Assembly: GCA_026195905.1 (NCBI GenBank)
Contig: JAPHRE010000038.1
Coordinates: forward strand, 1 to 64,000
DNA: 64,000 nucleotides
Reading direction: 5' to 3'
From: Pseudopelagicola sp.
Lineage (GTDB): Bacteria; Pseudomonadota; Alphaproteobacteria; Rhodobacterales; Rhodobacteraceae
Made by a program: the position numbers and the translations under genes. Below, in pieces: positions 1 through 64,000 of the stretch; position 1 is the first letter of the stretch; each line of letters opens with the position of its first letter. The notes below the pieces were generated by a model, which saw only the letters and a list, made by a program, of their open reading frames with translations, was not told the DNA's origin and made no database searches.

Positions 1-50
1 TCCTTCGGCACCGGATTCCTCCGGTTCTCCCGACTCGCTTGCCGGTCTAC
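1..50. other. left edge, no gene recognised
   Basis: These bases lie downstream of the Rrf2 regulator gene. I see no start, stop context or RNA structure that I can assign. They may be the 3' flank of the regulator or part of a gene cut by the window. Confidence 0.3.
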
Positions 51-590
51 CTAGAGCGCCGCAACGCTGCTGACAAGCCCCGAGGAGGGCCGGCTGTTAC
101 ACTTGGTCGGCGCGAGAATATCAAGAAGCGCAACATTGTTGCACACCAGCGCGTTAAGCGTCACGCCGTCAAGACTGTCGTAAAACGCTTCCGCCGCATC
201 CTGCAACGCAACCCGCAAAAGGCACGCATCCACCAAAGGACAGGAATTATCCGCATCGGCAAAACACTCTGCCAGCGGCACCGGCGCTTCCATGCGCCGA
301 AAGATGTGCCCGATCTCAATCGCTTCCGGCTCAAGCGCAAGCTCAATGCCACCATTGCGCCCGCGATGGGTGTGAATAATTCCCATTTGGCCCAATTGGT
401 TGATGACCTGCGCAAGGTGGTTCTCCGAAGATTTGCACACGCGCGCAATCTCCGACTTGGTGACAAGGCGCTCACGGTTGGCGGCGCAGAACATAAGCAC
501 GCGGATCGCGATATTGGTTCGTTTGGTAATTCGCAAAGGCTTCTCCGGTTCCGGAAGTGGCGGCGAGGTTGCGCGATACTGCGGTTTCAT
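51..590 (-). CDS. nsrR: Rrf2-family transcriptional regulator, NsrR-like
   Basis: The protein reads as an NsrR-type iron-sulfur repressor, a family that senses nitric oxide and controls NO-detoxification genes. The core begins with LRITKRTNIAIRVLMFCA, followed by a winged helix (SENHLAQVINQLGQ...HTHRGRNGG). Three cysteines in a C-x7-C-x5-C arrangement near the middle match the cluster ligands of NsrR. An ATG at 590 gives 179 residues, with about 18 residues before the usual family start. A TTG at 617 would add nine more, and neither start has a well-spaced Shine-Dalgarno. It is divergent from the next gene. No NO-metabolism gene is visible in the window, so the targets are unknown. Assignment to Rrf2 is firm, to NsrR probable. 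Confidence 0.8.
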   Translation of the reverse strand: MKPQYRATSPPLPEPEKPLRITKRTNIAIRVLMFCAANRERLVTKSEIARVCKSSENHLAQVINQLGQMGIIHTHRGRNGGIELALEPEAIEIGHIFRRMEAPVPLAECFADADNSCPLVDACLLRVALQDAAEAFYDSLDGVTLNALVCNNVALLDILAPTKCNSRPSSGLVSSVAAL

Positions 591-640
591 GCTCCAAATC
601 GCATTGACATGGATCAAAAATCAAGCACGAGGGCGAGAAG

Positions 641-1234
641 ATGCATCAAAATTATTTCTTTGGCTACGGCAGCCTCGTCAACCGCGCCACCCATAACTAT
701 GGCCGCACACGCCCCGCACGCCTCACCGGCTGGCGCCGCATTTGGCGCCATACAGACCTGCGCCCCGTCGCCTACCTGACCGCCATCCCCGACCCATCCT
801 GCGCCATAGACGGGCTGATCGCCCATGTGCCGGAGGATGACTGGACGGCCCTTGATGCGCGCGAATATGCCTATGACCGGGTGCTGGTCTGCGACCACGT
901 GCACCATGACGCCCCCACCCCGCTCAACATCGCCGTCTATACCGTGCCGGATGGCAAACACGGCGCGCCCGACGCCGAACACCCGGTCCTGCTCTCCTAT
1001 CTCGACACTGTGGTTAAGGGCTATCTTGAGGTCTTCGGCCGCCCCGGCGTCGCGCATTTCTTCGACACCACCGCAGGCTGGTCCGCCCCGATCCTCGATG
1101 ACCGCACCGCGCCCATCTACCCGCGCGCGCATGCCTTAAGCCGCGAAGAAACCGCCCTTGTCGATACACATCTCGACGCACTCGCCACAACGCGCATCCC
1201 TCTCTGCGAGGCACATCCGTCCCTGAGACGCTAA
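641..1234 (+). CDS. gamma-glutamylcyclotransferase-family protein
   Basis: A 197-residue protein of the GGCT/AIG2 fold. The N-terminus carries the diagnostic FGYGSLV turn (residues 7-13) that binds the gamma-glutamyl group. E75, in DAREYAYDR, is in the position of the catalytic glutamate. The family cyclises gamma-glutamyl amino acids or glutathione-derived peptides to 5-oxoproline. The gene is divergent from the Rrf2 regulator and is followed by a convergent-gene gap. ChaC-like versus general GGCT substrate cannot be decided from sequence alone. Confidence 0.75.
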   Translation: MHQNYFFGYGSLVNRATHNYGRTRPARLTGWRRIWRHTDLRPVAYLTAIPDPSCAIDGLIAHVPEDDWTALDAREYAYDRVLVCDHVHHDAPTPLNIAVYTVPDGKHGAPDAEHPVLLSYLDTVVKGYLEVFGRPGVAHFFDTTAGWSAPILDDRTAPIYPRAHALSREETALVDTHLDALATTRIPLCEAHPSLRR

Positions 1235-1242
1235 CGCCCAGC

Positions 1243-1274
1243 CTTCACCTTTGTGAAAATACTCCCGCCGGAGG
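1243..1274 (+). repeat. dispersed convergent-gap repeat, copy A
   Basis: CTTCACCTTTGTGAAA directly followed by ATACTCC and a GC-rich hairpin-forming tail. Its first 23 bases are identical to the copy at 19675, and it is related to copies near 4842-4922 and 8309-8335. It sits between convergent genes (GGCT and gltX), as do all copies seen. The rest of the gap, to 1390, holds GC-rich inverted repeats (for example GGCCCCTTGGGGCC) and no gene. Confidence 0.7.
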
Positions 1275-1390
1275 CGTTCGCGTTTCCCGGCAAGCTGCGC
1301 CGCAGATTGTCGGGAAACGCCCGCAGGCAGCGGCCCCTTGGGGCCGATGACGAGAGAGCCTGCGCGCGGCCCTGGCCGCGCCCAATGCTC

Positions 1391-2716
1391 TTATCCGCGC
1401 GCTTTCACAACCTGCAAAAGCGGCATCACGGCGCTCATGTCCGGCCCGTTGCTCTGTCCCGTCAACGCCTTGCGCAGCGGCATGAAAAGCCCCCGCCCCT
1501 TGCGTCCGGTCGCTTCCTTGACGGCCTTGGTCCATTGGCCCCAGGTCTCGCCATCAAACGGCCCCTCCGGCAAAAGCGTCATTGCTTGGGCAATGAACTC
1601 CCGATCGTCCTCGTCAATGACCGGCTCGGCCCCATTGGCGAACAAATCCCACCACTTGGCCAAATCCTTGCGCGTCACGATATTCTCGCGCGTCACATCC
1701 CAAAACTGCTCGGCCAAGTCATCCGGCACACCCGCCGCCCGCACATCTTCCGCCATCGCCTCGAAAGGCTGCTCATGCAGGATACGCGCCGTAAGCGGGT
1801 ATAGATCCTGCTCGTCAAATTTCGTCGGGGCCGATCCGAAATGACCAATCTCAAACCCGTCGGCCACCTCATCCATCGAGCTGCGCAGCTCCACCGGGTC
1901 GGACGACCCAAGCCGCGCCATCAGGCTCACAAGAGCCATCGGCTCAACCCCCGCCGCGCGTAAATCATGCAAGGAAAGCGTGCCCAAACGCTTCGAGAGC
2001 GCCTCGCCCTGCGGCCCGGTCAAAAGCGAATGATGCGCAAACTCCGGCACCCCGCCGCCCAGCGCCTCGATGATCTGAATCTGTGTCGCCGTGTTGGTGA
2101 CGTGATCCGACCCGCGCACCACATGCGTGACCCCGAAATCCACATCGTCACAAACCGACGCCAGCGTATAAAGAAACTGCCCGTCGCCGCGAATAAGTAC
2201 CGGATCAGAGACGCTTGCCGCATCAATCGACAAATCGCCAAGAATACCATCGGTCCAGGTGATCCGCTCCTGATCCAGCTTGAACCGCCAATGCCCATTG
2301 CCCCGCTCGGCGCGCAACGCATCCTTTTCCGCGTCCGACAGGTCCAGCGCGGCGCGGTCATAAACCGGCGGCTTGCCCATGTTGAGCTGCTTCTTGCGCT
2401 TGAGGTCCAACTCGGTCGGCGTCTCGAAACACTCGTAGAACCGCCCCTTGTCGCGCAACTCCTGCGCCGCCTGCTCATAGCGTTCAAGCCGCTCCGACTG
2501 GCGCTCCATGCGGTCCCACGTGATGCCAAGCCATTCAAGATCGGTCTGGATCGCGTCGACATATTCCTGCTTCGACCGCTCCGGGTCGGTGTCGTCGATA
2601 CGTAGGATAAATGTACCACCCGCCTTTTTCGCGATGAGATAATTCATCAACGCGGTGCGCAGGTTGCCAACGTGGATATAGCCCGTGGGAGAGGGTGCGA
2701 AACGTGTCGTGGTCAT
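1391..2716 (-). CDS. gltX: glutamate--tRNA ligase
   Basis: Class I aminoacyl-tRNA synthetase that charges tRNA-Glu (possibly also tRNA-Gln in organisms using the amidotransferase route). It starts MTTTRFAPSPTG, with the HIGH-type motif HVGN at residues 15-18 and the KMSKS-type motif LSKR at 240-243. Length is 441 residues. The ATG at 2716 is chosen because it begins directly before the conserved RFAPSPTG strand; an upstream in-frame start would add 11 residues that do not look conserved. Alphaproteobacteria often carry two GltX paralogues, and I cannot tell which one this is. Confidence 0.93.
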   Translation of the reverse strand: MTTTRFAPSPTGYIHVGNLRTALMNYLIAKKAGGTFILRIDDTDPERSKQEYVDAIQTDLEWLGITWDRMERQSERLERYEQAAQELRDKGRFYECFETPTELDLKRKKQLNMGKPPVYDRAALDLSDAEKDALRAERGNGHWRFKLDQERITWTDGILGDLSIDAASVSDPVLIRGDGQFLYTLASVCDDVDFGVTHVVRGSDHVTNTATQIQIIEALGGGVPEFAHHSLLTGPQGEALSKRLGTLSLHDLRAAGVEPMALVSLMARLGSSDPVELRSSMDEVADGFEIGHFGSAPTKFDEQDLYPLTARILHEQPFEAMAEDVRAAGVPDDLAEQFWDVTRENIVTRKDLAKWWDLFANGAEPVIDEDDREFIAQAMTLLPEGPFDGETWGQWTKAVKEATGRKGRGLFMPLRKALTGQSNGPDMSAVMPLLQVVKARG

Positions 2717-2874
2717 GGGAATCTCCGGATGTCGCGCGCTACCTCTCACACACGCGCGCCTTTGTCCAGAAAAGCCACGCCTCGCTTTGTGTCGGCCACG
2801 TCACGCAAAGGTGAGGTGTCAGACGCCCTCGCTGCGCTATGCTCTCCCAATAGATCAAACAGGAAGACAGAGAC

Positions 2875-3804
2875 ATGACTTTGAAGACCCCCCATATTAA
2901 TCGCCGCTCCGTTCTACTCGGCGGGGCCGCCCTGCCGCTGGCCGCCGCGACCGCCTCTCCCGCACTGGCCGCCGCCGAGATGATGGGCGTCGCCACCACC
3001 CGCTTCAACCGCGTCAAACTTGGCGGGTTCGAAGTCACAACACTGCTCGCCGGAACCAGCACCGTGCCCAACCCCCAAGGCATCTTTGGCATGAATGTCG
3101 ACGCCGAGACCTTTGCCAACGCCTCCTCCGAGGCCAATATCCCCACCGACGCGGCGCAGTTCTTCTTTACCCCCACCGTGGTCAATACCGGGTCCGAGCT
3201 GATCCTGTTTGACACCGGCCTCAACCCCGCCGGGATCACCGCCGCTCTGGCCGCTGCGGGCTATAGCCCCGACCAGATCGACACCGTGGTCCTGACCCAT
3301 ATGCACGGCGACCATGTCGGCGGCCTCATGGGCGAGGGCGGCGAGACCTTTGCTGGGGCCAAATACGTGACCGGCTCAGTTGAATTTAACGCTTGGGACA
3401 TGGCCGGCAACGACACGTTCGAGGCCAAGGTCCGCCCGCTTGAAGACAAGATCGCCATGATCAAGGGCGGCGATTCCGTGGCCTCCGGCGTGACCGCGAT
3501 GGACGCCTTCGGCCATACCCCCGGCCACATGGCCTATATGCTCGAAAGCGACGGCAAACAGCTCGTCCTCGGGGCCGATTTCGCCAATCACTATGTCTGG
3601 TCGCTGGCGCACCCAGATTGGGAAGTGAAGTTTGACCGCGACAAGGCGATGGCGGCAGAGACCCGGCGCAAGATGCTGTCGATGATGGCCGCCGACAAAA
3701 TCCCCTTCGTGGGCTATCACATGCCCTGGCCCGCGATCGGCTATGCCGAAACCCGTGGCGACGGTTTTCACTATGTCCCGGCAAGCTACCAGCTTATGCT
3801 CTGA
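2875..3804 (+). CDS. Tat-exported MBL-fold metallohydrolase
   Basis: A 309-residue protein with a twin-arginine signal (NRRSVLLGGAAL, residues 9-20, then an Ala-rich cleavage region near residue 34). It is therefore probably periplasmic and folded before export. The metallo-beta-lactamase motif THMHGDHVGG (141-150) supplies H142, H144, D146 and H147. A second metal-site histidine occurs in the GHTPGHM segment, followed by the GADFANH segment. The closest functional classes are quorum-quenching lactonase-like and other MBL hydrolases. The substrate is not predictable, and no pathway partner is adjacent. Confidence 0.82.
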   Translation: MTLKTPHINRRSVLLGGAALPLAAATASPALAAAEMMGVATTRFNRVKLGGFEVTTLLAGTSTVPNPQGIFGMNVDAETFANASSEANIPTDAAQFFFTPTVVNTGSELILFDTGLNPAGITAALAAAGYSPDQIDTVVLTHMHGDHVGGLMGEGGETFAGAKYVTGSVEFNAWDMAGNDTFEAKVRPLEDKIAMIKGGDSVASGVTAMDAFGHTPGHMAYMLESDGKQLVLGADFANHYVWSLAHPDWEVKFDRDKAMAAETRRKMLSMMAADKIPFVGYHMPWPAIGYAETRGDGFHYVPASYQLML

Positions 3805-3837
3805 TCCATCACGGACCAGACACCGGAGGCCCGTCCC

Positions 3838-4788
3838 TTGCAGGACATCCTGACGATCACACTCAACCCGGCGGTGGATATGTCCACCGCCGTGGACCAT
3901 GTCGAGGCCGGGCCAAAACTGCGCTGCGAGCGCCCGGCCATTGATCCGGGCGGCGGCGGCATCAACGTCTCGCGCGCCATCCGAACCCTGGGCGGCCAGA
4001 CCCGCGCCCTCGTCGCCGTCGGCGGACCCACGGGCAAGAAACTACGCCACCTGCTGCTTGAGGAAGGCATTGCCTACCTGCCGTTCCGCGCCCCCGGCGA
4101 AACCCGCCAGAGCCTCGCGGTGACAGATCGCAGCCGCCGCGCGCAATACCGTTTCGTCATGCCCGGCCCCGACTGGGCGCAGGCGGATGTCGATCGCCTG
4201 CTCGCCATGCTGCCCGGCATCGTCCCCGAAGGCGGCTTTGTCGTGCCAAGCGGAAGCCTGCCGCCCGGCACCGGCACCGATTTCATCGCCAGCCTGTGCC
4301 ACACCTTGTCCGGGCGCGACGTGCAGGTGATTGCCGACCTCTCAGGCGCAGGGCTGCACGCCCTGCTGCAAACCCCCGGCCCCTGCCTCAACACACTGCG
4401 CATGGACCAACACGAAGCCGAAACCCTGCACGGCGCCCCCCTGCCAGACCGCACCGACACCGCCCGCTTCGCCCGCACCCTGCGCGACAAAAACATCGCC
4501 AAAACCGTGATCGTCGCGCGCGGGGCCGATGGCTCTGTGCTCGTCACGGGCGACACGGCCCTGCATGTCGCCGCCGCCAATGTGCCGGTCCAAAGCAAGG
4601 TCGGCGCAGGCGATAGTTTCGTCGGTGCCTACACGCTCTCGCTGGCCCGGGGCGAAGACCCCGGCAGCGCGCTGCAACATGGCAGCGCCGCCGCCAGCGC
4701 CGCCGTGATGACCGGGGCCACCGACCTGTGCCGCCGCGAGGACGCCGGGCGCCTCTTGTCGCATTGCCCCCTCACTGTTCTTGCTTGA
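3838..4788 (+). CDS. pfkB: PfkB-family 6-phosphofructokinase (Pfk-2 type)
   Basis: Ribokinase-fold sugar kinase of 316 residues. It shares with E. coli PfkB the segments KLRC, DPGGGGINVSRAI (PfkB signature 1), YRFVMPG, SGSLPPG and SKVGAGDSFVGAY (signature 2, with the catalytic Asp). It probably phosphorylates fructose-6-phosphate, or a related hexose phosphate, in glycolysis. The start is a TTG at 3838, supported by GGAGG at 3825-3829 with 8 bp spacing. The gene begins 34 bp after the MBL gene and may be cotranscribed with it. FruK-like activity is an alternative. Confidence 0.82.
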   Translation: MQDILTITLNPAVDMSTAVDHVEAGPKLRCERPAIDPGGGGINVSRAIRTLGGQTRALVAVGGPTGKKLRHLLLEEGIAYLPFRAPGETRQSLAVTDRSRRAQYRFVMPGPDWAQADVDRLLAMLPGIVPEGGFVVPSGSLPPGTGTDFIASLCHTLSGRDVQVIADLSGAGLHALLQTPGPCLNTLRMDQHEAETLHGAPLPDRTDTARFARTLRDKNIAKTVIVARGADGSVLVTGDTALHVAAANVPVQSKVGAGDSFVGAYTLSLARGEDPGSALQHGSAAASAAVMTGATDLCRREDAGRLLSHCPLTVLA

Positions 4789-4841
4789 AACAGGTCGCGC
4801 CGCCCGCCCCCGCGAGGGGGCCGGACGCCCCGGCCCGCCCA

Positions 4842-4922
4842 GGCGGGCTTTGAGTATTTTCACCAAGATGAAGACAACGCGACCGCCCCAGCCTTCATCT
4901 TGGCTGAAATACTCCGGGGTGA
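4842..4922. repeat. dispersed convergent-gap repeat, inverted pair (copy B)
   Basis: Two head-to-head copies of the repeat: GAGTATTTTCACCAAGATGAAG at 4852-4873 is the inverse of the element, and CTTCATCTTGG... CTGAAATACTCC lies at 4893-4916. Together they form an imperfect large inverted repeat between the convergent pfkB and nadE genes. GC-rich hairpins flank both sides (GGCCCGCCCAGGCGGGC to the left; GAGGGGCAGCGCCCCT to the right). The arrangement could act as a bidirectional terminator or 3'-end stabiliser. Confidence 0.7.
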
Positions 4923-4947
4923 GGCCGCAGGCCGAGGGGCAGCGCCC

Positions 4948-6606
4948 CTAACTTGTGTCGCGAAAGCGGTTCACAATCGGATAGCGCCGATCCAGCCAGA
5001 ACGCCTTTTTCGAAAGCCGCGCACCCGGCGCAGATTGAAAGCGTTTGTATTCCGAGATGTAGAGCAGGTGTTCGACCCGTTTGACCGTCTCGCGCGCAAA
5101 CCCGGCTGCGACACACTCCGCGACCGACCGTTCCTCATCCACCAGCATGGTCAGGATCGCATCCAATTCGTCATAGGGCGGCAGGCTGTCTTCGTCCTTT
5201 TGATCCGGGCGCAACTCGGCAGAGGGCGGCTTGTCGATGATCGACACCGGAATAACCTCGCCCCCCGGTCCATTCATCCAGTCGCGATGCACGGTGTTGC
5301 GCCAGCGACAGGTCTCGAACACCCGCGTTTTATACATGTCCTTGATCGGGTTATAGCCGCCCGCCATATCGCCATAGATCGTCGCATAGCCCACCGCGAC
5401 CTCGGATTTATTGCCGGTGGTCAGGAGCATCTCGCCAAACTTGTTCGACAGCGCCATAAGCAGCAGCCCGCGCAGGCGTGACTGGATGTTTTCCTCCGTC
5501 AGCCCCTCTTCGGTGCCCTCGAACAACGGCGCAAGCGCCGCCGACACCGCCTCGCGCGGTCCGGCAATCGGCACGTAATCATAGCGACAGCCCAACCGCA
5601 CGGCGATATCCTTGGCATCGTCGAGCGAACCTTGCGAGGTATATTCCGACGGCAGCATGACACAGCGCACATTCTCCGCCCCCAAAGCATCAACCGCGAT
5701 CGTCGCCACAAGCGCCGAGTCAATGCCCCCCGAAAGGCCAAGGAGCACCTTGGAAAATCCCGTCTTGCCCATGTAATCGCGCAGCGCCTCGGTGCAGACC
5801 CGGTAATCCTGTTCTTCGCCCGCTGGCAACACCGCCTTTTCGCCATGTGCCGCGCGCCAGCCGTCTGCGGTGCGGGTAAAATCCACATGCACCACGCGCT
5901 CATCAAAGACCGGTAGTTGCACCGCCAGATCACCGCCGGGGTTGAGCACGAAAGAGCCGCCGTCAAAGACCTGATCGTCCTGACCGCCCACCATGTTGAG
6001 ATAGATCAGCGGCAGCCCGGTCTCGATCACGCGGGCGACCATGTGGTTCATCCGCCGGTCAAACTTGTCACGGTAATAGGGCGATCCATTGGGCACCACG
6101 AGGATATCCGCGCCGCTCTCCTCCATAGTTTCGGCCACATCCTCAAACCACGCATCCTCGCAAATGGGCGAGCCGATGCGCACCCCGCCAATGTCATACG
6201 GCCCGCCAAGCGGCCCCTGATCGAACAGGCGCTTTTCGTCAAAGACCGTATAATTGGGCAAATGATGTTTACGCTGGCGATGCACGATCTTGCCGCCGCG
6301 ACAGATGAAATAGGCGTTGTAAAGCGCCCCATCCTCGGCCAGTGGCCCGCCAATGGCCAAGGCCGGTCCATCGGCACATGCCTCGGCCAACGCCTCCACC
6401 ATCGCCATCGCCGCCTGATGAAAGGCGGGCTTGAGGATCAAATCCTGCGCATTATAGCCGGTGATGAACATCTCCGGCAGCGCCACAAGATCCGCGCCCG
6501 CGGCCTTGGCCTCTTGCCAAATCCGGCGCGCTTGGGCCGCGTTGCCCTCCAGGTCGCCCATCACGGGGTTGGCCTGTGCCATCGTCAGGCGAAAACTGTC
6601 GGCCAT
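4948..6606 (-). CDS. nadE: glutamine-dependent NAD+ synthetase
   Basis: Makes NAD+ from deamido-NAD+ with glutamine as nitrogen donor. The N-terminal nitrilase-type glutaminase domain shows the E45-K113-C149 triad (LPEMF, RKHHLPNY, PICEDAWF). The C-terminal synthetase domain has the ATP pyrophosphatase loop LSGGIDS at 291-297. The 552-residue length is usual for the fused enzyme. The ATG at 6606 is chosen because AGGAG lies just upstream; an in-frame start six codons earlier lacks one. It converges with pfkB across the repeat pair. Confidence 0.93.
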   Translation of the reverse strand: MADSFRLTMAQANPVMGDLEGNAAQARRIWQEAKAAGADLVALPEMFITGYNAQDLILKPAFHQAAMAMVEALAEACADGPALAIGGPLAEDGALYNAYFICRGGKIVHRQRKHHLPNYTVFDEKRLFDQGPLGGPYDIGGVRIGSPICEDAWFEDVAETMEESGADILVVPNGSPYYRDKFDRRMNHMVARVIETGLPLIYLNMVGGQDDQVFDGGSFVLNPGGDLAVQLPVFDERVVHVDFTRTADGWRAAHGEKAVLPAGEEQDYRVCTEALRDYMGKTGFSKVLLGLSGGIDSALVATIAVDALGAENVRCVMLPSEYTSQGSLDDAKDIAVRLGCRYDYVPIAGPREAVSAALAPLFEGTEEGLTEENIQSRLRGLLLMALSNKFGEMLLTTGNKSEVAVGYATIYGDMAGGYNPIKDMYKTRVFETCRWRNTVHRDWMNGPGGEVIPVSIIDKPPSAELRPDQKDEDSLPPYDELDAILTMLVDEERSVAECVAAGFARETVKRVEHLLYISEYKRFQSAPGARLSKKAFWLDRRYPIVNRFRDTS

Positions 6607-6771
6607 TTGGCTCTCCTGTCGCAAATCTCGGGCAGAGATTTAGCAGATGCACGCCTGAGGGGAAGGGCCAAGGCAAAGCCACAGGCAAAAGACGTTGCCC
6701 AAGAGCCGCCCCTGTTCTAGGATTTGGCAAACGCCACGCACGCGACCGGGCCGCGCCCGAAGGGATGAAAA

Positions 6772-8184
6772 ATGAGCAGAAAACAGGCGATCACTCTGGC
6801 TATTGTGATGACAATGGGCGCATGGGCCTCGCCCACTCTGGCGCAGGACGGGGAAATCCTGACCAAGCAATATGACGACGGTGGCGTCTATGAAGGCACG
6901 TTCAAGGACGGGCTTCAACACGGCACCGGAAGCTACCGCCTGCCCAATGGCTATGAATATACCGGCGACTGGATCGAGGGCGAAATTCGCGGCCAAGGCG
7001 AAGCGCGCTTTCCCAATGGATCGGTCTATATTGGCGCATTTGCCAAGGGCAAGCCCGAAGGGATCGGCAAGATCACCTTCACAGATGGCGGCACCTATGA
7101 GGGCGAATGGAAAGACGGCAAGATCAACGGCCAAGGCGTCGCGATCTATGCCAATGGCGTGCGCTATGAAGGCGCGTTCAAAAACGCCATGCATCATGGC
7201 AAGGGCACGATGATGTCGCCCGGCGGCTATGTCTATGAGGGCGATTGGGTCAATGGCGTCAAAGAGGGCATGGGCACCATAAGCTACCCTGATGGGGCGA
7301 CCTATCAAGGCGAGATCGTCGCCGGGGAACGCTCGGGCCAAGGCGTGCTGACGACAGAGGACGGGCTGATCTACGAAGGACTCTGGGCCGCGGGGCAAAT
7401 CGAAGGCACCGGCAAATTGATTCAACCCAATGGCGATATCTACGAAGGGGATCTCGTCGCCGGTCAGCGTCAGGGACAAGGCCGCGTGATCTATGCCAAT
7501 GGCGATACCTATGAAGGCGGATTTGAGGCCGACAAACGCCACGGACAAGGCGAGTTCAAGGGCGCGGATGGCTATCACTATACCGGCAACTGGGTGGCGG
7601 GTCATATCGAAGGCACCGGCACCGTGACCTATCCCGACGGCTCGGTCTATGTCGGCCAATTCCGCGAAGACCTCGCGGATGGCACCGGCAAGATCACCTA
7701 CCCGGATGGCTCGACCTATGAAGGCGAATGGCAGGCGGGCGTGATCGAAGGCACCGGCACCGCCACCTTCGCCAACGGGCTGACCTATGTCGGACAGTTT
7801 CACAACGCCCGCAACCACGGCAAAGGCGTCATGAGCTATTCCACCGAAGCCGGCGATTACCGCTATGAAGGCGACTGGGTCGACGGACAGCGCCACGGGC
7901 TCGGCACCGCGTCTTACCCGGACGGATCGGTCTATGAAGGCCAGTTCGCCGAAGGCCAGCGCCACGGGGTTGGCGAGATCACCATGAAGGACGGGTTCAA
8001 ATATTCCGGCGAATGGAAAAACGGCGAGATCAGCGGCCGCGGCGTGGCCACCTATGCCAATGGCGATGTCTATGAGGGCATGTTCAAATCCGGCAAGCGC
8101 CAGGGCGAAGGCACCATGCGCTATGCCAATGGCGAGGAAAGCACCGGCACTTGGGACAACAACGCCCTGAAAACCGGCGGTTAA
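6772..8184 (+). CDS. secreted/periplasmic MORN-repeat protein
   Basis: A 470-residue protein with a signal peptide (residues 1-25, ending in TLAQ). Nearly all of the mature chain is MORN repeats of the form YEGxFxxGxxHGxGxxxxxxG: 18 full units of about 23 residues plus a truncated nineteenth. Unit 14 is 3 residues longer. The F and W forms of the fourth-column aromatic mostly alternate, implying a 46-residue ancestral pair, with the phase slipping around units 7-10. MORN arrays form elongated beta scaffolds and in some proteins bind lipids. No enzymatic domain is attached. Function unknown; a surface or periplasmic scaffold is an inference. Confidence 0.85.
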   Translation: MSRKQAITLAIVMTMGAWASPTLAQDGEILTKQYDDGGVYEGTFKDGLQHGTGSYRLPNGYEYTGDWIEGEIRGQGEARFPNGSVYIGAFAKGKPEGIGKITFTDGGTYEGEWKDGKINGQGVAIYANGVRYEGAFKNAMHHGKGTMMSPGGYVYEGDWVNGVKEGMGTISYPDGATYQGEIVAGERSGQGVLTTEDGLIYEGLWAAGQIEGTGKLIQPNGDIYEGDLVAGQRQGQGRVIYANGDTYEGGFEADKRHGQGEFKGADGYHYTGNWVAGHIEGTGTVTYPDGSVYVGQFREDLADGTGKITYPDGSTYEGEWQAGVIEGTGTATFANGLTYVGQFHNARNHGKGVMSYSTEAGDYRYEGDWVDGQRHGLGTASYPDGSVYEGQFAEGQRHGVGEITMKDGFKYSGEWKNGEISGRGVATYANGDVYEGMFKSGKRQGEGTMRYANGEESTGTWDNNALKTGG

Positions 8185-8308
8185 ACGGATCAAGGCGGTG
8201 CTCCCGCCCCTTTGAGACACAGCAAAGCTGTGCCTCACAAGCGTTGGGCGTGGCTGGGGGCAAGCCCCCAGACCCCATTTTGCAAATTGGGGGCTCTGCC
8301 CCCAAACC

Positions 8309-8335
8309 CCCGAGGTATTTTCCCCAAGAAGAAAC
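8309..8335 (-). repeat. dispersed convergent-gap repeat, copy C
   Basis: CGAGGTATTTTCCCCAAGAA is the inverse of a diverged copy of the repeat (minus strand TTCTTGGGGAAAATACCTCG). It lies between the convergent MORN and SDR genes. The preceding part of the gap (about 8210-8308) is packed with hairpins such as GGGGGCAAGCCCCC and TGGGGGCTCTGCCCCCA. No gene is seen between 8185 and 8343. Confidence 0.6.
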
Positions 8336-8343
8336 TGGGGCCG

Positions 8344-9012
8344 CTACCAAGGCAGCCGTGTGCCATCCCAACTATAGAACTGTCCTGTATCGGATGGCGT
8401 CAGACCATCGAGCACCGAGAGCAGGTTTTCGGCGCTTTCCTCCGGGCTATGTTTGCGATGCGCCTTGTGGCCATTTGTAAACGGTGTCGCCACTGTGCCG
8501 GGGTGTAGCGTGACGCAGATCGCCTCGCGGTGACTGCGCGCCAGTTCGATCGCGCCGGTATGGACGATCTGATTGAGCGCCGCCTTGGCCGCGCGATAGC
8601 TATACCAGCCCCCCAAGTGATTGTCCCCGATCGAGCCAACCTTGGCCGACAGCGCCGCAAAGACCGCCCGCCGATCCCGGCGCAACAAGCGGGGCGCGTG
8701 TTTGAGGATCAGCGCCGGACCGATGGCATTGATCGCATATTGATCCGCCAGCGCCGCCGCTGTGACATGGCGCAGGGATTTCTCTGGTGGCTGTTCCGCC
8801 CCATGCAGCGCGCCCGTGGCGACAAGGATCATATCGAACCCCGGCTCCAGCGCCCCAAGCGTCGCCTCGACCGAGGCCGCATCCGTGATGTCCAGCCCAT
8901 CGTCGCGCCGCGACAGCCCCGCGACCATACCACCGCGCGCCGCCAAAGCCGCCACAAGGGCCGATCCAATGCCGCCCGACGCCCCAATCACCAATGCCCG
9001 TTGTCCTGTCAT
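8344..9012 (-). CDS. short-chain dehydrogenase/reductase
   Basis: Classical SDR of 222 residues with the nucleotide-binding GASGGIG loop (10-16), the catalytic S122 region (ALSAKVGSIG) and Y139-x3-K143 (YRAAK). It resembles the C-factor/CsgA-like branch: a short SDR whose substrate is rarely known. The ATG at 9012 fits the family N-terminus (MTGQRALVIGAS); an upstream alternative adds 16 residues without conserved features. Confidence 0.8.
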   Translation of the reverse strand: MTGQRALVIGASGGIGSALVAALAARGGMVAGLSRRDDGLDITDAASVEATLGALEPGFDMILVATGALHGAEQPPEKSLRHVTAAALADQYAINAIGPALILKHAPRLLRRDRRAVFAALSAKVGSIGDNHLGGWYSYRAAKAALNQIVHTGAIELARSHREAICVTLHPGTVATPFTNGHKAHRKHSPEESAENLLSVLDGLTPSDTGQFYSWDGTRLPW

Positions 9013-9104
9013 GTGGTCCAAGCTGGCACCTGAGAGCAGAAAGTCAAACCGCCGCTGCAAAAACCCCCTTTTCTTTTGGGGCCGGTTCCGTATATTTTGA
9101 TCCT

Positions 9105-9194
9105 ATGACACGGGTTACACATATCCTTTCTTCCAAGGTCGCCTCTGGCGCCGTGCGTCCCCGTGATCTCCTTCTTCTTCTCAGCCTTCGCTGA
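9105..9194 (+). CDS. leuL: leucine-rich leader peptide upstream of leuA
   Basis: A 29-codon ORF that ends with Asp, five consecutive Leu codons (ctc ctt ctt ctt ctc), Ser, Leu, Arg and stop. A run of regulatory codons just before the stop, followed immediately by nested hairpins and then by leuA 80 bp downstream, is the hallmark of ribosome-mediated attenuation. Slow decoding of Leu codons when leucine is scarce would favour antitermination. A TATATT at 9091-9096 lies so close that the leader mRNA could be nearly leaderless. That promoter is only a guess, because no good -35 is visible. Confidence 0.75.
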   Translation: MTRVTHILSSKVASGAVRPRDLLLLLSLR

Positions 9195-9219
9195 GCGCGC
9201 TTCGGCGCGGGCCGCTCAG
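9191..9219 (+). promoter_or_regulatory. leuA attenuator hairpin
   Basis: CTGAG, then the perfect 5-bp stem CGCGC-TTCG-GCGCG, then GGCCG and CTCAG closing the outer arm. The structure begins in the leader peptide stop codon, so a ribosome stalled on the Leu run would leave it free to refold. There is no clear T-run, so the arm assignment (terminator versus antiterminator) is not resolved. Confidence 0.55.
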
Positions 9220-9274
9220 GATAGACAGCGCCGAGACCTCCACGCCGAATATAGAAGAACACGAGACATCCAAC

Positions 9275-10849
9275 ATGACCGATAAAATCCCCCAGGACCG
9301 CGTCCTGATTTTTGACACGACCCTGCGCGACGGCGAACAATCCCCCGGCGCCACCATGACCCATGATGAAAAGCTCGAAATCGCGGCCATGCTCGACGAT
9401 ATGGGCGTCGACATCATCGAAGCCGGGTTCCCGATTGCCTCCGAAGGTGACTTTGCCGCCGTGAGCCAGATCGCGAAAAACGCCGTCGATAGCCGCATCT
9501 GCGGTCTGGCGCGGGCCAATTTTGCCGATATCGACCGCTGCTGGGAGGCGATCAAACACGCCGGGAAGAACCGTATCCATACCTTCATCGGCACCTCGCC
9601 GCTGCACCGCGCCATTCCGAACCTCTCGATGGACGAGATGGCCAACAAGATCCACGACACCGTGAGCCACGCCCGCAACCTCTGCGAAGATGTGCAATGG
9701 TCGCCGATGGACGCAACGCGCACCGAATGGGATTACCTCTGCCGCGTGATCGAGATCGCGATCAAGGCCGGGGCCACCACGATCAACATCCCCGACACCG
9801 TGGGCTATACCGCCCCCGAGGAATCGGCCAACCTCATTCGCCGCCTGATCGAGACCGTGCCCGGCGCCGACGAGGTGATCTTTGCGACCCACTGTCACAA
9901 TGACCTCGGCATGGCGACGGCCAATGCGCTGGCCGCCGTCGCGGGCGGCGCGCGCCAGATCGAATGCACCATAAACGGCCTTGGCGAACGCGCCGGCAAT
10001 ACCGCGCTGGAAGAAGTCGTGATGGCGATGAAAACCCGCCACGACATCATGCCGTGGACGACCGGCATCGACACCACCAAGATCATGGCCATCTCCCGCC
10101 GCGTCTCAACCGTGTCGGGCTTCCTTGTGCAACCCAACAAGGCCATCGTCGGCAAGAACGCCTTCGCCCACGAAAGCGGCATCCATCAGGACGGCATGCT
10201 CAAGAACCGCGAGAATTTCGAGATCATGCGCCCCGAGGATATCGGCCTCGCCGGAACCTCGCTGCCGCTGGGCAAACATTCGGGCCGCGCCGCGCTGCGC
10301 GACAAGCTCGAACATCTGGGCTTTGAGCTGGGCGACAATCAACTCAAAGACGTCTTCGTGCGCTTCAAGGATCTCGCAGACCGCAAGAAAGAGGTCATGG
10401 ATGATGACCTCATCGCCCTGATGCGTGTGAGCGGCGGTGACGAGGGCGATGCGCTCAAGCTGGTCTCGATGAAGGTCATCTGCGGCACCGGCGGTCAGGC
10501 CGAAGCCACCGTCGAAATGGAAATCGACGGCAAGGACATCTCGGCGACCGCCTTTGGCGACGGCCCGGTGGATGCGACCTTCAAGGCGATCCGTGATCTG
10601 CACCCCAACGAGGCCCGCCTGCAACTCTATCAGGTGCACGCCGTGACCGAAGGCATGGACGCCCAGGCCACAGTGTCGGTGCGCGTCGAAGAAGACGGCA
10701 ATGTCGCGACCGGCCAATCCGCCGATACCGACACCGTGGTCGCCTCGGCCCGCGCCTATATCAACGCGCTGAACCGCCTCCTGGTGCGCCGCGCCAAAAT
10801 GGGCGAAGGCGCCGACACCCGCGAAATTTCCTATCGCGACCTGACCTGA
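9275..10849 (+). CDS. leuA: 2-isopropylmalate synthase
   Basis: First committed step of leucine synthesis: acetyl-CoA + 2-oxoisovalerate to 2-isopropylmalate. The 524-residue protein has the metal/substrate loop FDTTLRDGEQSPG near the N-terminus, HCHNDLG and the GLGERAGNTALEEV segment in the TIM barrel. A C-terminal LeuA regulatory domain binds leucine for feedback inhibition. Transcription is probably also controlled by the Leu-rich leader upstream. Confidence 0.95.
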   Translation: MTDKIPQDRVLIFDTTLRDGEQSPGATMTHDEKLEIAAMLDDMGVDIIEAGFPIASEGDFAAVSQIAKNAVDSRICGLARANFADIDRCWEAIKHAGKNRIHTFIGTSPLHRAIPNLSMDEMANKIHDTVSHARNLCEDVQWSPMDATRTEWDYLCRVIEIAIKAGATTINIPDTVGYTAPEESANLIRRLIETVPGADEVIFATHCHNDLGMATANALAAVAGGARQIECTINGLGERAGNTALEEVVMAMKTRHDIMPWTTGIDTTKIMAISRRVSTVSGFLVQPNKAIVGKNAFAHESGIHQDGMLKNRENFEIMRPEDIGLAGTSLPLGKHSGRAALRDKLEHLGFELGDNQLKDVFVRFKDLADRKKEVMDDDLIALMRVSGGDEGDALKLVSMKVICGTGGQAEATVEMEIDGKDISATAFGDGPVDATFKAIRDLHPNEARLQLYQVHAVTEGMDAQATVSVRVEEDGNVATGQSADTDTVVASARAYINALNRLLVRRAKMGEGADTREISYRDLT

Positions 10850-10859
10850 TGGTTTGGCG

Positions 10860-10883
10860 CCAAGCCGCTTCGAAGCGGCTTGG
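10860..10883. terminator. perfect 24-bp palindrome between leuA and the caspase gene
   Basis: CCAAGCCGCTTC followed by its exact reverse complement GAAGCGGCTTGG, sitting in the 40-bp gap between two convergent genes. It can form a hairpin in both transcripts. No T-run follows, so it is terminator-like rather than a canonical rho-independent terminator. Confidence 0.6.
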
Positions 10884-10889
10884 CAGCCA

Positions 10890-12308
10890 TCAGTCAGACA
10901 ACTTGCCTCGTAAATTTTGCACCGTGCGGCTCACGGCTACCGACGCGGTCTCGCAAAACTGCTGGCACGGTTGCAATACCGCAGCTTGAGGGGCGTCAAA
11001 ATCGACCTCAACCACAGACCAGTCCTCTTCCCTTAGGCTATCTGTGAAATGCCCCTCATCCGAAAGCCCCTGCTGGTTCATACGCCAGAAGAGGCGCATG
11101 TCGAAAACGCCCGGCGCAATCAGAACTTCAAGGACCCGCCGCCGAAGAATGGGGTATTTCGGCTCAAGGTAATACCGTTGGTACACACGCTCCAAAGACG
11201 CATTGAGATCGAAGTGATAGACATCATCGTATTCCGGCTCATACATCCAGTCTGCCATGATACTACCGATAAGTGAGCGCCGTTTTTGGACACGTCGGTG
11301 CTCCACAGAAATGAAATCATCCCAACGCTCAAAGCGTCGATATAACTCGATTAACTGCTCCTTATTCGTTGCCTTGTGATAATCATCTTCCGTCACTTCC
11401 CGGAGGTCAAAACTCTCACCCAAACGCGTATCCGCCGTGATGCATTTGCGGACTGCATCCCGACAGGCATCCGTTGCGGCCTGAAGCATCTCAAGCGACA
11501 GCATCTTCTCGACAGCCTCGGCAAGGACAACACTATCTTCCTTGAATGCCTCTTCTGTCTCCGGCTCCTCACTCTCTTCACCGTCAGGCAATAGATACAA
11601 GTCCCGAATGGGGCCCAGTATTGCGGCATCCTCACAGAACAAAACGTCCAGATCGCCCTGCATGCCAAAATGAGGATCAACACGTGCCGCACTAACCAGA
11701 TCTTTCAGCTTGCGGGAGATGTCGAGGTAATCCACTGGTCCCTCAGTTTTGGCCAAACACGCCGCTTCAATGAAATGATCCGTGAACGGACTCATTTCCG
11801 CTCCCGCGTCAGTTGTCGCGAAGGCCGGACTTGACGAAATTCTGATGAGGTTTGTCAGCGGCAAACCCCTGCGCGCATGTTGGGACTTGTAGAGGCTCTG
11901 CCCCGAGTAGCAGGCATCCTGAACAATAATCGTATTGTCTGCATTGATCGACTTGAGAACCTGAAACAGGCTCTCTTCGGATATCCCCGTGGATTCAGGA
12001 CTTCCTGTTTCGTAACCACTTGTAACCCAGTAAAACGTTTCCCCGATGATATCCCCATGCCCGGAAAAATACAGGAACAATTCCTCGGTCTCATCACCGC
12101 TGTCCCGAAGCACTTTCAAATGGTCGAGAATATCATTCGCCGATTTGTTGAAAAGAGGTGTGATCTGCGAATAACGGCCACCCGCTTTCAAAAGCCTCTC
12201 CACCGCTTTGACGTCTTCGGCGCAGGCGGGAAGGATCCCAAAATCTTGCGATTGAGGCTCAGAGATGCCGACCAAAACGGCTCTGCGTATTCTCATAACA
12301 AGGGTCAC
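10890..12308 (-). CDS. caspase-fold (peptidase C14-like) protein with unknown C-terminal domain
   Basis: Residues about 6-228 form a complete caspase-like domain. The strand RRAVLVGI is followed by LFLYFSGHG with catalytic H84, then IIVQDACYSG with catalytic C133. Further on are the metacaspase-type SPFT segment (173-176) and GDLDVLF, at the usual end of the fold. An acidic linker (about 243-258) leads to a 210-residue C-terminal region rich in charged and aromatic residues (WMYEPEYDDVYHFD...) that I do not recognise. The start is GTG at 12308 or ATG at 12296, both poorly supported by a Shine-Dalgarno. Base composition is visibly more AT-rich than the neighbours, which suggests acquisition. 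The gene stands alone, with no adjacent NLR, cyclase or CRISPR partner. Confidence 0.8.
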   Translation of the reverse strand: MTLVMRIRRAVLVGISEPQSQDFGILPACAEDVKAVERLLKAGGRYSQITPLFNKSANDILDHLKVLRDSGDETEELFLYFSGHGDIIGETFYWVTSGYETGSPESTGISEESLFQVLKSINADNTIIVQDACYSGQSLYKSQHARRGLPLTNLIRISSSPAFATTDAGAEMSPFTDHFIEAACLAKTEGPVDYLDISRKLKDLVSAARVDPHFGMQGDLDVLFCEDAAILGPIRDLYLLPDGEESEEPETEEAFKEDSVVLAEAVEKMLSLEMLQAATDACRDAVRKCITADTRLGESFDLREVTEDDYHKATNKEQLIELYRRFERWDDFISVEHRRVQKRRSLIGSIMADWMYEPEYDDVYHFDLNASLERVYQRYYLEPKYPILRRRVLEVLIAPGVFDMRLFWRMNQQGLSDEGHFTDSLREEDWSVVEVDFDAPQAAVLQPCQQFCETASVAVSRTVQNLRGKLSD

Positions 12309-13676
<1,368 letters not shown>

Positions 13677-13731
13677 GGCCCGTCACCTCTTGATGACCGC
13701 CTAAGCGCGAAGAAGCGGAATAGGGAAAAGC

Positions 13732-14652
13732 TTGGCCCGTGACCGGACACAAGGCGATGACTACACGGCGCCGCTCAAGCGGCTCCTTCTTGGTGTGCTC
13801 ATCTTCCTCTTGCTCTCTATCTTCTTGATTTGGCGCATTGATTCGCCTCGCGTTGAACGGTTCCGCGCACAGGTCGTTGATGCTGTGCTGCCCTCTTTCG
13901 ACTGGGCGATGACGCCCGTGACCGGGACCGTGGCCCTCTTGCGGGATTTCCAATCCTATCAGCGCCTGACCGAACAGAACCGCGAATTGCGGCGCGAACT
14001 GCAACAGATGAAGGCCTGGAAAGAAGCCGCCCTTCAACTCGAACAGGAAAACGCCCGCCTGCTTGATCTCAACAACGTCCGCCTTGATCCGCGCCTGACC
14101 TTCATCACCGGCGTGGTGCTGGCCGATAGCGGCTCGCCCTTTCGCCAATCCGTGCTGCTCAATATCGGGTCGCGCGATGGGCTGGTCGATGGATGGGCCG
14201 CGATGGATGGGATCGGCCTTGTGGGGCGCGTCTCCGGCACCGGTGCCAATACAAGCCGCGTGATCCTGCTGACCGATAGCTCGTCGCGTATTCCCGTCAT
14301 CGTGCAACCGTCGGGCCAACGCGGCCTTGTGGTCGGGGACAATTCGCCTGCGCCGCATATCGACTTCCTTGAAAACCGCGAACAGGTGCGCCCCGGCGAC
14401 CGGGTGATTTCCTCGGGCGATGGCGGTGTTTTCCCGCCCGGCCTCCTTGTCGGTCAGGTCGCAAGCGACCCCGGCGGGCGCCTGCGCGTGCGCCTCGCGG
14501 CGGACTATGAACGCCTCGAATACCTGCGTGTGCTGCGCCATCACGGACGCAAACGCATTGACACGCCGGGGGCCATCATCGGACCCGATCAACCCGCCAC
14601 AACAGTCCCAATCCGCCCCGCCCCCGAGGTTGCGGAGGGCGACAATGGCTGA
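13732..14652 (+). CDS. mreC: rod shape-determining protein MreC
   Basis: Periplasmic elongasome scaffold of 306 residues: a short cytoplasmic tail, one membrane helix (about 16-35), a coiled coil (about 72-115, QNRELRRELQQM...), then the paired beta domains. It starts with a TTG at 13732, with AGGG a few bases upstream; no better in-frame start exists before the membrane helix. The 3' end overlaps mreD by 8 bp, implying translational coupling. Confidence 0.9.
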   Translation: MARDRTQGDDYTAPLKRLLLGVLIFLLLSIFLIWRIDSPRVERFRAQVVDAVLPSFDWAMTPVTGTVALLRDFQSYQRLTEQNRELRRELQQMKAWKEAALQLEQENARLLDLNNVRLDPRLTFITGVVLADSGSPFRQSVLLNIGSRDGLVDGWAAMDGIGLVGRVSGTGANTSRVILLTDSSSRIPVIVQPSGQRGLVVGDNSPAPHIDFLENREQVRPGDRVISSGDGGVFPPGLLVGQVASDPGGRLRVRLAADYERLEYLRVLRHHGRKRIDTPGAIIGPDQPATTVPIRPAPEVAEGDNG

Positions 14653-15187
14653 GTCTGGCGCACGGTCTCTCAAATGGCCCATGCGGCTGGCCTATGTGGC
14701 GCTATCGCTTCTGTTTTTGGCGCTGGCCCTGTTGCCGTTTCAGACCGTGCCGCGCGGCTGGGCCGGACCGGATTGGGGCGTTGTGCTGACATTGGCGTGG
14801 GCCGCGCGACGCCCCGACTACGTGCCGGTTCTCATCGTCGCCCCGATGATCCTCTTGGCGGATTTCATCCTCATGCGCCCGCCCGGCCTTCTTGCCGCGC
14901 TCATGGTGGTCGCGCGACAAGTGCTGCGCCGCCGCGCCATAAGCCTGCGCGACGCCCCCTTCGCAACCGAATGGCTGACCGTTGCCGCGATCATGGTCGC
15001 CATCGCAGTGGCCGAGCGCCTGACCTTAATGGTCTTCTTACTGGACCAACCCCCGCCTGGCCTCGCGTTCATGCGGTTGATCGCAAACATTCTTGCCTAC
15101 CCGGTCATGGTGTTTGCCTCGCAATTGCTTCTTGGCTTGCGCAAACCGCAACCCGGTGACAACGACACCCTCGCGAGGCAGGCATGA
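14645..15187 (+). CDS. mreD: rod shape-determining protein MreD
   Basis: A 180-residue membrane protein with several hydrophobic helices (from about residue 14 onward: RLAYVALSLLFLALALLPF, VLIVAPMILLADFILM, and others). Its position between mreC and mrdA identifies it. The ATG at 14645 overlaps the mreC stop, and its own stop overlaps the mrdA start. Confidence 0.88.
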   Translation: MAESGARSLKWPMRLAYVALSLLFLALALLPFQTVPRGWAGPDWGVVLTLAWAARRPDYVPVLIVAPMILLADFILMRPPGLLAALMVVARQVLRRRAISLRDAPFATEWLTVAAIMVAIAVAERLTLMVFLLDQPPPGLAFMRLIANILAYPVMVFASQLLLGLRKPQPGDNDTLARQA

Positions 15188-17130
15188 AACGTCCTGTTGT
15201 CGACACCGCAGAAACCCACCGCCGCCTGACCCGCCGCGCGCTTTTGCTCGGCGGCGCGCAAATCGGATTTATGGCCATGCTTGGCCTGCGCATGCGACAT
15301 CTTCAGGTCGATCAGGCCGATCAATATCGCCTTCTCGCCGAAGAGAACCGCATCAACATCCGCCTCCTGCCCCCGGCACGCGGCGAGATTTTCGACCGCA
15401 ACGGCATTCCCATCGCCGTCAATCAACCCTCCTACCGCATCACCATCGTGCGCGAAGACGCGGGCGACGTGGACAAAATCATTGACCGGCTCTCTCATCT
15501 CGTGGCGCTCGATCCGATCAAGATTGAGCGCGCCAAAAGTGAAATGGCACGATCCGCGCCGTTTCTTCCGGTGACGCTGGCCGATCACGTAAGCTGGGAG
15601 GAAATGAGCCGCGTGGCCGTCAACGCCCCCGCCCTCCCCGGCATCACGCCCGAGGTCGGCCTGTCCCGGCGCTATCCGTTCAAGGCCGATTTTGCCCATG
15701 TGGTCGGGTATGTCGGCCCGGTCTCCGACTACGACCTCTCCAAGATCGAAGACCCCGACCCGCTGTTACGTATTCCGCGTTTCCAACTCGGCAAAGTCGG
15801 GGTCGAGGCAAAGCAAGAAGACCGCCTGCGCGGCAAAGCCGGAAACAAGCGGGTTGAGGTCAACTCCGTGGGCCGGGTCATGCGTGAGCTTGACCGCCGC
15901 GAAGGCCAGCCCGGTGCCGATCTGCAACTGACGCTGGACCAACAATTGCAATCCTACGTGCAGGCCCGCCTTGGCAACGAAAGCGCCGCCGCCATTGTGA
16001 TGGATTGCGAGACGGGTGATCTTCTTGCGCTCAATTCCTCGCCAAGTTTTGACCCGAACCTTTTTGTGACCGGCATTTCGGTCTCAGACTATAACGCCCT
16101 CACCGAGAGCAAATACCGCCCGCTTGCGGCCAAATCTGTGCAGGGCACCTATCCGCCCGGATCGACCTTCAAGATGGTCACCGCCCTCGCCGCACTCGAA
16201 GCCGGGGTGATGTCTGCCGAAGATACAGTCTGGTGCCCCGGACATCTTGAGGTATCGAACCGGCGCTTCCATTGCTGGAAACGTGTCGGCCACGGCCACA
16301 TGACCCTGAACAAGGCCCTCCGCGAGAGCTGTGACGTCTACTTCTACAAGGTCGCCATTGACCTCGGGATTGACCGGCTTTCGGCGATGGCTGAACGGCT
16401 TGGCCTTGGGCAACGGTTTGATCTGCCCATGTCCGGCATCGCAAGCGGTTTGAACCCGTCGCGCGAATGGAAAGAGACCGTGCGCGGCGCGCAATGGCTT
16501 GTCGGTGATACGGTCAACGCCTCAATCGGTCAGGGCTTTGTCCTTGCCTCCCCGCTTCAACTGGCAGTGATGACATCCCGCCTCGCAACCGGGCGCGCGA
16601 TCATGCCACGGCTGATCAAATCAGTTGATGGGGTAGAACCCGAACGGGCGCCCGCAGAGCTTTTGGGCCTGAATGAAAACAACCTGCGCCAGATTCGCAA
16701 AGCGATGTTCGATGTCTCCAACAACCGACGCGGCACGGCCTATGGTAGCCGCATCATCGACGACGCTTACCGCATGGCCGGCAAAACCGGCACAAGCCAA
16801 GTGCGCAACATTACAACCGCCGAACGCGCGGCAGGCGTGACACGCAACGAAGACCTGCCTTGGGAACGGCGCGACCACGCGCTGTTCGTGAACTTCGCCC
16901 CCTATGACAATCCGCGCATTGCCGTGGCCGTGGTGGTCGAACATGGCGGCGGCGGCTCGACCGCAGCGGCCCCCATCGCCCGCGATATTACCCTACGCGC
17001 CCTGCACGGCGGCACACCTCCGCTTGAGGCTTACCCAACCCGGGATCGCGACCGGATCGAAGCCCAACAAAACCGCCTGAACGCCGTGATTCCTGATCGA
17101 AACGGCAATGTCCGGGGCGAACGCGCATGA
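15184..17130 (+). CDS. mrdA: peptidoglycan D,D-transpeptidase PBP2
   Basis: Class B penicillin-binding protein of 648 residues that crosslinks peptidoglycan during cell elongation. Order: a membrane anchor (about 19-36), a pedestal domain with GEIFDRNG, then the transpeptidase. The latter has the active-site serine in STFK (S327), SCD (382-384) and KTGTS (534-538). C351, C364, H370/H372 and C383 are spaced as expected for the zinc site known in E. coli PBP2, although the ligand types differ. The ATG overlaps the mreD stop (ATGA). Confidence 0.94.
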   Translation: MKRPVVDTAETHRRLTRRALLLGGAQIGFMAMLGLRMRHLQVDQADQYRLLAEENRINIRLLPPARGEIFDRNGIPIAVNQPSYRITIVREDAGDVDKIIDRLSHLVALDPIKIERAKSEMARSAPFLPVTLADHVSWEEMSRVAVNAPALPGITPEVGLSRRYPFKADFAHVVGYVGPVSDYDLSKIEDPDPLLRIPRFQLGKVGVEAKQEDRLRGKAGNKRVEVNSVGRVMRELDRREGQPGADLQLTLDQQLQSYVQARLGNESAAAIVMDCETGDLLALNSSPSFDPNLFVTGISVSDYNALTESKYRPLAAKSVQGTYPPGSTFKMVTALAALEAGVMSAEDTVWCPGHLEVSNRRFHCWKRVGHGHMTLNKALRESCDVYFYKVAIDLGIDRLSAMAERLGLGQRFDLPMSGIASGLNPSREWKETVRGAQWLVGDTVNASIGQGFVLASPLQLAVMTSRLATGRAIMPRLIKSVDGVEPERAPAELLGLNENNLRQIRKAMFDVSNNRRGTAYGSRIIDDAYRMAGKTGTSQVRNITTAERAAGVTRNEDLPWERRDHALFVNFAPYDNPRIAVAVVVEHGGGGSTAAAPIARDITLRALHGGTPPLEAYPTRDRDRIEAQQNRLNAVIPDRNGNVRGERA

Positions 17131-18266
17131 GCTATCTTGAGTATTCGATCAAGTCCGTCCCGACCGGCCCGCGCAAACTTCTTTACCTGCACTGGCCGTT
17201 GATCCTTTTGCTCTGCGCCGTGGCTGGCGTGGGGTTTTTGATGCTCTACTCCGTCGCAGGCGGAAGCCCTGACCCTTGGGCCGAGCCTCAGCTCAAACGC
17301 TTTGGCCTTGGCCTTTCGTTGATGTTCTTCGTCGCAATGGTGCCAATCTGGTTCTGGAACAACCTATCGTGGCTCGCCTATGGTGGAACCGTGCTCCTCC
17401 TGATCCTTGTCGAAGTCATGGGCAGCGTCGGCATGGGGGCGCAGCGTTGGATCGACCTTGGGTTCATGCGGCTGCAACCGTCCGAGTTGATGAAGATTAC
17501 CCTCGTTCTGGCCCTCGCCGCCTATTATGATTGGCTCCCCCCCGAACGCACATCTCGCCCAATCTGGCTTCTGCCGCCGATCGCGCTCATCTTGATCCCC
17601 ACGGCCCTCGTGCTGCGCCAACCCGACCTTGGGACATCCATTCTTTTGCTCGCGGGTGGCGGTATGGTGATGTTCATGGCCGGGGTGCATTGGGCCTATT
17701 TCGCCGCCGTCATAGCCGGGGGCATCGGCCTCGTCACCGCCGTCTTCCAATCGCGTGGCACGTCCTGGCAGCTCCTCAAGGATTATCAATATCGCCGGAT
17801 AGATACGTTTCTTGACCCCTCAAGCGATCCCTTGGGCGCGGGTTATCATATCACGCAATCCAAGATCGCCCTCGGGTCTGGCGGCTGGACCGGACGCGGC
17901 TTTATGCAGGGCACACAATCCCGGCTCAATTTCCTGCCCGAGAAACACACCGACTTTATCTTCACGACCCTCGCCGAAGAATTCGGCTTTGTCGGCGGCA
18001 TGTCTCTGCTTGGACTCTATGGGATCATTATCATTTTTTGCGTCATCGCCGCCCTGCGCAACCGGGATCGGTTTTCGTCTCTGTTGATCCTCGGCATTAC
18101 AGCAACCTTCTTTCTGTTCTTCGCCGTGAATATGTCGATGGTCATGGGCATGGCCCCCGTTGTCGGCGTCCCGCTCCCCTTGGTAAGCTACGGCGGGTCC
18201 GCCATGCTGGTCCTGCTGGTCGCTTTCGGCCTCGTCCAAAGCGCCCATGTGCATCGCCCCCGCTAA
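17127..18266 (+). CDS. rodA: rod shape-determining protein RodA (SEDS glycosyltransferase)
   Basis: Polytopic SEDS-family peptidoglycan polymerase of 379 residues, the partner of PBP2. SEDS landmarks include the QPDLGTSILLLAGG segment, the ITQSKIALGSGG segment and the C-terminal GVPLPLVSYGGS motif. The start overlaps the mrdA stop by ATGA. It ends the shape operon. Confidence 0.94.
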   Translation: MSYLEYSIKSVPTGPRKLLYLHWPLILLLCAVAGVGFLMLYSVAGGSPDPWAEPQLKRFGLGLSLMFFVAMVPIWFWNNLSWLAYGGTVLLLILVEVMGSVGMGAQRWIDLGFMRLQPSELMKITLVLALAAYYDWLPPERTSRPIWLLPPIALILIPTALVLRQPDLGTSILLLAGGGMVMFMAGVHWAYFAAVIAGGIGLVTAVFQSRGTSWQLLKDYQYRRIDTFLDPSSDPLGAGYHITQSKIALGSGGWTGRGFMQGTQSRLNFLPEKHTDFIFTTLAEEFGFVGGMSLLGLYGIIIIFCVIAALRNRDRFSSLLILGITATFFLFFAVNMSMVMGMAPVVGVPLPLVSYGGSAMLVLLVAFGLVQSAHVHRPR

Positions 18267-18329
18267 GCGGGTTGCCATCCTCGCCGCGATATGGCCTGAC
18301 TATGCGGCAACGCACGAAGGGAGCCGCCC

Positions 18330-18740
18330 ATGTCGATATTTCACCTTGCCTATAACGTCACCGACCTTGCCAAAGCGCGCGCCTTTTACGGCGATCTTCT
18401 GGGCTGCACCGAAGGGCGCAGCACAGATACATGGGTCGATTTCAACTTTTTCGGCCATCAGCTCTCGCTGCATCTCGGCACACCCTTCACCACCGCCGAT
18501 ACCGGCCATGTCGGTGACCATCTTGTCCCCATGCCGCATCTTGGGGTGATCTTGCCCAAAGACGACTGGGACGCCCTCGCTGCCCGGCTTGATGCGGAAA
18601 ATGTCGATTTCATCCTGCGCCCGTTTACCCGCTTTGCCGGCGACCCCGGCGAACAAAGCACCATGTTTTTCCGTGATCCCTTCGGCAACCCCATCGAAAT
18701 CAAAGGCTTTGCCGATATGGCAGGCGTGTTCGCGACATGA
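18330..18740 (+). CDS. VOC/glyoxalase-family protein
   Basis: A 136-residue vicinal-oxygen-chelate protein. It has paired beta-alpha-beta-beta-beta units, starting MSIFHLAYNVTDLAKARAFYGDLLG and ending with a DPFGNPIEIKGF segment typical of the family. Candidate metal ligands are H5 and the glutamate in NPIEIKG. The Shine-Dalgarno GGGAG precedes the ATG. It overlaps the next gene by ATGA, so the two are cotranscribed. The substrate is unknown. Confidence 0.8.
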   Translation: MSIFHLAYNVTDLAKARAFYGDLLGCTEGRSTDTWVDFNFFGHQLSLHLGTPFTTADTGHVGDHLVPMPHLGVILPKDDWDALAARLDAENVDFILRPFTRFAGDPGEQSTMFFRDPFGNPIEIKGFADMAGVFAT

Positions 18741-19666
18741 TCAACGTCCTTTTCGCCGCCCGCCCCGAACGCTGGACCACCTATGAGGCCCCGCTACACG
18801 ACGCGTTTCGCGCCGCTGGCCTCAACGTCGACCTGCGCACCGATTTTGCCCCCGACTCGGTCGATTATATCGTCTACGCCCCCAATGGCCCGCTACAGAA
18901 TTTTACTCCCTATACGCGCTGCAAGGCGGTCTTGGGTCTCTGGGCCGGGGTCGAAGACGTGGTCACCAACCCAACCCTGACCCAACCGCTTGCGCGTATG
19001 GTCGATCACGGCCTGACCCAAGGTATGCGCGAATGGGTGGCGGGCCATGTGCTGCGCCATCATCTTGGCATGGACCAACATATTCACGGCCAGGACGGCC
19101 AATGGCGCAGCCACATCCCCCCGCTTGCTAAAAACCGCCCCGTGACCATCCTCGGCCTGGGCGCTCTGGGGCGGGCCTGCGCCGAAACGCTGGCCAGCTT
19201 GGGCTTTCCCGTCACCGGCTGGAGCCGAAGCGCCAAAGACATCCCCGGCATAACCTGCCTACACGGCACCGACGGGCTGGGCTCTGCGCTTTCGACGGCG
19301 CAAATCCTCGTGCTTTTGCTCCCCAATACCCCGGCGACGGAAAACATCCTCAACGCCGATACCCTCGCAGACCTGCCCAAAGGGGCTTGTATCATCAACC
19401 CCGGACGCGGCCCTTTGATCGACGACGACGCCCTGCTCGCCGCGCTCGACACCGGCCAGGTCGCACATGCCACGCTGGATGTCTTCCGGGTCGAACCCTT
19501 GCCCCCGGAACATCCCTACTGGGCACACCCAAACGTCACCGTCACGCCCCATATTGCCTCTGAAACGCGCCCCGAAACGGCAAGCAACGTCATCGCCGAA
19601 AATATCCGCCGCGGCGAAGCGGGCGAATCCTTCCTGCATCTGGTGAACCGCGACGCAGGCTACTGA
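18737..19666 (+). CDS. ghrA: glyoxylate/hydroxypyruvate reductase A-like dehydrogenase
   Basis: D-2-hydroxyacid dehydrogenase of 309 residues. The NAD(P)-binding loop GLGALGRA is near residue 140, GWSRSAK follows as the NADP-type phosphate site, and INPGRGPLID and TPHIAS supply the catalytic Arg and His regions. This matches the GhrA group that reduces glyoxylate and hydroxypyruvate. Glyoxylate is also produced by the ethylmalonyl-CoA pathway, whose genes occur at 46-49 kb, but a direct link is only inferred. Confidence 0.82.
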   Translation: MINVLFAARPERWTTYEAPLHDAFRAAGLNVDLRTDFAPDSVDYIVYAPNGPLQNFTPYTRCKAVLGLWAGVEDVVTNPTLTQPLARMVDHGLTQGMREWVAGHVLRHHLGMDQHIHGQDGQWRSHIPPLAKNRPVTILGLGALGRACAETLASLGFPVTGWSRSAKDIPGITCLHGTDGLGSALSTAQILVLLLPNTPATENILNADTLADLPKGACIINPGRGPLIDDDALLAALDTGQVAHATLDVFRVEPLPPEHPYWAHPNVTVTPHIASETRPETASNVIAENIRRGEAGESFLHLVNRDAGY

Positions 19667-19674
19667 CGCGCGTG

Positions 19675-19705
19675 CTTCACCTTTGTGAAAATACTCCGGG
19701 GTGAA
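19675..19705 (+). repeat. dispersed convergent-gap repeat, copy D
   Basis: CTTCACCTTTGTGAAA then ATACTCCGGGGTGAA, identical to copy A over 23 bases. It lies in the gap between convergent genes (19667-19796). The remainder of the gap is GC-rich and can fold into short hairpins (for example GGCCCTGCCAAGGGCC, AGGGGCCGCGCCCCT). Confidence 0.7.
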
Positions 19706-19796
19706 TTGGCCCTGCCAAGGGCCAAGAGGGGCCGCGCCCCTGCTCCGCGCCCTTGGGCGCATATCCTGTGCGCCGCCCTTGCGGCGCGCCGACCAA

Positions 19797-20588
19797 TTAC
19801 CGAAGCTTGGGCGGATTGTCGGGATCGCTACCGGGCGTGACCAGCTTATACTCGCGCGGCTGCTCTGGTTCCGGTAGGTCAAACCGAAGCCCAACCCGCG
19901 CCAATTGCGCCGCAACCGGGTCACTGCTGGCAAAAAACCCAACATCCAACGCCCCGGCCTCAATCCCCGAAAACGTAAGCGCCTCTGACACCGCCTTGGC
20001 CAACGCCCCTTGCGCCGCCTCAACCGCATTGACGAACCCAAGCAGATGCCCCTTTGCGCCGGTGTCATAGGTCACACCCACAAGATAGGCCGACTTGGCC
20101 AGCCCCGTCGCCGTCGCAAGTTTCTGATCCAACGCCGTCAAAAGCACCTCTGGCAATCCTGCCGGGCTTTCGAAAACTTCCGCCCGCGCGGCAATCTCAT
20201 CCGGGGCATGGGTCAACGTCTCGGTCAACCAGCCCAGCGCCTCGGGCGGGATCAGGATCGACGATGGTGCCACCTCAAGATTGACCCCAAGACCAATCTC
20301 CTGATCCGCCAGCATCGACGCGATGATCCGCCCCGACAGGGCCGCATAGGGCGCGGGTTTGCCCACGAACTCCGACAAACGGGCCTCGGTATCGAACACA
20401 AGGACAAACCGGTGATCCGATAGATCAAACACCTCCGGCGCGATCTTGTCATCTTCCGCTTCCTTGCTCAAAAGCAGGAATAGCTCGACATCCGCCAACC
20501 GCTCAAAGAACCGCAACCGGGCCGCGTCATCCTGCGGCATTGCCTCCATCGCCGCATGGGCGCGATCCAGCGGGGTTTGTTCACTCAT
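19797..20588 (-). CDS. SseB-family protein
   Basis: A 263-residue protein. An SseB N-terminal domain includes the FFERLADVELFLLL and FDLSDHRFVLVFDTEARLSEF segments, and a C-terminal SseB-like domain follows. The molecular function of the family is not established. The ATG at 20588 overlaps the stop of the uracil-DNA glycosylase-family gene (ATGA), so the two are translationally coupled. The long open frame upstream of this ATG is not conserved-looking and overlaps the previous gene, so it was excluded. Confidence 0.8.
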   Translation of the reverse strand: MSEQTPLDRAHAAMEAMPQDDAARLRFFERLADVELFLLLSKEAEDDKIAPEVFDLSDHRFVLVFDTEARLSEFVGKPAPYAALSGRIIASMLADQEIGLGVNLEVAPSSILIPPEALGWLTETLTHAPDEIAARAEVFESPAGLPEVLLTALDQKLATATGLAKSAYLVGVTYDTGAKGHLLGFVNAVEAAQGALAKAVSEALTFSGIEAGALDVGFFASSDPVAAQLARVGLRFDLPEPEQPREYKLVTPGSDPDNPPKLR

Positions 20589-21172
20589 CGCAACACCTCT
20601 TTGAGCCTCTGGCGCAGATCGGGCAGAAGCTCTGCCTCGAACCACGGATTTTTCCTCAGCCATGCCGTATTGCGCCATGACGGATGTGGCAAGGGGTAGA
20701 GATCGGGCGCATGGTCGCGCCAACCTCGCACCGTCTCGGTTACACCGCGCTTGTGTCGCAAATGCCATTTCTGCGCATAGCCCCCGACAACCAACGTCAA
20801 CCGCACCTCGCCAAGCGCCTCCATGACCCGCGCCCGCCACGTCGCGGCACAGATCGGCGGCGGTGGCAGGTCGCTGCCCTTGGCATCATAGCCGGGAAAA
20901 CAAAACGCCATCGGCAGGATCGCGACCCGGTCTCGGTCATAAAATGTCGCCGCATCCAGACCCAGCCAATCCCGAAGCCGATCCCCGGACGGGTCGGTAA
21001 AGGGCCGCCCGCTCTCATGCACGCGCGCGCCCGGCGCTTGCCCCACAATCAACACCCGCGCACCGGGCCGGAACCAAACCACGGGCCGCGGACTGTGGCG
21101 CGTCGCCGTTGCCGCAAACTGCGCGGCACATACTCGGCATGCGCCAATCTCTTGAACAAGCTCATCTGTCAT
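20585..21172 (-). CDS. uracil-DNA glycosylase-family protein
   Basis: A 195-residue member of the UDG superfamily. It has the motif-A-like GQAPGARVHESGRPFTDPSGDRL, a central GYDAKGSDLPPPP region, and HPSWRN as the motif-B-like segment near the C-terminus. It probably excises damaged bases, but one CxxC (CRVC) is not enough to claim the iron-sulfur UDG classes. The start may be ATG 21172 or 21178; AGGG is better spaced for 21172. Confidence 0.78.
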   Translation of the reverse strand: MTDELVQEIGACRVCAAQFAATATRHSPRPVVWFRPGARVLIVGQAPGARVHESGRPFTDPSGDRLRDWLGLDAATFYDRDRVAILPMAFCFPGYDAKGSDLPPPPICAATWRARVMEALGEVRLTLVVGGYAQKWHLRHKRGVTETVRGWRDHAPDLYPLPHPSWRNTAWLRKNPWFEAELLPDLRQRLKEVLR

Positions 21173-21219
21173 CGCCATAAACCCTGTTCCAACCGGCAAG
21201 AAACGTAAAGTGGGACATT

Positions 21220-21279
21220 ATTTCGATATTTGTCGAAATATATCTTGCCCAAAGTTATTATTTCTATATTTCTAGAAAT
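21220..21279 (+). promoter_or_regulatory. paired palindromic operators upstream of arsR
   Basis: ATTTCGATATTTGTCGAAAT (21220-21239) and ATTTCTATATTTCTAGAAAT (21260-21279) are two 7-6-7 inverted repeats whose left edges are exactly 40 bp apart. The second abuts the arsR ATG, so bound repressor would block transcription start or initiation of translation. The short AT-rich stretch between them must hold the promoter, and the leader would be very short. Confidence 0.8.
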
Positions 21280-21645
21280 ATGAAACACGAATCAACAGAC
21301 GACATTTCGCTCGCCGTGGCGGCCTCGACCTTTGCGGCGCTTGGCTCGGAACAAAGGCTCTCGGTGCTGCGCGTTCTGGTGCGCGCGGGCGAAGACGGGC
21401 TTTCCATTGGTGAGTTGGGCAACCGCAGTGGCGTAACAGGCTCTACATTGACCCATCATATGAAAATTCTCGCCCAATCGGGCTTGGTCACGCAACAAAA
21501 ACAAGGCCGCTCTATCATCTGCGCCGCCGTGGCCTATGAGGAAATTCGCGCCCTGTCGTCGTTCCTGCTCAAGGAATGCTGCGCCGATTGCAACGCCTGT
21601 TCCGGCCCAAACTCCGGCCCGAACAAGGATCACAACCATGACTGA
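21280..21645 (+). CDS. ArsR-family transcriptional repressor with Cys/His-rich tail
   Basis: A 121-residue winged-helix regulator (recognition-helix region about 45-63, GNRSGVTGSTLTHHMKIL). The C-terminus has C100, C101, C104 and C107 and ends in HNH, a likely soft-metal or metalloid sensor site. It is preceded by two palindromes that look like its own operators. Its stop overlaps the permease start by 8 bp, so the permease is almost certainly its target. No ribosome-binding site is seen: the ATG abuts the operator. Confidence 0.88.
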   Translation: MKHESTDDISLAVAASTFAALGSEQRLSVLRVLVRAGEDGLSIGELGNRSGVTGSTLTHHMKILAQSGLVTQQKQGRSIICAAVAYEEIRALSSFLLKECCADCNACSGPNSGPNKDHNHD

Positions 21646-22672
21646 TACCACCGAGCGACACCCGCTGTTTGCGGACCTGTGGAAACGAGTCGACAAGGCC
21701 TGGCTTGCCCTGATCGTGATCCTTGTCCTCCAGGCGATCCTCGATTTTGCGCACCTGGACGATACGGTGATCTTTGGCATCACCGCGGTTCTGCATACCG
21801 CGCCCTTCATCCTGTTTGCCATCCTCGCCATTGGCTATCTCAAGGCAACCGGCGCCGAGACACTTTTGGCCAAGGCCTTTGAGGGGCGCGAGACGCGGAT
21901 GATCCTTTTGGCGGCGCTGCTTGGCGGGCTTTCGCCCTTCTGTTCGTGCGAAGTTATCCCCTTTATCGCCGCCCTCCTCGCTGTGGGCGCGCCGCTCTCT
22001 GCGGTCATGGCGTTTTGGCTGGCCTCGCCCCTCATGGACCCGGCCATGTTCGCCATCACATCCGGCACGCTGGGGTTTGATTTTGCACTGGCCAAGACCT
22101 TTGCCGCCGTGGGCCTTGGCCTGCTTGGCGGGTCGCTCACCATGCTATTTGCCAAATCGGTCGTCTTTGCGGACCCGCTGCGCGACAAACCACAGGTCGG
22201 CGGCTGCTGCGGGGTCAGGAAACCCTTCTCCGGCGCGCCGGTCTGGGCCTTCTGGACCGACCCCGACCGCCGCACCAGCTTTCGCGATGCGGTGATTGAG
22301 AACGGCCTGTTTCTGCTCAAATGGCTTGCGATTGCCTATACGATCGAGGCAATCATGATCCGCTATATCCCGGCATCGTGGATCGCGGGCGTGCTTGGCG
22401 GCGAGGGCGTCGGCCCGATTTTTCTTGGCGCTCTGGTCGGCGCGCCGGCCTATCTCAACGGCTATGCCGCTGTGCCTCTGGTCGATGCGCTGCTGCAACA
22501 GGGCATGTCGAACGGTGCCGCGATGAGCTTTGTCATCGCCGGTGGTGTAAGCTGTATCCCGGCGGCGATTGCGGTCTGGGCCTTGGTCAAACCCCGCGTC
22601 TTCGCCGCCTATTTCGGCTTTGCTATCCTCGGCGCGATCCTTGCCGGTCTCGCTTGGCAAGCCGTGGCCTGA
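21638..22672 (+). CDS. ArsP/UPF0718-family permease
   Basis: A 344-residue multi-spanning membrane protein of the predicted-permease family that includes ArsP, the trivalent organoarsenical exporter. It has the family motif PFCSCEVIPFIAALL (100-114) and a CC pair in GGCCG (C190, C191), consistent with thiol-based metalloid handling. ATG 21638 overlaps arsR. The inferred role is metal/metalloid efflux controlled by the upstream ArsR; the actual ion is not determined. Confidence 0.82.
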   Translation: MTDTTERHPLFADLWKRVDKAWLALIVILVLQAILDFAHLDDTVIFGITAVLHTAPFILFAILAIGYLKATGAETLLAKAFEGRETRMILLAALLGGLSPFCSCEVIPFIAALLAVGAPLSAVMAFWLASPLMDPAMFAITSGTLGFDFALAKTFAAVGLGLLGGSLTMLFAKSVVFADPLRDKPQVGGCCGVRKPFSGAPVWAFWTDPDRRTSFRDAVIENGLFLLKWLAIAYTIEAIMIRYIPASWIAGVLGGEGVGPIFLGALVGAPAYLNGYAAVPLVDALLQQGMSNGAAMSFVIAGGVSCIPAAIAVWALVKPRVFAAYFGFAILGAILAGLAWQAVA

Positions 22673-22693
22673 TCCCCCGGCAGGGTCTTCAAA

Positions 22694-22726
22694 CATGTGC
22701 GGCAAAGACCCCTTTTGCCGCACATG
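22694..22726 (+). other. 13-bp perfect inverted repeat after the permease gene
   Basis: CATGTGCGGCAAA - 7 bases - TTTGCCGCACATG. It is a strong hairpin 22 bp after the permease stop and 10 bp before a canonical terminator. It may stabilise the 3' end or act as a first termination step. Confidence 0.6.
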
Positions 22727-22736
22727 ACCGTCTTTC

Positions 22737-22767
22737 GGCCGGGTTTCGTTGCCCGGCCCTGTTTTTT
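22737..22767 (+). terminator. rho-independent terminator of the arsR-permease operon
   Basis: GGCCGGG (22737-22743), loop TTTCGTTG, CCCGGCC (22752-22758), then CTG and six T residues. Stem, spacing and T-run are all as expected. Confidence 0.8.
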
Positions 22768-22817
22768 CCGCTAATCCCTGATGAAAGAAAGACAAAAAGA
22801 CCAACGCTGGAGGCCCT

Positions 22818-24065
22818 ATGTATCGCGTCTGGAATTTTCTGACCGAGTATTCCCTGCTTCTCATTCTCGGCGCAGTGATCGCGCTGGCCTGGGCCAATCT
22901 TGACTACGAGAGCTACCATCATTTCGTCGAAATGCCGCTCTGGGACTATGCCCCGATTGGCCATCTGCATGATGGGCACCGGACTTTGACGCTGCATTAT
23001 CTTGTGAATGACCTGCTCATGGCCTTCTTCTTTGCCATCGCCGCCAAAGAAGTCTGGGAGGCCGTGATCCTCGAAAACGGAAGCCTGCGCGGCAAGCGCG
23101 CGGCAACCCCCCTCTTTGCGACCGCAGGCGGTATGTTCGGCCCCATCGCCGTATATCTTGGCCTCGCGATGGTGCTTGGGTCGGATACCTATAACGCCGT
23201 TGCCAATGGCTGGGCGATCCCGACTGCGACCGACATCGCCTTTTCCTATCTCGTGGGCCGCCTCGTCTTTGGCGCAGGGCACCCGGCGGTGCGCTTCTTG
23301 CTGCTCCTCGCGATTGCCGATGATGCGGCGGGCCTCATTATCCTTGCGATCTTCTATCCCTCGGGCGACCTTGCGCCTGAATGGCTGCTAGTGTCGCTGG
23401 CGGCGGCGGTGCTTGTGTTCGTCTTCGCCAACTGGTTGCCACGCTACCTTGATCGCGGCAAACAACATCGCCCGACCTCGACCTTCGTGCGCAAGACCTT
23501 CTCTTTCCTGCCCTATCTGATCGCGGCCGCCATAAGCTGGTATGCCTTCATGCGCTCGGGGCTGCACCCGGCACTTGGCCTATTGCCCATCGTCCCGACC
23601 ATCCCCCACGCAGATCGTGCCTTTGGGATCTTCTCCGAGGCAGAATCCCATCTCCATGACCTTCTGAACGAGATTGAACACGCCCTCAAAACGCCGGTCG
23701 AAGTCGTGCTGTTCTTCTTCGGTCTCTGCAATGCGGGGGTGCAACTCTCCTCGATGGGTGATGCGACCTGGCTCGTGCTCGCGGGGCTTTTGATTGGCAA
23801 ACCAATCGGCATCCTCACGATGGGCTGGCTCGCCGCCGTGCCCCTGCGCCTTGGGATTCCCGAGGGGATGCGGATCGTCGATCTTGTCGTGATCGGCTTT
23901 GTCGCCGCCATCGGCTTTACGGTATCGCTTTTCGTCGCCTCGGTGGCCTTTGACACCGGCCCAGTGCAGGATGCGGCCAAAATGGGGGCGCTTCTCTCCT
24001 TTGCCGCAGCGGTCATCGCGCTCATTTCGGGCAAGGTCTTCCGAGTCGAAAAGCGCGACTTCTAG
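22818..24065 (+). CDS. nhaA: Na+/H+ antiporter NhaA
   Basis: A 415-residue NhaA-type antiporter that expels Na+ in exchange for protons. The unwound-helix motif TATDIAF lies at 136-142, and the ion-binding Asp pair D168-D169 occurs in IADDAAGL. About twelve hydrophobic spans are present. The TGGAGG Shine-Dalgarno supports ATG 22818. It has its own terminator just downstream, so it appears to be monocistronic. Confidence 0.92.
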   Translation: MYRVWNFLTEYSLLLILGAVIALAWANLDYESYHHFVEMPLWDYAPIGHLHDGHRTLTLHYLVNDLLMAFFFAIAAKEVWEAVILENGSLRGKRAATPLFATAGGMFGPIAVYLGLAMVLGSDTYNAVANGWAIPTATDIAFSYLVGRLVFGAGHPAVRFLLLLAIADDAAGLIILAIFYPSGDLAPEWLLVSLAAAVLVFVFANWLPRYLDRGKQHRPTSTFVRKTFSFLPYLIAAAISWYAFMRSGLHPALGLLPIVPTIPHADRAFGIFSEAESHLHDLLNEIEHALKTPVEVVLFFFGLCNAGVQLSSMGDATWLVLAGLLIGKPIGILTMGWLAAVPLRLGIPEGMRIVDLVVIGFVAAIGFTVSLFVASVAFDTGPVQDAAKMGALLSFAAAVIALISGKVFRVEKRDF

Positions 24066-24090
24066 GGGGGATTCTCCCGAAGCGACAGGA

Positions 24091-24116
24091 AACCGGCACA
24101 CGAGTGCCGGTTTTTT
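24091..24116 (+). terminator. rho-independent terminator of nhaA
   Basis: AACCGGCA-CACGAG-TGCCGGTT with T residues running to 24116, 26 bp after the nhaA stop. After it, 24117-24251 is AT-rich and presumably holds the promoter of the capsule genes; no clear boxes could be fixed. Confidence 0.85.
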
Positions 24117-24251
24117 GTCTCATATTGCCAAATTATTGCCCCAGAGAGTTGCTAAAAACCTCTGCAATCAACAATATTGAGGCCAAGGCGCCACATAGAG
24201 CGTTAAACAAAACCCGTTAAAAGGTTGGCCGGAGCAGAGCCGGAGCGAAAA

Positions 24252-24911
24252 ATGCTCGAATTCGACAACGTAAGTAAGTCCTTTTGGACCGGAAGCCAGC
24301 GCAAGGTGATCCTTGACCGCGTGTCGTTTCGCGTGGAACTTGGGAAATCGCTCGGCATCCTTGCCCCGAACGGCACCGGCAAGACCACCCTTATCAACAT
24401 GATGGCTGGTCTCGAAAAACCCGACGAAGGCGAAATTCGGCGCTCGTGCCGTATCTCCTTCCCGCTTGGCTTCATGGGCGGCGTTGTGAACAAACACTCC
24501 GCGGTTGAAAATAGCCGCTATATCGCGCGCCTCTACGGTCTTGATCCCGATTATGTCGAGGCGTTCTGCCGCTGGCTCTGTGGGCTTGGCGAGTATTTCG
24601 AACAACCCCTCGGCACATATTCGTCAGGGATGCGGTCGCGCTTTACCTTCGCGTTGATGTTGGCACTTGATTTCGACATGTATCTGATTGACGAAGGCAT
24701 GCCCTCCTCAACCGATGTAGAGTTTAATAAACGTGCCGGGGAGGTTCTCAAGGAACGCCTGCGCACAACCACGATCGTTATCGTGTCGCACAAACCAAAA
24801 GTGCTTGAGAGATTCGCCCGTTCCGCTGCCGTCCTTCTGGATGGTCAGCTTTACATGTTTGACACCTTGGAAGAGGCAACGCAGCTTTATGACTACCAAA
24901 CCCAAGGCTAA
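24252..24911 (+). CDS. kpsT: capsule polysaccharide export ABC transporter ATPase (KpsT-like)
   Basis: A 219-residue ATPase of the ABC-2 polysaccharide exporter group. Walker A is GILAPNGTGKTT (35-46), the signature YSSGMRSR (123-130), and Walker B DMYLIDE (142-148). The short, single-domain form and the LAPNGTGKTTL wording match KpsT/CtrD. The ATG at 24252 has GGAG six bases upstream. The partner permease (KpsM) is not next to it, which is unusual. It overlaps the kpsE-like gene by 23 bp. Confidence 0.85.
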   Translation: MLEFDNVSKSFWTGSQRKVILDRVSFRVELGKSLGILAPNGTGKTTLINMMAGLEKPDEGEIRRSCRISFPLGFMGGVVNKHSAVENSRYIARLYGLDPDYVEAFCRWLCGLGEYFEQPLGTYSSGMRSRFTFALMLALDFDMYLIDEGMPSSTDVEFNKRAGEVLKERLRTTTIVIVSHKPKVLERFARSAAVLLDGQLYMFDTLEEATQLYDYQTQG

Positions 24912-26643
24912 AAAATTCCGTATCCGGCGCAATACGCCGGCTCCCGGTGCCGCCCCCGGCGGCAGCGAGGCCGCGCGCAATGAACCGCCGAGTCACCGCT
25001 TTACCGGCGAGGCACCGACCCCCGAGATGCCCGCGACGCAGCCCGTGCACCCGACGCACCCGGCACAACCGTCGCAAACCGCCCGCCCCACAGCCGCGCA
25101 GCCGACCGCGCACCAAGCGCAGGCCGCGCCACAGCCCTCAACCGCCCCAAGCCCACAACAGGCACAACCCGCCCCGCAGGCCGGGGCCGCCATGCCCCCG
25201 GATCAAGAAATCGACGCAATCAAGCGCGAAGGTCTGACCGGACGCCAGTTGCGCATGGCTCGCCGCATGGCCCAGAAAAATGGCCTTGCCGCCACGTCCG
25301 ACTACGATGCCGTGCGCCTCCTGCGCGCCAACGGGCTTGATCCGTTCCAACGCACCAACATGCTTGAACTCGTCGTCCCCGATGGCAACGGAAACGGCAA
25401 TGGTGACGATGGCGGGCGCGTGCAACTGCCGCAAACCATGCCAATGGGCGGCAACACCCTGCCCTCGACCGAGATGCAAACCCAATCTCCGGCCGAAAAG
25501 CGGGCGCGCGAAATTCGCGAAATCCAAAAAGACATTGCCAAGCGCCGCCGCCGCCGTTTGGCGCTGCTGTTCGCGCGCCTTTCGGTTTTTGTCTTTCTAC
25601 CGACGCTTCTTACCGGGTGGTATTTCTTTGCCATTGCCACGCCGATGTATGCGACCAAATCCGAATTCCTCATCCTGCAAGCCGACAATGCGGGCGGGTC
25701 CGGGATCGGCTCTTTCCTGTCGGGAACGCAATTTGCCACCAATCAGGACTCGATCGCGACGCAATCCTTTCTCGCGTCCAAGGATGCTATGGTCCGGCTG
25801 GATCAGGATGAGGGCTTCAAAGAGCATTTCGCCGATCCCAGCATCGACCCGATTCAACGCCTGCCGGAAAACCCGACCAACGAACAGGCCTATAGCCTCT
25901 ACAAGAAATACGTAAAGGTCGGCTACGATCCGACCGAAGGCGTGATCCGCATGGAGGTTTCGGCCGCAGATCCCGAGGTTTCGGCCCGGTTTTCCGAAGC
26001 CCTGATTTCCTATGCCGAACAACGCGTCGACGACCTCTCGCAGCGCAAGCGCGAAGATCAGATGGGCGACGCCCGCATCGGTCTTGAAAAGGCCCGCAAA
26101 GAACGCCGCGAGGCCCAGGCCAAACTTGTCGAGCTTCAGGAAGGATCCGTGATTGACCCCGAGGGACTGATTTCCTCGCTGCGCTCACAGATTTCAAACG
26201 TCCAAATTCAGCTTCAGGAGAAAGAGCTTCAACTGGCCGCGCTTGAGGACAACCTACGCCCCAACCGCGCCCGCGTCGAAGGGGTCAAAGGCGACGTTCG
26301 CCGCCTCAAAGAGCTTCAGGCACAGCTTGAAGCCAAGATGACCAACGCAACGGCCGGGGAATCCTCTCTGGCCCAGAAAACTGCCCTGATTCAGATGGCG
26401 CAGGCCGATCTCGCAACAGCGGATCTTCTGATGCAATCGTCGCTTCAGACGCTCAAGCAAACCGAACTCGAAGCCAACCGGCAGGTCCGCTACCTGACGA
26501 CAAGCGTTGAACCTGTCGCCTCTCAGGATCCCTCCTATCCCCGCGCCTTTGAGGATACGCTGCTGGCCTTCCTGATCTTCTCGGGCATTTACCTTCTGAT
26601 CTCGCTCACGGCCTCGATCCTGCGGGAACAGGTTTCCTCCTAA
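24889..26643 (+). CDS. kpsE: capsule polysaccharide export inner-membrane protein (KpsE/CtrB-like)
   Basis: A 584-residue protein of the polysaccharide co-polymerase type. Order: a long Pro/Ala/Gln-rich cytoplasmic extension (about 1-150), a basic segment, a membrane helix (LLFARLSVFVFLPTLLTGWYFF), a periplasmic domain with coiled coil (QRKREDQMGDARIGLEKARKERREAQAK cut here to KREDQMGDARIGLEKARKER), and a C-terminal membrane helix. The N-terminal extension is far longer than in KpsE of E. coli. The start at 24889 lies inside kpsT, indicating translational coupling. Confidence 0.82.
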   Translation: MTTKPKAKKFRIRRNTPAPGAAPGGSEAARNEPPSHRFTGEAPTPEMPATQPVHPTHPAQPSQTARPTAAQPTAHQAQAAPQPSTAPSPQQAQPAPQAGAAMPPDQEIDAIKREGLTGRQLRMARRMAQKNGLAATSDYDAVRLLRANGLDPFQRTNMLELVVPDGNGNGNGDDGGRVQLPQTMPMGGNTLPSTEMQTQSPAEKRAREIREIQKDIAKRRRRRLALLFARLSVFVFLPTLLTGWYFFAIATPMYATKSEFLILQADNAGGSGIGSFLSGTQFATNQDSIATQSFLASKDAMVRLDQDEGFKEHFADPSIDPIQRLPENPTNEQAYSLYKKYVKVGYDPTEGVIRMEVSAADPEVSARFSEALISYAEQRVDDLSQRKREDQMGDARIGLEKARKERREAQAKLVELQEGSVIDPEGLISSLRSQISNVQIQLQEKELQLAALEDNLRPNRARVEGVKGDVRRLKELQAQLEAKMTNATAGESSLAQKTALIQMAQADLATADLLMQSSLQTLKQTELEANRQVRYLTTSVEPVASQDPSYPRAFEDTLLAFLIFSGIYLLISLTASILREQVSS

Positions 26644-26665
26644 TGCAACTGGACCTTACTCGCCC

Positions 26666-27499
26666 ATGAAACATATCGACATCGCTGGCCTCACGGTCGC
26701 CAATGACCTGCCCCTGACCGTGATCGCCGGCCCCTGTCAGCTCGAAAGCGCCGACCACGCTCAGATGATCGCGGGCACCATGAAAGAGGCCTGCGACGCG
26801 GCGGGCGCGCAATTCGTGTTCAAAGCCTCCTATGACAAGGCCAACCGCACCAGCCTCTCGGGCAAACGCGGCCTCGGCCTCGAGGCTGGGCTAAAAGTCT
26901 TGCAGGGCGTGAAAAAGGCGATTGGCGTCCCGGTCCTGACCGACGTGCATACCGAGGCCCAATGCGCCCCCGTGGCCGAGGTCTGTGATATCCTGCAAAT
27001 CCCCGCTTTCCTCTGCCGTCAGACCGACCTCCTGATCGCCGCCGCCGCGACCAAGGCCGTGGTCAACGTCAAAAAGGGTCAGTTCCTTGCGCCGTGGGAC
27101 ATGGACAATGTCGTGGCCAAGCTCGAAACCTCCGGCACTGACCGCATCATGCTCACCGAACGCGGAACGTCCTTTGGCTACAACACCCTCGTGACCGATA
27201 TGCGCGGCCTGCCCCGCATGGCCCAAACCGGCTATCCCATCATCATGGACGCAACCCATTCGGTTCAACAGCCGGGCGGTCAAGGTGGCTCTTCAGGCGG
27301 TCAGCGCGAATTTGCCCCGGTCATGGCCCGCGCCGCTGTATCGCTCGGAATTGCCGGGGTCTTTATCGAAACCCACGAAGACCCGGACAACGCCCCATCC
27401 GATGGGCCGAACATGATCCATTTGCACCACATGCCGACCCTTATTGAGACATTGATGGCCTTTGACCGATTGGCCAAGGAAAACCCCATTCAAATCTGA
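26666..27499 (+). CDS. kdsA: 3-deoxy-8-phosphooctulonate synthase
   Basis: Condenses arabinose-5-phosphate and phosphoenolpyruvate to KDO-8-phosphate for lipopolysaccharide and capsule linkers. The 277-residue TIM barrel has IAGPCQLES at 20-28, ATHSVQQPGG and a C-terminal HEDPDNAPSDGPN. C24 in GPC, where the E. coli enzyme has Asn, marks the metal-dependent class. Adjacency to kpsT/kpsE fits a KDO-linked capsule. Confidence 0.92.
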   Translation: MKHIDIAGLTVANDLPLTVIAGPCQLESADHAQMIAGTMKEACDAAGAQFVFKASYDKANRTSLSGKRGLGLEAGLKVLQGVKKAIGVPVLTDVHTEAQCAPVAEVCDILQIPAFLCRQTDLLIAAAATKAVVNVKKGQFLAPWDMDNVVAKLETSGTDRIMLTERGTSFGYNTLVTDMRGLPRMAQTGYPIIMDATHSVQQPGGQGGSSGGQREFAPVMARAAVSLGIAGVFIETHEDPDNAPSDGPNMIHLHHMPTLIETLMAFDRLAKENPIQI

Positions 27500-27518
27500 T
27501 CCATTGACGAGACACCCC

Positions 27519-29015
27519 ATGAAAAAACCTGCCGCCACGGTGACCCCGAACACCTGGGAGTTCCTGCGTGACCCGATGATCACGCCCACAGGCTTTCGCG
27601 AATATGATGCGCGTTGGAAATACCCCGACGAGATCAACCTGCCCGGCATGACGGCCCTCGGCCTCGGCATCGGCACCCAGATGCGCGCCCACGGCCTTGA
27701 GCCGGTGATCTCGGTCGGCAACGATTACCGCGACTACTCGCTCGCGATCAAAAACGCCCTCGTCGTCGGCCTCATGCAGGCGGGGATTCAGGTCAAGGAT
27801 ATCGGCCCCTGCATTACCCCGATGTGCTATTTTTCGTCCTTCCACCTCGGCACGCCCGCCGTCGCGATGGTCACCGCCTCGCATAACCCCAATGGCTGGA
27901 CCGGGGTCAAGATGGGCTTTGACATGCCCCTGACCCACGGCCCCGACGAGATGACCGAGCTCAAGGACATCGTTCTCAACGGCAAGGGCAAACCGCAACC
28001 GGGCGGTTTTTATGAAACGGTCGATGGCGTCTGGAATGCCTATATGGATGACCTCGTCGGCGATTTCAAAATGACCCGCAAACTCAAGGTCGTCTGCGCA
28101 ACCGGGAACGGCACCGCCGCCGCATATGCGCCCGCCCTCTTTGAACGGCTCGGCGTCGAAGTCGTCGATCGCCATAATCGCCTTGATTACACCTTCCCCA
28201 ACTACAACCCGAACCCCGAAGCTATGGAAATGCTGCACGACATGGCCGAAGGTGTGCGGGCCTCGGGGGCCGATATGGCGCTTGGCTTTGATGGCGATGG
28301 CGACCGCTGCGGCGTGGTCGATGACGAGGGCGAGGAAATCTTTGCCGATAAGGTCGGCGTCATCATGGCCCGCGACCTGTCCAAACTCTATCCTGGCGCG
28401 ACCTTCGTCGCCGATGTGAAATCAACCGGCCTCTTCGCCTCTGACCCCGAGTTGAAGAAATACGGCGCCAAGGCCGACTATTGGAAAACCGGCCATAGCC
28501 ACATGAAACGCCGCGTGCACGAAATCGGCGCGCTCGCCGGGTTCGAGAAATCAGGCCACTATTTCCTCGCCGGAGATTTGGGACGCGGCTATGACGACGG
28601 CCTGCGCGTCGCGGTCGAAATCTGCAAACTGATGGACCGCAACCCGGATATGAAAATGTCCGACCTGCGCAAGGCACTGCCCAAAACATGGTCCACCCCG
28701 ACCATGTCGCCCTATTGCGCCGACACCGAGAAATACGAGGTGCTTGACCGCCTCGTCGCCAAACTCGTCGCCAAGCACGAGGCAGGCGAGCCGCTCGCCG
28801 GGCGTCCGATCAAAGAGGTCGTAACCGTGAACGGCGCGCGTGTCATTCTCGACAACGGCTCCTGGGGTCTCGTGCGCGCCTCATCCAATACGCCAAACCT
28901 CGTCGTGGTCTGCGAAAGCTCCGAGAGCGAGGCCGAAATGCACGCCATCTTCTCCGACATCGACGCCGTGATCCGCACTGAGCCTTCGGTCGGCGACTAC
29001 GACCAGACGATCTGA
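27519..29015 (+). CDS. manB: phosphomannomutase/phosphoglucomutase
   Basis: Alpha-D-phosphohexomutase of 498 residues. The phosphoserine loop is TASHNPNG, the metal loop FDGDGDRCG, and the C-terminal phosphate-binding loop (LVRASSNTPNL) is in the place of the usual RxSxTEP-type segment. It interconverts hexose 1- and 6-phosphates and would supply GDP-mannose or UDP-glucose precursors to the polysaccharide made by the neighbouring genes. Starts at ATG 27519. The Man versus Glc preference cannot be decided. Confidence 0.85.
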   Translation: MKKPAATVTPNTWEFLRDPMITPTGFREYDARWKYPDEINLPGMTALGLGIGTQMRAHGLEPVISVGNDYRDYSLAIKNALVVGLMQAGIQVKDIGPCITPMCYFSSFHLGTPAVAMVTASHNPNGWTGVKMGFDMPLTHGPDEMTELKDIVLNGKGKPQPGGFYETVDGVWNAYMDDLVGDFKMTRKLKVVCATGNGTAAAYAPALFERLGVEVVDRHNRLDYTFPNYNPNPEAMEMLHDMAEGVRASGADMALGFDGDGDRCGVVDDEGEEIFADKVGVIMARDLSKLYPGATFVADVKSTGLFASDPELKKYGAKADYWKTGHSHMKRRVHEIGALAGFEKSGHYFLAGDLGRGYDDGLRVAVEICKLMDRNPDMKMSDLRKALPKTWSTPTMSPYCADTEKYEVLDRLVAKLVAKHEAGEPLAGRPIKEVVTVNGARVILDNGSWGLVRASSNTPNLVVVCESSESEAEMHAIFSDIDAVIRTEPSVGDYDQTI

Positions 29016-29023
29016 GGCAGCTC

Positions 29024-29710
29024 ATGGCAAAGATTTGGCTGCTCTTGGGGCTTGCGGCATTCGGCGCGGCATTCGTCGCGCCGCCTCAACCCGGCATAGA
29101 GGATATCCAACAGACTGGTTTGCTGGTGTTGGCCTGTTTGTTCCTTTTTCTCTGGGGGTTAGGAGCGCGAAAACGCCCCAAGCCCTCTCCCCGCCGCAAA
29201 AAATCAAGCCCCGCGCACCGCGCCAAACCCAAGCCCGCGCGCCAGAAGAAAACCGCTCCTGCACGCCGGGCCAAACCGGCGCCGCGCAAAAAGGCCAAGA
29301 AGCCCACCCGCCCAATTATGGTGGATGGCTCAAATGTCATGCATTGGAAAGACGGCGCGCCGGATCTTGAGATCGTCAAACAACTGGTGACCGCCCTCAA
29401 GAAAGCGGGCTATCAGCCCGGCGTGATCTTTGACGCCAACGCCGGATACAAGCTCTTTGACCGCTACCTCGACGACGCGCCCTTGGCCCGAGAACTCGGC
29501 CTGCCCGAGAAACAAGTCTTGGTCTCTCCCAAGGGGCAACCGGCTGATGTCTTTCTCCTCAACGCCGCCCGCGACATGGGGGCCCCAATCGTGACCAATG
29601 ACCGGTTTCGTGACTGGCTCGATGACTTCCCCGAATTCGCCAAACCCGGCCGTTTGATACAGGGCGGCTATCGCAACGACGCCCCGTATCTCAAATCCAA
29701 CGCACGCTAA
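29024..29710 (+). CDS. membrane-anchored NYN-domain ribonuclease (Zc3h12a-like)
   Basis: A 228-residue protein with two hydrophobic segments (about 4-20 and 31-48), then a highly basic Lys/Arg/Pro linker (49-96). A PIN/NYN-fold nuclease domain follows (97-228). The acidic residues expected for metal binding are present: D101 in MVDGSNVMHW, D137, D175 in ADVFLLNAA, and D193 in VTNDRFRDW. The last motif closely resembles the VSNDxYRD of Regnase-1/Zc3h12a. I infer a membrane-tethered RNase; the basic linker may bind RNA. It starts 8 bp after the mutase gene. Confidence 0.75.
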   Translation: MAKIWLLLGLAAFGAAFVAPPQPGIEDIQQTGLLVLACLFLFLWGLGARKRPKPSPRRKKSSPAHRAKPKPARQKKTAPARRAKPAPRKKAKKPTRPIMVDGSNVMHWKDGAPDLEIVKQLVTALKKAGYQPGVIFDANAGYKLFDRYLDDAPLARELGLPEKQVLVSPKGQPADVFLLNAARDMGAPIVTNDRFRDWLDDFPEFAKPGRLIQGGYRNDAPYLKSNAR

Positions 29711-29717
29711 CGCGTTA

Positions 29718-29816
29718 CGCCTTTAACTTGAGCTATCAAGTTGAAGGCGAGGCGCTCACCACAGTCGTATGTTGCACTGCGCTCCGCCAAAATCTGTATC
29801 TCAGGTTTTTGGCGGA
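29718..29816. terminator. two strong hairpins between convergent genes
   Basis: First: CGCCTTTAACTTGA-GCTA-TCAAGTTGAAGGCG (29718-29749), a 14-bp stem with one G.T pair. Second: TCCGCCAAAA (29783-29792) paired with TTTTGGCGGA (29807-29816). Both can form in either transcript between the NYN gene and the M3 peptidase gene, so they are likely bidirectional 3'-end structures. Confidence 0.65.
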
Positions 29817-29821
29817 ACGCT

Positions 29822-31834
29822 TTAGGCCGCCAGCCCGCGCCCCTTCAAGAGTGCCTCAACCCCCGGAAGCCGCCCGCGGAACCGTTTATAGAGGTCCGCC
29901 GCCTCGACCGATCCCCCGGTGGACAGGATATGCGTCTCAAGCGCCTTGGCGGTTGCCGCATCAAACGCATCGCCCGCTTCTTCAAACGCCTCGAACGCGT
30001 CGGCATCCATGACCTCGGACCACATGTAGGAATAATAGCCGCTCGAATATCCATCGCCGGAAAACACATGTGCGAAATGCGGCGTGGCGTGGCGCATGGT
30101 GATCGCCGCAGGCATGCCAAGCTCGGCCAGAACCTCCGCCTGTTTCTCCATGACGTCGCCCGGCGCCGCGCCCTCGTGAAACGCAAGATCGACCAATGCC
30201 GAGGCCACATACTCTACCGTCTGGAACCCCATATCGAAATTCGCCGCGCCCAAAACCTTGTCGAGCATCGCCTTGGGCATTGCCTCGCCGGTTTCCGCAT
30301 GGGTCGCGAACTCTGCAAGAACCTCCGGCACTTCCAACCAATGCTCATAAAGCTGCGACGGAAGCTCGACAAAATCGCGCGCCACCGACGTGCCCGAGAT
30401 CGACTCATAGGTCACATCCGACAACATCTGATGCAGGGCATGGCCGAATTCATGAAACAACGTGCGCGCATCGTCATACGACAACAACGCCGGATCGCCC
30501 TTGGCAAAGTTGCACACGTTGATGACCACCGGCCCCTGCTCTTTGGGAAACTTCGCTTGGCTACGCATCGCCGAACACCACGCGCCCGACCGTTTCGATC
30601 CGCGCGCGAAATAATCGCCAATGAACACCGCGATATGTTTGCCGTCCCGCGTGACCTCCCACGCCCGGCAATCGGGATGATAAAGCGGCACATCAAGCGG
30701 CTTGAATTCCAACCCGAAAAGGCGATTGGCACAGGCAAACGCCGCCTCGATCATCCGATCCAGTTGCAGGTAGGGTTTGACCTCGGCCTCGTCGAGATCA
30801 TGCTCGGCCTTGCGCCGCTTCTGTGCGTAATAATGCCAATCCCACGGCGCGAGATAGCCATTGATGCCGTCCTGATGCATCATCTCTGTCAACACCGCAG
30901 CATCCGCCTCGGCCTGTGCCTTGGCTGGCTCCCACACCGCCATCAAGAGATCCCGGACCTTCTCCGGCGTACCCGCCATCTGCGTCTCAAGCTTGTAGGC
31001 CGCAAAGCTCTCATAGCCCAAAAGTTTGGCCCGTTCTTCGCGCAAGGCCAATATCTCGGCGGCGATTGCGCGGTTGTCGGTCTCGCCCCCGTTCTCGCCG
31101 CGCGCGCGCCATGCCTTAAACGCCCGCTCGCGCAAATCCCGGCGCGGCGAAGATTGCAGGAACGGCGTAATAATTGACCGCGACAGAGTCACAACCGGCC
31201 CCTCCTGCCCCTTTTCCGCACCCGCCGCGCGCGCCGCATCGACGACGAAACCGGGCAACCCTTCAAGGTCGTCTTCGGCAAGCGGCATGAACCAGTCACG
31301 CTCATCCGCCAAAAGGTTCTGGGTAAACGCGGTGCCAAGCTCGGCCAGCCGCCCCATAATCGCCTGCATCCGCTGATCCGAATCGCCCGTCAGCGCCGCC
31401 CCCGCGCGCACAAAACCCCGATGGGAGAGCATCAAGACCCGCTGCTGTTCCTCCGTAAGGTTCAGCGTATCGCGCTTCTCCCAAACCTCGGCCACTCGTC
31501 CAAACAACGCCTTATTCGAGGAAATCGCCGAGAAATGCGCCGCCAGCTTGGGCGAAAACGCCCGCTGCAATTCCTGACGCGCGGGATTGCTATCCGCCCC
31601 CGCCACGGTGAAAAAGACCGACAATACCTTATCAAGCGCCGCGCCCGCCGCCTCCAAGGCTTCAACCGTATTGGAGAAATCTGCGGGCCTCTCATCTCCG
31701 GCAATCGCCGCGATCTCGGCGTCATGCGCCGCCAGCGCCTCCTCTAGCGCCGGGGCAAAATCATCGTCAGAAATGGCGTCGAACGGCGCGATCTCGAACG
31801 GGGTATCCCAATGGGACAGGATCGGGTTGGTCAT
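29822..31834 (-). CDS. M3-family oligopeptidase (Dcp/oligopeptidase A type)
   Basis: A 670-residue zinc metallopeptidase with the HExxH motif in FHEFGHALHQMLS and the expected downstream glutamate region. The HEFGHALH wording is closer to peptidyl-dipeptidase Dcp than to PrlC (HETGHGLH). There is no signal peptide, so it is cytoplasmic and probably degrades short peptides. Full length for the family. Confidence 0.87.
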   Translation of the reverse strand: MTNPILSHWDTPFEIAPFDAISDDDFAPALEEALAAHDAEIAAIAGDERPADFSNTVEALEAAGAALDKVLSVFFTVAGADSNPARQELQRAFSPKLAAHFSAISSNKALFGRVAEVWEKRDTLNLTEEQQRVLMLSHRGFVRAGAALTGDSDQRMQAIMGRLAELGTAFTQNLLADERDWFMPLAEDDLEGLPGFVVDAARAAGAEKGQEGPVVTLSRSIITPFLQSSPRRDLRERAFKAWRARGENGGETDNRAIAAEILALREERAKLLGYESFAAYKLETQMAGTPEKVRDLLMAVWEPAKAQAEADAAVLTEMMHQDGINGYLAPWDWHYYAQKRRKAEHDLDEAEVKPYLQLDRMIEAAFACANRLFGLEFKPLDVPLYHPDCRAWEVTRDGKHIAVFIGDYFARGSKRSGAWCSAMRSQAKFPKEQGPVVINVCNFAKGDPALLSYDDARTLFHEFGHALHQMLSDVTYESISGTSVARDFVELPSQLYEHWLEVPEVLAEFATHAETGEAMPKAMLDKVLGAANFDMGFQTVEYVASALVDLAFHEGAAPGDVMEKQAEVLAELGMPAAITMRHATPHFAHVFSGDGYSSGYYSYMWSEVMDADAFEAFEEAGDAFDAATAKALETHILSTGGSVEAADLYKRFRGRLPGVEALLKGRGLAA

Positions 31835-31895
31835 GGGCGTGTCTCCTTTGCCCTCAACCTAGTCCCGCGCGCGGGATGCGCAATGGCCAACCGCC

Positions 31896-32930
31896 CTAGC
31901 TTTTGCCGCAGGCCGGGCATCCCTCGCGCCGCTTAAGGGTAATCTTGCGACTTTCGCCATAAAGCGCATCGTAAATAAGCATCTCGCCCCGCAACGCCGC
32001 GCCCGCGCCGGTCAAAACCTTGATCGCCTCAACCGCCATCATCGACCCAACAACCCCCGGCAACGGCCCGATCACTCCGGCCTCGGCACAGGGCGGCGCA
32101 AGCCCCTCTGCCGGAGCCTCTGGGAAAATACACTCATAGCATGGCGCGCCCGCCTTGGGGTCAAACACGCTCAGTTGTCCCTCCCATTGCGACAACGCCC
32201 CCGACACAAGCGGCACCCCCGCACCGGCACAGGCCCGGTTCACAAGGTAGCGCGTGGAAAAATTGTCCGTCCCGTCCAACACAAGATCATAGTCCGCCAC
32301 CAACGCCGCCGCCGTCTCCTCGTCCAGACGCCTCTGATAGGGTTTGACCGTGACAAACGGGTTTTGCGCCTTCATCGCGGCCTGCGCCGAAAACACCTTG
32401 GGCATTCCGATCGCATCGTCGCGGTGAATGACCTGCCGCTGAAGGTTGGAATTGTCGACCTCGTCATCATCGACAACGCCAATCGTGCCAACGCCCGCCG
32501 CCGCAAGATACAACAGAACGGGCGACCCAAGCCCCCCGGCTCCGACAACCAACACCTTGGCATCCTTAAGTTTTTTCTGCCCCAACCCACCAATCTCGCG
32601 CAAAACGATATGGCGGGCATAGCGGTTCAGTTCGGTGTCGCTAAACGGTCCGTCCTGCGTGCCAACGTCCGGCGTGCGCACCCGCGCCCGAAGCCATTGC
32701 AAGCCCGCCCGATAGACGAACACGATCACCACCGCGCCGCCAACCAAGGCCCAAAGCGCCGGACTTTCCCCCGTCGCCATGCGCAACGGATGGCCATCGG
32801 GCAACACAAGATGCGCCCCCATGACCGCCGCCCACAAGACCGCCAGCATGATCCAACGCGCCCGATAGGGGGCACCCATAACCGCGCCGATCCCCCAAAG
32901 GGCCGCCGCCATGACAAATACCAACGCCAT
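31896..32930 (-). CDS. moeB: membrane-tethered ThiF/MoeB-family adenylyltransferase
   Basis: A 344-residue protein. Residues about 1-80 contain three hydrophobic segments. A complete E1-like ThiF/MoeB domain follows, with the ATP loop VVGAGGLGSP, the DDDEVDNSNLQRQ segment, DGTDNFSTR, and zinc cysteines CYEC and CPAC. It would adenylate the C-terminus of MoaD or ThiS for sulfur transfer. There is no rhodanese domain. The membrane N-terminus is unusual for MoeB. It lies directly downstream of dut. Confidence 0.83.
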   Translation of the reverse strand: MALVFVMAAALWGIGAVMGAPYRARWIMLAVLWAAVMGAHLVLPDGHPLRMATGESPALWALVGGAVVIVFVYRAGLQWLRARVRTPDVGTQDGPFSDTELNRYARHIVLREIGGLGQKKLKDAKVLVVGAGGLGSPVLLYLAAAGVGTIGVVDDDEVDNSNLQRQVIHRDDAIGMPKVFSAQAAMKAQNPFVTVKPYQRRLDEETAAALVADYDLVLDGTDNFSTRYLVNRACAGAGVPLVSGALSQWEGQLSVFDPKAGAPCYECIFPEAPAEGLAPPCAEAGVIGPLPGVVGSMMAVEAIKVLTGAGAALRGEMLIYDALYGESRKITLKRREGCPACGKS

Positions 32931-33392
32931 TTATTCCGTCCCCGTCGATCCAAACCCGCCCGTGCCGCGCACGGTCGCGTCAAGGCTCTCAACCGCCTCA
33001 AAATCCGCCTGCACCACCGGCGCGACAATCATCTGTGCAATCCGCGCGCCGTGGGCGATATGAAACGGCTCTTGGCCTGCGTTCATCACGATAATGCCAA
33101 GCGGCCCACGATAATCACTATCAATCGTGCCCGGCGTATTGGGCAGGGTAATCCCATGCTTAAGCGCAAGCCCCGAGCGCGGTCTGATCTGAACCTCATA
33201 GCCCGCCGGAATCGCGATCCGAAGCCCGGTCGGCACCAAAACCCGCGCACCGGGGACGAGCGTCACACCCTCGCGCGCCTCTTCCGGGAAATTGGCGCGC
33301 AGATCGGCCCCCGCCGCGCCTGCGGTCTCATAGGAGGGCAGCGCGACCTCGCGGTCCGCCCCCTCAAGCCAGCTCAGCCGGATTTGCACCAA
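32931..33392 (-). CDS. dut: deoxyuridine 5'-triphosphate nucleotidohydrolase
   Basis: Trimeric dUTPase of 153 residues that hydrolyses dUTP to dUMP. Conserved motifs are [27 protein letters not shown] and YRGPLG; the glycine-rich P-loop-like tail is GTGGFGSTG. It is adjacent to coaBC, a frequent bacterial pairing, with a 15-bp gap, and its stop abuts the moeB start. Confidence 0.95.
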
Positions 33393-33407
33393 CGCCCGTC
33401 CTCCGCC

Positions 33408-34607
33408 TTACCCTTGGCCAAGCGCCGTTGCGATCCGCTCGGCCAATTGATGCGCGACCTCATGTTTGTCCATGCGCGGCCAATGCTCTGCGCCCTCGTT
33501 CGAAATAAGCGTCACGGCGTTTTCATGCCCGCCCATGATCCCGGTTTCCGGGCTGACATCATTGGCCACAATCCAATCACAGCCCTTGCGCGCCCGTTTG
33601 GCGGTCGCATTGGCGATCACATCATCGGTTTCGGCGGCAAACCCAACCACAAGCGCCGGTCGCCCGGTCTCCATCTGGCTCACCGATGCGAGGATATCGG
33701 GGTTTTCCGCAAATTCGAGCGCCGGAACCCCGCCCTTGGTTTTCTTGATCTTGCTGTCCGAGGCGCTGGCCACGCGCCAGTCGGCCACGGCGGCGGCAAA
33801 AATAGCCGCATCCACCGGCAGAACCCCCTGCACCGCCTCAAGCATCTCCTTGGCCGTCTCGACCTCGACAATATGCACGCCTTCGGGGCGGTCGGCTTCG
33901 GCCGGGCCGGTGACGAAAATAACATCCGCCCCCATGACCGCCAAAGCCCGTGCAATCGCCGTGCCCTGCGCCCCGGAAGAGCGGTTGGCGATATAGCGCA
34001 CCGGGTCAATCGGCTCATGCGTCGGCCCCGAGGTGACAAGGATACGCCGCCCCGCAAGCGGCCCTTCGGCCAATGCGGTCTCAATCGCGTTGACGATTTC
34101 CTCTGGCTCGGACATCCGCCCCGGCCCGTATTCGCCACAGGCCATATCACCCTCATTCGGGCCAACGACCATGATACCATCCCCGCGCAGCGTCGCGATA
34201 TTGCGACGGGTCGCGGGATGCTCCCACATCCGCACATTCATCGACGGCGCGACAAGGACCGGCGTATCCGTCGCCATAAGAAGGGTCGAGGCAAGGTCAT
34301 TCGCCTGCCCCCCCGCCATCTTCGCCATAAGGTCCGCCGTTGCCGGGGCCACAACCACAAGGTCGGCCGAGCGCGAAAGCTGAATATGGCCCATCTCCGC
34401 CTCGTCGGTGAGATCAAACAGGTCGCGATAGACCTTCTCGCCGGCAAGTGCCGACACGGCAAGCGGCGTGACAAATTCCGCCCCTGCCTTGGTCAATACC
34501 GGCGAGACCCATGCCCCGCGTTTGCGCAGCTGCCGGATCAGGTCGAGCGATTTATACGCGGCAATGCCGCCCGCGATGATAAGAAGAATACGTTTGTCGG
34601 TCAGCAT
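33408..34607 (-). CDS. coaBC: bifunctional phosphopantothenoylcysteine decarboxylase/synthase
   Basis: Two consecutive steps of coenzyme A synthesis in 399 residues. The N-terminal flavoprotein CoaC domain begins with RILLIIAGGIAAYKSLDLIR and includes the APSMNVRMWEHPA and GDMACGEYGPGRM segments. The C-terminal CoaB domain starts near ILVTSGPTHEPIDPVRYI. Standard length. Confidence 0.95.
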   Translation of the reverse strand: MLTDKRILLIIAGGIAAYKSLDLIRQLRKRGAWVSPVLTKAGAEFVTPLAVSALAGEKVYRDLFDLTDEAEMGHIQLSRSADLVVVAPATADLMAKMAGGQANDLASTLLMATDTPVLVAPSMNVRMWEHPATRRNIATLRGDGIMVVGPNEGDMACGEYGPGRMSEPEEIVNAIETALAEGPLAGRRILVTSGPTHEPIDPVRYIANRSSGAQGTAIARALAVMGADVIFVTGPAEADRPEGVHIVEVETAKEMLEAVQGVLPVDAAIFAAAVADWRVASASDSKIKKTKGGVPALEFAENPDILASVSQMETGRPALVVGFAAETDDVIANATAKRARKGCDWIVANDVSPETGIMGGHENAVTLISNEGAEHWPRMDKHEVAHQLAERIATALGQG

Positions 34608-34671
34608 AGGATCGCCCGCCTGTCAGGGTTTTGGAGAGACTATGCCTTGGGCGCGGCGGAAACAAGCAATG

Positions 34672-35472
34672 CTATTGCGTCTTGAACCCGGCACAGGGGT
34701 CTTCCCGCTCCGCTTGCGGCGTCACGATCCATGCATCATGCGGCGGGGTCTCGTCCGGGGTCCGCTCAAGCTGGCCAATACTGCGCACGCTCAGGTGATC
34801 GGGCAAAAGGCGCGGCGCGCCCCAATCGGTGCGCGCATGGCCGTTGCCGGTAATGACAACCACCGGCCCGCCGGTCTCGTCATGGGCGCGCACGATTTCC
34901 CGCGCCATCGTCGCATCACGCAGACGCTGCGCCAAAACCATCCCCGGCAAAAGGCTCTCGGGAAGCGCATCACAATGCGCCGCCATCTGTCCCGCTTCGC
35001 GTTCGGCCTGTTCCGCTTCGCCAAGCGGCGCGGCAAGCCCGTATATATCGGCCCCCTCGCCAAAGGCGGCAACAACATCGCCGCCCATGATGGCATCACG
35101 CGCCGCCTCTCGCGGCACTAAAGCGCCGTAAATGGCCGCCCCCTGCGCCGCAGCAAAGATCGGATAATACATATCGAAACTCGGCCAGCCGCTCTCGGCC
35201 CAGCCAAGCGCCGCATCCAGTGCGGGCTTATCCGCGATCAACGCTGGCGTAACCTGTGCCGCCGCCTCTGCGGTCAGCATCTCGAACACAACCGCCTTGG
35301 GCGCCAAGGCCCGAACCGCCGCAGCCTGATTCTCATGGTGCCACGGGTTGTCATGCAACTCGCCAAGGAATACGACGTCTGCCTCTGGCAACGTCGCAAT
35401 CTCCTCAACCGTAATCTCTTGGGCAGCAACCGGGGTCGCGGCCAGCGCAAGCGCCAGAATCAAGTGTCTCAT
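34672..35472 (-). CDS. ChaN-family (PF04187-type) exported protein
   Basis: A 266-residue protein with a signal peptide (1-18, ending PVAAQ). The family motif FLGELHDNPWHHENQ occurs near residue 35, with VITGNGHARTDWG near the C-terminus. ChaN of Campylobacter binds haem, and other members remain uncharacterised. It is not lipidated (no lipobox Cys). It is translationally coupled to rpoH by an ATGA overlap, so it is probably expressed with that sigma factor. Confidence 0.78.
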   Translation of the reverse strand: MRHLILALALAATPVAAQEITVEEIATLPEADVVFLGELHDNPWHHENQAAAVRALAPKAVVFEMLTAEAAAQVTPALIADKPALDAALGWAESGWPSFDMYYPIFAAAQGAAIYGALVPREAARDAIMGGDVVAAFGEGADIYGLAAPLGEAEQAEREAGQMAAHCDALPESLLPGMVLAQRLRDATMAREIVRAHDETGGPVVVITGNGHARTDWGAPRLLPDHLSVRSIGQLERTPDETPPHDAWIVTPQAEREDPCAGFKTQ

Positions 35473-36347
35473 GACACGAAGTCATGAACCCCGACGCCAC
35501 GCTGTTCAAGGTTCCGGCGCATTTTTGTCAACGCCGCCGCCTCAAGCTGACGCACGCGTTCCTTGGATAGCCCCAATTCATCCCCAAGGCTCGCCAAAGT
35601 GCGCGGTTCATCATCAAGACGCCGCGCCGCAAGAATACGGCGTTCGCGCGCACTAAGCCCGTCCATCGCCTCCAGCAACTGACCGCGCAGCGCTTCGACA
35701 TCGCGCCGCGCCTCGACCGTATCGGCCCCCGCCGCGCCTTCATCTTCCAACAACTCGACCCATTCGCGCCCGCTGTCATCCGTGCTCTGCCGCGCATTGA
35801 GCGACATATCGCTCCCCGACATACGGCCAAGCATCATCTCGGCATCCGACTGGCTTACGCCGATTTCCGTAGCAATTTTCTCGACGATCTGGTGCGTATC
35901 AAGCGTTTCGCCCCGCGCCATCGCTTCGCGCTCAAACTGCGCCCGCACCCGGTTGATGTTAAAGAAAAGCGATTTCTGCGAGGTCGTCGATCCGGTCCGC
36001 ACCATCGACCAGTTGCGCATCACATGGTCCTGAAGACCGGCACGGATCCACCACACCGCATAGGTCGAGAACCGCACGCCGCGCTCTGGATCAAACTTGT
36101 CCGCCGCCTTCATCAAGCCCAGCATCGCCTCTTGGATAAGGTCATTCTGGCTGACCCCGGCGCGGCGGAATTTCCCCGCCATCGAGATCGCAAGCCGCAT
36201 ATAGGCTTGGATCAACCTGTGCAAAGCCGCCGCATCGCGCCGATCCCGCCACGCGGTCGCAAGCTCAAGCTCGGTCTCCGCATCAAGCATTTCCTGACGC
36301 ATCGCTGTGCGTGTCATTTCCCGATTCACATTGGAATGCAGTCCCAT
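35469..36347 (-). CDS. rpoH2: RNA polymerase sigma-32 family factor (RpoHII-type)
   Basis: A 292-residue group-3 sigma factor. It has region 2 (LIQEAMLGLMKAADKFDPERGVRF split here as LIQEAMLGLMKAADKF and FSTYAVWWIR at 93-102), the RpoH-specific box QKSLFFNINR (124-133) and region 4 (LGLSKERVRQLE). The ATG at 36347 follows AAGGAG. The promoter upstream matches the sigma-E type known to drive rpoHII in Rhodobacter, which argues for RpoHII (oxidative and singlet-oxygen response) over RpoHI (heat). The paralogue assignment rests on that promoter. Confidence 0.85.
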   Translation of the reverse strand: MGLHSNVNREMTRTAMRQEMLDAETELELATAWRDRRDAAALHRLIQAYMRLAISMAGKFRRAGVSQNDLIQEAMLGLMKAADKFDPERGVRFSTYAVWWIRAGLQDHVMRNWSMVRTGSTTSQKSLFFNINRVRAQFEREAMARGETLDTHQIVEKIATEIGVSQSDAEMMLGRMSGSDMSLNARQSTDDSGREWVELLEDEGAAGADTVEARRDVEALRGQLLEAMDGLSARERRILAARRLDDEPRTLASLGDELGLSKERVRQLEAAALTKMRRNLEQRGVGVHDFVS

Positions 36348-36380
36348 CTCGGTCTCCTTCCGCCTTGCGCTTTTGTAGGG

Positions 36381-36409
36381 AATTACGCAGGTTGCCCCGG
36401 ATCGGATCA
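36381..36409 (-). promoter_or_regulatory. sigma-E-type promoter of rpoH
   Basis: On the minus strand: TGATCC (36409-36404), exactly 18 bp, then TAATT (36385-36381). This is very close to the Rhodobacter sphaeroides sigma-E consensus TGATCC-N18-TAAGA, which is known to drive rpoHII. The predicted start lies about 27 bp before the rpoH ATG. Confidence 0.65.
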
Positions 36410-36430
36410 CTTTTCGGGTGACAAATTTTG

Positions 36431-36949
36431 ATGCTTTCCAAATTTACCTTTGTTTTGGGCGGGGCCGCTTCGGGAAAATCGCTCTATGCGGAATCCCTCG
36501 TAACCGCGACCGGCGCGCCGCGCGTCTATATCGCGACGGGCGAAGCCTGGGATGACGAGATGCGCGCCAAGATCGCCGCCCATGTCGATCAACGCGGCCC
36601 CGGCTGGCGCACCCTGGAAGCGCCGCTTGATCTCGCGCCCGCATTGGCAAGCGTGACCGCCGATGAGGTCGCCCTCCTCGATTGCGCGACGATGTGGATG
36701 TCCAACCACCTCCTTGCCGAAAACAGCCTTGAGGCCGAAACCGCCCGCCTCCTCGACGCCCTTGCCGCCTGCAAAGGCAAACTCGTCGTGGTCTCCAATG
36801 AGGTCGGCATGGGGATCGTGCCCGAAAATGCCCTCGCCCGCCGGTTTCGCGATGCGCAGGGCCGTCTCAACAAACGCCTGGCCGCCGCCGCCGATACCGT
36901 GCTCTTTGTCGCCGCCGGTCTGCCCCTGACCATGAAAGCCCCGTCATGA
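36431..36949 (+). CDS. cobU: adenosylcobinamide kinase / GTP:adenosylcobinamide-phosphate guanylyltransferase
   Basis: Bifunctional cobalamin assembly enzyme of 172 residues with P-loop GGAASGKS, YIATGEAWDDEM, LLDCATMWMSN and VVSNEVGMGIVP, all CobU/CobP landmarks. ATG 36431. Its stop overlaps the next gene (ATGA), a putative cobC. B12 is needed by the mutases of the ethylmalonyl-CoA pathway also represented in this window. Confidence 0.92.
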   Translation: MLSKFTFVLGGAASGKSLYAESLVTATGAPRVYIATGEAWDDEMRAKIAAHVDQRGPGWRTLEAPLDLAPALASVTADEVALLDCATMWMSNHLLAENSLEAETARLLDALAACKGKLVVVSNEVGMGIVPENALARRFRDAQGRLNKRLAAAADTVLFVAAGLPLTMKAPS

Positions 36950-37521
36950 GCCGCCTGTTCCTCGTCCGCCACGGACCAACCCACGCGCGCTCTATGGTCG
37001 GCTGGTCCGACTTGCCCGCCGATCTCTCCGATACCGCCGCGCTGGCCCGGCTTGACGCGCACCTGCCTACCGATGCGCTCGTGATCTCCTCCGATCTCTC
37101 GCGCGCCGTGACCACCGCCGATGCCATCCTCGGCCCGCGCGCCCGCCTGCCGCATGATCCTGACCTGCGCGAGATCCATTTCGGCGATTGGGAACTCAAA
37201 CGCTTCCCCGATATCGACGCCGAAGACCCGCGCCGCGCCCGCGCCTTCTGGGAAACGCCCGGCGATACCGCGCCCCCCGGCGGCGAAAGCTGGAACACGG
37301 TCTGCGCCCGCGTCGATGCCGCCGTGAACCGCCTTCTAACCGCGCATCAAAACCGCGACCTCGTGATCGTCGCCCATTTCGGCGCGATCCTGACCCAAGT
37401 TGCCCGCGCCGGTGCCCTTTCCGGGGCCGAGGCCTTTGCCCACAAGATCGACAACCTTTCGGTCACAACGATCAAAACCACGCCACGCTGGATCACCGAA
37501 GGCATCAATCACTGCCCGTGA
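36946..37521 (+). CDS. cobC: histidine phosphatase, probable alpha-ribazole phosphatase
   Basis: A 191-residue phosphoglycerate mutase-like phosphatase with the catalytic LVRHGPT motif at residues 6-12 and a second histidine in VAHFGA. Coupling to cobU by ATGA suggests the CobC role (alpha-ribazole-5'-phosphate dephosphorylation). Sequence alone would also allow other histidine phosphatases. Confidence 0.78.
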   Translation: MSRLFLVRHGPTHARSMVGWSDLPADLSDTAALARLDAHLPTDALVISSDLSRAVTTADAILGPRARLPHDPDLREIHFGDWELKRFPDIDAEDPRRARAFWETPGDTAPPGGESWNTVCARVDAAVNRLLTAHQNRDLVIVAHFGAILTQVARAGALSGAEAFAHKIDNLSVTTIKTTPRWITEGINHCP

Positions 37522-37579
37522 TGCCCCCGCACAAGATTATTCGTTTTGTGCGCGCCATGTGTCGCGCTACCCTCGCGCC

Positions 37580-38461
37580 ATGACCTATACGCTTTACCTC
37601 GGTGACTTCACCTATTCCTCATGGTCGCTGCGCGGCTGGCTTCTGTTTGAAAAATTCGCAATCCCCCGCCGTGAGGTCCGCATTGATTTCAACGCAGACC
37701 AAAGCGTCGCCGCCCAACTCGCGGCGCTCTGCCCTCCGGCCCGCACCGTGCCGACCGTCGTCACCGACGATGGCGCGATCCTGTCAGAGTCGCTTTCCAT
37801 TGCCGAGGAACTCGCCGCGCGCCACCCCGAGGCGCACCTATGGCCAACAATCCCCCTTGCCCGCGCCACGGCCCGCACCCTGACTGCGGAAATGCATTCC
37901 GGGTTTAGCGCCCTGCGCAATGATTGCCCGATGAACCTCGCCACGGCCTATCGCGACTCGCAGCCCTCCGAGGCAGTCCTCGCTGATCTCGACCGGCTTG
38001 AAACCATCTGGACCCATGCCCGCGAGACCTGTCGCCCGGATGGCCCGTGGCTCTGTGGCGCCTATAGCATCGCCGATGCGTTCTATGCCCCGGTGGCCGC
38101 GCGGCTGGCGGGCTATAACCTACCGATGGGAGAAACCGCCCGCGCCTATGTCGCGGCGCATCTGGCCGATCCCGCCTTCCGCCGCTGGCGCGCGATGGGG
38201 CTGGCAAGGCGCGAATACCTGTCGCGCTACGCCAAAGACCACCCGACAACCGATTGGCCCGGCCCCGCGCCCCTCGCCGCGCACGCCGTCGATGGCACAG
38301 AGGCCGAGAACGATGCCTGCCCCTATTCCGGCCTGCCCGTGACCCATGCCCTCGAAATGGACGGGCGGCGCTTTGGCTTTTGCAATGCATTTTGCCGCGA
38401 CAAGACGGTCGCCGATCCCGCCGCATGGCCCGCCTTCATGGCACTATTGGACAAGCGATAA
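37580..38461 (+). CDS. glutathione S-transferase with cysteine-bearing C-terminal extension
   Basis: A 293-residue protein. It has a thioredoxin-fold GST N-domain (LYLGDFTYSSWSLRGW, and SESLSIAEEL for glutathione binding) and an all-helical C-domain to about residue 220. A roughly 55-residue tail follows, containing C247, H256, C268 and C272 (CPYSG ... FGFCNAFCRDK). The tail looks like a small metal-binding or redox module. The true start is ATG 37580; earlier in-frame sequence overlaps cobC and is not GST-like. The substrate is unknown. Confidence 0.8.
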   Translation: MTYTLYLGDFTYSSWSLRGWLLFEKFAIPRREVRIDFNADQSVAAQLAALCPPARTVPTVVTDDGAILSESLSIAEELAARHPEAHLWPTIPLARATARTLTAEMHSGFSALRNDCPMNLATAYRDSQPSEAVLADLDRLETIWTHARETCRPDGPWLCGAYSIADAFYAPVAARLAGYNLPMGETARAYVAAHLADPAFRRWRAMGLARREYLSRYAKDHPTTDWPGPAPLAAHAVDGTEAENDACPYSGLPVTHALEMDGRRFGFCNAFCRDKTVADPAAWPAFMALLDKR

Positions 38462-38486
38462 AAACTCCGCGCTGACAGAGTCCGCA

Positions 38487-38534
38487 CTGTCGCGATGCAG
38501 ACGCAATACCGACGCAATACCGACGTGCGTTTTT
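38487..38534. repeat. 11-bp iteron array, locus 2
   Basis: Units start at 38498, 38509 and 38520: CAGACGCAATA, CCGACGCAATA, CCGACGTGCGT, then TTTT. A degenerate unit CTGTCGCGATG precedes at 38487. The spacing is again exactly 11 bp. The array fills most of the 72-bp gap between the convergent GST and DUF1989 genes and runs into the stop codon of the latter. Confidence 0.75.
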
Positions 38535-39382
38535 CAGGCTCCGTGGCTGCGGTCATAGCCGTTGATGGGTGGGCTTTCCCAACCCTCCAACGCGCCCTCT
38601 TGCGGCTGAAAAACCTCAACCAAAAGCGGATAACACGCCGCCACATCCGAAGAATGCTGTGCCGAACAATCGCCCCCCGGACAGGCACTCAACGCGCCCA
38701 AAAGGTCAATTTCTGCAAAGAATTCAAGGTAATCGTCGGGCCGCACCGGAGAGGCCTTCATGAAATACTGCCCCGTATCGCGGGTAAATCCGGTGCACAT
38801 AAAAACGTTGAGCACGTCATGCACATGGCCCTCTGCCTCGGCCAAGGATATCCCCGTCTCCGCCGCGAACGCCCGCGTCAGGTTCGAGTGACAACAATGA
38901 TGGTATTGTGTCCCACTCAGCAAATTCCCCGTATAAGGATCACACCGCGTCCCGATCACATCATGCACCGACCCGCCATAGTCATCCATGCCATACCACC
39001 CAAGCGTATCGCCCGTGATCGTCGCCAAGGGGCGCAAATATGGAAAAGAGGACCACATCCGCTCCCCTTCCGTAAGATGCGTTCCGTGCAAAGCCCTTGA
39101 TTTTCCTGAATAAAAACGCTCACCAAGATTGTTGGCATTCCACAGGTTCAGGTCGCCGACCTGCGGCCCCTCCACGCTCGAAATCCTGAAAAACGCCCCT
39201 GCCGGAACCCGGAAACATGCCGCCTCCCGCGCCGGAATCAGCACCTCCTCAATCTTCTCGGCCCCCTCTCGCGCCGCCCTGTAAAGTTCCATCGGTGGCG
39301 TCGGAAGGGTCTCATTCGGGTAACAGATCACAGGCCGAATCGCACGGCGCGCCTCGGCATCTGATGGCGGGGTTTGGGGCAT
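38534..39382 (-). CDS. DUF1989 / urea carboxylase-associated-type protein
   Basis: A 282-residue protein of the family typified by urea carboxylase-associated proteins. It has IPAREAACFRVPAGAFFRI, VGDLNLWN, HDVIGTRCDPY, and a Cys/His cluster YHHCCHSNLTRAF plus CPGGDCS that may bind metal. No urea carboxylase or allophanate hydrolase gene is adjacent, so the urea link is uncertain. ATG 39382 follows AAGGAG; upstream open frame overlaps the previous gap and was excluded. Confidence 0.78.
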   Translation of the reverse strand: MPQTPPSDAEARRAIRPVICYPNETLPTPPMELYRAAREGAEKIEEVLIPAREAACFRVPAGAFFRISSVEGPQVGDLNLWNANNLGERFYSGKSRALHGTHLTEGERMWSSFPYLRPLATITGDTLGWYGMDDYGGSVHDVIGTRCDPYTGNLLSGTQYHHCCHSNLTRAFAAETGISLAEAEGHVHDVLNVFMCTGFTRDTGQYFMKASPVRPDDYLEFFAEIDLLGALSACPGGDCSAQHSSDVAACYPLLVEVFQPQEGALEGWESPPINGYDRSHGA

Positions 39383-39440
39383 CGGGGTCTCCTTCAACTC
39401 CCCGCCACCCTGCCCTGAAACACGCCCGTTGAAAAGCGCC

Positions 39441-41081
39441 TCAGACGCCCCGCCCCGCCGCACGCCCCGAGAAAATACAGCCGCCAAGGAACGTCCCTTC
39501 AAGCGCGTTATAGCCGTGATACCCGCCGCCGCCGAACCCGGCGACCTCACCCGCCGCAAACACCCCCTCAAAGGCGCTACCATCCGGGCGCAGCACCTGC
39601 CCGCTCGGATCGGTATGCACCCCCCCAAGCGACTTGCGCGTCAAAACATTGAGCCGCACCGCAATCAACGGCCCCGCCGCCGGATCAAGGATACGATGCG
39701 GTTTCGCCGTGCGGATCAACCGATCGCCCCGATAGGCCCGTGCCCCCCGGATCGCCGTAACCTGTGCATCCTTGGAGAACGGGTTCTCAATCTGGGCATC
39801 CCGCGCCTCGATCTGGGCGCGAATTTTCTCAAGCGAAACAGGCACATCCGGCGTAATCCCATTCATCCCCACGACCAGCGCCTCAAGATCGTCCGCGACG
39901 ACAAAATCCTCACCATGCCGTTTGAACGCCTCAACCGGCTCGGGCGCCCCTTTCTTGAGAACCCGGCCCTTGATGACCTCGCGCCATTTGCCCGAGGTGA
40001 AATCCGGGTTCTGCTCTGATCCCGAGAGGGCAAACTCTTTCTCAATGATCTTCTGCGTCAGGATGAACCAGCTATGCTCATGCCCCGTCGCAAGAATACG
40101 CCTGAGCGTGCCAAGCGTGTCAAACCCCGGCAGGAACGGTGCTTCCATCCGCTCGCCGAGCGCGTCGAACCACATCGACGACGGTCCCGGCAGGATGCGA
40201 ATCCCATGCTTCGGCCAAATCGAATCCCAATTCGCAACGCCCTCGGTATAGTGCCACATACGGTCGCCATTGATCAGCCCCGCACCAGCGCCCTCAACAA
40301 CCCGCTGCATCTGACCATCAACATAATCCGGCACCCCCGCCACCATACGTTTGGGTGCCGGGCCAAGCCGATCCTCGGGCCAATAGCGGCGCACCATGTC
40401 ATGATCGCCACCGATCCCGCCCGTGGTCACAATGACCGCCTCGGCGCGATGCTCAAAGTCGCCGACCCCCTGGCGGTTGGTTGACCGCCCTCTCTCCGCG
40501 CGATCCTCGGCGAGAACCTCGCCCCGCACGCCTTTGACAACGCCGTTTTCGACAATCAATCCCGTGACCTTGTGGCGAAATCCAAAGGCGATCCGCCCGT
40601 CGCCCGCCGCCTGTCGCACCAGCCGTTCAAACGGGGCAACAACCCCCGGCCCGGTGCCCCATGTGATGTGAAACCGCGGCACCGAATTGCCATGGCCATG
40701 CGCCATCTCTCCGCCGCGCTCGGCCCAGCCCACAACCGGAAACCATCGCATTCCCAAGGACTTGAGCCAGCCGCGCATCTCTCCGGCGGCGAACTCGACA
40801 TAGGCTTCGGCGACCTTGCGGGGGTTGGCATCCTCCGGGCGGTCAAACTGTGCCGACCCCATCCAGTCGCTGAGCGCGAGGCTGGCGCTATCCTTGATCC
40901 CCATGCGGCGTTGTTCAGGCGTGTCGACCATGAACAACCCGCCAAGGCTCCAGAACGCCTGTCCGCCAAGGCTCTGCTCACCCTCCTGATCCAAAAGCAA
41001 AACCGTGCGCCCGCGCGCAGCGGCCTCGCTTGCGGCAACCAATCCGGCCAAACCGGCCCCGACGACGATTACATCTGCCAT
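39441..41081 (-). CDS. FAD-binding dehydrogenase (fumarate reductase/KstD-like flavoprotein)
   Basis: A 546-residue flavoprotein. The dinucleotide-binding loop VVGAGLAGLVAASEAA is at the N-terminus, followed by LLLDQEGEQSLGGQAFWSLGG, and the C-terminal GEVAGFGGGGYHGYNALEG binds FAD. It resembles the cytosolic FAD-binding dehydrogenase group related to 3-ketosteroid dehydrogenases. The substrate is unknown. It is upstream of, and probably cotranscribed with, the DUF1989 gene (58-bp gap). Confidence 0.8.
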   Translation of the reverse strand: MADVIVVGAGLAGLVAASEAAARGRTVLLLDQEGEQSLGGQAFWSLGGLFMVDTPEQRRMGIKDSASLALSDWMGSAQFDRPEDANPRKVAEAYVEFAAGEMRGWLKSLGMRWFPVVGWAERGGEMAHGHGNSVPRFHITWGTGPGVVAPFERLVRQAAGDGRIAFGFRHKVTGLIVENGVVKGVRGEVLAEDRAERGRSTNRQGVGDFEHRAEAVIVTTGGIGGDHDMVRRYWPEDRLGPAPKRMVAGVPDYVDGQMQRVVEGAGAGLINGDRMWHYTEGVANWDSIWPKHGIRILPGPSSMWFDALGERMEAPFLPGFDTLGTLRRILATGHEHSWFILTQKIIEKEFALSGSEQNPDFTSGKWREVIKGRVLKKGAPEPVEAFKRHGEDFVVADDLEALVVGMNGITPDVPVSLEKIRAQIEARDAQIENPFSKDAQVTAIRGARAYRGDRLIRTAKPHRILDPAAGPLIAVRLNVLTRKSLGGVHTDPSGQVLRPDGSAFEGVFAAGEVAGFGGGGYHGYNALEGTFLGGCIFSGRAAGRGV

Positions 41082-41148
41082 ATCCTGTCCTCCCGTGACA
41101 GGAGGCTACTCATGGCCGGGCAGGATCGCCAAACAAAACCTCGCGTAA

Positions 41149-41178
41149 AGAAAAAGCGCCCCGAGGATGGGACGCCTT
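41149..41178 (-). terminator. terminator of the 52-residue protein gene
   Basis: Minus strand: AGGCGTCCC (41178 downwards), loop ATCCTC, GGGGCGCTT, then TTTTC. The stem is 9 bp with two G.U pairs and a following U-run, 22 bp after the stop of the small gene. It supports that gene being a discrete transcript. Confidence 0.7.
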
Positions 41179-41200
41179 TGCAAATCAGTAGGCCGGAAAA

Positions 41201-41359
41201 TCAGGCCGCTTTGACGTATTCGTAATAGGTCTCGGCATTCGGCGAGGCCTGCGCCTTGGCCACAGGGGTCAGCGGCGGAGTATAGTAAGCATAAGCCTGC
41301 TCAAGAAGTTCCAGCGCGCGCTCCGCAACAGATTCCGGCGTATTTTTCGAGTTCGACAT
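41201..41359 (-). CDS. small conserved-looking protein, 52 residues
   Basis: ATG at 41359 preceded by CTGGAGAG at Shine-Dalgarno distance; stop at 41203-41201. The product begins MSNSKNTPESVAERALELL, continues with a Tyr-rich patch (EQAYAYYTPP) and ends ETYYEYVKAA. It is acidic, with a predicted helix at 10-24. It has its own terminator downstream and an upstream terminator separating it from sdhB, so it looks like a monocistronic small-protein gene. A TTGACA occurs upstream (41434-41429), but I found no well-spaced -10. Function unknown. Confidence 0.65.
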   Translation of the reverse strand: MSNSKNTPESVAERALELLEQAYAYYTPPLTPVAKAQASPNAETYYEYVKAA

Positions 41360-41507
41360 CGGTCTCTCCAGTGTGTCTGAACTCCTCCCTTGCGAGGGAA
41401 TTTAGCCCCGAGTCCTTTCGAATACACCTGTCAAAAACTGCATCCTCGCTATGCGCTGATTGCAATTTCCCTTGGGTCAATAAAGGGATAGACCATACCC
41501 CGCACAC

Positions 41508-41541
41508 AAAAGCCCCCAAAGCGCGCGGCTCTGGGGGCTTT
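41508..41541 (-). terminator. terminator of the sdh operon
   Basis: Minus strand: AAAGCCCCC (41541-41533), 15-base loop, GGGGGCTTT(T) (41517-41508). The hairpin with short U-run sits 26 bp after the sdhB stop. The rest of 41360-41507 holds no gene that I can see and should contain the promoter of the 52-residue protein. Confidence 0.75.
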
Positions 41542-41566
41542 GGGGGGTTAGACATTTGTGACCCAA

Positions 41567-42346
41567 TCACATTGTGCGTTCGACCATCATCTTTTTGATC
41601 TCTGCAATCGCTTTCGCCGGGTTGAGACCCTTCGGACAGGTCTTGGCGCAATTCATGATCGTGTGGCAACGGTAGAGTTTGAACGGATCTTCAAGCTCGT
41701 CCAGACGCTCGCCGGTGGCCTCATCGCGGCTGTCGATGATCCAGCGATAGGCATGCAAAAGCGCGGCCGGGCCGAGGTAGCGATCGCCATTCCACCAATA
41801 GCTTGGGCAAGACGTCGAACAGCTCGCGCACATCACGCATTCATAAAGACCATCAAGTTTCTTGCGGTCCTCAATAGACTGGCGCCATTCTTTCGCCGGG
41901 CGGTTGGTCTTGGTCTCAAGCCACGGCATGATCGACGCGTGCTGGGCATAAAAATGCGTCAGGTCCGGGATAAGGTCTTTCACCACCGGCATATGCGGCA
42001 GCGGATAGATTTTCACGTCGCCCTTGATCTCATCCATGCCATAGATACAAGCCAGCGTGTTGATCCCGTCGATATTCATCGCGCAGGAGCCACAAATCCC
42101 TTCGCGGCAGGACCGGCGAAAGGTCAGCGTCGGGTCGATCTCGTTTTTGATCTTGATAAGCGCATCAAGAACCATCGGCCCACATGCATCCATATCAAGG
42201 AAATACGTATCCACCCGCGGGTTTTTCCCGTCATCAGGGTTCCAGCGATAAATCTGGAACTTGCGCACATTGGTTGCGCCTTCGGGCTTGGGCCAAGTCT
42301 TACCAGTGGTAATCTTGGAGTTTTTCGGAAGTGCAAATTCAACCAT
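41567..42346 (-). CDS. sdhB: succinate dehydrogenase iron-sulfur subunit
   Basis: Electron-transfer subunit of complex II, 259 residues. [2Fe-2S] ligands are C80, C85, C88 and C100; [4Fe-4S] ligands C170, C173, C176 and C180; the [3Fe-4S] cluster uses C227, C233 and C237. The strong AAGGAG Shine-Dalgarno overlaps the end of the 39-codon ORF upstream. It is separated from sdhA by a sulfotransferase-like gene, which is unusual for this operon. Confidence 0.95.
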
Positions 42347-42349
42347 AGC

Positions 42350-42469
42350 TCAGTCTCCTTGCTTGACCGCGGTGCGCTCGGGGGAAAACATCATGTGTCC
42401 CGCGTGGCGTGCGTTGCTGGGGCCCGTCACATTCACGCGAAAGGCAGGGTTGGTAAGAAGGGAGACCAT
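42350..42469 (-). CDS. possible 39-residue small protein between sulfotransferase-like gene and sdhB
   Basis: ATG overlaps the stop of the upstream gene (TGATG at 42471-42467), and the ORF ends 3 bp before the sdhB start. Its tail contains the sdhB Shine-Dalgarno (AAGGAGACTGA). The product begins MVSLLTNPAFRVNVTGPSN and ends in SPERTAVKQGD. It could be a real coupled microprotein or a leader that carries ribosomes to sdhB. There is no homology that I recognise. Confidence 0.4.
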   Translation of the reverse strand: MVSLLTNPAFRVNVTGPSNARHAGHMMFSPERTAVKQGD

Positions 42470-43353
42470 CACAGGACAACCTCCGCTTTGATCGGGTTCT
42501 CCATCGCGATACGGTCAAGGACCTCTGCATCGCGCGGGAAAAGAGTTCGGATACGGGCGACAAGCGCCCTGTCACGGGCCGCAACCTGAAGAATGGCCTG
42601 ATAGAGCGGGTCTTGCATCATCTCAACGAACCGACGATCCGTCGCCAGATCGTCGCTTTGGGTCGCGTCCTTTTGGAACGAGGATCCACCGCCGTAGCGC
42701 GTCACCTGCCCAAGACCATTGTCACTCACGTCAAAGCCAAGCTGCCCAAGCCGTTCGGCCCGGTAGCCCTCATTCGTCATCCAGCGGTCGTAACAAATTG
42801 CAATAGACCCGCTGTCATCAATCACTTCGCCAAGCAAATCGGCATAGAGATCGACCGTGCGTAGGATAACCGAAATGCGCCGCGATACGCGAAAGCCCTG
42901 ATTGCGCTCAAGTTTTTTAGTAAGCGACGCCGCCCAATTGAGGAAGCTGCGATAGATCAGAACCTCATGGTCAACCAGCCCGGTGTCAAAATGACCCGAG
43001 AGCGGTTTTTGCGGGCGATCCTGAACCGGCGAGTGATCTTCATACGAAAAAAGAAATAGCCCACCGTCGCCAACCTTCGGCCCGAACACAGAGAGGTTCG
43101 CTTGCGCCTTGCTCGTACGGACCCTGGACGCGTTGACCTCGGCAGAGGCGAACGCCTCCAGAGGATCGGCACCACGGCGACAATTGTTGAGGAAAAGTGC
43201 GCGCCCGTCCGGGGCATTGCGCTGAAGCCATGAGGCGATCGCATGATTGCCCGACCGGCGCATCCCGTGCATCCGCAACACAAGGCCCGGCGCAAAGCCA
43301 AGCCGTGCCTGAAGCGCCGGTTTGCCGATGAGGCCATCCGCCATCGCGTTCAT
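42469..43353 (-). CDS. sulfotransferase-like protein inserted in the sdh operon
   Basis: A 294-residue protein. The N-terminal VLRMHGMRRSGNHAIASWL segment resembles the 5'-phosphosulfate loop of sulfotransferases, and LIYRSFLNWAASLTKKL resembles the 3'-phosphate-binding Arg/Ser helix. No signal peptide. Starts at ATG 43353 after GGAGAGGAG. It sits between sdhA and sdhB in the same orientation. The PAPS-dependent activity is inferred from these two motifs only. Confidence 0.6.
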   Translation of the reverse strand: MNAMADGLIGKPALQARLGFAPGLVLRMHGMRRSGNHAIASWLQRNAPDGRALFLNNCRRGADPLEAFASAEVNASRVRTSKAQANLSVFGPKVGDGGLFLFSYEDHSPVQDRPQKPLSGHFDTGLVDHEVLIYRSFLNWAASLTKKLERNQGFRVSRRISVILRTVDLYADLLGEVIDDSGSIAICYDRWMTNEGYRAERLGQLGFDVSDNGLGQVTRYGGGSSFQKDATQSDDLATDRRFVEMMQDPLYQAILQVAARDRALVARIRTLFPRDAEVLDRIAMENPIKAEVVL

Positions 43354-43447
43354 CGCTCCTCTCCCGTGCCGCTCTTGCGCACGGACCCGAGCAGCCCAAG
43401 GCCACCCAAGCGTGATATGCTACGGGTCCGCAACAAAAAGCGCCTCC

Positions 43448-45253
43448 TTAGAAAGTCCGCGCTTTGGGCGCGATCTTCTTGAGGGTAATACCGCCTTCGG
43501 CCTCTGTGGTAAGCGGATCAACGATCACCGGACGATAGCTCAGATCAACTTTGTTGCCCTCGACACGGCTGACGGTGTGCACACGCCATTTCTTGTCGTC
43601 GCGCTCGGTGAAATCCTCATGCGCATGCGCGCCGCGTGATTCCTTGCGCGCCTCGGCACCGACAATCGTGGCAAGCGCGTTGGGCATCAGGTTGGTCAAC
43701 TCAAGCGTTTCCATCAGGTCGCTGTTCCAGACAAGCGACGTATCCGTCACCTTGAGATCATCGAGCTTACCCGCAATCGCGGTCATCTTCTCGACGCCTT
43801 CAGCCATAGTTTTCGAGGTGCGGAAAACCGCAGCATCGGCCTGCATCGTCTTCTGCATTTCAAGACGCAATTCGGCGGTCGGCACGTTGCCCTTGGCATG
43901 GCGCAGGCCATCGAAACGATCAAACGCCTTATCGACCGACGCTTGGTTCAAGACCGGGTTGGCGCTCTCGGCGTCAACGGTCTTGCCAGCGCGGATCGCG
44001 GCAGCACGGCCAAAGACCACAAGATCAATAAGCGAGTTAGACCCAAGACGGTTCGCCCCATGCACCGATGCACAGCCCGCCTCGCCCACGGCCATGAGGC
44101 CCGGCACGGTTGCGGTCGGGTCATCGGCGGTCGGGTTGAGCACTTCGCCCCAATAGTTGGTCGGAATACCGCCCATATTGTAATGCACCGTCGGCAGAAC
44201 CGGGATCGGCTCTTTGGTGACATCGACACCGGCAAAAATCTTGGCGCTTTCCGAAATCCCCGGAAGGCGTTCGGCCAATGCTTCGGCAGGCAGGTGGTTG
44301 AGGTTGAGATGAATGTGATCCCCATCCTTACCCACGCCGCGGCCTTCGCGGATTTCCATTGTCATCGAACGCGAAACATAGTCGCGCGGCGCGAGGTCTT
44401 TATACTGGGGCGCATACCGCTCCATGAACCGCTCGCCTTCAGAGTTGGTCAGATACCCGCCTTCGCCGCGCGCGCCTTCCGTAATAAGACAGCCCGAACC
44501 GTAAATCCCGGTCGGGTGGAACTGCACGAATTCCATATCCTGAAGCGCAAGGCCCGCACGCGCCACCATACCGCCGCCATCGCCGGTGCAGGTATGGGCC
44601 GAGGTGGCCGAGAAATAGGCGCGGCCATAGCCGCCCGTGGCAAGAACGACTGTCTTGGCGTTGAAGACATGCATCGTGCCATCGTCGAGCTTCCAGCAGA
44701 CAACGCCCTGGCATTCGCCCTCTTCGCTCATGATGAGGTCAATGGCGAAATATTCGACGTAGAATTCTGCGTTGTTCTTCAATGACTGCCCATAGAGCGT
44801 ATGAAGGATCGCGTGGCCGGTCCGGTCAGCGGCGGCACAGGTGCGCTGCACCGGCGGGCCATCGCCAAATTCCGTGGTATGGCCGCCAAAGGGACGCTGG
44901 TAAATCTTGCCCTCTTCGGTGCGCGAGAACGGCACACCGTAATGCTCAAGCTCGTAAACCGCCTTGGGCGCTTCACGGGCGAGGTATTCCATCGCATCCG
45001 TATCCCCGAGCCAGTCCGACCCCTTGACGGTATCGAACATATGCCACTGCCAGCTATCCGGCCCCATATTGCCAAGCGAGGCGGCGATCCCGCCCTGCGC
45101 GGCAACAGTGTGCGAGCGGGTCGGGAAAACCTTGGTCACGCAGGCAGTGCGCAGGCCTTGTTCCGCCATGCCGAGCGTGGCGCGCAGACCGGCACCACCG
45201 GCCCCAACCACGACCACGTCATATTCATGTGTTTCGTATTCGTAAGCAGCCAT
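43448..45253 (-). CDS. sdhA: succinate dehydrogenase flavoprotein subunit
   Basis: Catalytic subunit of complex II, 601 residues, oxidising succinate to fumarate. The N-terminal FAD loop is [25 protein letters not shown] carries the histidine that covalently holds FAD, and the [21 protein letters not shown] segment and the [13 protein letters not shown] segment are conserved. It lies 12 bp after sdhD. Confidence 0.96.
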
Positions 45254-45265
45254 GTGTCTTAGTCC

Positions 45266-45637
45266 TTAAAGCGCGATTTTGGCCAGCGCGAACAGGCCGA
45301 CGGCGATCAACCCGTAACTCAGGAACGTCACGAGCATGATCAGGAGTTTCAGGGTGGAATGCCGAGCATAATCTTCAAGCATCATCCGCGCGCCTTTGGC
45401 ATAGTGCTTAAGACCAAAGAGCAAAACCAGCCCGGTCAGGATCGCCGGAATCGGGCGCGAAAAGGTTGCAATGACCTCTGCATGCGTTCCGCCAAGGGCG
45501 CTTCCGAAAATGAAAATAAAGGTCGGTACAATAAGAGCAAGGCCAACGGCGCTCACCTGCATGTACCAATGATGTTCAGTCCCCGTATGGGCCGAACCAC
45601 GGCCTTCGGCGCGTTTGCGATCAGTGATTATACGCAT
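45266..45637 (-). CDS. sdhD: succinate dehydrogenase membrane anchor subunit
   Basis: A 123-residue integral membrane protein with three hydrophobic helices (VSAVGLALIVPTFIFIF; PAILTGLVLLFGLKHYAKGA; LLIMLVTFLSYGLIAVGLFAL). Position between sdhC and sdhA identifies it. The H and Y residues in LKHYAKGARMMLEDYARH are in the region that binds haem and ubiquinone in the family. Confidence 0.9.
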   Translation of the reverse strand: MRIITDRKRAEGRGSAHTGTEHHWYMQVSAVGLALIVPTFIFIFGSALGGTHAEVIATFSRPIPAILTGLVLLFGLKHYAKGARMMLEDYARHSTLKLLIMLVTFLSYGLIAVGLFALAKIAL

Positions 45638-45647
45638 CGCTGCCTCC

Positions 45648-46031
45648 TCAAATGATGATTAGGGTCAGCACGGTCAGAACAACCGAACCGCCGATACAAG
45701 CCCAACCGAGTTTTTCGGCCGTCGGAAGATCAAGCCCATGCCCCGCATCAAAAAGAAGATGCCGCAGACCAGCGAGGTAGTGATACCAAATCCCCAGAAG
45801 CGAGAGCGTGAAGAAAATATCCCCGACAATTGACGTCGCGAAGCCATTGGCGACCGCAAAATACTCCGGCCCCGCCGAGGCTGCAAAAAGCCACCAGACA
45901 ATGACAAATGCCGTCACGATCAACGCATTCCCGGTAATCCTGGTGAGGATCGACGTGATTGAGGTAAGCTGGGGGCGGTAGATCGTCAGGTGAGGAGAAA
46001 GAGGGCGCTCGACCCGTTTCACGTCAGCCAT
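45648..46031 (-). CDS. sdhC: succinate dehydrogenase cytochrome b556 subunit
   Basis: A 127-residue subunit with RPLSPHLTIYRPQLTSITSI, the SdhC signature, at the N-terminus. It has three membrane helices, and GLRHLLFDAGHG contains the haem-ligand histidine region. First gene of the sdh operon. AAAGGA precedes the ATG, and the paired TGTGATCACA sites lie 127-157 bp upstream. Confidence 0.94.
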   Translation of the reverse strand: MADVKRVERPLSPHLTIYRPQLTSITSILTRITGNALIVTAFVIVWWLFAASAGPEYFAVANGFATSIVGDIFFTLSLLGIWYHYLAGLRHLLFDAGHGLDLPTAEKLGWACIGGSVVLTVLTLIII

Positions 46032-46157
46032 TGTGAATCCTTTCGTTTTTCCTTGCGCACTTTTCTAACGCTTTTTCGTCTTATGTCACTGGAGTGGCAG
46101 CGCAAACAAATGCTTTTTTTATGTCATAAGGTCGAAAAAAGGGAAAAGATCCGCGGT

Positions 46158-46188
46158 TGTGATCACATATTTCCAAGCCGTGATCACA
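46158..46188. promoter_or_regulatory. paired palindromic operator upstream of sdhC
   Basis: TGTGATCACA (46158-46167) and CGTGATCACA (46179-46188), 21 bp apart start to start, on one face of the helix. The same pair with the same spacing lies upstream of sucC (53489-53519). No other exact copies were noticed in the window. The symmetric TTGT-GATC-ACAA-like shape would suit a dimeric GntR-type or CRP-like regulator; none is encoded here. The rest of 46032-46270 is AT-rich and without a gene. Confidence 0.75.
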
Positions 46189-46270
46189 CATTCAAACCCG
46201 ACAAAATGCATCGGGCTTAAACCGAGTCGGCAGCGGCGTCAGGCAAAACATGCTGCGCCGCCGCACGATG

Positions 46271-47302
46271 TTAGAGGGGCATCAACGCCCAATAGTCGAG
46301 ATCAAGCAGGACATCAGGAAGGTATTTGCCGTCCTCGCCCCTAAGCGCGAAAGGCGGTCCGCCCTTGGTCGCCACAAGACGAAGCCGGATCGCACCAACC
46401 CCCGGCATATCCGTTTCCGCCTTGTCGAGAACTTCCGACCACGCCTTGACCGTGAGGCCGGAAAACGCCGGATTGGCATGGGCACCCCCATTTAGGCCGA
46501 CAATCATCTGTGCATTGGCAAGACCATTGAACGACAAAGCCCGCGCAAGGCTGATGATATGGCCGCCATAGATCAGGCGCTGCCCATCGGGGCGGAAGGT
46601 CGCGTCGAAATGCACCTTCGCGGTATTCTGCCAAAGCCGCGTCGCCATCATATGCTCGGCTTCTTCCAGCGTGACGCCATCCACATGGTCGATGGTCTCG
46701 CCCACCTCATAGTCGCCCCAACGGTGCGCCTCGCCCGACAACGTGAAATCATAGTTGGAGAAATCAATCCCCTCGGGGATCACAAGATCCTCCGCCGCGA
46801 TCACCTTGGCCAACTCTGGCACAACGGTTTCCGGCGCGGGCGCATCGACATCGCGTTTGCGCACCATGACCCAGCGGACATACTCCATCACGACCTCGTC
46901 GTTCTGGTTCATGCCGCGCGTGCGCACATAAACAACCCCGGTTTTGCCGTTCGAGTTCTGCTTGAGTCCGATGACTTCGGACGTCGAGCGCAGCGTATCG
47001 CCCTCATAAACCGGCTTGAGCCAGCGCCCCTCGGCATAGCCAAGGTTCGCCACCGCGTTGAGCGACACATCCGGCACGGTCTTGCCAAACACAACATGGA
47101 ACGCCGCAAGATCGTCAATCGGCGCGTTCGGAAGGCCCGAGGCCCGCGCAAATTCATCCGACGAATGTAGCGCATGACGCGCCGGATAGAGCGCATGATA
47201 AAGCGCCCGCTCGCCGCCCGACACGGTGCGCGGCACCGCATGCTCGATCACCTGACCAAGCGTGTAATCTTCGAAAAACCGGCCCGGATTGGTCTTGGCC
47301 AT
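46271..47302 (-). CDS. mch: mesaconyl-CoA hydratase (beta-methylmalyl-CoA dehydratase)
   Basis: A 343-residue double-hotdog MaoC-type hydratase. It closely resembles Mch of Rhodobacter sphaeroides over the full length (NPGRFFEDYTLGQ, FHVVFGKTVPDVSLNA, KTGVVYV, EYVRWVMVRKRD, APAPETVVP, IDHVDGVTLEEAEHM, YGGHIISLARALSFNGLANA). It hydrates mesaconyl-C1-CoA to beta-methylmalyl-CoA in the ethylmalonyl-CoA pathway of acetyl-CoA assimilation. It is coupled to the DUF1737 gene by a one-base TAATG overlap and lies in an operon with mcl2. Confidence 0.93.
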   Translation of the reverse strand: MAKTNPGRFFEDYTLGQVIEHAVPRTVSGGERALYHALYPARHALHSSDEFARASGLPNAPIDDLAAFHVVFGKTVPDVSLNAVANLGYAEGRWLKPVYEGDTLRSTSEVIGLKQNSNGKTGVVYVRTRGMNQNDEVVMEYVRWVMVRKRDVDAPAPETVVPELAKVIAAEDLVIPEGIDFSNYDFTLSGEAHRWGDYEVGETIDHVDGVTLEEAEHMMATRLWQNTAKVHFDATFRPDGQRLIYGGHIISLARALSFNGLANAQMIVGLNGGAHANPAFSGLTVKAWSEVLDKAETDMPGVGAIRLRLVATKGGPPFALRGEDGKYLPDVLLDLDYWALMPL

Positions 47303-47505
47303 TAGTGCTCTCCTAATTTGATGTCCGGGGAATAGGTCCCGTCGACCTCCTTCACCACCGCCTGACCACAGCGCATAACGCCTTTCGCGGCGTCAAACGC
47401 ATAGGTCGGCGCGCCGTAAAGCTCCCAGCCTTTATTGAGGGCCGCCGTCACCTTATGACAAAAGGCCGAAGTGTCGTCTTCGCTTAGAAATCTATAAAGT
47501 TTCAT
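47302..47505 (-). CDS. DUF1737-type small protein
   Basis: A 67-residue protein starting MKLYRFLSEDDTSAFCHKV with GWELYGAPTYAFD in the centre, typical of the DUF1737 family. Function unknown. It sits between nnrU and mch, and its stop overlaps the mch ATG, so it travels with the ethylmalonyl-CoA pathway genes. Confidence 0.8.
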   Translation of the reverse strand: MKLYRFLSEDDTSAFCHKVTAALNKGWELYGAPTYAFDAAKGVMRCGQAVVKEVDGTYSPDIKLGEH

Positions 47506-47509
47506 GGCG

Positions 47510-48058
47510 TTAGCTCGGATAAGGCCAGGGGCCGACCCAATAATGGATATAGCCGATCACCACCAAAAGCACGATAGACGCGACAAGGAACATCCCGTCC
47601 TTGGCATAGGTGCCTTTCGGCCCCGGAACCCAGTTCGGCTCGCTGCGGTTGATGACGACAACCTCGGCCACGGCCCATGCCAGAAGCCCACCAAACAAGA
47701 TGACCGACGCCACATCCCCATTCACAAGCAAATGCGCAAACGCCCATGCCTTGAACCCGGTCAGCATCGGATGCCGCATCCCCGCAAAGATGCGCCCGCG
47801 CTTTGGTGCCGGACTCATCAGGAAAATCGCCAGAAGCACCAACAGGTTATTCACATGCACGGTCCAACCGGGCTTGCCCCAAAGATCAATGATCTCGGCC
47901 CGTTGATAGCCGATCACCATCAAAATGATCGACCCAACAATCGCAAGCGCCACAAGCCCCTTGCCACCATTGCCAAGTTTCGCCCGCGCCTCGGGCATGA
48001 GCCGCTTGAAAAAATGCGCCCCGGCCCAAAGCAAAACACCAAGAATGAGAAGTGCCAT
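47510..48058 (-). CDS. NnrU-family membrane protein
   Basis: A 182-residue membrane protein with about five hydrophobic spans and the GMRHPMLTGFKAWAFAHLL motif characteristic of NnrU/isoprenylcysteine methyltransferase-like proteins. NnrU was first noted beside denitrification genes, but here it stands between mcl2 and DUF1737, with no nitrogen-oxide genes. The role is unknown. Confidence 0.83.
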   Translation of the reverse strand: MALLILGVLLWAGAHFFKRLMPEARAKLGNGGKGLVALAIVGSIILMVIGYQRAEIIDLWGKPGWTVHVNNLLVLLAIFLMSPAPKRGRIFAGMRHPMLTGFKAWAFAHLLVNGDVASVILFGGLLAWAVAEVVVINRSEPNWVPGPKGTYAKDGMFLVASIVLLVVIGYIHYWVGPWPYPS

Positions 48059-48090
48059 ATCCGTCTCCCTTTATCTGTCCTGCGGGAAAC

Positions 48091-48945
48091 CTAGCCCTCA
48101 AGCGCCGCGATTGCATCCGCCTTGGCAAGAATTTCCTTCGCCGTCACCACATGCAGGTTCTCGACGATCTTGCCATCGACCACTGCAACGCCTTGCCCTG
48201 CGGCCTCAACCTCTTCAAACGCCGCGATCTGGCGGCGGGCGAGGTCGATCTCGGCGTCGGTCGGGGCAAAGGCCGCATTGGCCACATCAACCTGCGCCGG
48301 GTGGATGAGGGTCTTGCCGTCCATTCCCATATCCCGGCCCTGATCGCATTCCACCTTGAGACCCTCGGCATCCTTGAACGCATTATAAACGCCATCCACG
48401 ATGACAATGCCCTCCGCCTTCGCCGCCAAAAGACAAAGCGACAACGAGGTTAGCATCGGAAGACGGTCGGCGCGGAACCGGCACTGAAGCTCTTTGGCAA
48501 GGTCATTGGTGCCCATCACGAAACCAGTGAGCTGTTTATGCGCCGCGATCTCGGCCGCATTGAGCATCCCGCGCGGCGTCTCCATCATCGCCCAGATCGG
48601 CTTGTCCCCGACCAGTGCGGCCAGCGCATCAACCTGTGCCGCGCTCTCGACTTTCGGCAAGAGAACCGCGTCGCAATCCATCTCGGCCGCGGCCCTGGCA
48701 TCCGCCTCGCCCCATTGCGTATCAAGCCCGTTGATCCGCACGATCCGCATCCGGGAGCCATAGCCGCCCGCCGCAAGCGCCGCCTTGAGTGTTGCGCGCG
48801 CATTGTCTTTTTCATCAACCGACACCGCATCTTCGAGGTCAAAGATGATGGCATCGACGGGAAGGGTCTTGGCCTTTTCCAACGCCCGCTCTTTCGAGCC
48901 GGGAATATACAAAACCGAACGATAAGGCCGTGCGCGCTGATCCAT
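48091..48945 (-). CDS. mcl2: (3S)-malyl-CoA thioesterase
   Basis: A 284-residue member of the HpcH/HpaI/CitE TIM-barrel family. The N-terminal RSVLYIPGSKERALEKA, AIIFDLEDAV, WAMMETPRGMLNA, GTNDLAKEL and DGKTLIHPAQ, and the ENLHVVTAKEILAKADAIAA end, match Mcl2 of R. sphaeroides rather than the longer malyl-CoA lyase Mcl1. It hydrolyses (S)-malyl-CoA to malate and CoA, completing net malate synthesis in the ethylmalonyl-CoA pathway. First gene of the mcl2-nnrU-DUF1737-mch operon. Confidence 0.9.
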   Translation of the reverse strand: MDQRARPYRSVLYIPGSKERALEKAKTLPVDAIIFDLEDAVSVDEKDNARATLKAALAAGGYGSRMRIVRINGLDTQWGEADARAAAEMDCDAVLLPKVESAAQVDALAALVGDKPIWAMMETPRGMLNAAEIAAHKQLTGFVMGTNDLAKELQCRFRADRLPMLTSLSLCLLAAKAEGIVIVDGVYNAFKDAEGLKVECDQGRDMGMDGKTLIHPAQVDVANAAFAPTDAEIDLARRQIAAFEEVEAAGQGVAVVDGKIVENLHVVTAKEILAKADAIAALEG

Positions 48946-49155
48946 GAGTCTCTCCGTAATTTTGTTGCGCGGAATGGGCCATTATTTAGCGAAAACTTCA
49001 AGCCTGAATTTGCCGCAGCGCAGAAGAAACGCCGCGTTTCCCCCGGAACAAATCAGGTCCGCCCGCGCCCTTAACCGCGTTTTCGCTGCTTGTCCCGAGC
49101 CTTGAGCCTTCAGGCAAAGGCCGATCTTGGCCGCAAAATTCGAAAGAGCAGCCCC

Positions 49156-49476
49156 ATGAAAGACATGAAATCCAAATTTCTCGCCGCCACAATGGGCCTC
49201 GGCCTCCTCGCGCTCGCCGCCGGTCAGGTCAAGGCACAAGCCCAAAATTGCGCCCCGCGCGACGTGGTGCTCGAAAAGCTAACCGAAGACTTCTCCGAAA
49301 CCCGTCGCGCCATTGGCCTTGGCGACAATAATGCAGTGATCGAGATTTTCGCCGCCGAAACCGGCAGTTGGTCAATCATCGTGACCTTCCCCAATGGCGC
49401 GACATGCCTTGTGGCCTCTGGTGAGGCCTTCGAAATGATCGTCGAACCGCTCCCGGCCAAGGGCGAAAAGGTCTAG
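49156..49476 (+). CDS. small exported protein of unknown function
   Basis: A 106-residue protein: signal peptide MKDMKSKFLAATMGLGLLAL (cleavage near AQAQ), then a roughly 80-residue domain with two cysteines (NCAPRD and ATCLVASG) that could form a disulfide. It contains the pattern VVLEKLTEDFSETRRAIGL. ATG 49156 gives a proper signal sequence; earlier in-frame sequence does not. Its stop overlaps the convergent TSUP gene by four bases (CTAG). Divergent from mcl2; 48946-49155 holds no other gene. Confidence 0.7.
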   Translation: MKDMKSKFLAATMGLGLLALAAGQVKAQAQNCAPRDVVLEKLTEDFSETRRAIGLGDNNAVIEIFAAETGSWSIIVTFPNGATCLVASGEAFEMIVEPLPAKGEKV

Positions 49477-50213
49477 CTTAGCGCCTCCCAGATCAGCCTC
49501 GCCCCGGTGAGGCTGAGCAATACATAGGTCAGACCAAAGAACACCCGCTCCGACACCATGTCATGCGCCCTGACGCCCAGCCACGCCCCCAAGAGCGCAA
49601 AAGGCGCGAGCCACAGATCAAGCCAGAGTGTCTCGACCGTGAACACCCCAAGCACCGCGTATGGCAGCGCCTTGGCGATGTTGATGATCCAGAAAATGAG
49701 TACCGTCGTCGCCTGATACGCGGTCTTGCCGACGCCCCGCGACAATAGGTAAACTGCAACCGGCGGCCCGCCTGCGTGGCTGATGAAGCTGGTGAACCCA
49801 GCAGCCACCCCTGCCAGCGCCCCCACCCAGACCGGCATCGCCTTATACCGCGCCGCGCTCGGCCAAAGCCGCCAGATCACAAAGCCAACCGCGACCACCC
49901 CGATCAGGAACCGCAACACATCATCATTGGCCACCGCCATAAGCGCCACGCCAAGCGCCACACCCGGTATTCCGCCTGCGATCAACACCCTTGCCTCGGG
50001 CCAATTCCACTTGCCCCAATAGGGCCGCAACGTCGCGACATCTATCAACATCAACAACGGCAGCATCAGGCCCAACGCCTCCGCCGGCGGCAACACAAGC
50101 GCCAGAATCGCCGCGCTGGCAAAGGCCGCACCGGACCCGAAACCGCCCTTGGAAATGCCCGCAAACACCACCGCTGGCGCGGCAATCGCAAAAAAGCCAA
50201 GGTCGAAATTCAC
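49473..50213 (-). CDS. TSUP (TauE/SafE)-family permease
   Basis: A 246-residue eight-helix transporter with the family repeat segments FAGISKGGFGSGAAF and GFTSFISHAGGPPVAVYLL. TSUP proteins move sulfonates, sulfite or other organosulfur anions; the substrate here is unknown. I prefer GTG 50213 (VNFDLGFFAIAAP), preceded by AGGGGGG, over ATG 50267, which would add 18 basic residues not typical of the family. Confidence 0.75.
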   Translation of the reverse strand: MNFDLGFFAIAAPAVVFAGISKGGFGSGAAFASAAILALVLPPAEALGLMLPLLMLIDVATLRPYWGKWNWPEARVLIAGGIPGVALGVALMAVANDDVLRFLIGVVAVGFVIWRLWPSAARYKAMPVWVGALAGVAAGFTSFISHAGGPPVAVYLLSRGVGKTAYQATTVLIFWIINIAKALPYAVLGVFTVETLWLDLWLAPFALLGAWLGVRAHDMVSERVFFGLTYVLLSLTGARLIWEALS

Positions 50214-50337
50214 ACGCCCTGCCCCCCTAAAGTCCCGTATCTTCGTGACTTTAGGTCGCTTTGCCATCCCTGCACAGCCTCCGGTCGCCGCTGCGCTGCG
50301 GCGCAAAAACCTTGCGTTAGCCCCCTTTAGCGCCTAA

Positions 50338-51339
<1,002 letters not shown>

Positions 51340-51364
51340 CCGCCCGAACGACAACACAATCTAG

Positions 51365-51400
51365 AAACGCGCGTCTCCCCTCGGAGGCGCGCGTTTTCTT
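51365..51400 (+). terminator. rho-independent terminator of mdh
   Basis: AAACGCGCGTCTCC-CCTC-GGAGGCGCGCGTTT followed by TCTT. The stem has a single mismatch and starts 26 bp after the mdh stop. It also faces the convergent glycosyltransferase gene. Confidence 0.85.
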
Positions 51401-51434
51401 TGCCCGCGCCCAATTCCGCCAAGCCGCGCAGCCG

Positions 51435-52409
51435 TTACCGAAGACCGGCAAAGTCCCGCATAATCGCCGCTTTCGATAGATCGACCTCAACCCCCGGAAA
51501 CACCCGGCGGATCTTATCGGCTATCTGAAAATCATAGAGATACAGATGCCCGGCTTTCTCAAGCTGGCGGCTCTGGTCGGGCGACAATTCATAGAGTTGG
51601 CGAAAAATTTCCCGTGGCGGTCGCTCCGGGGACTCCTGCAAAACCGCTTTGACCATAGCGCCGCGCTGATCGCTGCCGATATTCGCGCGCCCTAGTCTTT
51701 GCACCTTCGCCAGCCACCCCTCATAGCTCCACGCATCGAAATGCAATAGCCCGACCTCGGTGAACCGGCGCTTGCGTTTGCGTTCGCTTTCCCCCTCGGG
51801 CAAATCCACCGTATGCAACCGAAGTTGGGCGGGTGATCCCACACGCACCCCCGCCTTGCCAAGATTGTGCCCACATAGCCCCTTTTTCAGGTATGCCGCG
51901 CTCTCGCCATAGACCGCCTCAACAAGGTTTGCTGCCTCGGCTGTGCTGATCCGTGTGCGGAACACGCCGCCAAAAACCGTCTCCGACGTGTCTTCGCCTT
52001 CGAAAACCCGCTCGGCAACCGGCAGGGTCGTGCTCCAGACGCGCCGTGGCAGCCGCGAAAGGAATTTCTGAAGCAGCGGCGTATTGACGATGAACTCATC
52101 AATATCGACATGGAACAGCCAATCGGCTGTGGTCTTGACCTGTGCATCGCGGGCATTCGCATATTGACGCCGCACAATGCCTTTCGGACGCCGCACGCCC
52201 CCGTGCAAGACCCGCCACCCCTTTGCATCCGCGTGAAAAACCTTCACCTGATCGTAGGCGGCCACGATGTCTTCAAATTCCGGGTTGGTCCGGTCGAGAT
52301 AAATGAAAATCTCCGACGCCCCGACCTCAATATGATGCGCGACAAAAGCAAGCAAAAGCGCGGTCGGCTCCGCTGCCGTCGTGACTGTGGCCCATGTCGG
52401 CAATCCCAT
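51435..52409 (-). CDS. glycosyltransferase family 2-like protein
   Basis: A 324-residue protein of the Glyco_tranf_2_4 type. It has AFVAHHIEVGASEIFIYLDRTNPE near the N-terminus (here the region 20-44) and the metal-binding HVDIDEFI motif near residue 99. The product would be a surface glycan or glycoconjugate. It is divergent from a sulfotransferase-like gene across 231 bp with no other feature that I can name, which suggests a surface-modification pair. Confidence 0.78.
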   Translation of the reverse strand: MGLPTWATVTTAAEPTALLLAFVAHHIEVGASEIFIYLDRTNPEFEDIVAAYDQVKVFHADAKGWRVLHGGVRRPKGIVRRQYANARDAQVKTTADWLFHVDIDEFIVNTPLLQKFLSRLPRRVWSTTLPVAERVFEGEDTSETVFGGVFRTRISTAEAANLVEAVYGESAAYLKKGLCGHNLGKAGVRVGSPAQLRLHTVDLPEGESERKRKRRFTEVGLLHFDAWSYEGWLAKVQRLGRANIGSDQRGAMVKAVLQESPERPPREIFRQLYELSPDQSRQLEKAGHLYLYDFQIADKIRRVFPGVEVDLSKAAIMRDFAGLR

Positions 52410-52640
52410 GAGGCGCCCTTTCCCTATTACTCGCTGTTTGGCGCAATCGAATCACATCGCCACATCCAACGATATATACCCGCCAAGCCCACGGTATCAC
52501 GCGCTTTGTCGCTGCTCCTGTGGGCCGGAACCGACACGCTGCGCCGCCAAAACCGTGCAGGGCGCGGGGCTTTCGGCCAAATCGCGCCACCTCTCCGTCT
52601 TGTGGGTTGCATCCTTTGGCCCAACGCCCAATGAAACAGC

Positions 52641-53435
52641 ATGCAAGGACTGAACCGACGCATAGACCCCAAGCCAGGCGTGAAAATCCTGGGCGAGCGG
52701 AATTCGGGAACGAACTTCCTCGAAACCCTGGTGCGCGACAATATCCCTGACCTGCGGGTCTTCGACAATATTCCGACCCTGCCAACCGCCGAGAGCACCA
52801 TCTACCCCAAGGGGTTTTTCCCCAAAAAACAAAAACAGGCCGCCGAAGAGGCGCTTCTGGACCACTATCACGAGACCATGCTGGCATCCTCGGGGGGCTG
52901 GAAGCACGCCGCCGCGACCCCGCAGCTCAAGGATCGCTTTTTCGCCCCGACCGGGGCCGCCGCAATCATCATTCTGCGCCATCCCGCCGACTGGGCGCGC
53001 TCGATGCACAGAAATCCCTTTCACACGCTGTGTCAGGTGCCGCGCGCCTTCTCTGACTTCCTCCGCCAACCGTGGCTCACCACAGCACGAGACGCCCTTC
53101 CTGAACGGCTTGTGCCAGACCTCGTGTCGCTTCTGGCGGGTAAGGTCGATAGCTATCTCTGGCTTCTCGATACGTGGCCCAATAGCACGGTGATCCGGTA
53201 TGAAGACCTTGCCAAAGCGCCCGAGGAGGTGCTCGACCATATCGGCCTCCCTCTGCCTGCCGCCTTCAAAATCCCGCACGCCGACCCGCGCCGCTTTGCC
53301 CGCAAAAAGCGCAGCAATGAATCCTACGGCGAACGCGCGGCAAAGGCGTCCTACGACGTCCTGAGGCAAACCGATCAACAGTTTCTGCGCACAGGTCTGG
53401 CTGGCGGAATATGCGACCGCCTCTATCCTGAATAG
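52641..53435 (+). CDS. sulfotransferase-like protein
   Basis: A 264-residue protein. KILGERNSGTNFLETLV near residue 15 resembles the 5'-phosphosulfate loop, and IIILRHPADWARSMHRNPF (about 111-129) resembles the 3'-phosphate-binding motif of PAPS-dependent sulfotransferases. VIRYEDLAKAPEEVLDHIGL is also typical of the family. It is divergent from the glycosyltransferase. The acceptor is unknown. Confidence 0.7.
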   Translation: MQGLNRRIDPKPGVKILGERNSGTNFLETLVRDNIPDLRVFDNIPTLPTAESTIYPKGFFPKKQKQAAEEALLDHYHETMLASSGGWKHAAATPQLKDRFFAPTGAAAIIILRHPADWARSMHRNPFHTLCQVPRAFSDFLRQPWLTTARDALPERLVPDLVSLLAGKVDSYLWLLDTWPNSTVIRYEDLAKAPEEVLDHIGLPLPAAFKIPHADPRRFARKKRSNESYGERAAKASYDVLRQTDQQFLRTGLAGGICDRLYPE

Positions 53436-53488
53436 GAATTCACGGCCCCAAGCATTGATTCCCCAGAATGTATTCAAGTCCGTAGATT

Positions 53489-53519
53489 TGTGATCACAGG
53501 CAAAAATTTAGTGATCACA
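53489..53519. promoter_or_regulatory. paired palindromic operator upstream of sucC
   Basis: TGTGATCACA (53489-53498) and AGTGATCACA (53510-53519), 21 bp start to start, 98 bp before the sucC ATG. The architecture is identical to the sdhC-upstream pair. Flanking bases extend the symmetry to TTGTGATCACA on one side and GTGATCACAAA on the other. The rest of 53436-53616 shows no gene. Confidence 0.75.
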
Positions 53520-53616
53520 AATGTGCGAAATTCGCCCGAATCCAAAGAAAACACTTAGCGCAGACCCGCGACTGTGCCACAACGCGCGGCAAATCGCAGC
53601 AAGATGGGACAGTTCC

Positions 53617-54810
53617 ATGAACATCCACGAATACCAGGCGAAAGCTCTGCTTCGCTCCTACGGCGCCCCGGTTTCCGAGGGCCGCGTCGTTCTCAAGGCC
53701 GAAGACGCCAAGACCGCAGCGGGCGCACTCGACGGACCGCTCTGGGTCGTCAAAGCACAAATCCACGCAGGTGGCCGCGGCAAAGGGTCTTTCAAAGAGG
53801 CCGACGCGGGCGAAAAAGGCGGTGTCCGCCTCGCCAAATCGGTGGAAGAAGCCGCCGAAGAAGCCAAGAAAATGCTGGGCCGCACCCTCGTGACCCATCA
53901 GACCGGCCCGGCGGGCAAACAGGTCAACCGCATCTACATCGAAGACGGCTCGGATATCGAGCGCGAACTCTACCTCGCCTTCCTCGTGGACCGCGTGTCC
54001 TCGCGCATCTCGATCGTCGCCTCGACCGAAGGCGGCATGGACATCGAAGAAGTCGCCGCCTCGACCCCGGAGAAAATCCTCTCCTTCTCGATCGACCCGG
54101 CCACCGGCTACATGCCGTTCCACGGCCGCCGCGTCGCCTTTTCGCTCGGCCTGACCGGCGGCCAGGTCAAACAATGCGTTCAGCTTCTCGACAAGCTCTA
54201 CCGCGCCTTCGTCGAGAAGGACATGGAGATGCTCGAAATCAACCCGCTGATCGTCATGCCCGATGGCAACCTCAAGCTGCTCGACGCCAAGCTCGGCTTT
54301 GACGGCAACGCGGTCTACCGTCACCCGGACGTCGCCGAACTGCGCGACACCACCGAGGAGGACCCCAAGGAACTCGAAGCCTCCAAATACGACCTCAACT
54401 ACATCGCCCTCGACGGCGAGATCGGCTGCATGGTCAACGGCGCGGGCCTCGCGATGGCCACGATGGACATCATCAAACTCTACGGTGCAGAGCCTGCCAA
54501 CTTCCTCGACGTAGGCGGCGGCGCGACCAAAGAGAAAGTCACCGAAGCCTTCAAGATCATTACCTCGGACCCGAACGTCAAAGGCATCCTTGTGAACATC
54601 TTCGGCGGCATCATGCGCTGCGACATCATCGCTGAAGGCGTCATCGCCGCAGTCAAAGAAGTCGGCCTGCAAGTGCCGCTCGTGGTGCGCCTCGAAGGCA
54701 CCAATGTTGAAAAAGGCAAAGAGATCATCTCGACCTCCGGCCTGAACGTGATCGCCGCCGACAACCTCAGCGACGGCGCTGAAAAGATCGTCAAAGCGGT
54801 GAAGGGATAA
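53617..54810 (+). CDS. sucC: succinyl-CoA synthetase beta subunit
   Basis: A 397-residue ATP-grasp subunit of succinyl-CoA synthetase. It begins [16 protein letters not shown], has [16 protein letters not shown] for nucleotide binding, and a C-terminal [15 protein letters not shown] segment. The ATG at 53617 is the family start; upstream in-frame sequence covers the operator region and is rejected. First gene of sucC-sucD-sucA-sucB. Confidence 0.96.
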
Positions 54811-54816
54811 GAAACA

Positions 54817-55704
54817 ATGGCAATTCTCGTAGACGAAAACACCAAGGTCATCTGTCAGGGCTTCACCGGCTCGCAGGGCACCTTTCACTCTGAACAGGCC
54901 ATCGCCTATGGCACCAAAATGGTCGGCGGCGTGACCCCCGGCAAGGGCGGCTCGACACACCTTGACCTGCCGGTGTTCAACTCCGTGCACGAAGCCAAGG
55001 CCGTGACCGAGGCCAACGCCTCGGTGATCTATGTGCCCCCGCCCTTCGCGGCGGATTCGATCCTCGAAGCCATCGACGCCGAGATGGAGCTTATTGTCTG
55101 CATCACCGAAGGCATCCCGGTGCTCGACATGATGAAGGTCAAGCGCGCCCTCGAAGACAGCACCTCGCGCCTGATCGGCCCGAACTGTCCCGGCGTGATT
55201 ACCCCCGACGCCTGCAAAATCGGCATCATGCCCGGCCACATCCACAAGCGTGGCTCGGTCGGCGTTGTGTCGCGCTCCGGCACCCTGACCTATGAGGCCG
55301 TCAAGCAGACCGCCGACATCGGCCTTGGCCAGTCGACCGCCGTCGGCATCGGTGGCGACCCGATCAAGGGCACCGAGCATATCGACGTGCTCGACATGTT
55401 CCTTGATGACGACGAAACCCACTCGATGATTATGATCGGTGAAATCGGTGGCTCCGCCGAAGAAGAAGCCGCCGAATTCCTCAAGGAACAGAAGAAAAAA
55501 GGCCGCTGGAAACCGACCGCTGGCTTTATCGCTGGCCGCACGGCGCCTCCGGGCCGCCGCATGGGCCACGCTGGCGCGATTGTCGCCGGCGGCAAAGGCG
55601 GTGCCGAAGACAAGATCGAAGCCATGAAATCGGCCGGTATCGTCGTCGCCGACAGCCCCGCAGGCCTCGGCGAAGCGATGCTCAAAGCCATCGAACTCGG
55701 CTAA
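54817..55704 (+). CDS. sucD: succinyl-CoA synthetase alpha subunit
   Basis: A 295-residue CoA-binding subunit. [16 protein letters not shown] binds Co[11 protein letters not shown] is conserved, and [12 protein letters not shown] contains the phospho-histidine H251. It starts 6 bp after sucC. Confidence 0.96.
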
Positions 55705-55723
55705 GACGACACGTCAAAAAAAG

Positions 55724-55750
55724 GGGCAGAGCCGGATGCTGGCTCTGCCC
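55724..55750. other. 10-bp stem hairpin between sucD and sucA
   Basis: GGGCAGAGCC-GGATGCT-GGCTCTGCCC, perfect stem. On the plus strand no T-run follows; seven A residues precede it, so it would look like a terminator only for minus-strand transcription. Inside the suc operon it more likely protects or separates the sucCD and sucAB mRNA halves. Confidence 0.6.
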
Positions 55751-55829
55751 AACCCAAACGGGATAGGGCGCCCTTCGGGGCAACATATGTGGGGCCACCG
55801 ACCACACACGGTGGTGAATAGGAAACAAC

Positions 55830-58790
55830 ATGACCGATCAAAGCCCAAACGACATCTTCCATGCCTCCTCCTTCATGCAGGGGCACAACGCGGAATACCT
55901 CGAACAGATGTATGCCCGCTACGCCTCCGATCCGAACGCGGTTGACGAAGTTTGGCGGGATTTCTTCCGCCAGCTTGGAGATGACGATATGTCGGTCAAA
56001 CGCGAAGCCGAAGGTCCCTCCTGGCAGCGCGCCGACTGGCCGCCGCAGCCCTCCGACGACATGACCGCCGCCCTGACCGGCGAATGGCCCGATCCGGTTG
56101 AGGCCAAGGCCGCAGGCGACAAAATCAAAGCCAAAGCCACCGAGAAAGGCGTCGCCGTCACCGATGACGCGATTCAACGCGCCGTGCTCGACTCCATCCG
56201 CGCCCTGATGATCATCCGCGCCTACCGTATTCGTGGCCACCTGATCGCCGACATTGACCCGCTCGGCATGCGCGACCAGACCCCGCACCCCGAGTTGGAC
56301 CCGAAATCCTACGGCTTTACCGAGGCCGACATGGATCGCCCGATCTTTATCGACAAGGTGCTTGGCCTCGACATCGCGACCATGCGCCAGATCATGGACA
56401 TCGTAAAGCGGACCTACTGTGGCACCTTCGCGCTGCAATATATGCATATCTCGAACCCCGAAGAGGCCGGTTGGCTCAAAGAGCGGATCGAGGGCTATGA
56501 CAAGGAAATCAAGTTTACCCGCGAAGGCCGCAAAGCCATCCTGAACAAGCTTGTCGAGGCCGAAGGTTTTGAGAAATTCCTGCATGTGAAATACATGGGC
56601 ACCAAGCGGTTTGGCCTTGATGGTGGCGAGGCGCTGATCCCGGCGATGGAACAGGTGATCAAGCGTGGCGGCAGCCTCGGGCTTGAGGAAATCGTCATCG
56701 GCATGCCGCACCGGGGCCGCCTCTCGGTGCTCGCCAACGTGATGCAGAAACCCTATCGCGCGATCTTCAACGAATTTCAGGGCGGCTCATTCAAGCCCGA
56801 AGACGTGGACGGATCGGGCGATGTGAAATATCACCTTGGGGCCTCGTCGGATCGCGAGTTTGACAACAACAAGGTGCACCTGTCGCTGACCGCCAACCCC
56901 TCGCACCTTGAGGCGGTGAACCCGGTCGTTCTCGGCAAGGTTCGCGCCAAACAGGACCAACTCAAAGATTCCGAACGCCGCAAGGTCATGTCGATCCTTC
57001 TGCACGGCGACGCGGCCTTTGCCGGTCAGGGCGTCGTGGCCGAATGTTTTGCCCTCTCCGGGGTGCGCGGACACCGCACCGGCGGAACGATGCATATCGT
57101 CGTCAACAACCAGATCGGCTTCACCACCGCGCCGCACTTCTCGCGCTCGTCGCCCTACCCGACCGACAACGCCCTTGTCGTCGAGGCGCCGATCTTCCAC
57201 GTCAATGGCGACGATCCCGAAGCCGTGGTGCACGCCGCCAAAGTGGCAACCGAATTCCGCCAGAAGTTTGGCCGCGACGTGGTCATCGACATCTTTTGCT
57301 ACCGCCGCTTTGGTCACAACGAAGGCGATGAGCCGATGTTCACCAACCCGGTGATGTATAAGCGGATCAAAAAGCACAAAACGACCCTGACCCTCTATAC
57401 CGAGCGCCTCGTCAAAGACGGCCTCATCCCAGAGGGCGAGATCGAAGATATGAAGGCCGCCTTTCAGGCCCAGCTCAACGACGAGTTCGAAGCTGGTAAG
57501 GAATTCAAACCCAACAAGGCCGACTGGCTCGACGGACGCTGGGCCCATCTCAACCGCGAGGATGGCGACTATCAGCGCGGCCAGACATGGATCTCCGAAG
57601 ACACCCTCAAGGATGTCGGCACCGCCCTGACCACGGTCCCCGATGGCTTCCCGCTGCATAAAACCGTGGGCCGCCTCCTGGACTCCAAGAAAGAGATGTT
57701 CACCTCTGGCAAAGGGTTTGACTGGGCCACCGCCGAAGCACTGGCCTTTGGGTCATTGCTGACCGAAGGCTATCCCGTGCGCCTCTCCGGGCAGGACGCC
57801 ACCCGCGGCACCTTCTCGCAACGGCATTCCGGCCTGATCAATCAGGACACGGAAGAACGCTACTACCCGATCAACAATATCCGCAAAGGCCAGGCCCAGT
57901 ATGAAGTCATCGACTCGGCGCTTTCGGAATATGCCGTGCTTGGGTTCGAATATGGCTACTCGCTCGCCGAACCCAACGCGCTGACCCTCTGGGAAGCCCA
58001 GTTCGGTGACTTTGCCAACGGTGCCCAGATCATGTTCGATCAGTTCATCTCTTCGGGCGAATCCAAATGGCTGCGCATGTCGGGTCTCGTCACCCTTCTG
58101 CCGCACGGGTTTGAAGGCCAAGGCCCGGAACACTCTTCCGCCCGCCTTGAACGCTTCCTGCAAATGTGCGGCGGTGACAACTGGATCGTGGCCAACTGTT
58201 CGACGCCGGCGAACTACTTCCACATCCTGCGCCGCCAGATTCACCGCTCGTTCCGCAAGCCGCTGATCCTGATGACGCCGAAATCGCTCCTGCGTCACAA
58301 GCTCTGCGTTTCGCAGGCCGAGGAGTTCATCGAAGGCTCGTCCTTCCACCGTGTCCTCTGGGACGATGCGGAAAAGGGCAACTCCGACACCACCCTCAAG
58401 GCCGATAAGGATATCAAGCGCGTTGTCATGTGCTCGGGCAAGGTCTACTTCGACCTGCTCGAAGAGCGCGACGCCCGCGGCATCGACGATGTCTACATCC
58501 TGCGGATCGAACAATTCTACCCCTTCCCCGCCCATGCCCTCATCCGAGAGCTGGAGCGGTTCAAAGGCGCCGAGATGGTCTGGTGTCAGGAAGAGCCCAA
58601 GAACCAGGGCGCCTGGACCTTTATCGAGCCGAATATCGAATGGGCCCTGACCCGCATCAAGGCCAAACACACCCGCCCCGTCTATGCCGGGCGCGCCGCA
58701 TCGGCTTCGCCCGCAACGGGCCTTGCAAGCCAACACAAAGCACAACAAGCAGCGCTGGTGGATGCCGCGCTGACCGTGGAAGGAAACTAA
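55830..58790 (+). CDS. sucA: 2-oxoglutarate dehydrogenase E1 component
   Basis: A 986-residue thiamine diphosphate-dependent E1 that decarboxylates 2-oxoglutarate. It starts with the DIFHASSFMQGHNAEYLEQM N-terminal segment used for E2 contact. It has IGMPHRGRLSVLANV, HLGASSDREF, LHGDAAFAGQGVVAE and NNQIGFTT for cofactor binding, and the EYAVLGFEYGYSLAEPNAL transketolase-like segment. Full length. Confidence 0.96.
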   Translation: MTDQSPNDIFHASSFMQGHNAEYLEQMYARYASDPNAVDEVWRDFFRQLGDDDMSVKREAEGPSWQRADWPPQPSDDMTAALTGEWPDPVEAKAAGDKIKAKATEKGVAVTDDAIQRAVLDSIRALMIIRAYRIRGHLIADIDPLGMRDQTPHPELDPKSYGFTEADMDRPIFIDKVLGLDIATMRQIMDIVKRTYCGTFALQYMHISNPEEAGWLKERIEGYDKEIKFTREGRKAILNKLVEAEGFEKFLHVKYMGTKRFGLDGGEALIPAMEQVIKRGGSLGLEEIVIGMPHRGRLSVLANVMQKPYRAIFNEFQGGSFKPEDVDGSGDVKYHLGASSDREFDNNKVHLSLTANPSHLEAVNPVVLGKVRAKQDQLKDSERRKVMSILLHGDAAFAGQGVVAECFALSGVRGHRTGGTMHIVVNNQIGFTTAPHFSRSSPYPTDNALVVEAPIFHVNGDDPEAVVHAAKVATEFRQKFGRDVVIDIFCYRRFGHNEGDEPMFTNPVMYKRIKKHKTTLTLYTERLVKDGLIPEGEIEDMKAAFQAQLNDEFEAGKEFKPNKADWLDGRWAHLNREDGDYQRGQTWISEDTLKDVGTALTTVPDGFPLHKTVGRLLDSKKEMFTSGKGFDWATAEALAFGSLLTEGYPVRLSGQDATRGTFSQRHSGLINQDTEERYYPINNIRKGQAQYEVIDSALSEYAVLGFEYGYSLAEPNALTLWEAQFGDFANGAQIMFDQFISSGESKWLRMSGLVTLLPHGFEGQGPEHSSARLERFLQMCGGDNWIVANCSTPANYFHILRRQIHRSFRKPLILMTPKSLLRHKLCVSQAEEFIEGSSFHRVLWDDAEKGNSDTTLKADKDIKRVVMCSGKVYFDLLEERDARGIDDVYILRIEQFYPFPAHALIRELERFKGAEMVWCQEEPKNQGAWTFIEPNIEWALTRIKAKHTRPVYAGRAASASPATGLASQHKAQQAALVDAALTVEGN

Positions 58791-58793
58791 CCC

Positions 58794-60308
<1,515 letters not shown>

Positions 60309-60314
60309 GTGCTA

Positions 60315-60338
60315 TTGGGTGGAGATGACTCCACCCAA
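60315..60338 (+). other. 9-bp stem hairpin after sucB
   Basis: TTGGGTGGA-GATGAC-TCCACCCAA. Perfect stem without T-run, directly after the sucB stop and before the AT-richer unknown gene. It may mark the native 3' end of the sucCDAB message. Confidence 0.55.
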
Positions 60339-60365
60339 CCACGATAATTTCTGAGGCTGTTCAAA

Positions 60366-61049
60366 GTGACCGATCACGAGGGCAACGATGATAAAAAAGA
60401 GCAAAGTGCGGACGACAAGATTGAAGCACTTACGGCTTATCTTGTTGCGCTAGGTTTGGAAGACCTCGCTCGTGACATCTCCGAAGAACGTTTTGCTCGT
60501 CGGGTGGTGGAAGCTAGAATTGCGTATGACTATCATTCTTTACAGTCTGAAATTTGGAAAGACAGGCACGACAAAGCGCTTGAGTTCGAGGTGTCTAGAC
60601 AGGCTGCTCTGTTCGACAAAGCCGCTACGTACAACAATGTTGTAGTGACACTCGGGTATGCTGGCTTTTTTTCCGTATGGAGCTTGGTATCTCAGGAACT
60701 ATCGCGCACCGAAAACGCGTTTGTGGGACTCACTCTTGGTTTCTCTCTGTTGGTCTTCATCGCATGGACCCTGACCAATTCCACTCTCCTGACCGTTAAC
60801 TTTCGGCGCTATGCTGTAATCGAAGGGACTGAGTTCTCAACATTTGAGGAAGCGCTCGACGCTCACAAGTCGGCCGAGGACAAGACAAAAAGAGCCGTAC
60901 TCCGACTGCAGAGGTTCTGGCCGTACGTTTTTGTGTCGTCTACGGTTCCTGCCTTGGCGGCCGGTGCAACGGTACTAGCAGAACTGCTATTCCAACTTGG
61001 CGGGGTAGAGCTACGTTTGGTTGACCGAGTGTGGAGCCACTTTCAATGA
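60366..61049 (+). CDS. membrane protein of unknown function, AT-richer than its surroundings
   Basis: A 227-residue protein starting at GTG 60366. The N-terminal 90 residues are charged and helical (DDKIEALTAYLVALGLEDL ... RDISEERFARRVVEARIAY). Hydrophobic segments follow at about 91-110, 119-146 and 186-210. I recognise no family. Codon use is visibly less GC-biased than sucB or the MAPEG gene, with sharp boundaries at both ends, which suggests a transferred gene placed in the suc operon. Its stop overlaps the next start (ATGA). A membrane effector or sensor role would be guesswork. Confidence 0.6.
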   Translation: MTDHEGNDDKKEQSADDKIEALTAYLVALGLEDLARDISEERFARRVVEARIAYDYHSLQSEIWKDRHDKALEFEVSRQAALFDKAATYNNVVVTLGYAGFFSVWSLVSQELSRTENAFVGLTLGFSLLVFIAWTLTNSTLLTVNFRRYAVIEGTEFSTFEEALDAHKSAEDKTKRAVLRLQRFWPYVFVSSTVPALAAGATVLAELLFQLGGVELRLVDRVWSHFQ

Positions 61050-61456
61050 CCCCCGAACTCACCGCCCTGACCCTCGCCGCCATTCTCCAAATCGGCCAGA
61101 TCACCCTGATGGCGGTCCCGGCCAATCTTGAGCTTGGCCCCGGCAAGACCCTTTCGCCCCGTGATCCCGACCGTCTTGGCAAACCGTTGATGGAGCAGGT
61201 CTCGCGCCGCACCGCCCGGTTGCATCGGGCGATGAACAATCATTTCGAGGGGCTGATCCTGTTCTCGATTGCGGCGCTTGTCGTGACGCTGGCCGACAAA
61301 TCGACCGGCTTTACCGCCGCCTGTGCCTATACCTACCTTGGCGCCCGCGTCCTCTATGTCCCGGCCTATGCCTTTGGCTGGGTGCCGTGGCGCTCGCTGA
61401 TCTGGGCCGTGGGTCTCGTGGCGACGCTCCTTCTTCTCGTGGCGGCGCTCTTATGA
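61046..61456 (+). CDS. MAPEG-family membrane protein
   Basis: A 136-residue protein with four hydrophobic helices and the MAPEG pattern RRTARLHRAMNNHFEGLILFSI (here about 54-75) and ARVLYVPAYAFGW. MAPEG proteins include glutathione S-transferase/leukotriene-synthase-like enzymes; bacterial members are mostly uncharacterised. GGAG precedes ATG 61046. It is one of two MAPEG genes between sucB and lpdA. Confidence 0.85.
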   Translation: MTPELTALTLAAILQIGQITLMAVPANLELGPGKTLSPRDPDRLGKPLMEQVSRRTARLHRAMNNHFEGLILFSIAALVVTLADKSTGFTAACAYTYLGARVLYVPAYAFGWVPWRSLIWAVGLVATLLLLVAALL

Positions 61457-61462
61457 CACACT

Positions 61463-61520
61463 CAACCCGCACCGACGCAATACAGACGCGATACCGACGC
61501 GATACAGACCCCCGTTTTCG
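61463..61520. repeat. 11-bp iteron array, locus 3
   Basis: Units start at 61472, 61483, 61494 and 61505: CCGACGCAATA, CAGACGCGATA, CCGACGCGATA, CAGACCCCCG, then TTTTCGG. The first 20 bases (61463-61482) equal those of locus 1. It fills the gap between the first MAPEG gene and the next small gene. Confidence 0.75.
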
Positions 61521-61555
61521 GCCCCTCACGGCCGCCGCTCGAAAGGACTAAACCG

Positions 61556-61825
61556 ATGGCAACGCATATCCTCTGGCAAGCTGATGTCGCTGATTTCGAT
61601 GCTTGGCTTGATGTGTTCAAATCCGATGCCCGATCGCGCAAATCCGTCGGGATCGTGGACCTAAACGTCTGGCGCGATCCCGCCGAACCGAACCACGCCA
61701 TTGCCCTTTTCGCCGTCACTGATCTCGAAAAAGCGCGGGCTTTCTTTGACTCCGAAGAACTCGCGATGCACCTTGAACGCGATGGTGTCACCCACATAAG
61801 CCTCAAGATGCTGACCCCGGCCTGA
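61556..61825 (+). CDS. small protein, possible dimeric alpha/beta-barrel fold
   Basis: An 89-residue protein with the pattern HILWQADVADFDAWLDVFKS ... IVDLNVWRDPAEPNHAIALF ... DLEKARAFFDSEELAMHL. This resembles the beta-alpha-beta-beta layout of antibiotic-biosynthesis-monooxygenase/ferredoxin-like small proteins. No catalytic residue can be named. It lies between the two MAPEG genes and 35 bp before the second. Confidence 0.65.
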   Translation: MATHILWQADVADFDAWLDVFKSDARSRKSVGIVDLNVWRDPAEPNHAIALFAVTDLEKARAFFDSEELAMHLERDGVTHISLKMLTPA

Positions 61826-61859
61826 TCCGGCAAACGACTGAAAGAAAAGGGAAAACCGT

Positions 61860-62252
61860 ATGACCTTCGAACTCGCCGCCCTTGCCGCTACCGCGCTGAT
61901 CCATCTCGTCTCGGTGATGTGGTCGCAAAAATCGCTTGAGGCCGATATCGGGCGCAAGGCCAATGTCGGCACCCGCGAAGGCATTGAGGACCGCTGCTCC
62001 GAGACAACCCTGCGCCTGCGCCGCGCCTTGTCGAACCATACCGAAAACATCGGCCCCTTTATCATCGCCGTGCTGCTGGTGTCGCTGACCGAGAGCAACT
62101 CGCTCTTTACCGCGGCCTGCGCATGGGTTTTCGTCGCCGTCCGCGCCCTTTATCTTCCGGCCTACGCCTACGCCTGGGTGCCCGGCCGCTCCTACCTCTA
62201 TCTCATTGGACTCGCTGCAACTTTTGCAATGATCATCGCGAGTTTCTTCTGA
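61860..62252 (+). CDS. MAPEG-family membrane protein (second copy)
   Basis: A 130-residue, four-helix membrane protein with [22 protein letters not shown] and [13 protein letters not shown], paralogous to the MAPEG protein encoded at 61046. It ends 46 bp before lpdA, so the two are probably on the same transcript. Function unknown. Confidence 0.85.
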
Positions 62253-62298
62253 ATTTCACGCCACGCGCCAGCCGCGTTTCCAAGAAAGGACCATTCCC

Positions 62299-63693
62299 AT
62301 GTCCCAATATGACGTCATCATCATCGGCGCTGGCCCCGGCGGCTATGTGTCCGCCATCCGCTGCGCCCAGCTTGGCCTCAAAACCGCTGTTGTTGAAGGC
62401 CGCGAGACGCTTGGCGGCACCTGCCTCAACGTCGGCTGTATCCCGTCCAAGGCGCTTCTCCATGCGACCCACCTGCTGCACGAAGCCGAGCACAACTTCG
62501 CCGACATGGGCCTCAAGGGAAAATCCCCCTCGGTCGACTGGAAGCAGATGAAAGAGTATAAATCGAATGTCGTCGGCCAGAACACCGGCGGCATCGAATT
62601 CCTGTTCAAAAAGAACAAGGTAGACTGGCTCAAGGGCTACGGCAGCATTGAGGCCGCAGGCAAGGTCAAGGTCGGCGAGACGACCTACGAGACCAAGAAC
62701 ATCGTCATCGCCTCCGGCTCTGTGCCCGCCGCGCTTCCGGGTGTCGAGGTCGAGAATGACAAAGGCATCGTTGTGGATTCCACCGGCGCGCTCGACCTTC
62801 CCAAAGTGCCCAAGAAAATGGTCGTGATCGGCGCTGGCGTCATCGGGCTTGAGCTTGGCTCGGTCTATGCCCGCCTCGGCGCAGAGGTGACAGTCGTGGA
62901 ATACATGGACGCCATCACCCCCGGCATGGACGCCGATGTTCAGCGCAGCTTCAAGAAAATCCTCGAAAAACAAGGGCTTTCCTTCATCATGGGGGCCGCC
63001 GTTCAAGGCGTTGAGGCCACCAAAACCAAGGCCAAAGTCACCTACCAACCCAAGAAAGGCGGCGACGACGAAACCATCGACGCCGATGTCGTCCTCGTCG
63101 CCACGGGCCGCAAGCCCTACGTCGAAGGCCTCGGCCTCGACAAACTTGGCGTCAAACTAACCGAACGCGGCCAGATCGCCACCGACTCCCAGTGGAAAAC
63201 CAACATCCCCGGCGTCTATGCCATCGGTGACGTGATCGAAGGCCCGATGCTCGCTCACAAGGCCGAGGACGAAGGCATGGCCGTGGCCGAGGTGATCGCG
63301 GGCAAGCATGGGCATGTGAACTACGGCGTGATCCCCGGCGTGGTCTATACAACCCCCGAAGTCGCCACCGTCGGCGCAACCGAAGCCGCGCTCAAGGCTG
63401 AAGGCCGTAAGATCAAGGTCGGCAAGTTCTCCTTCATGGGCAACGCTCGCGCCAAAGCCGTGCATCAGGGCGAGGGTTTCGTGAAGATCATCGTGGACAA
63501 GGAAACCGACCGCGTTCTTGGCGCAGCCATCATCGGCCCGGCTGCGGGCGATATGATCCACGAGCTTTGCGTCGCGATGGAATTCGGTGCCTCGGCGCAA
63601 GACATCGCCCTGACCTGCCACGCCCATCCGACATATTCCGAAGCCGTGCGCGAAGCCGCGCTGGCCTGTGGCGATGGTCCGATCCACGCGTAG
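62299..63693 (+). CDS. lpdA: dihydrolipoyl dehydrogenase (E3)
   Basis: A 464-residue flavoprotein that reoxidises the lipoyl arms of the 2-oxoacid dehydrogenase complexes. The FAD loop is [15 protein letters not shown], the redox disulfide C42/C47 is in [13 protein letters not shown], the NAD loop is [16 protein letters not shown], and the C-terminal [10 protein letters not shown] carries the catalytic His-Glu. Position at the end of the suc cluster implies service of SucAB. Confidence 0.96.
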
Positions 63694-63716
63694 TTTCAAA
63701 GCCTTACACAGACGAA

Positions 63717-63748
63717 ACGGCGGCCCATAAAGGCCGCCGTATTCTATT
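63717..63748 (+). terminator. terminator of lpdA
   Basis: ACGGCGGCC-CATAAA-GGCCGCCGT followed by ATTCTATT. A 9-bp perfect stem with a weak T-rich tail, 24 bp after the lpdA stop. Further hairpins (AAAATTTTC-TG-GAAAATTTT at 63758-63777) and a tandem 12-bp repeat (TTGCCCCTGAAG, 63775-63798) occupy the rest of the gap to 63824. Confidence 0.75.
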
Positions 63749-63824
63749 GAGATGGTAAAATTTTCTGGAAAATTTTGCCCCTGAAGTTGCCCCTGAAAAG
63801 TCTTCCAGAAGACTGTTCTCTCCT

Positions 63825-64000
63825 CTACCACATCGACTTTTTTGCCCGCTCGGCCCATCCGGCATCGTATTCCGCCCCACCAAGCGCGCCCTCTGAAGCT
63901 TCGGCCAACAGATCGCCCACACTCGGCAGGTCTGTAGATTCGTCGTCCCCGACCCAAAGCCGGGCCCGCATCAGCGCGCGGGCGCATTGCGTATAGATCT
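63825..64000 (-). CDS. PPOX-type flavoprotein, C-terminal fragment (cut by window edge)
   Basis: Open minus-strand frame entering from the right edge and ending in TAG at 63827-63825. The last 57 residues include YTQCARALMRARLWVGDD, LPSVGDLLAEASEGALGG and WAERAKKSMW. These resemble the C-terminus of pyridoxamine 5'-phosphate oxidase-like FMN proteins of the MSMEG_1061-like group. The start and FMN-binding part lie outside the window. Convergent with lpdA. Confidence 0.6.
   Translation of the reverse strand, partial: IYTQCARALMRARLWVGDDESTDLPSVGDLLAEASEGALGGAEYDAGWAERAKKSMW

Follow-up and report, generated by a model that had tools for sequence, protein, structure and literature searches.

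Known regulators of sdh and suc operons

The closest described counterpart of the locus analysed here is the regulon of AkgR, which we take to be the protein RSP_0981 and which presumably carries an FCD domain. AkgR is described as a GntR-family activator of tricarboxylic acid (TCA) cycle genes in Rhodobacter sphaeroides, and GTGATCAC is reported among its binding sites (PMC6365646). In the same organism, the GntR protein RSP_0981 is predicted to control sucCD (RSP_0967-6), sdh (RSP_0974-6) and 2-oxoglutarate dehydrogenase (RSP_0965-62) (PMC4344238). The portions of these accounts that we draw on leave paired geometry and phasing unmentioned (PMC6365646, PMC4344238). A relative 32% identical to AkgR, the regulator PS417_07240 of the Pseudomonas simiae deoxyribonate cluster, is likewise proposed to bind GTGATCAC, but there a catabolic cluster is preceded by one palindrome (−47 to −40), in place of a doublet ahead of TCA operons (PMC6365646). 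Both CceR and NtrC are also predicted at sdh (PMC4344238), so AkgR need not act alone there. CceR (RSP_1663), a LacI-family central carbon regulator of the same group, is predicted at mdh as well as at sdh in R. sphaeroides, and its predicted motif, [A/G/T]GTT N6-8 AAC[A/C/T], is unlike GTGATCAC (PMC4344238).

Paired palindromes precede sdhC and sucC

The window, by which we mean the whole 64-kb stretch of DNA analysed, contains four exact copies of GTGATCAC, all within two doublets that precede TCA cycle operons:

45648..46031, minus strand: sdhC, first gene of sdhCDAB (open reading frame (ORF) with Sdh_cyt domain)
46158..46188, no strand assigned: AkgR-type operator doublet 5′ of sdhC, made up of palindromes at 46158-46167 and at 46179-46188 (spacing 21 bp)
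53489..53519, no strand assigned: AkgR-type operator doublet 5′ of sucC, made up of palindromes at 53489-53498 and at 53510-53519 (spacing 21 bp)
53617..54810, plus strand: sucC, which opens the sucCD-sucAB-lpd run (start taken as an ATG inside the listed ORF)

The palindromes on the sdhC side are TGTGATCACA (46158-46167) and CGTGATCACA (46179-46188), and those on the sucC side are TGTGATCACA (53489-53498) and AGTGATCACA (53510-53519), with 21 bp from start to start in both pairs, exactly as an earlier note on this DNA had placed them. That note called the two operators identical, which holds for core and spacing but not for the 13 bp between the cores, which differ between the sdhC and sucC doublets. 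In the flanks, the outer positions (TT/AAA) are kept better than the inner ones. Between doublet and gene lie 126 nt in the case of sdhC, which starts at 46031 on the minus strand, and 97 nt in that of sucC, which starts at 53617, in line with an earlier estimate of about 100-130 bp; downstream of sucCD, the same strand carries sucAB and lpd. The 64-kb scan found no exact GTGATCAC near mdh (50377-51339), a gene already remarked on as lacking the sites.

Scattering of the palindromes at random across the genome had been named as an outcome that would speak against a shared operator. We searched the source genome, a 3.06-Mb assembly in 80 contigs with 97% completeness, in which GTGATCAC occurs 32 times. 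The exact doublet GTGATCAC-N13-GTGATCAC is not scattered: it occurs twice, before sdhC and before sucC with sucAB-lpd after sucCD, as expected for targets of the AkgR regulon, whereas chance would give about 0.0003 exact doublets per genome at precisely this spacing. One mismatch yielded no doublets and two mismatches yielded four.

CceR was considered as the regulator of the doublets and rejected, as the cores are GTGATCAC and do not form the inverted repeat GTT N6-8 AAC.

The doublets co-occur with a putative close relative of AkgR

The earlier note could name no established regulator for the motif; AkgR had in fact already been described in this group. It saw no candidate regulator gene in the window; the genome encodes one putative close relative of AkgR, P0001 (GntR plus FCD), on another contig. 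Both of its domains pass curated cut-offs (FCD, E 2.7e-17; GntR, E 8e-14). Among solved structures the best sequence match is E. coli McbR (PDB 4p9f; E 3e-18), a GntR-family protein of distant similarity whose regulon differs from that of AkgR. The P0001 gene has TGTGATCACA 8 nt before its ATG and adjoins an accA-like ORF, a position unlike that in R. sphaeroides, where the locus tags lie five numbers from sdh (PMC4344238). Of eight genomes chosen for linkage, seven have the regulator gene no more than 2 kb from lpd and one (L294) has it behind sdhB, the latter as expected from the tags RSP_0974-6 and 0981. Literature text matches to TGTGATCACA were unrelated to an AkgR-type regulator, judged by title.

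We compared the distribution of doublet and regulator gene across 120 genomes of the family. Among the matches listed in the P0001 search, close relatives were at least 48% identical and others at most 41%; we required a P0001 match with E below 1e-50, a cut set after this gap had been seen, and exact cores with a 12-13-nt spacer. Both doublet and gene were present in 102 genomes, the doublet only in 3, the gene only in 2 and neither in 13 (Fisher p 6e-13, with kinship ignored). An earlier, looser count had given doublets in 106/120 genomes with spacers of 2-32 nt, against 105/120 with 12-13 nt; since this recheck dropped G061, we used the stricter table. The doublet-only genomes are G019 (91% complete), G096 (77%) and G114 (rated 100%, in 320 contigs). 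As for the gene-only genomes, G040 has both doublets with one mismatch each, and G061 (91% complete) has no doublet with a 12-13-nt spacer and two odd-spaced pairs, neither near sdh or suc.

These comparisons support the proposal that a single regulator controls the two operons by way of paired palindromes. In the source genome, the doublets might instead be bound by a different protein, such as the 40% paralogue at G000:C41 or one outside the GntR family. GntR/FCD relatives outside the family have GTGATCAC upstream, as a doublet for L261 (29% identity) and as a single site for L281 and L293 (40% and 36%), which shows that the motif extends beyond close AkgR relatives, and the gene without doublet in G061 and the reverse in three genomes also fit such a protein. 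However, the 120 nt before the paralogue gene contain TTGATCAA and no GTGATCAC, and it is the close AkgR relative that tracks the doublets; G054, for instance, has only a 39% match and no doublet. We regard another regulator as improbable. The paired palindromes are very probably AkgR docking sites, as judged from sequence comparison, and we are confident that the doublets are operators of AkgR acting as a GntR-family (FCD) protein that activates the part of the TCA cycle between 2-oxoglutarate and fumarate. An operator earlier without assignment now has a name and a candidate gene, so that control of sdh and suc can be directly tested in this family, which has many marine members.

The doublets are conserved before orthologous sdhC and sucC; absence of such conservation had been put forward as a refuting observation. 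Of the 127 doublets listed in a public scan, 101 lie ahead of sdhC (43) or sucC (58). Exact doublets also occur singly elsewhere, as would be expected of a chance or structural DNA element with no cognate protein: 21 of the other 26 listed are in organisms outside Alphaproteobacteria, and those of L066 and L124 (records named Rhodobacteraceae or Yoonia) lie inside ORFs. We give such an element almost no credence, because the source genome has two doublets against 0.0003 expected, both before TCA operons, and because doublets occur in 105/120 family genomes but in only 2/285 genomes of the class outside the family.

Among 75 family doublets listed in a search allowing 2-32 nt, the spacer was 13 nt in 64, 12 nt in 4 and scattered in 7; in all, at least eight 12-nt doublets were seen, four of them with a locus that was read, in each case upstream of sucC. 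A check of ten stray or odd-spaced pairs against ORFs placed one before fumC (L275); each of the other nine shares sequence with one or more mechanical ORFs, a weak sign that these nine arose by chance. Sites and regulator were probably lost together about twice inside the site-bearing group in the SucC tree as drawn, and this joint loss would show the turnover of a small TCA regulon.

Distances from doublet to putative sdhC −35 box differ by whole turns

Between the sdhC doublet and the gene lie two putative promoter elements:

46084..46089, minus strand: GTGACA, putative −35 box for sdhC, at a distance of 69 nt from the doublet core on its downstream side, with a similar box in relatives
46062..46067, minus strand: TAGAAA, putative −10 box for sdhC, separated from the −35 box by 16 nt

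Upstream of sucC, the information profile had conserved A/T stretches and no convincing −35/−10 pair, so phasing was assessed at sdhC only. Under a first rule, which took the last [GT]TGAC match as the −35 box, 37 boxes were called and one of them, at 126, was an outlier; the rule was relaxed once after this first try and, with a −10 score, called 40 of 43 regions, with none for L006, L008 and L035. All 40 called boxes fell into four distance classes one helical turn apart (46-47, 57-60, 68-70 and 78-80 nt), and 33 of the 40 promoters had a TANNNN −10 box at 16 nt. The commonest distance is 58-59 nt, and the 69 nt of the window is one turn longer. Among 16 additional distinct sdhC regions, 14 fell into the whole-turn classes; in this further set L180 lacked a box, and the match in L157, at 17 nt, was poor. 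No doublet-plus-40-nt stretch from the first set recurs in these regions; one pair has 79% similarity across 179 nt.

Because the distance classes are one helical turn apart, they suggest face-of-the-helix activation of sdhC, and phasing with the putative −35 box is consistent with the activation expected of the AkgR regulon. One AkgR dimer would bind each palindrome, and at a spacing of 21 bp the two dimers would share one face of the helix. The sdhC doublet keeps a fixed rotational position relative to the putative GTGACA/TANNNN promoter, so that the bound dimers could face and recruit RNA polymerase. The dimer of dimers proposed earlier is one reading of the doublet; dimers lying side by side, whether or not they touch, would fit just as well, and the akgR promoter uses a single palindrome. 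The strict spacing between doublet and sdhC promoter is the less expected and, as far as the available literature shows, the new part. In effect, the whole-turn series is a natural experiment bearing on how a pair of upstream activators has to be oriented towards its promoter.

A single palindrome in many akgR promoters

The akgR promoter often has one single palindrome overlapping the expected −10, a feature that is likewise new as far as the available literature shows. We found the exact site in 71 of 102 akgR promoters examined (30/30, 37/64 and 4/8), against a shuffled expectation of 0.15 per 64, and it was absent in the remaining 31. Since this site overlaps the expected −10, it suggests that AkgR represses, and would thus limit, its own synthesis. 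The same repressor-site layout means that AkgR can plausibly repress, and the doublets might then be repressor operators through which AkgR shuts the sdhC and sucC operons when TCA flux is unwanted. We consider this unlikely, since at sdhC 46-80 nt separate the doublet from the putative −35 box downstream of it, an unusual arrangement for simple repression, the turn-wise kept distance fits upstream activation, and AkgR is termed an activator in the account consulted (PMC6365646). Activation through the doublets is the reading we retain, and for the source organism we infer AkgR binding, activation and self-repression. On balance, we favour the view that AkgR across Rhodobacteraceae forms a fixed-geometry module, usually with a 21-bp dimer pair and a whole-turn distance to the sdhC −35 box, often with a self-repressing akgR site, subject to joint loss and with fumC, a third TCA gene, recruited by way of the same doublet in one genome.

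Single copies of TGTGATCACA were also seen elsewhere in the source genome, one inside an ORF on contig C77 and one about 160 nt upstream of an ORF on contig C7, where an estimate gives one or two by chance.

Paired probable operators before sdhC and sucC

The palindrome GTGATCAC occurs exactly four times in the 64-kb window, arranged as two pairs (doublets) with a start-to-start distance of 21 bp:

46158-46188, exact doublet before sdhC; 126-nt gap to sdhC, a minus-strand gene
53489-53519, exact doublet before sucC; 97-nt gap to sucC, a plus-strand gene

Both pairs are thus as an earlier note had described them, and its claim that mdh lacks the operator also held, with no exact site near mdh in the 64 kb searched. 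In a search of the whole genome (3.06 Mb, 97% complete; 32 palindromes GTGATCAC) these were the only exact doublets, both before TCA operons, against a chance expectation, given 32 palindromes, of 0.0003 pairs per genome at exactly 21-bp spacing. The same search detected no doublet with one mismatch and four with two. Between mdh and sucC (51435-53435) the window carries a minus-strand glycosyltransferase-like gene plus an open reading frame that matched no Pfam family, unlike many relatives, in which mdh lies directly upstream of the sucC doublet.

We scanned genome_contigs for exact doublets, obtaining at least 120 loci with at least 127 doublets, and identified sdhC and sucC at these loci with the window proteins as tblastn queries. 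This comparison, which the earlier note had proposed, bore out its expectation: among the 127 doublets in the matches listed, 43 stand before sdhC, at gaps of 113-204 nt (median 137), and 58 before sucC, at 95-149 nt (median 109). The other 26 comprise 21 from organisms outside Alphaproteobacteria, three (L041, the second doublet of L068, L072) with mdh about 1.1 kb away on loci that end before sucC is visible, and two (L066, L124) within open reading frames of Rhodobacteraceae- or Yoonia-named records. The TT 5' of the left core and the AAA 3' of the right core are more conserved than the inner bases. Of 75 Rhodobacteraceae doublets among the matches listed, 64 have a 13-nt spacer and four a 12-nt one. 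Loci were read for four doublets with 12-nt spacers (L265, L274, L276, L277), and each of these lies before sucC. In one genome, G042, an exact 21-bp doublet occurs a third time (contig C16, L275:1501-1529), before a fumC-type fumarase gene, the TCA step after succinate dehydrogenase; no other doublet located precedes fumC. We conclude that the paired motif is real and strongly conserved.

Two records, L071 (Robiginitomaculum MAG NORP54) and L064 (named Maritalea mobilis), carry a Rhodobacteraceae-like sucC with the doublet; the sucC of L071 is 94% identical to that of the window, and L064 clusters with the window in the SucC tree. These records are possibly mis-binned or misnamed.

A candidate regulator and its co-occurrence with the doublet

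The doublets are best accounted for by AkgR, a regulator known from Rhodobacter sphaeroides in the same family; a 2015 mBio paper reportedly identifies it with RSP_0981 and shows that it acts directly in vivo. PMC6365646 counts this motif among the sites that AkgR binds in R. sphaeroides. According to the predictions of PMC4344238, RSP_0981, a GntR-family protein, governs the genes for succinyl-CoA synthetase, succinate dehydrogenase and 2-oxoglutarate dehydrogenase, with CceR and NtrC acting on sdh as well. What our sequence analysis adds is a likely gene for the regulator in this genome, a doublet geometry shared across the family, phasing by whole turns at sdhC and a self-site often present at the regulator gene. 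The candidate, P0001, is a 216-aa GntR/FCD protein encoded beside an accA-like open reading frame on contig C51, which is why the window holds no candidate regulator; one further TGTGATCACA lies 8 nt upstream of its start. In eight genomes selected because of linkage, the gene for the regulator sits no more than 2 kb from lpd (seven genomes) or follows sdhB (one genome).

In a draw of 120 family genomes, 105 had a doublet (exact cores, 12-13 nt spacer) and 104 a P0001 match (E below 1e-50): 102 had both, three the doublet only (G019, G096, G114), two the gene only (G040, G061) and 13 neither (Fisher p 6e-13, uncorrected for relatedness). G040 retains both doublets with one mismatch in each. 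G061, with two odd-spaced pairs, neither near sdh or suc, is an exception to the co-occurrence. Before the sucC or sdhC genes examined in the 13 genomes with neither, we found no doublet with up to two mismatches (in G021, sdhC was uncovered and the SucC match was a 53% relative); G017 and G101 gave one three-mismatch match each, two in total. A SucC tree (67 rows, midpoint root for drawing) included 12 of these 13 genomes, leaving out G021, and required five label changes, of which strong branch support makes three unavoidable. Eight of the 12 fall outside the site-bearing group; the four inside (G048; G029, G102, G109) read as probable joint losses of sites and regulator.

Exact doublets occurred in two of 285 genomes outside the family (class draw, 289 genomes). 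One (L262) lies within an open reading frame. The other (L261:992-1020) directly precedes a gene for a GntR/FCD protein that shares 29% identity with P0001, which suggests that the motif is common to a wider regulator clade. The best non-family relatives of P0001 reach 41% identity, and GTGATCAC lies upstream of two of the 12 read.

Helical phasing at sdhC

With a calling rule relaxed after a first version, we called a -35-like box in 40 of 43 sdhC regions; it reads GTGACA or GTGACT in 37, and a TANNNN -10 follows after 16 nt in 33. The putative boxes in the window are:

46084-46089, minus strand, sdhC -35 box GTGACA, 69 nt from the doublet
46062-46067, minus strand, sdhC -10 box TAGAAA, paired with GTGACA

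A second box in the window, ATGACA, lies 31 nt from the doublet and has no -10. The 40 distances from doublet to -35 fall at 46-47 (two), 57-60 (29), 68-70 (five) and 78-80 nt (four), with none between these classes, and phasing as good arose in 0 of 20,000 random draws that treated loci as independent. Sixteen distinct further regions, outside the first set, gave 12 at 57-60 nt, one at 68 and one at 70; of the other two, one lacked a box and one was a poor match at 17. On an SdhA tree (50 rows; five of 54 loci omitted for missing SdhA) the four classes need nine changes, only a few of which strongly supported branches require. Upstream activation from one helix face would predict just such a pattern, in which distances shift by whole turns and not by half turns. 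At sucC we found no promoter as clear as that at sdhC.

The regulator's own promoter and ligand site

Of 102 regulator genes examined (the set omits the truncated genes of G027 and G091), 71 have an exact GTGATCAC in the 80 nt upstream of the aligned start: 30/30 best-scoring relatives, 37/64 lower-scoring ones and 4/8 linked loci, with 0.15 per 64 expected from shuffled sequences. In 28 of 31 promoters (including one sister genome) and in 27 of 37 in a second set, a TTGA(C) box begins 18 nt 5' of the palindrome core, so that the expected -10 overlaps the palindrome. Such a layout, common but not universal, is that of putative self-repression.

Across 26 aligned AkgR-like proteins, Asn137, His141, His184 and Asp206 (P0001 numbering) are invariant. 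FCD domains usually bind metal through an Asp and three His, and the ligand site here may therefore be a variant. The window's genome also encodes a 40% paralogue of the regulator (G000:C41:35752-36348, L291), and about 120 nt upstream of it lies TTGATCAA rather than GTGATCAC; the same holds for the counterpart of this paralogue (L292) in the sister genome G141.
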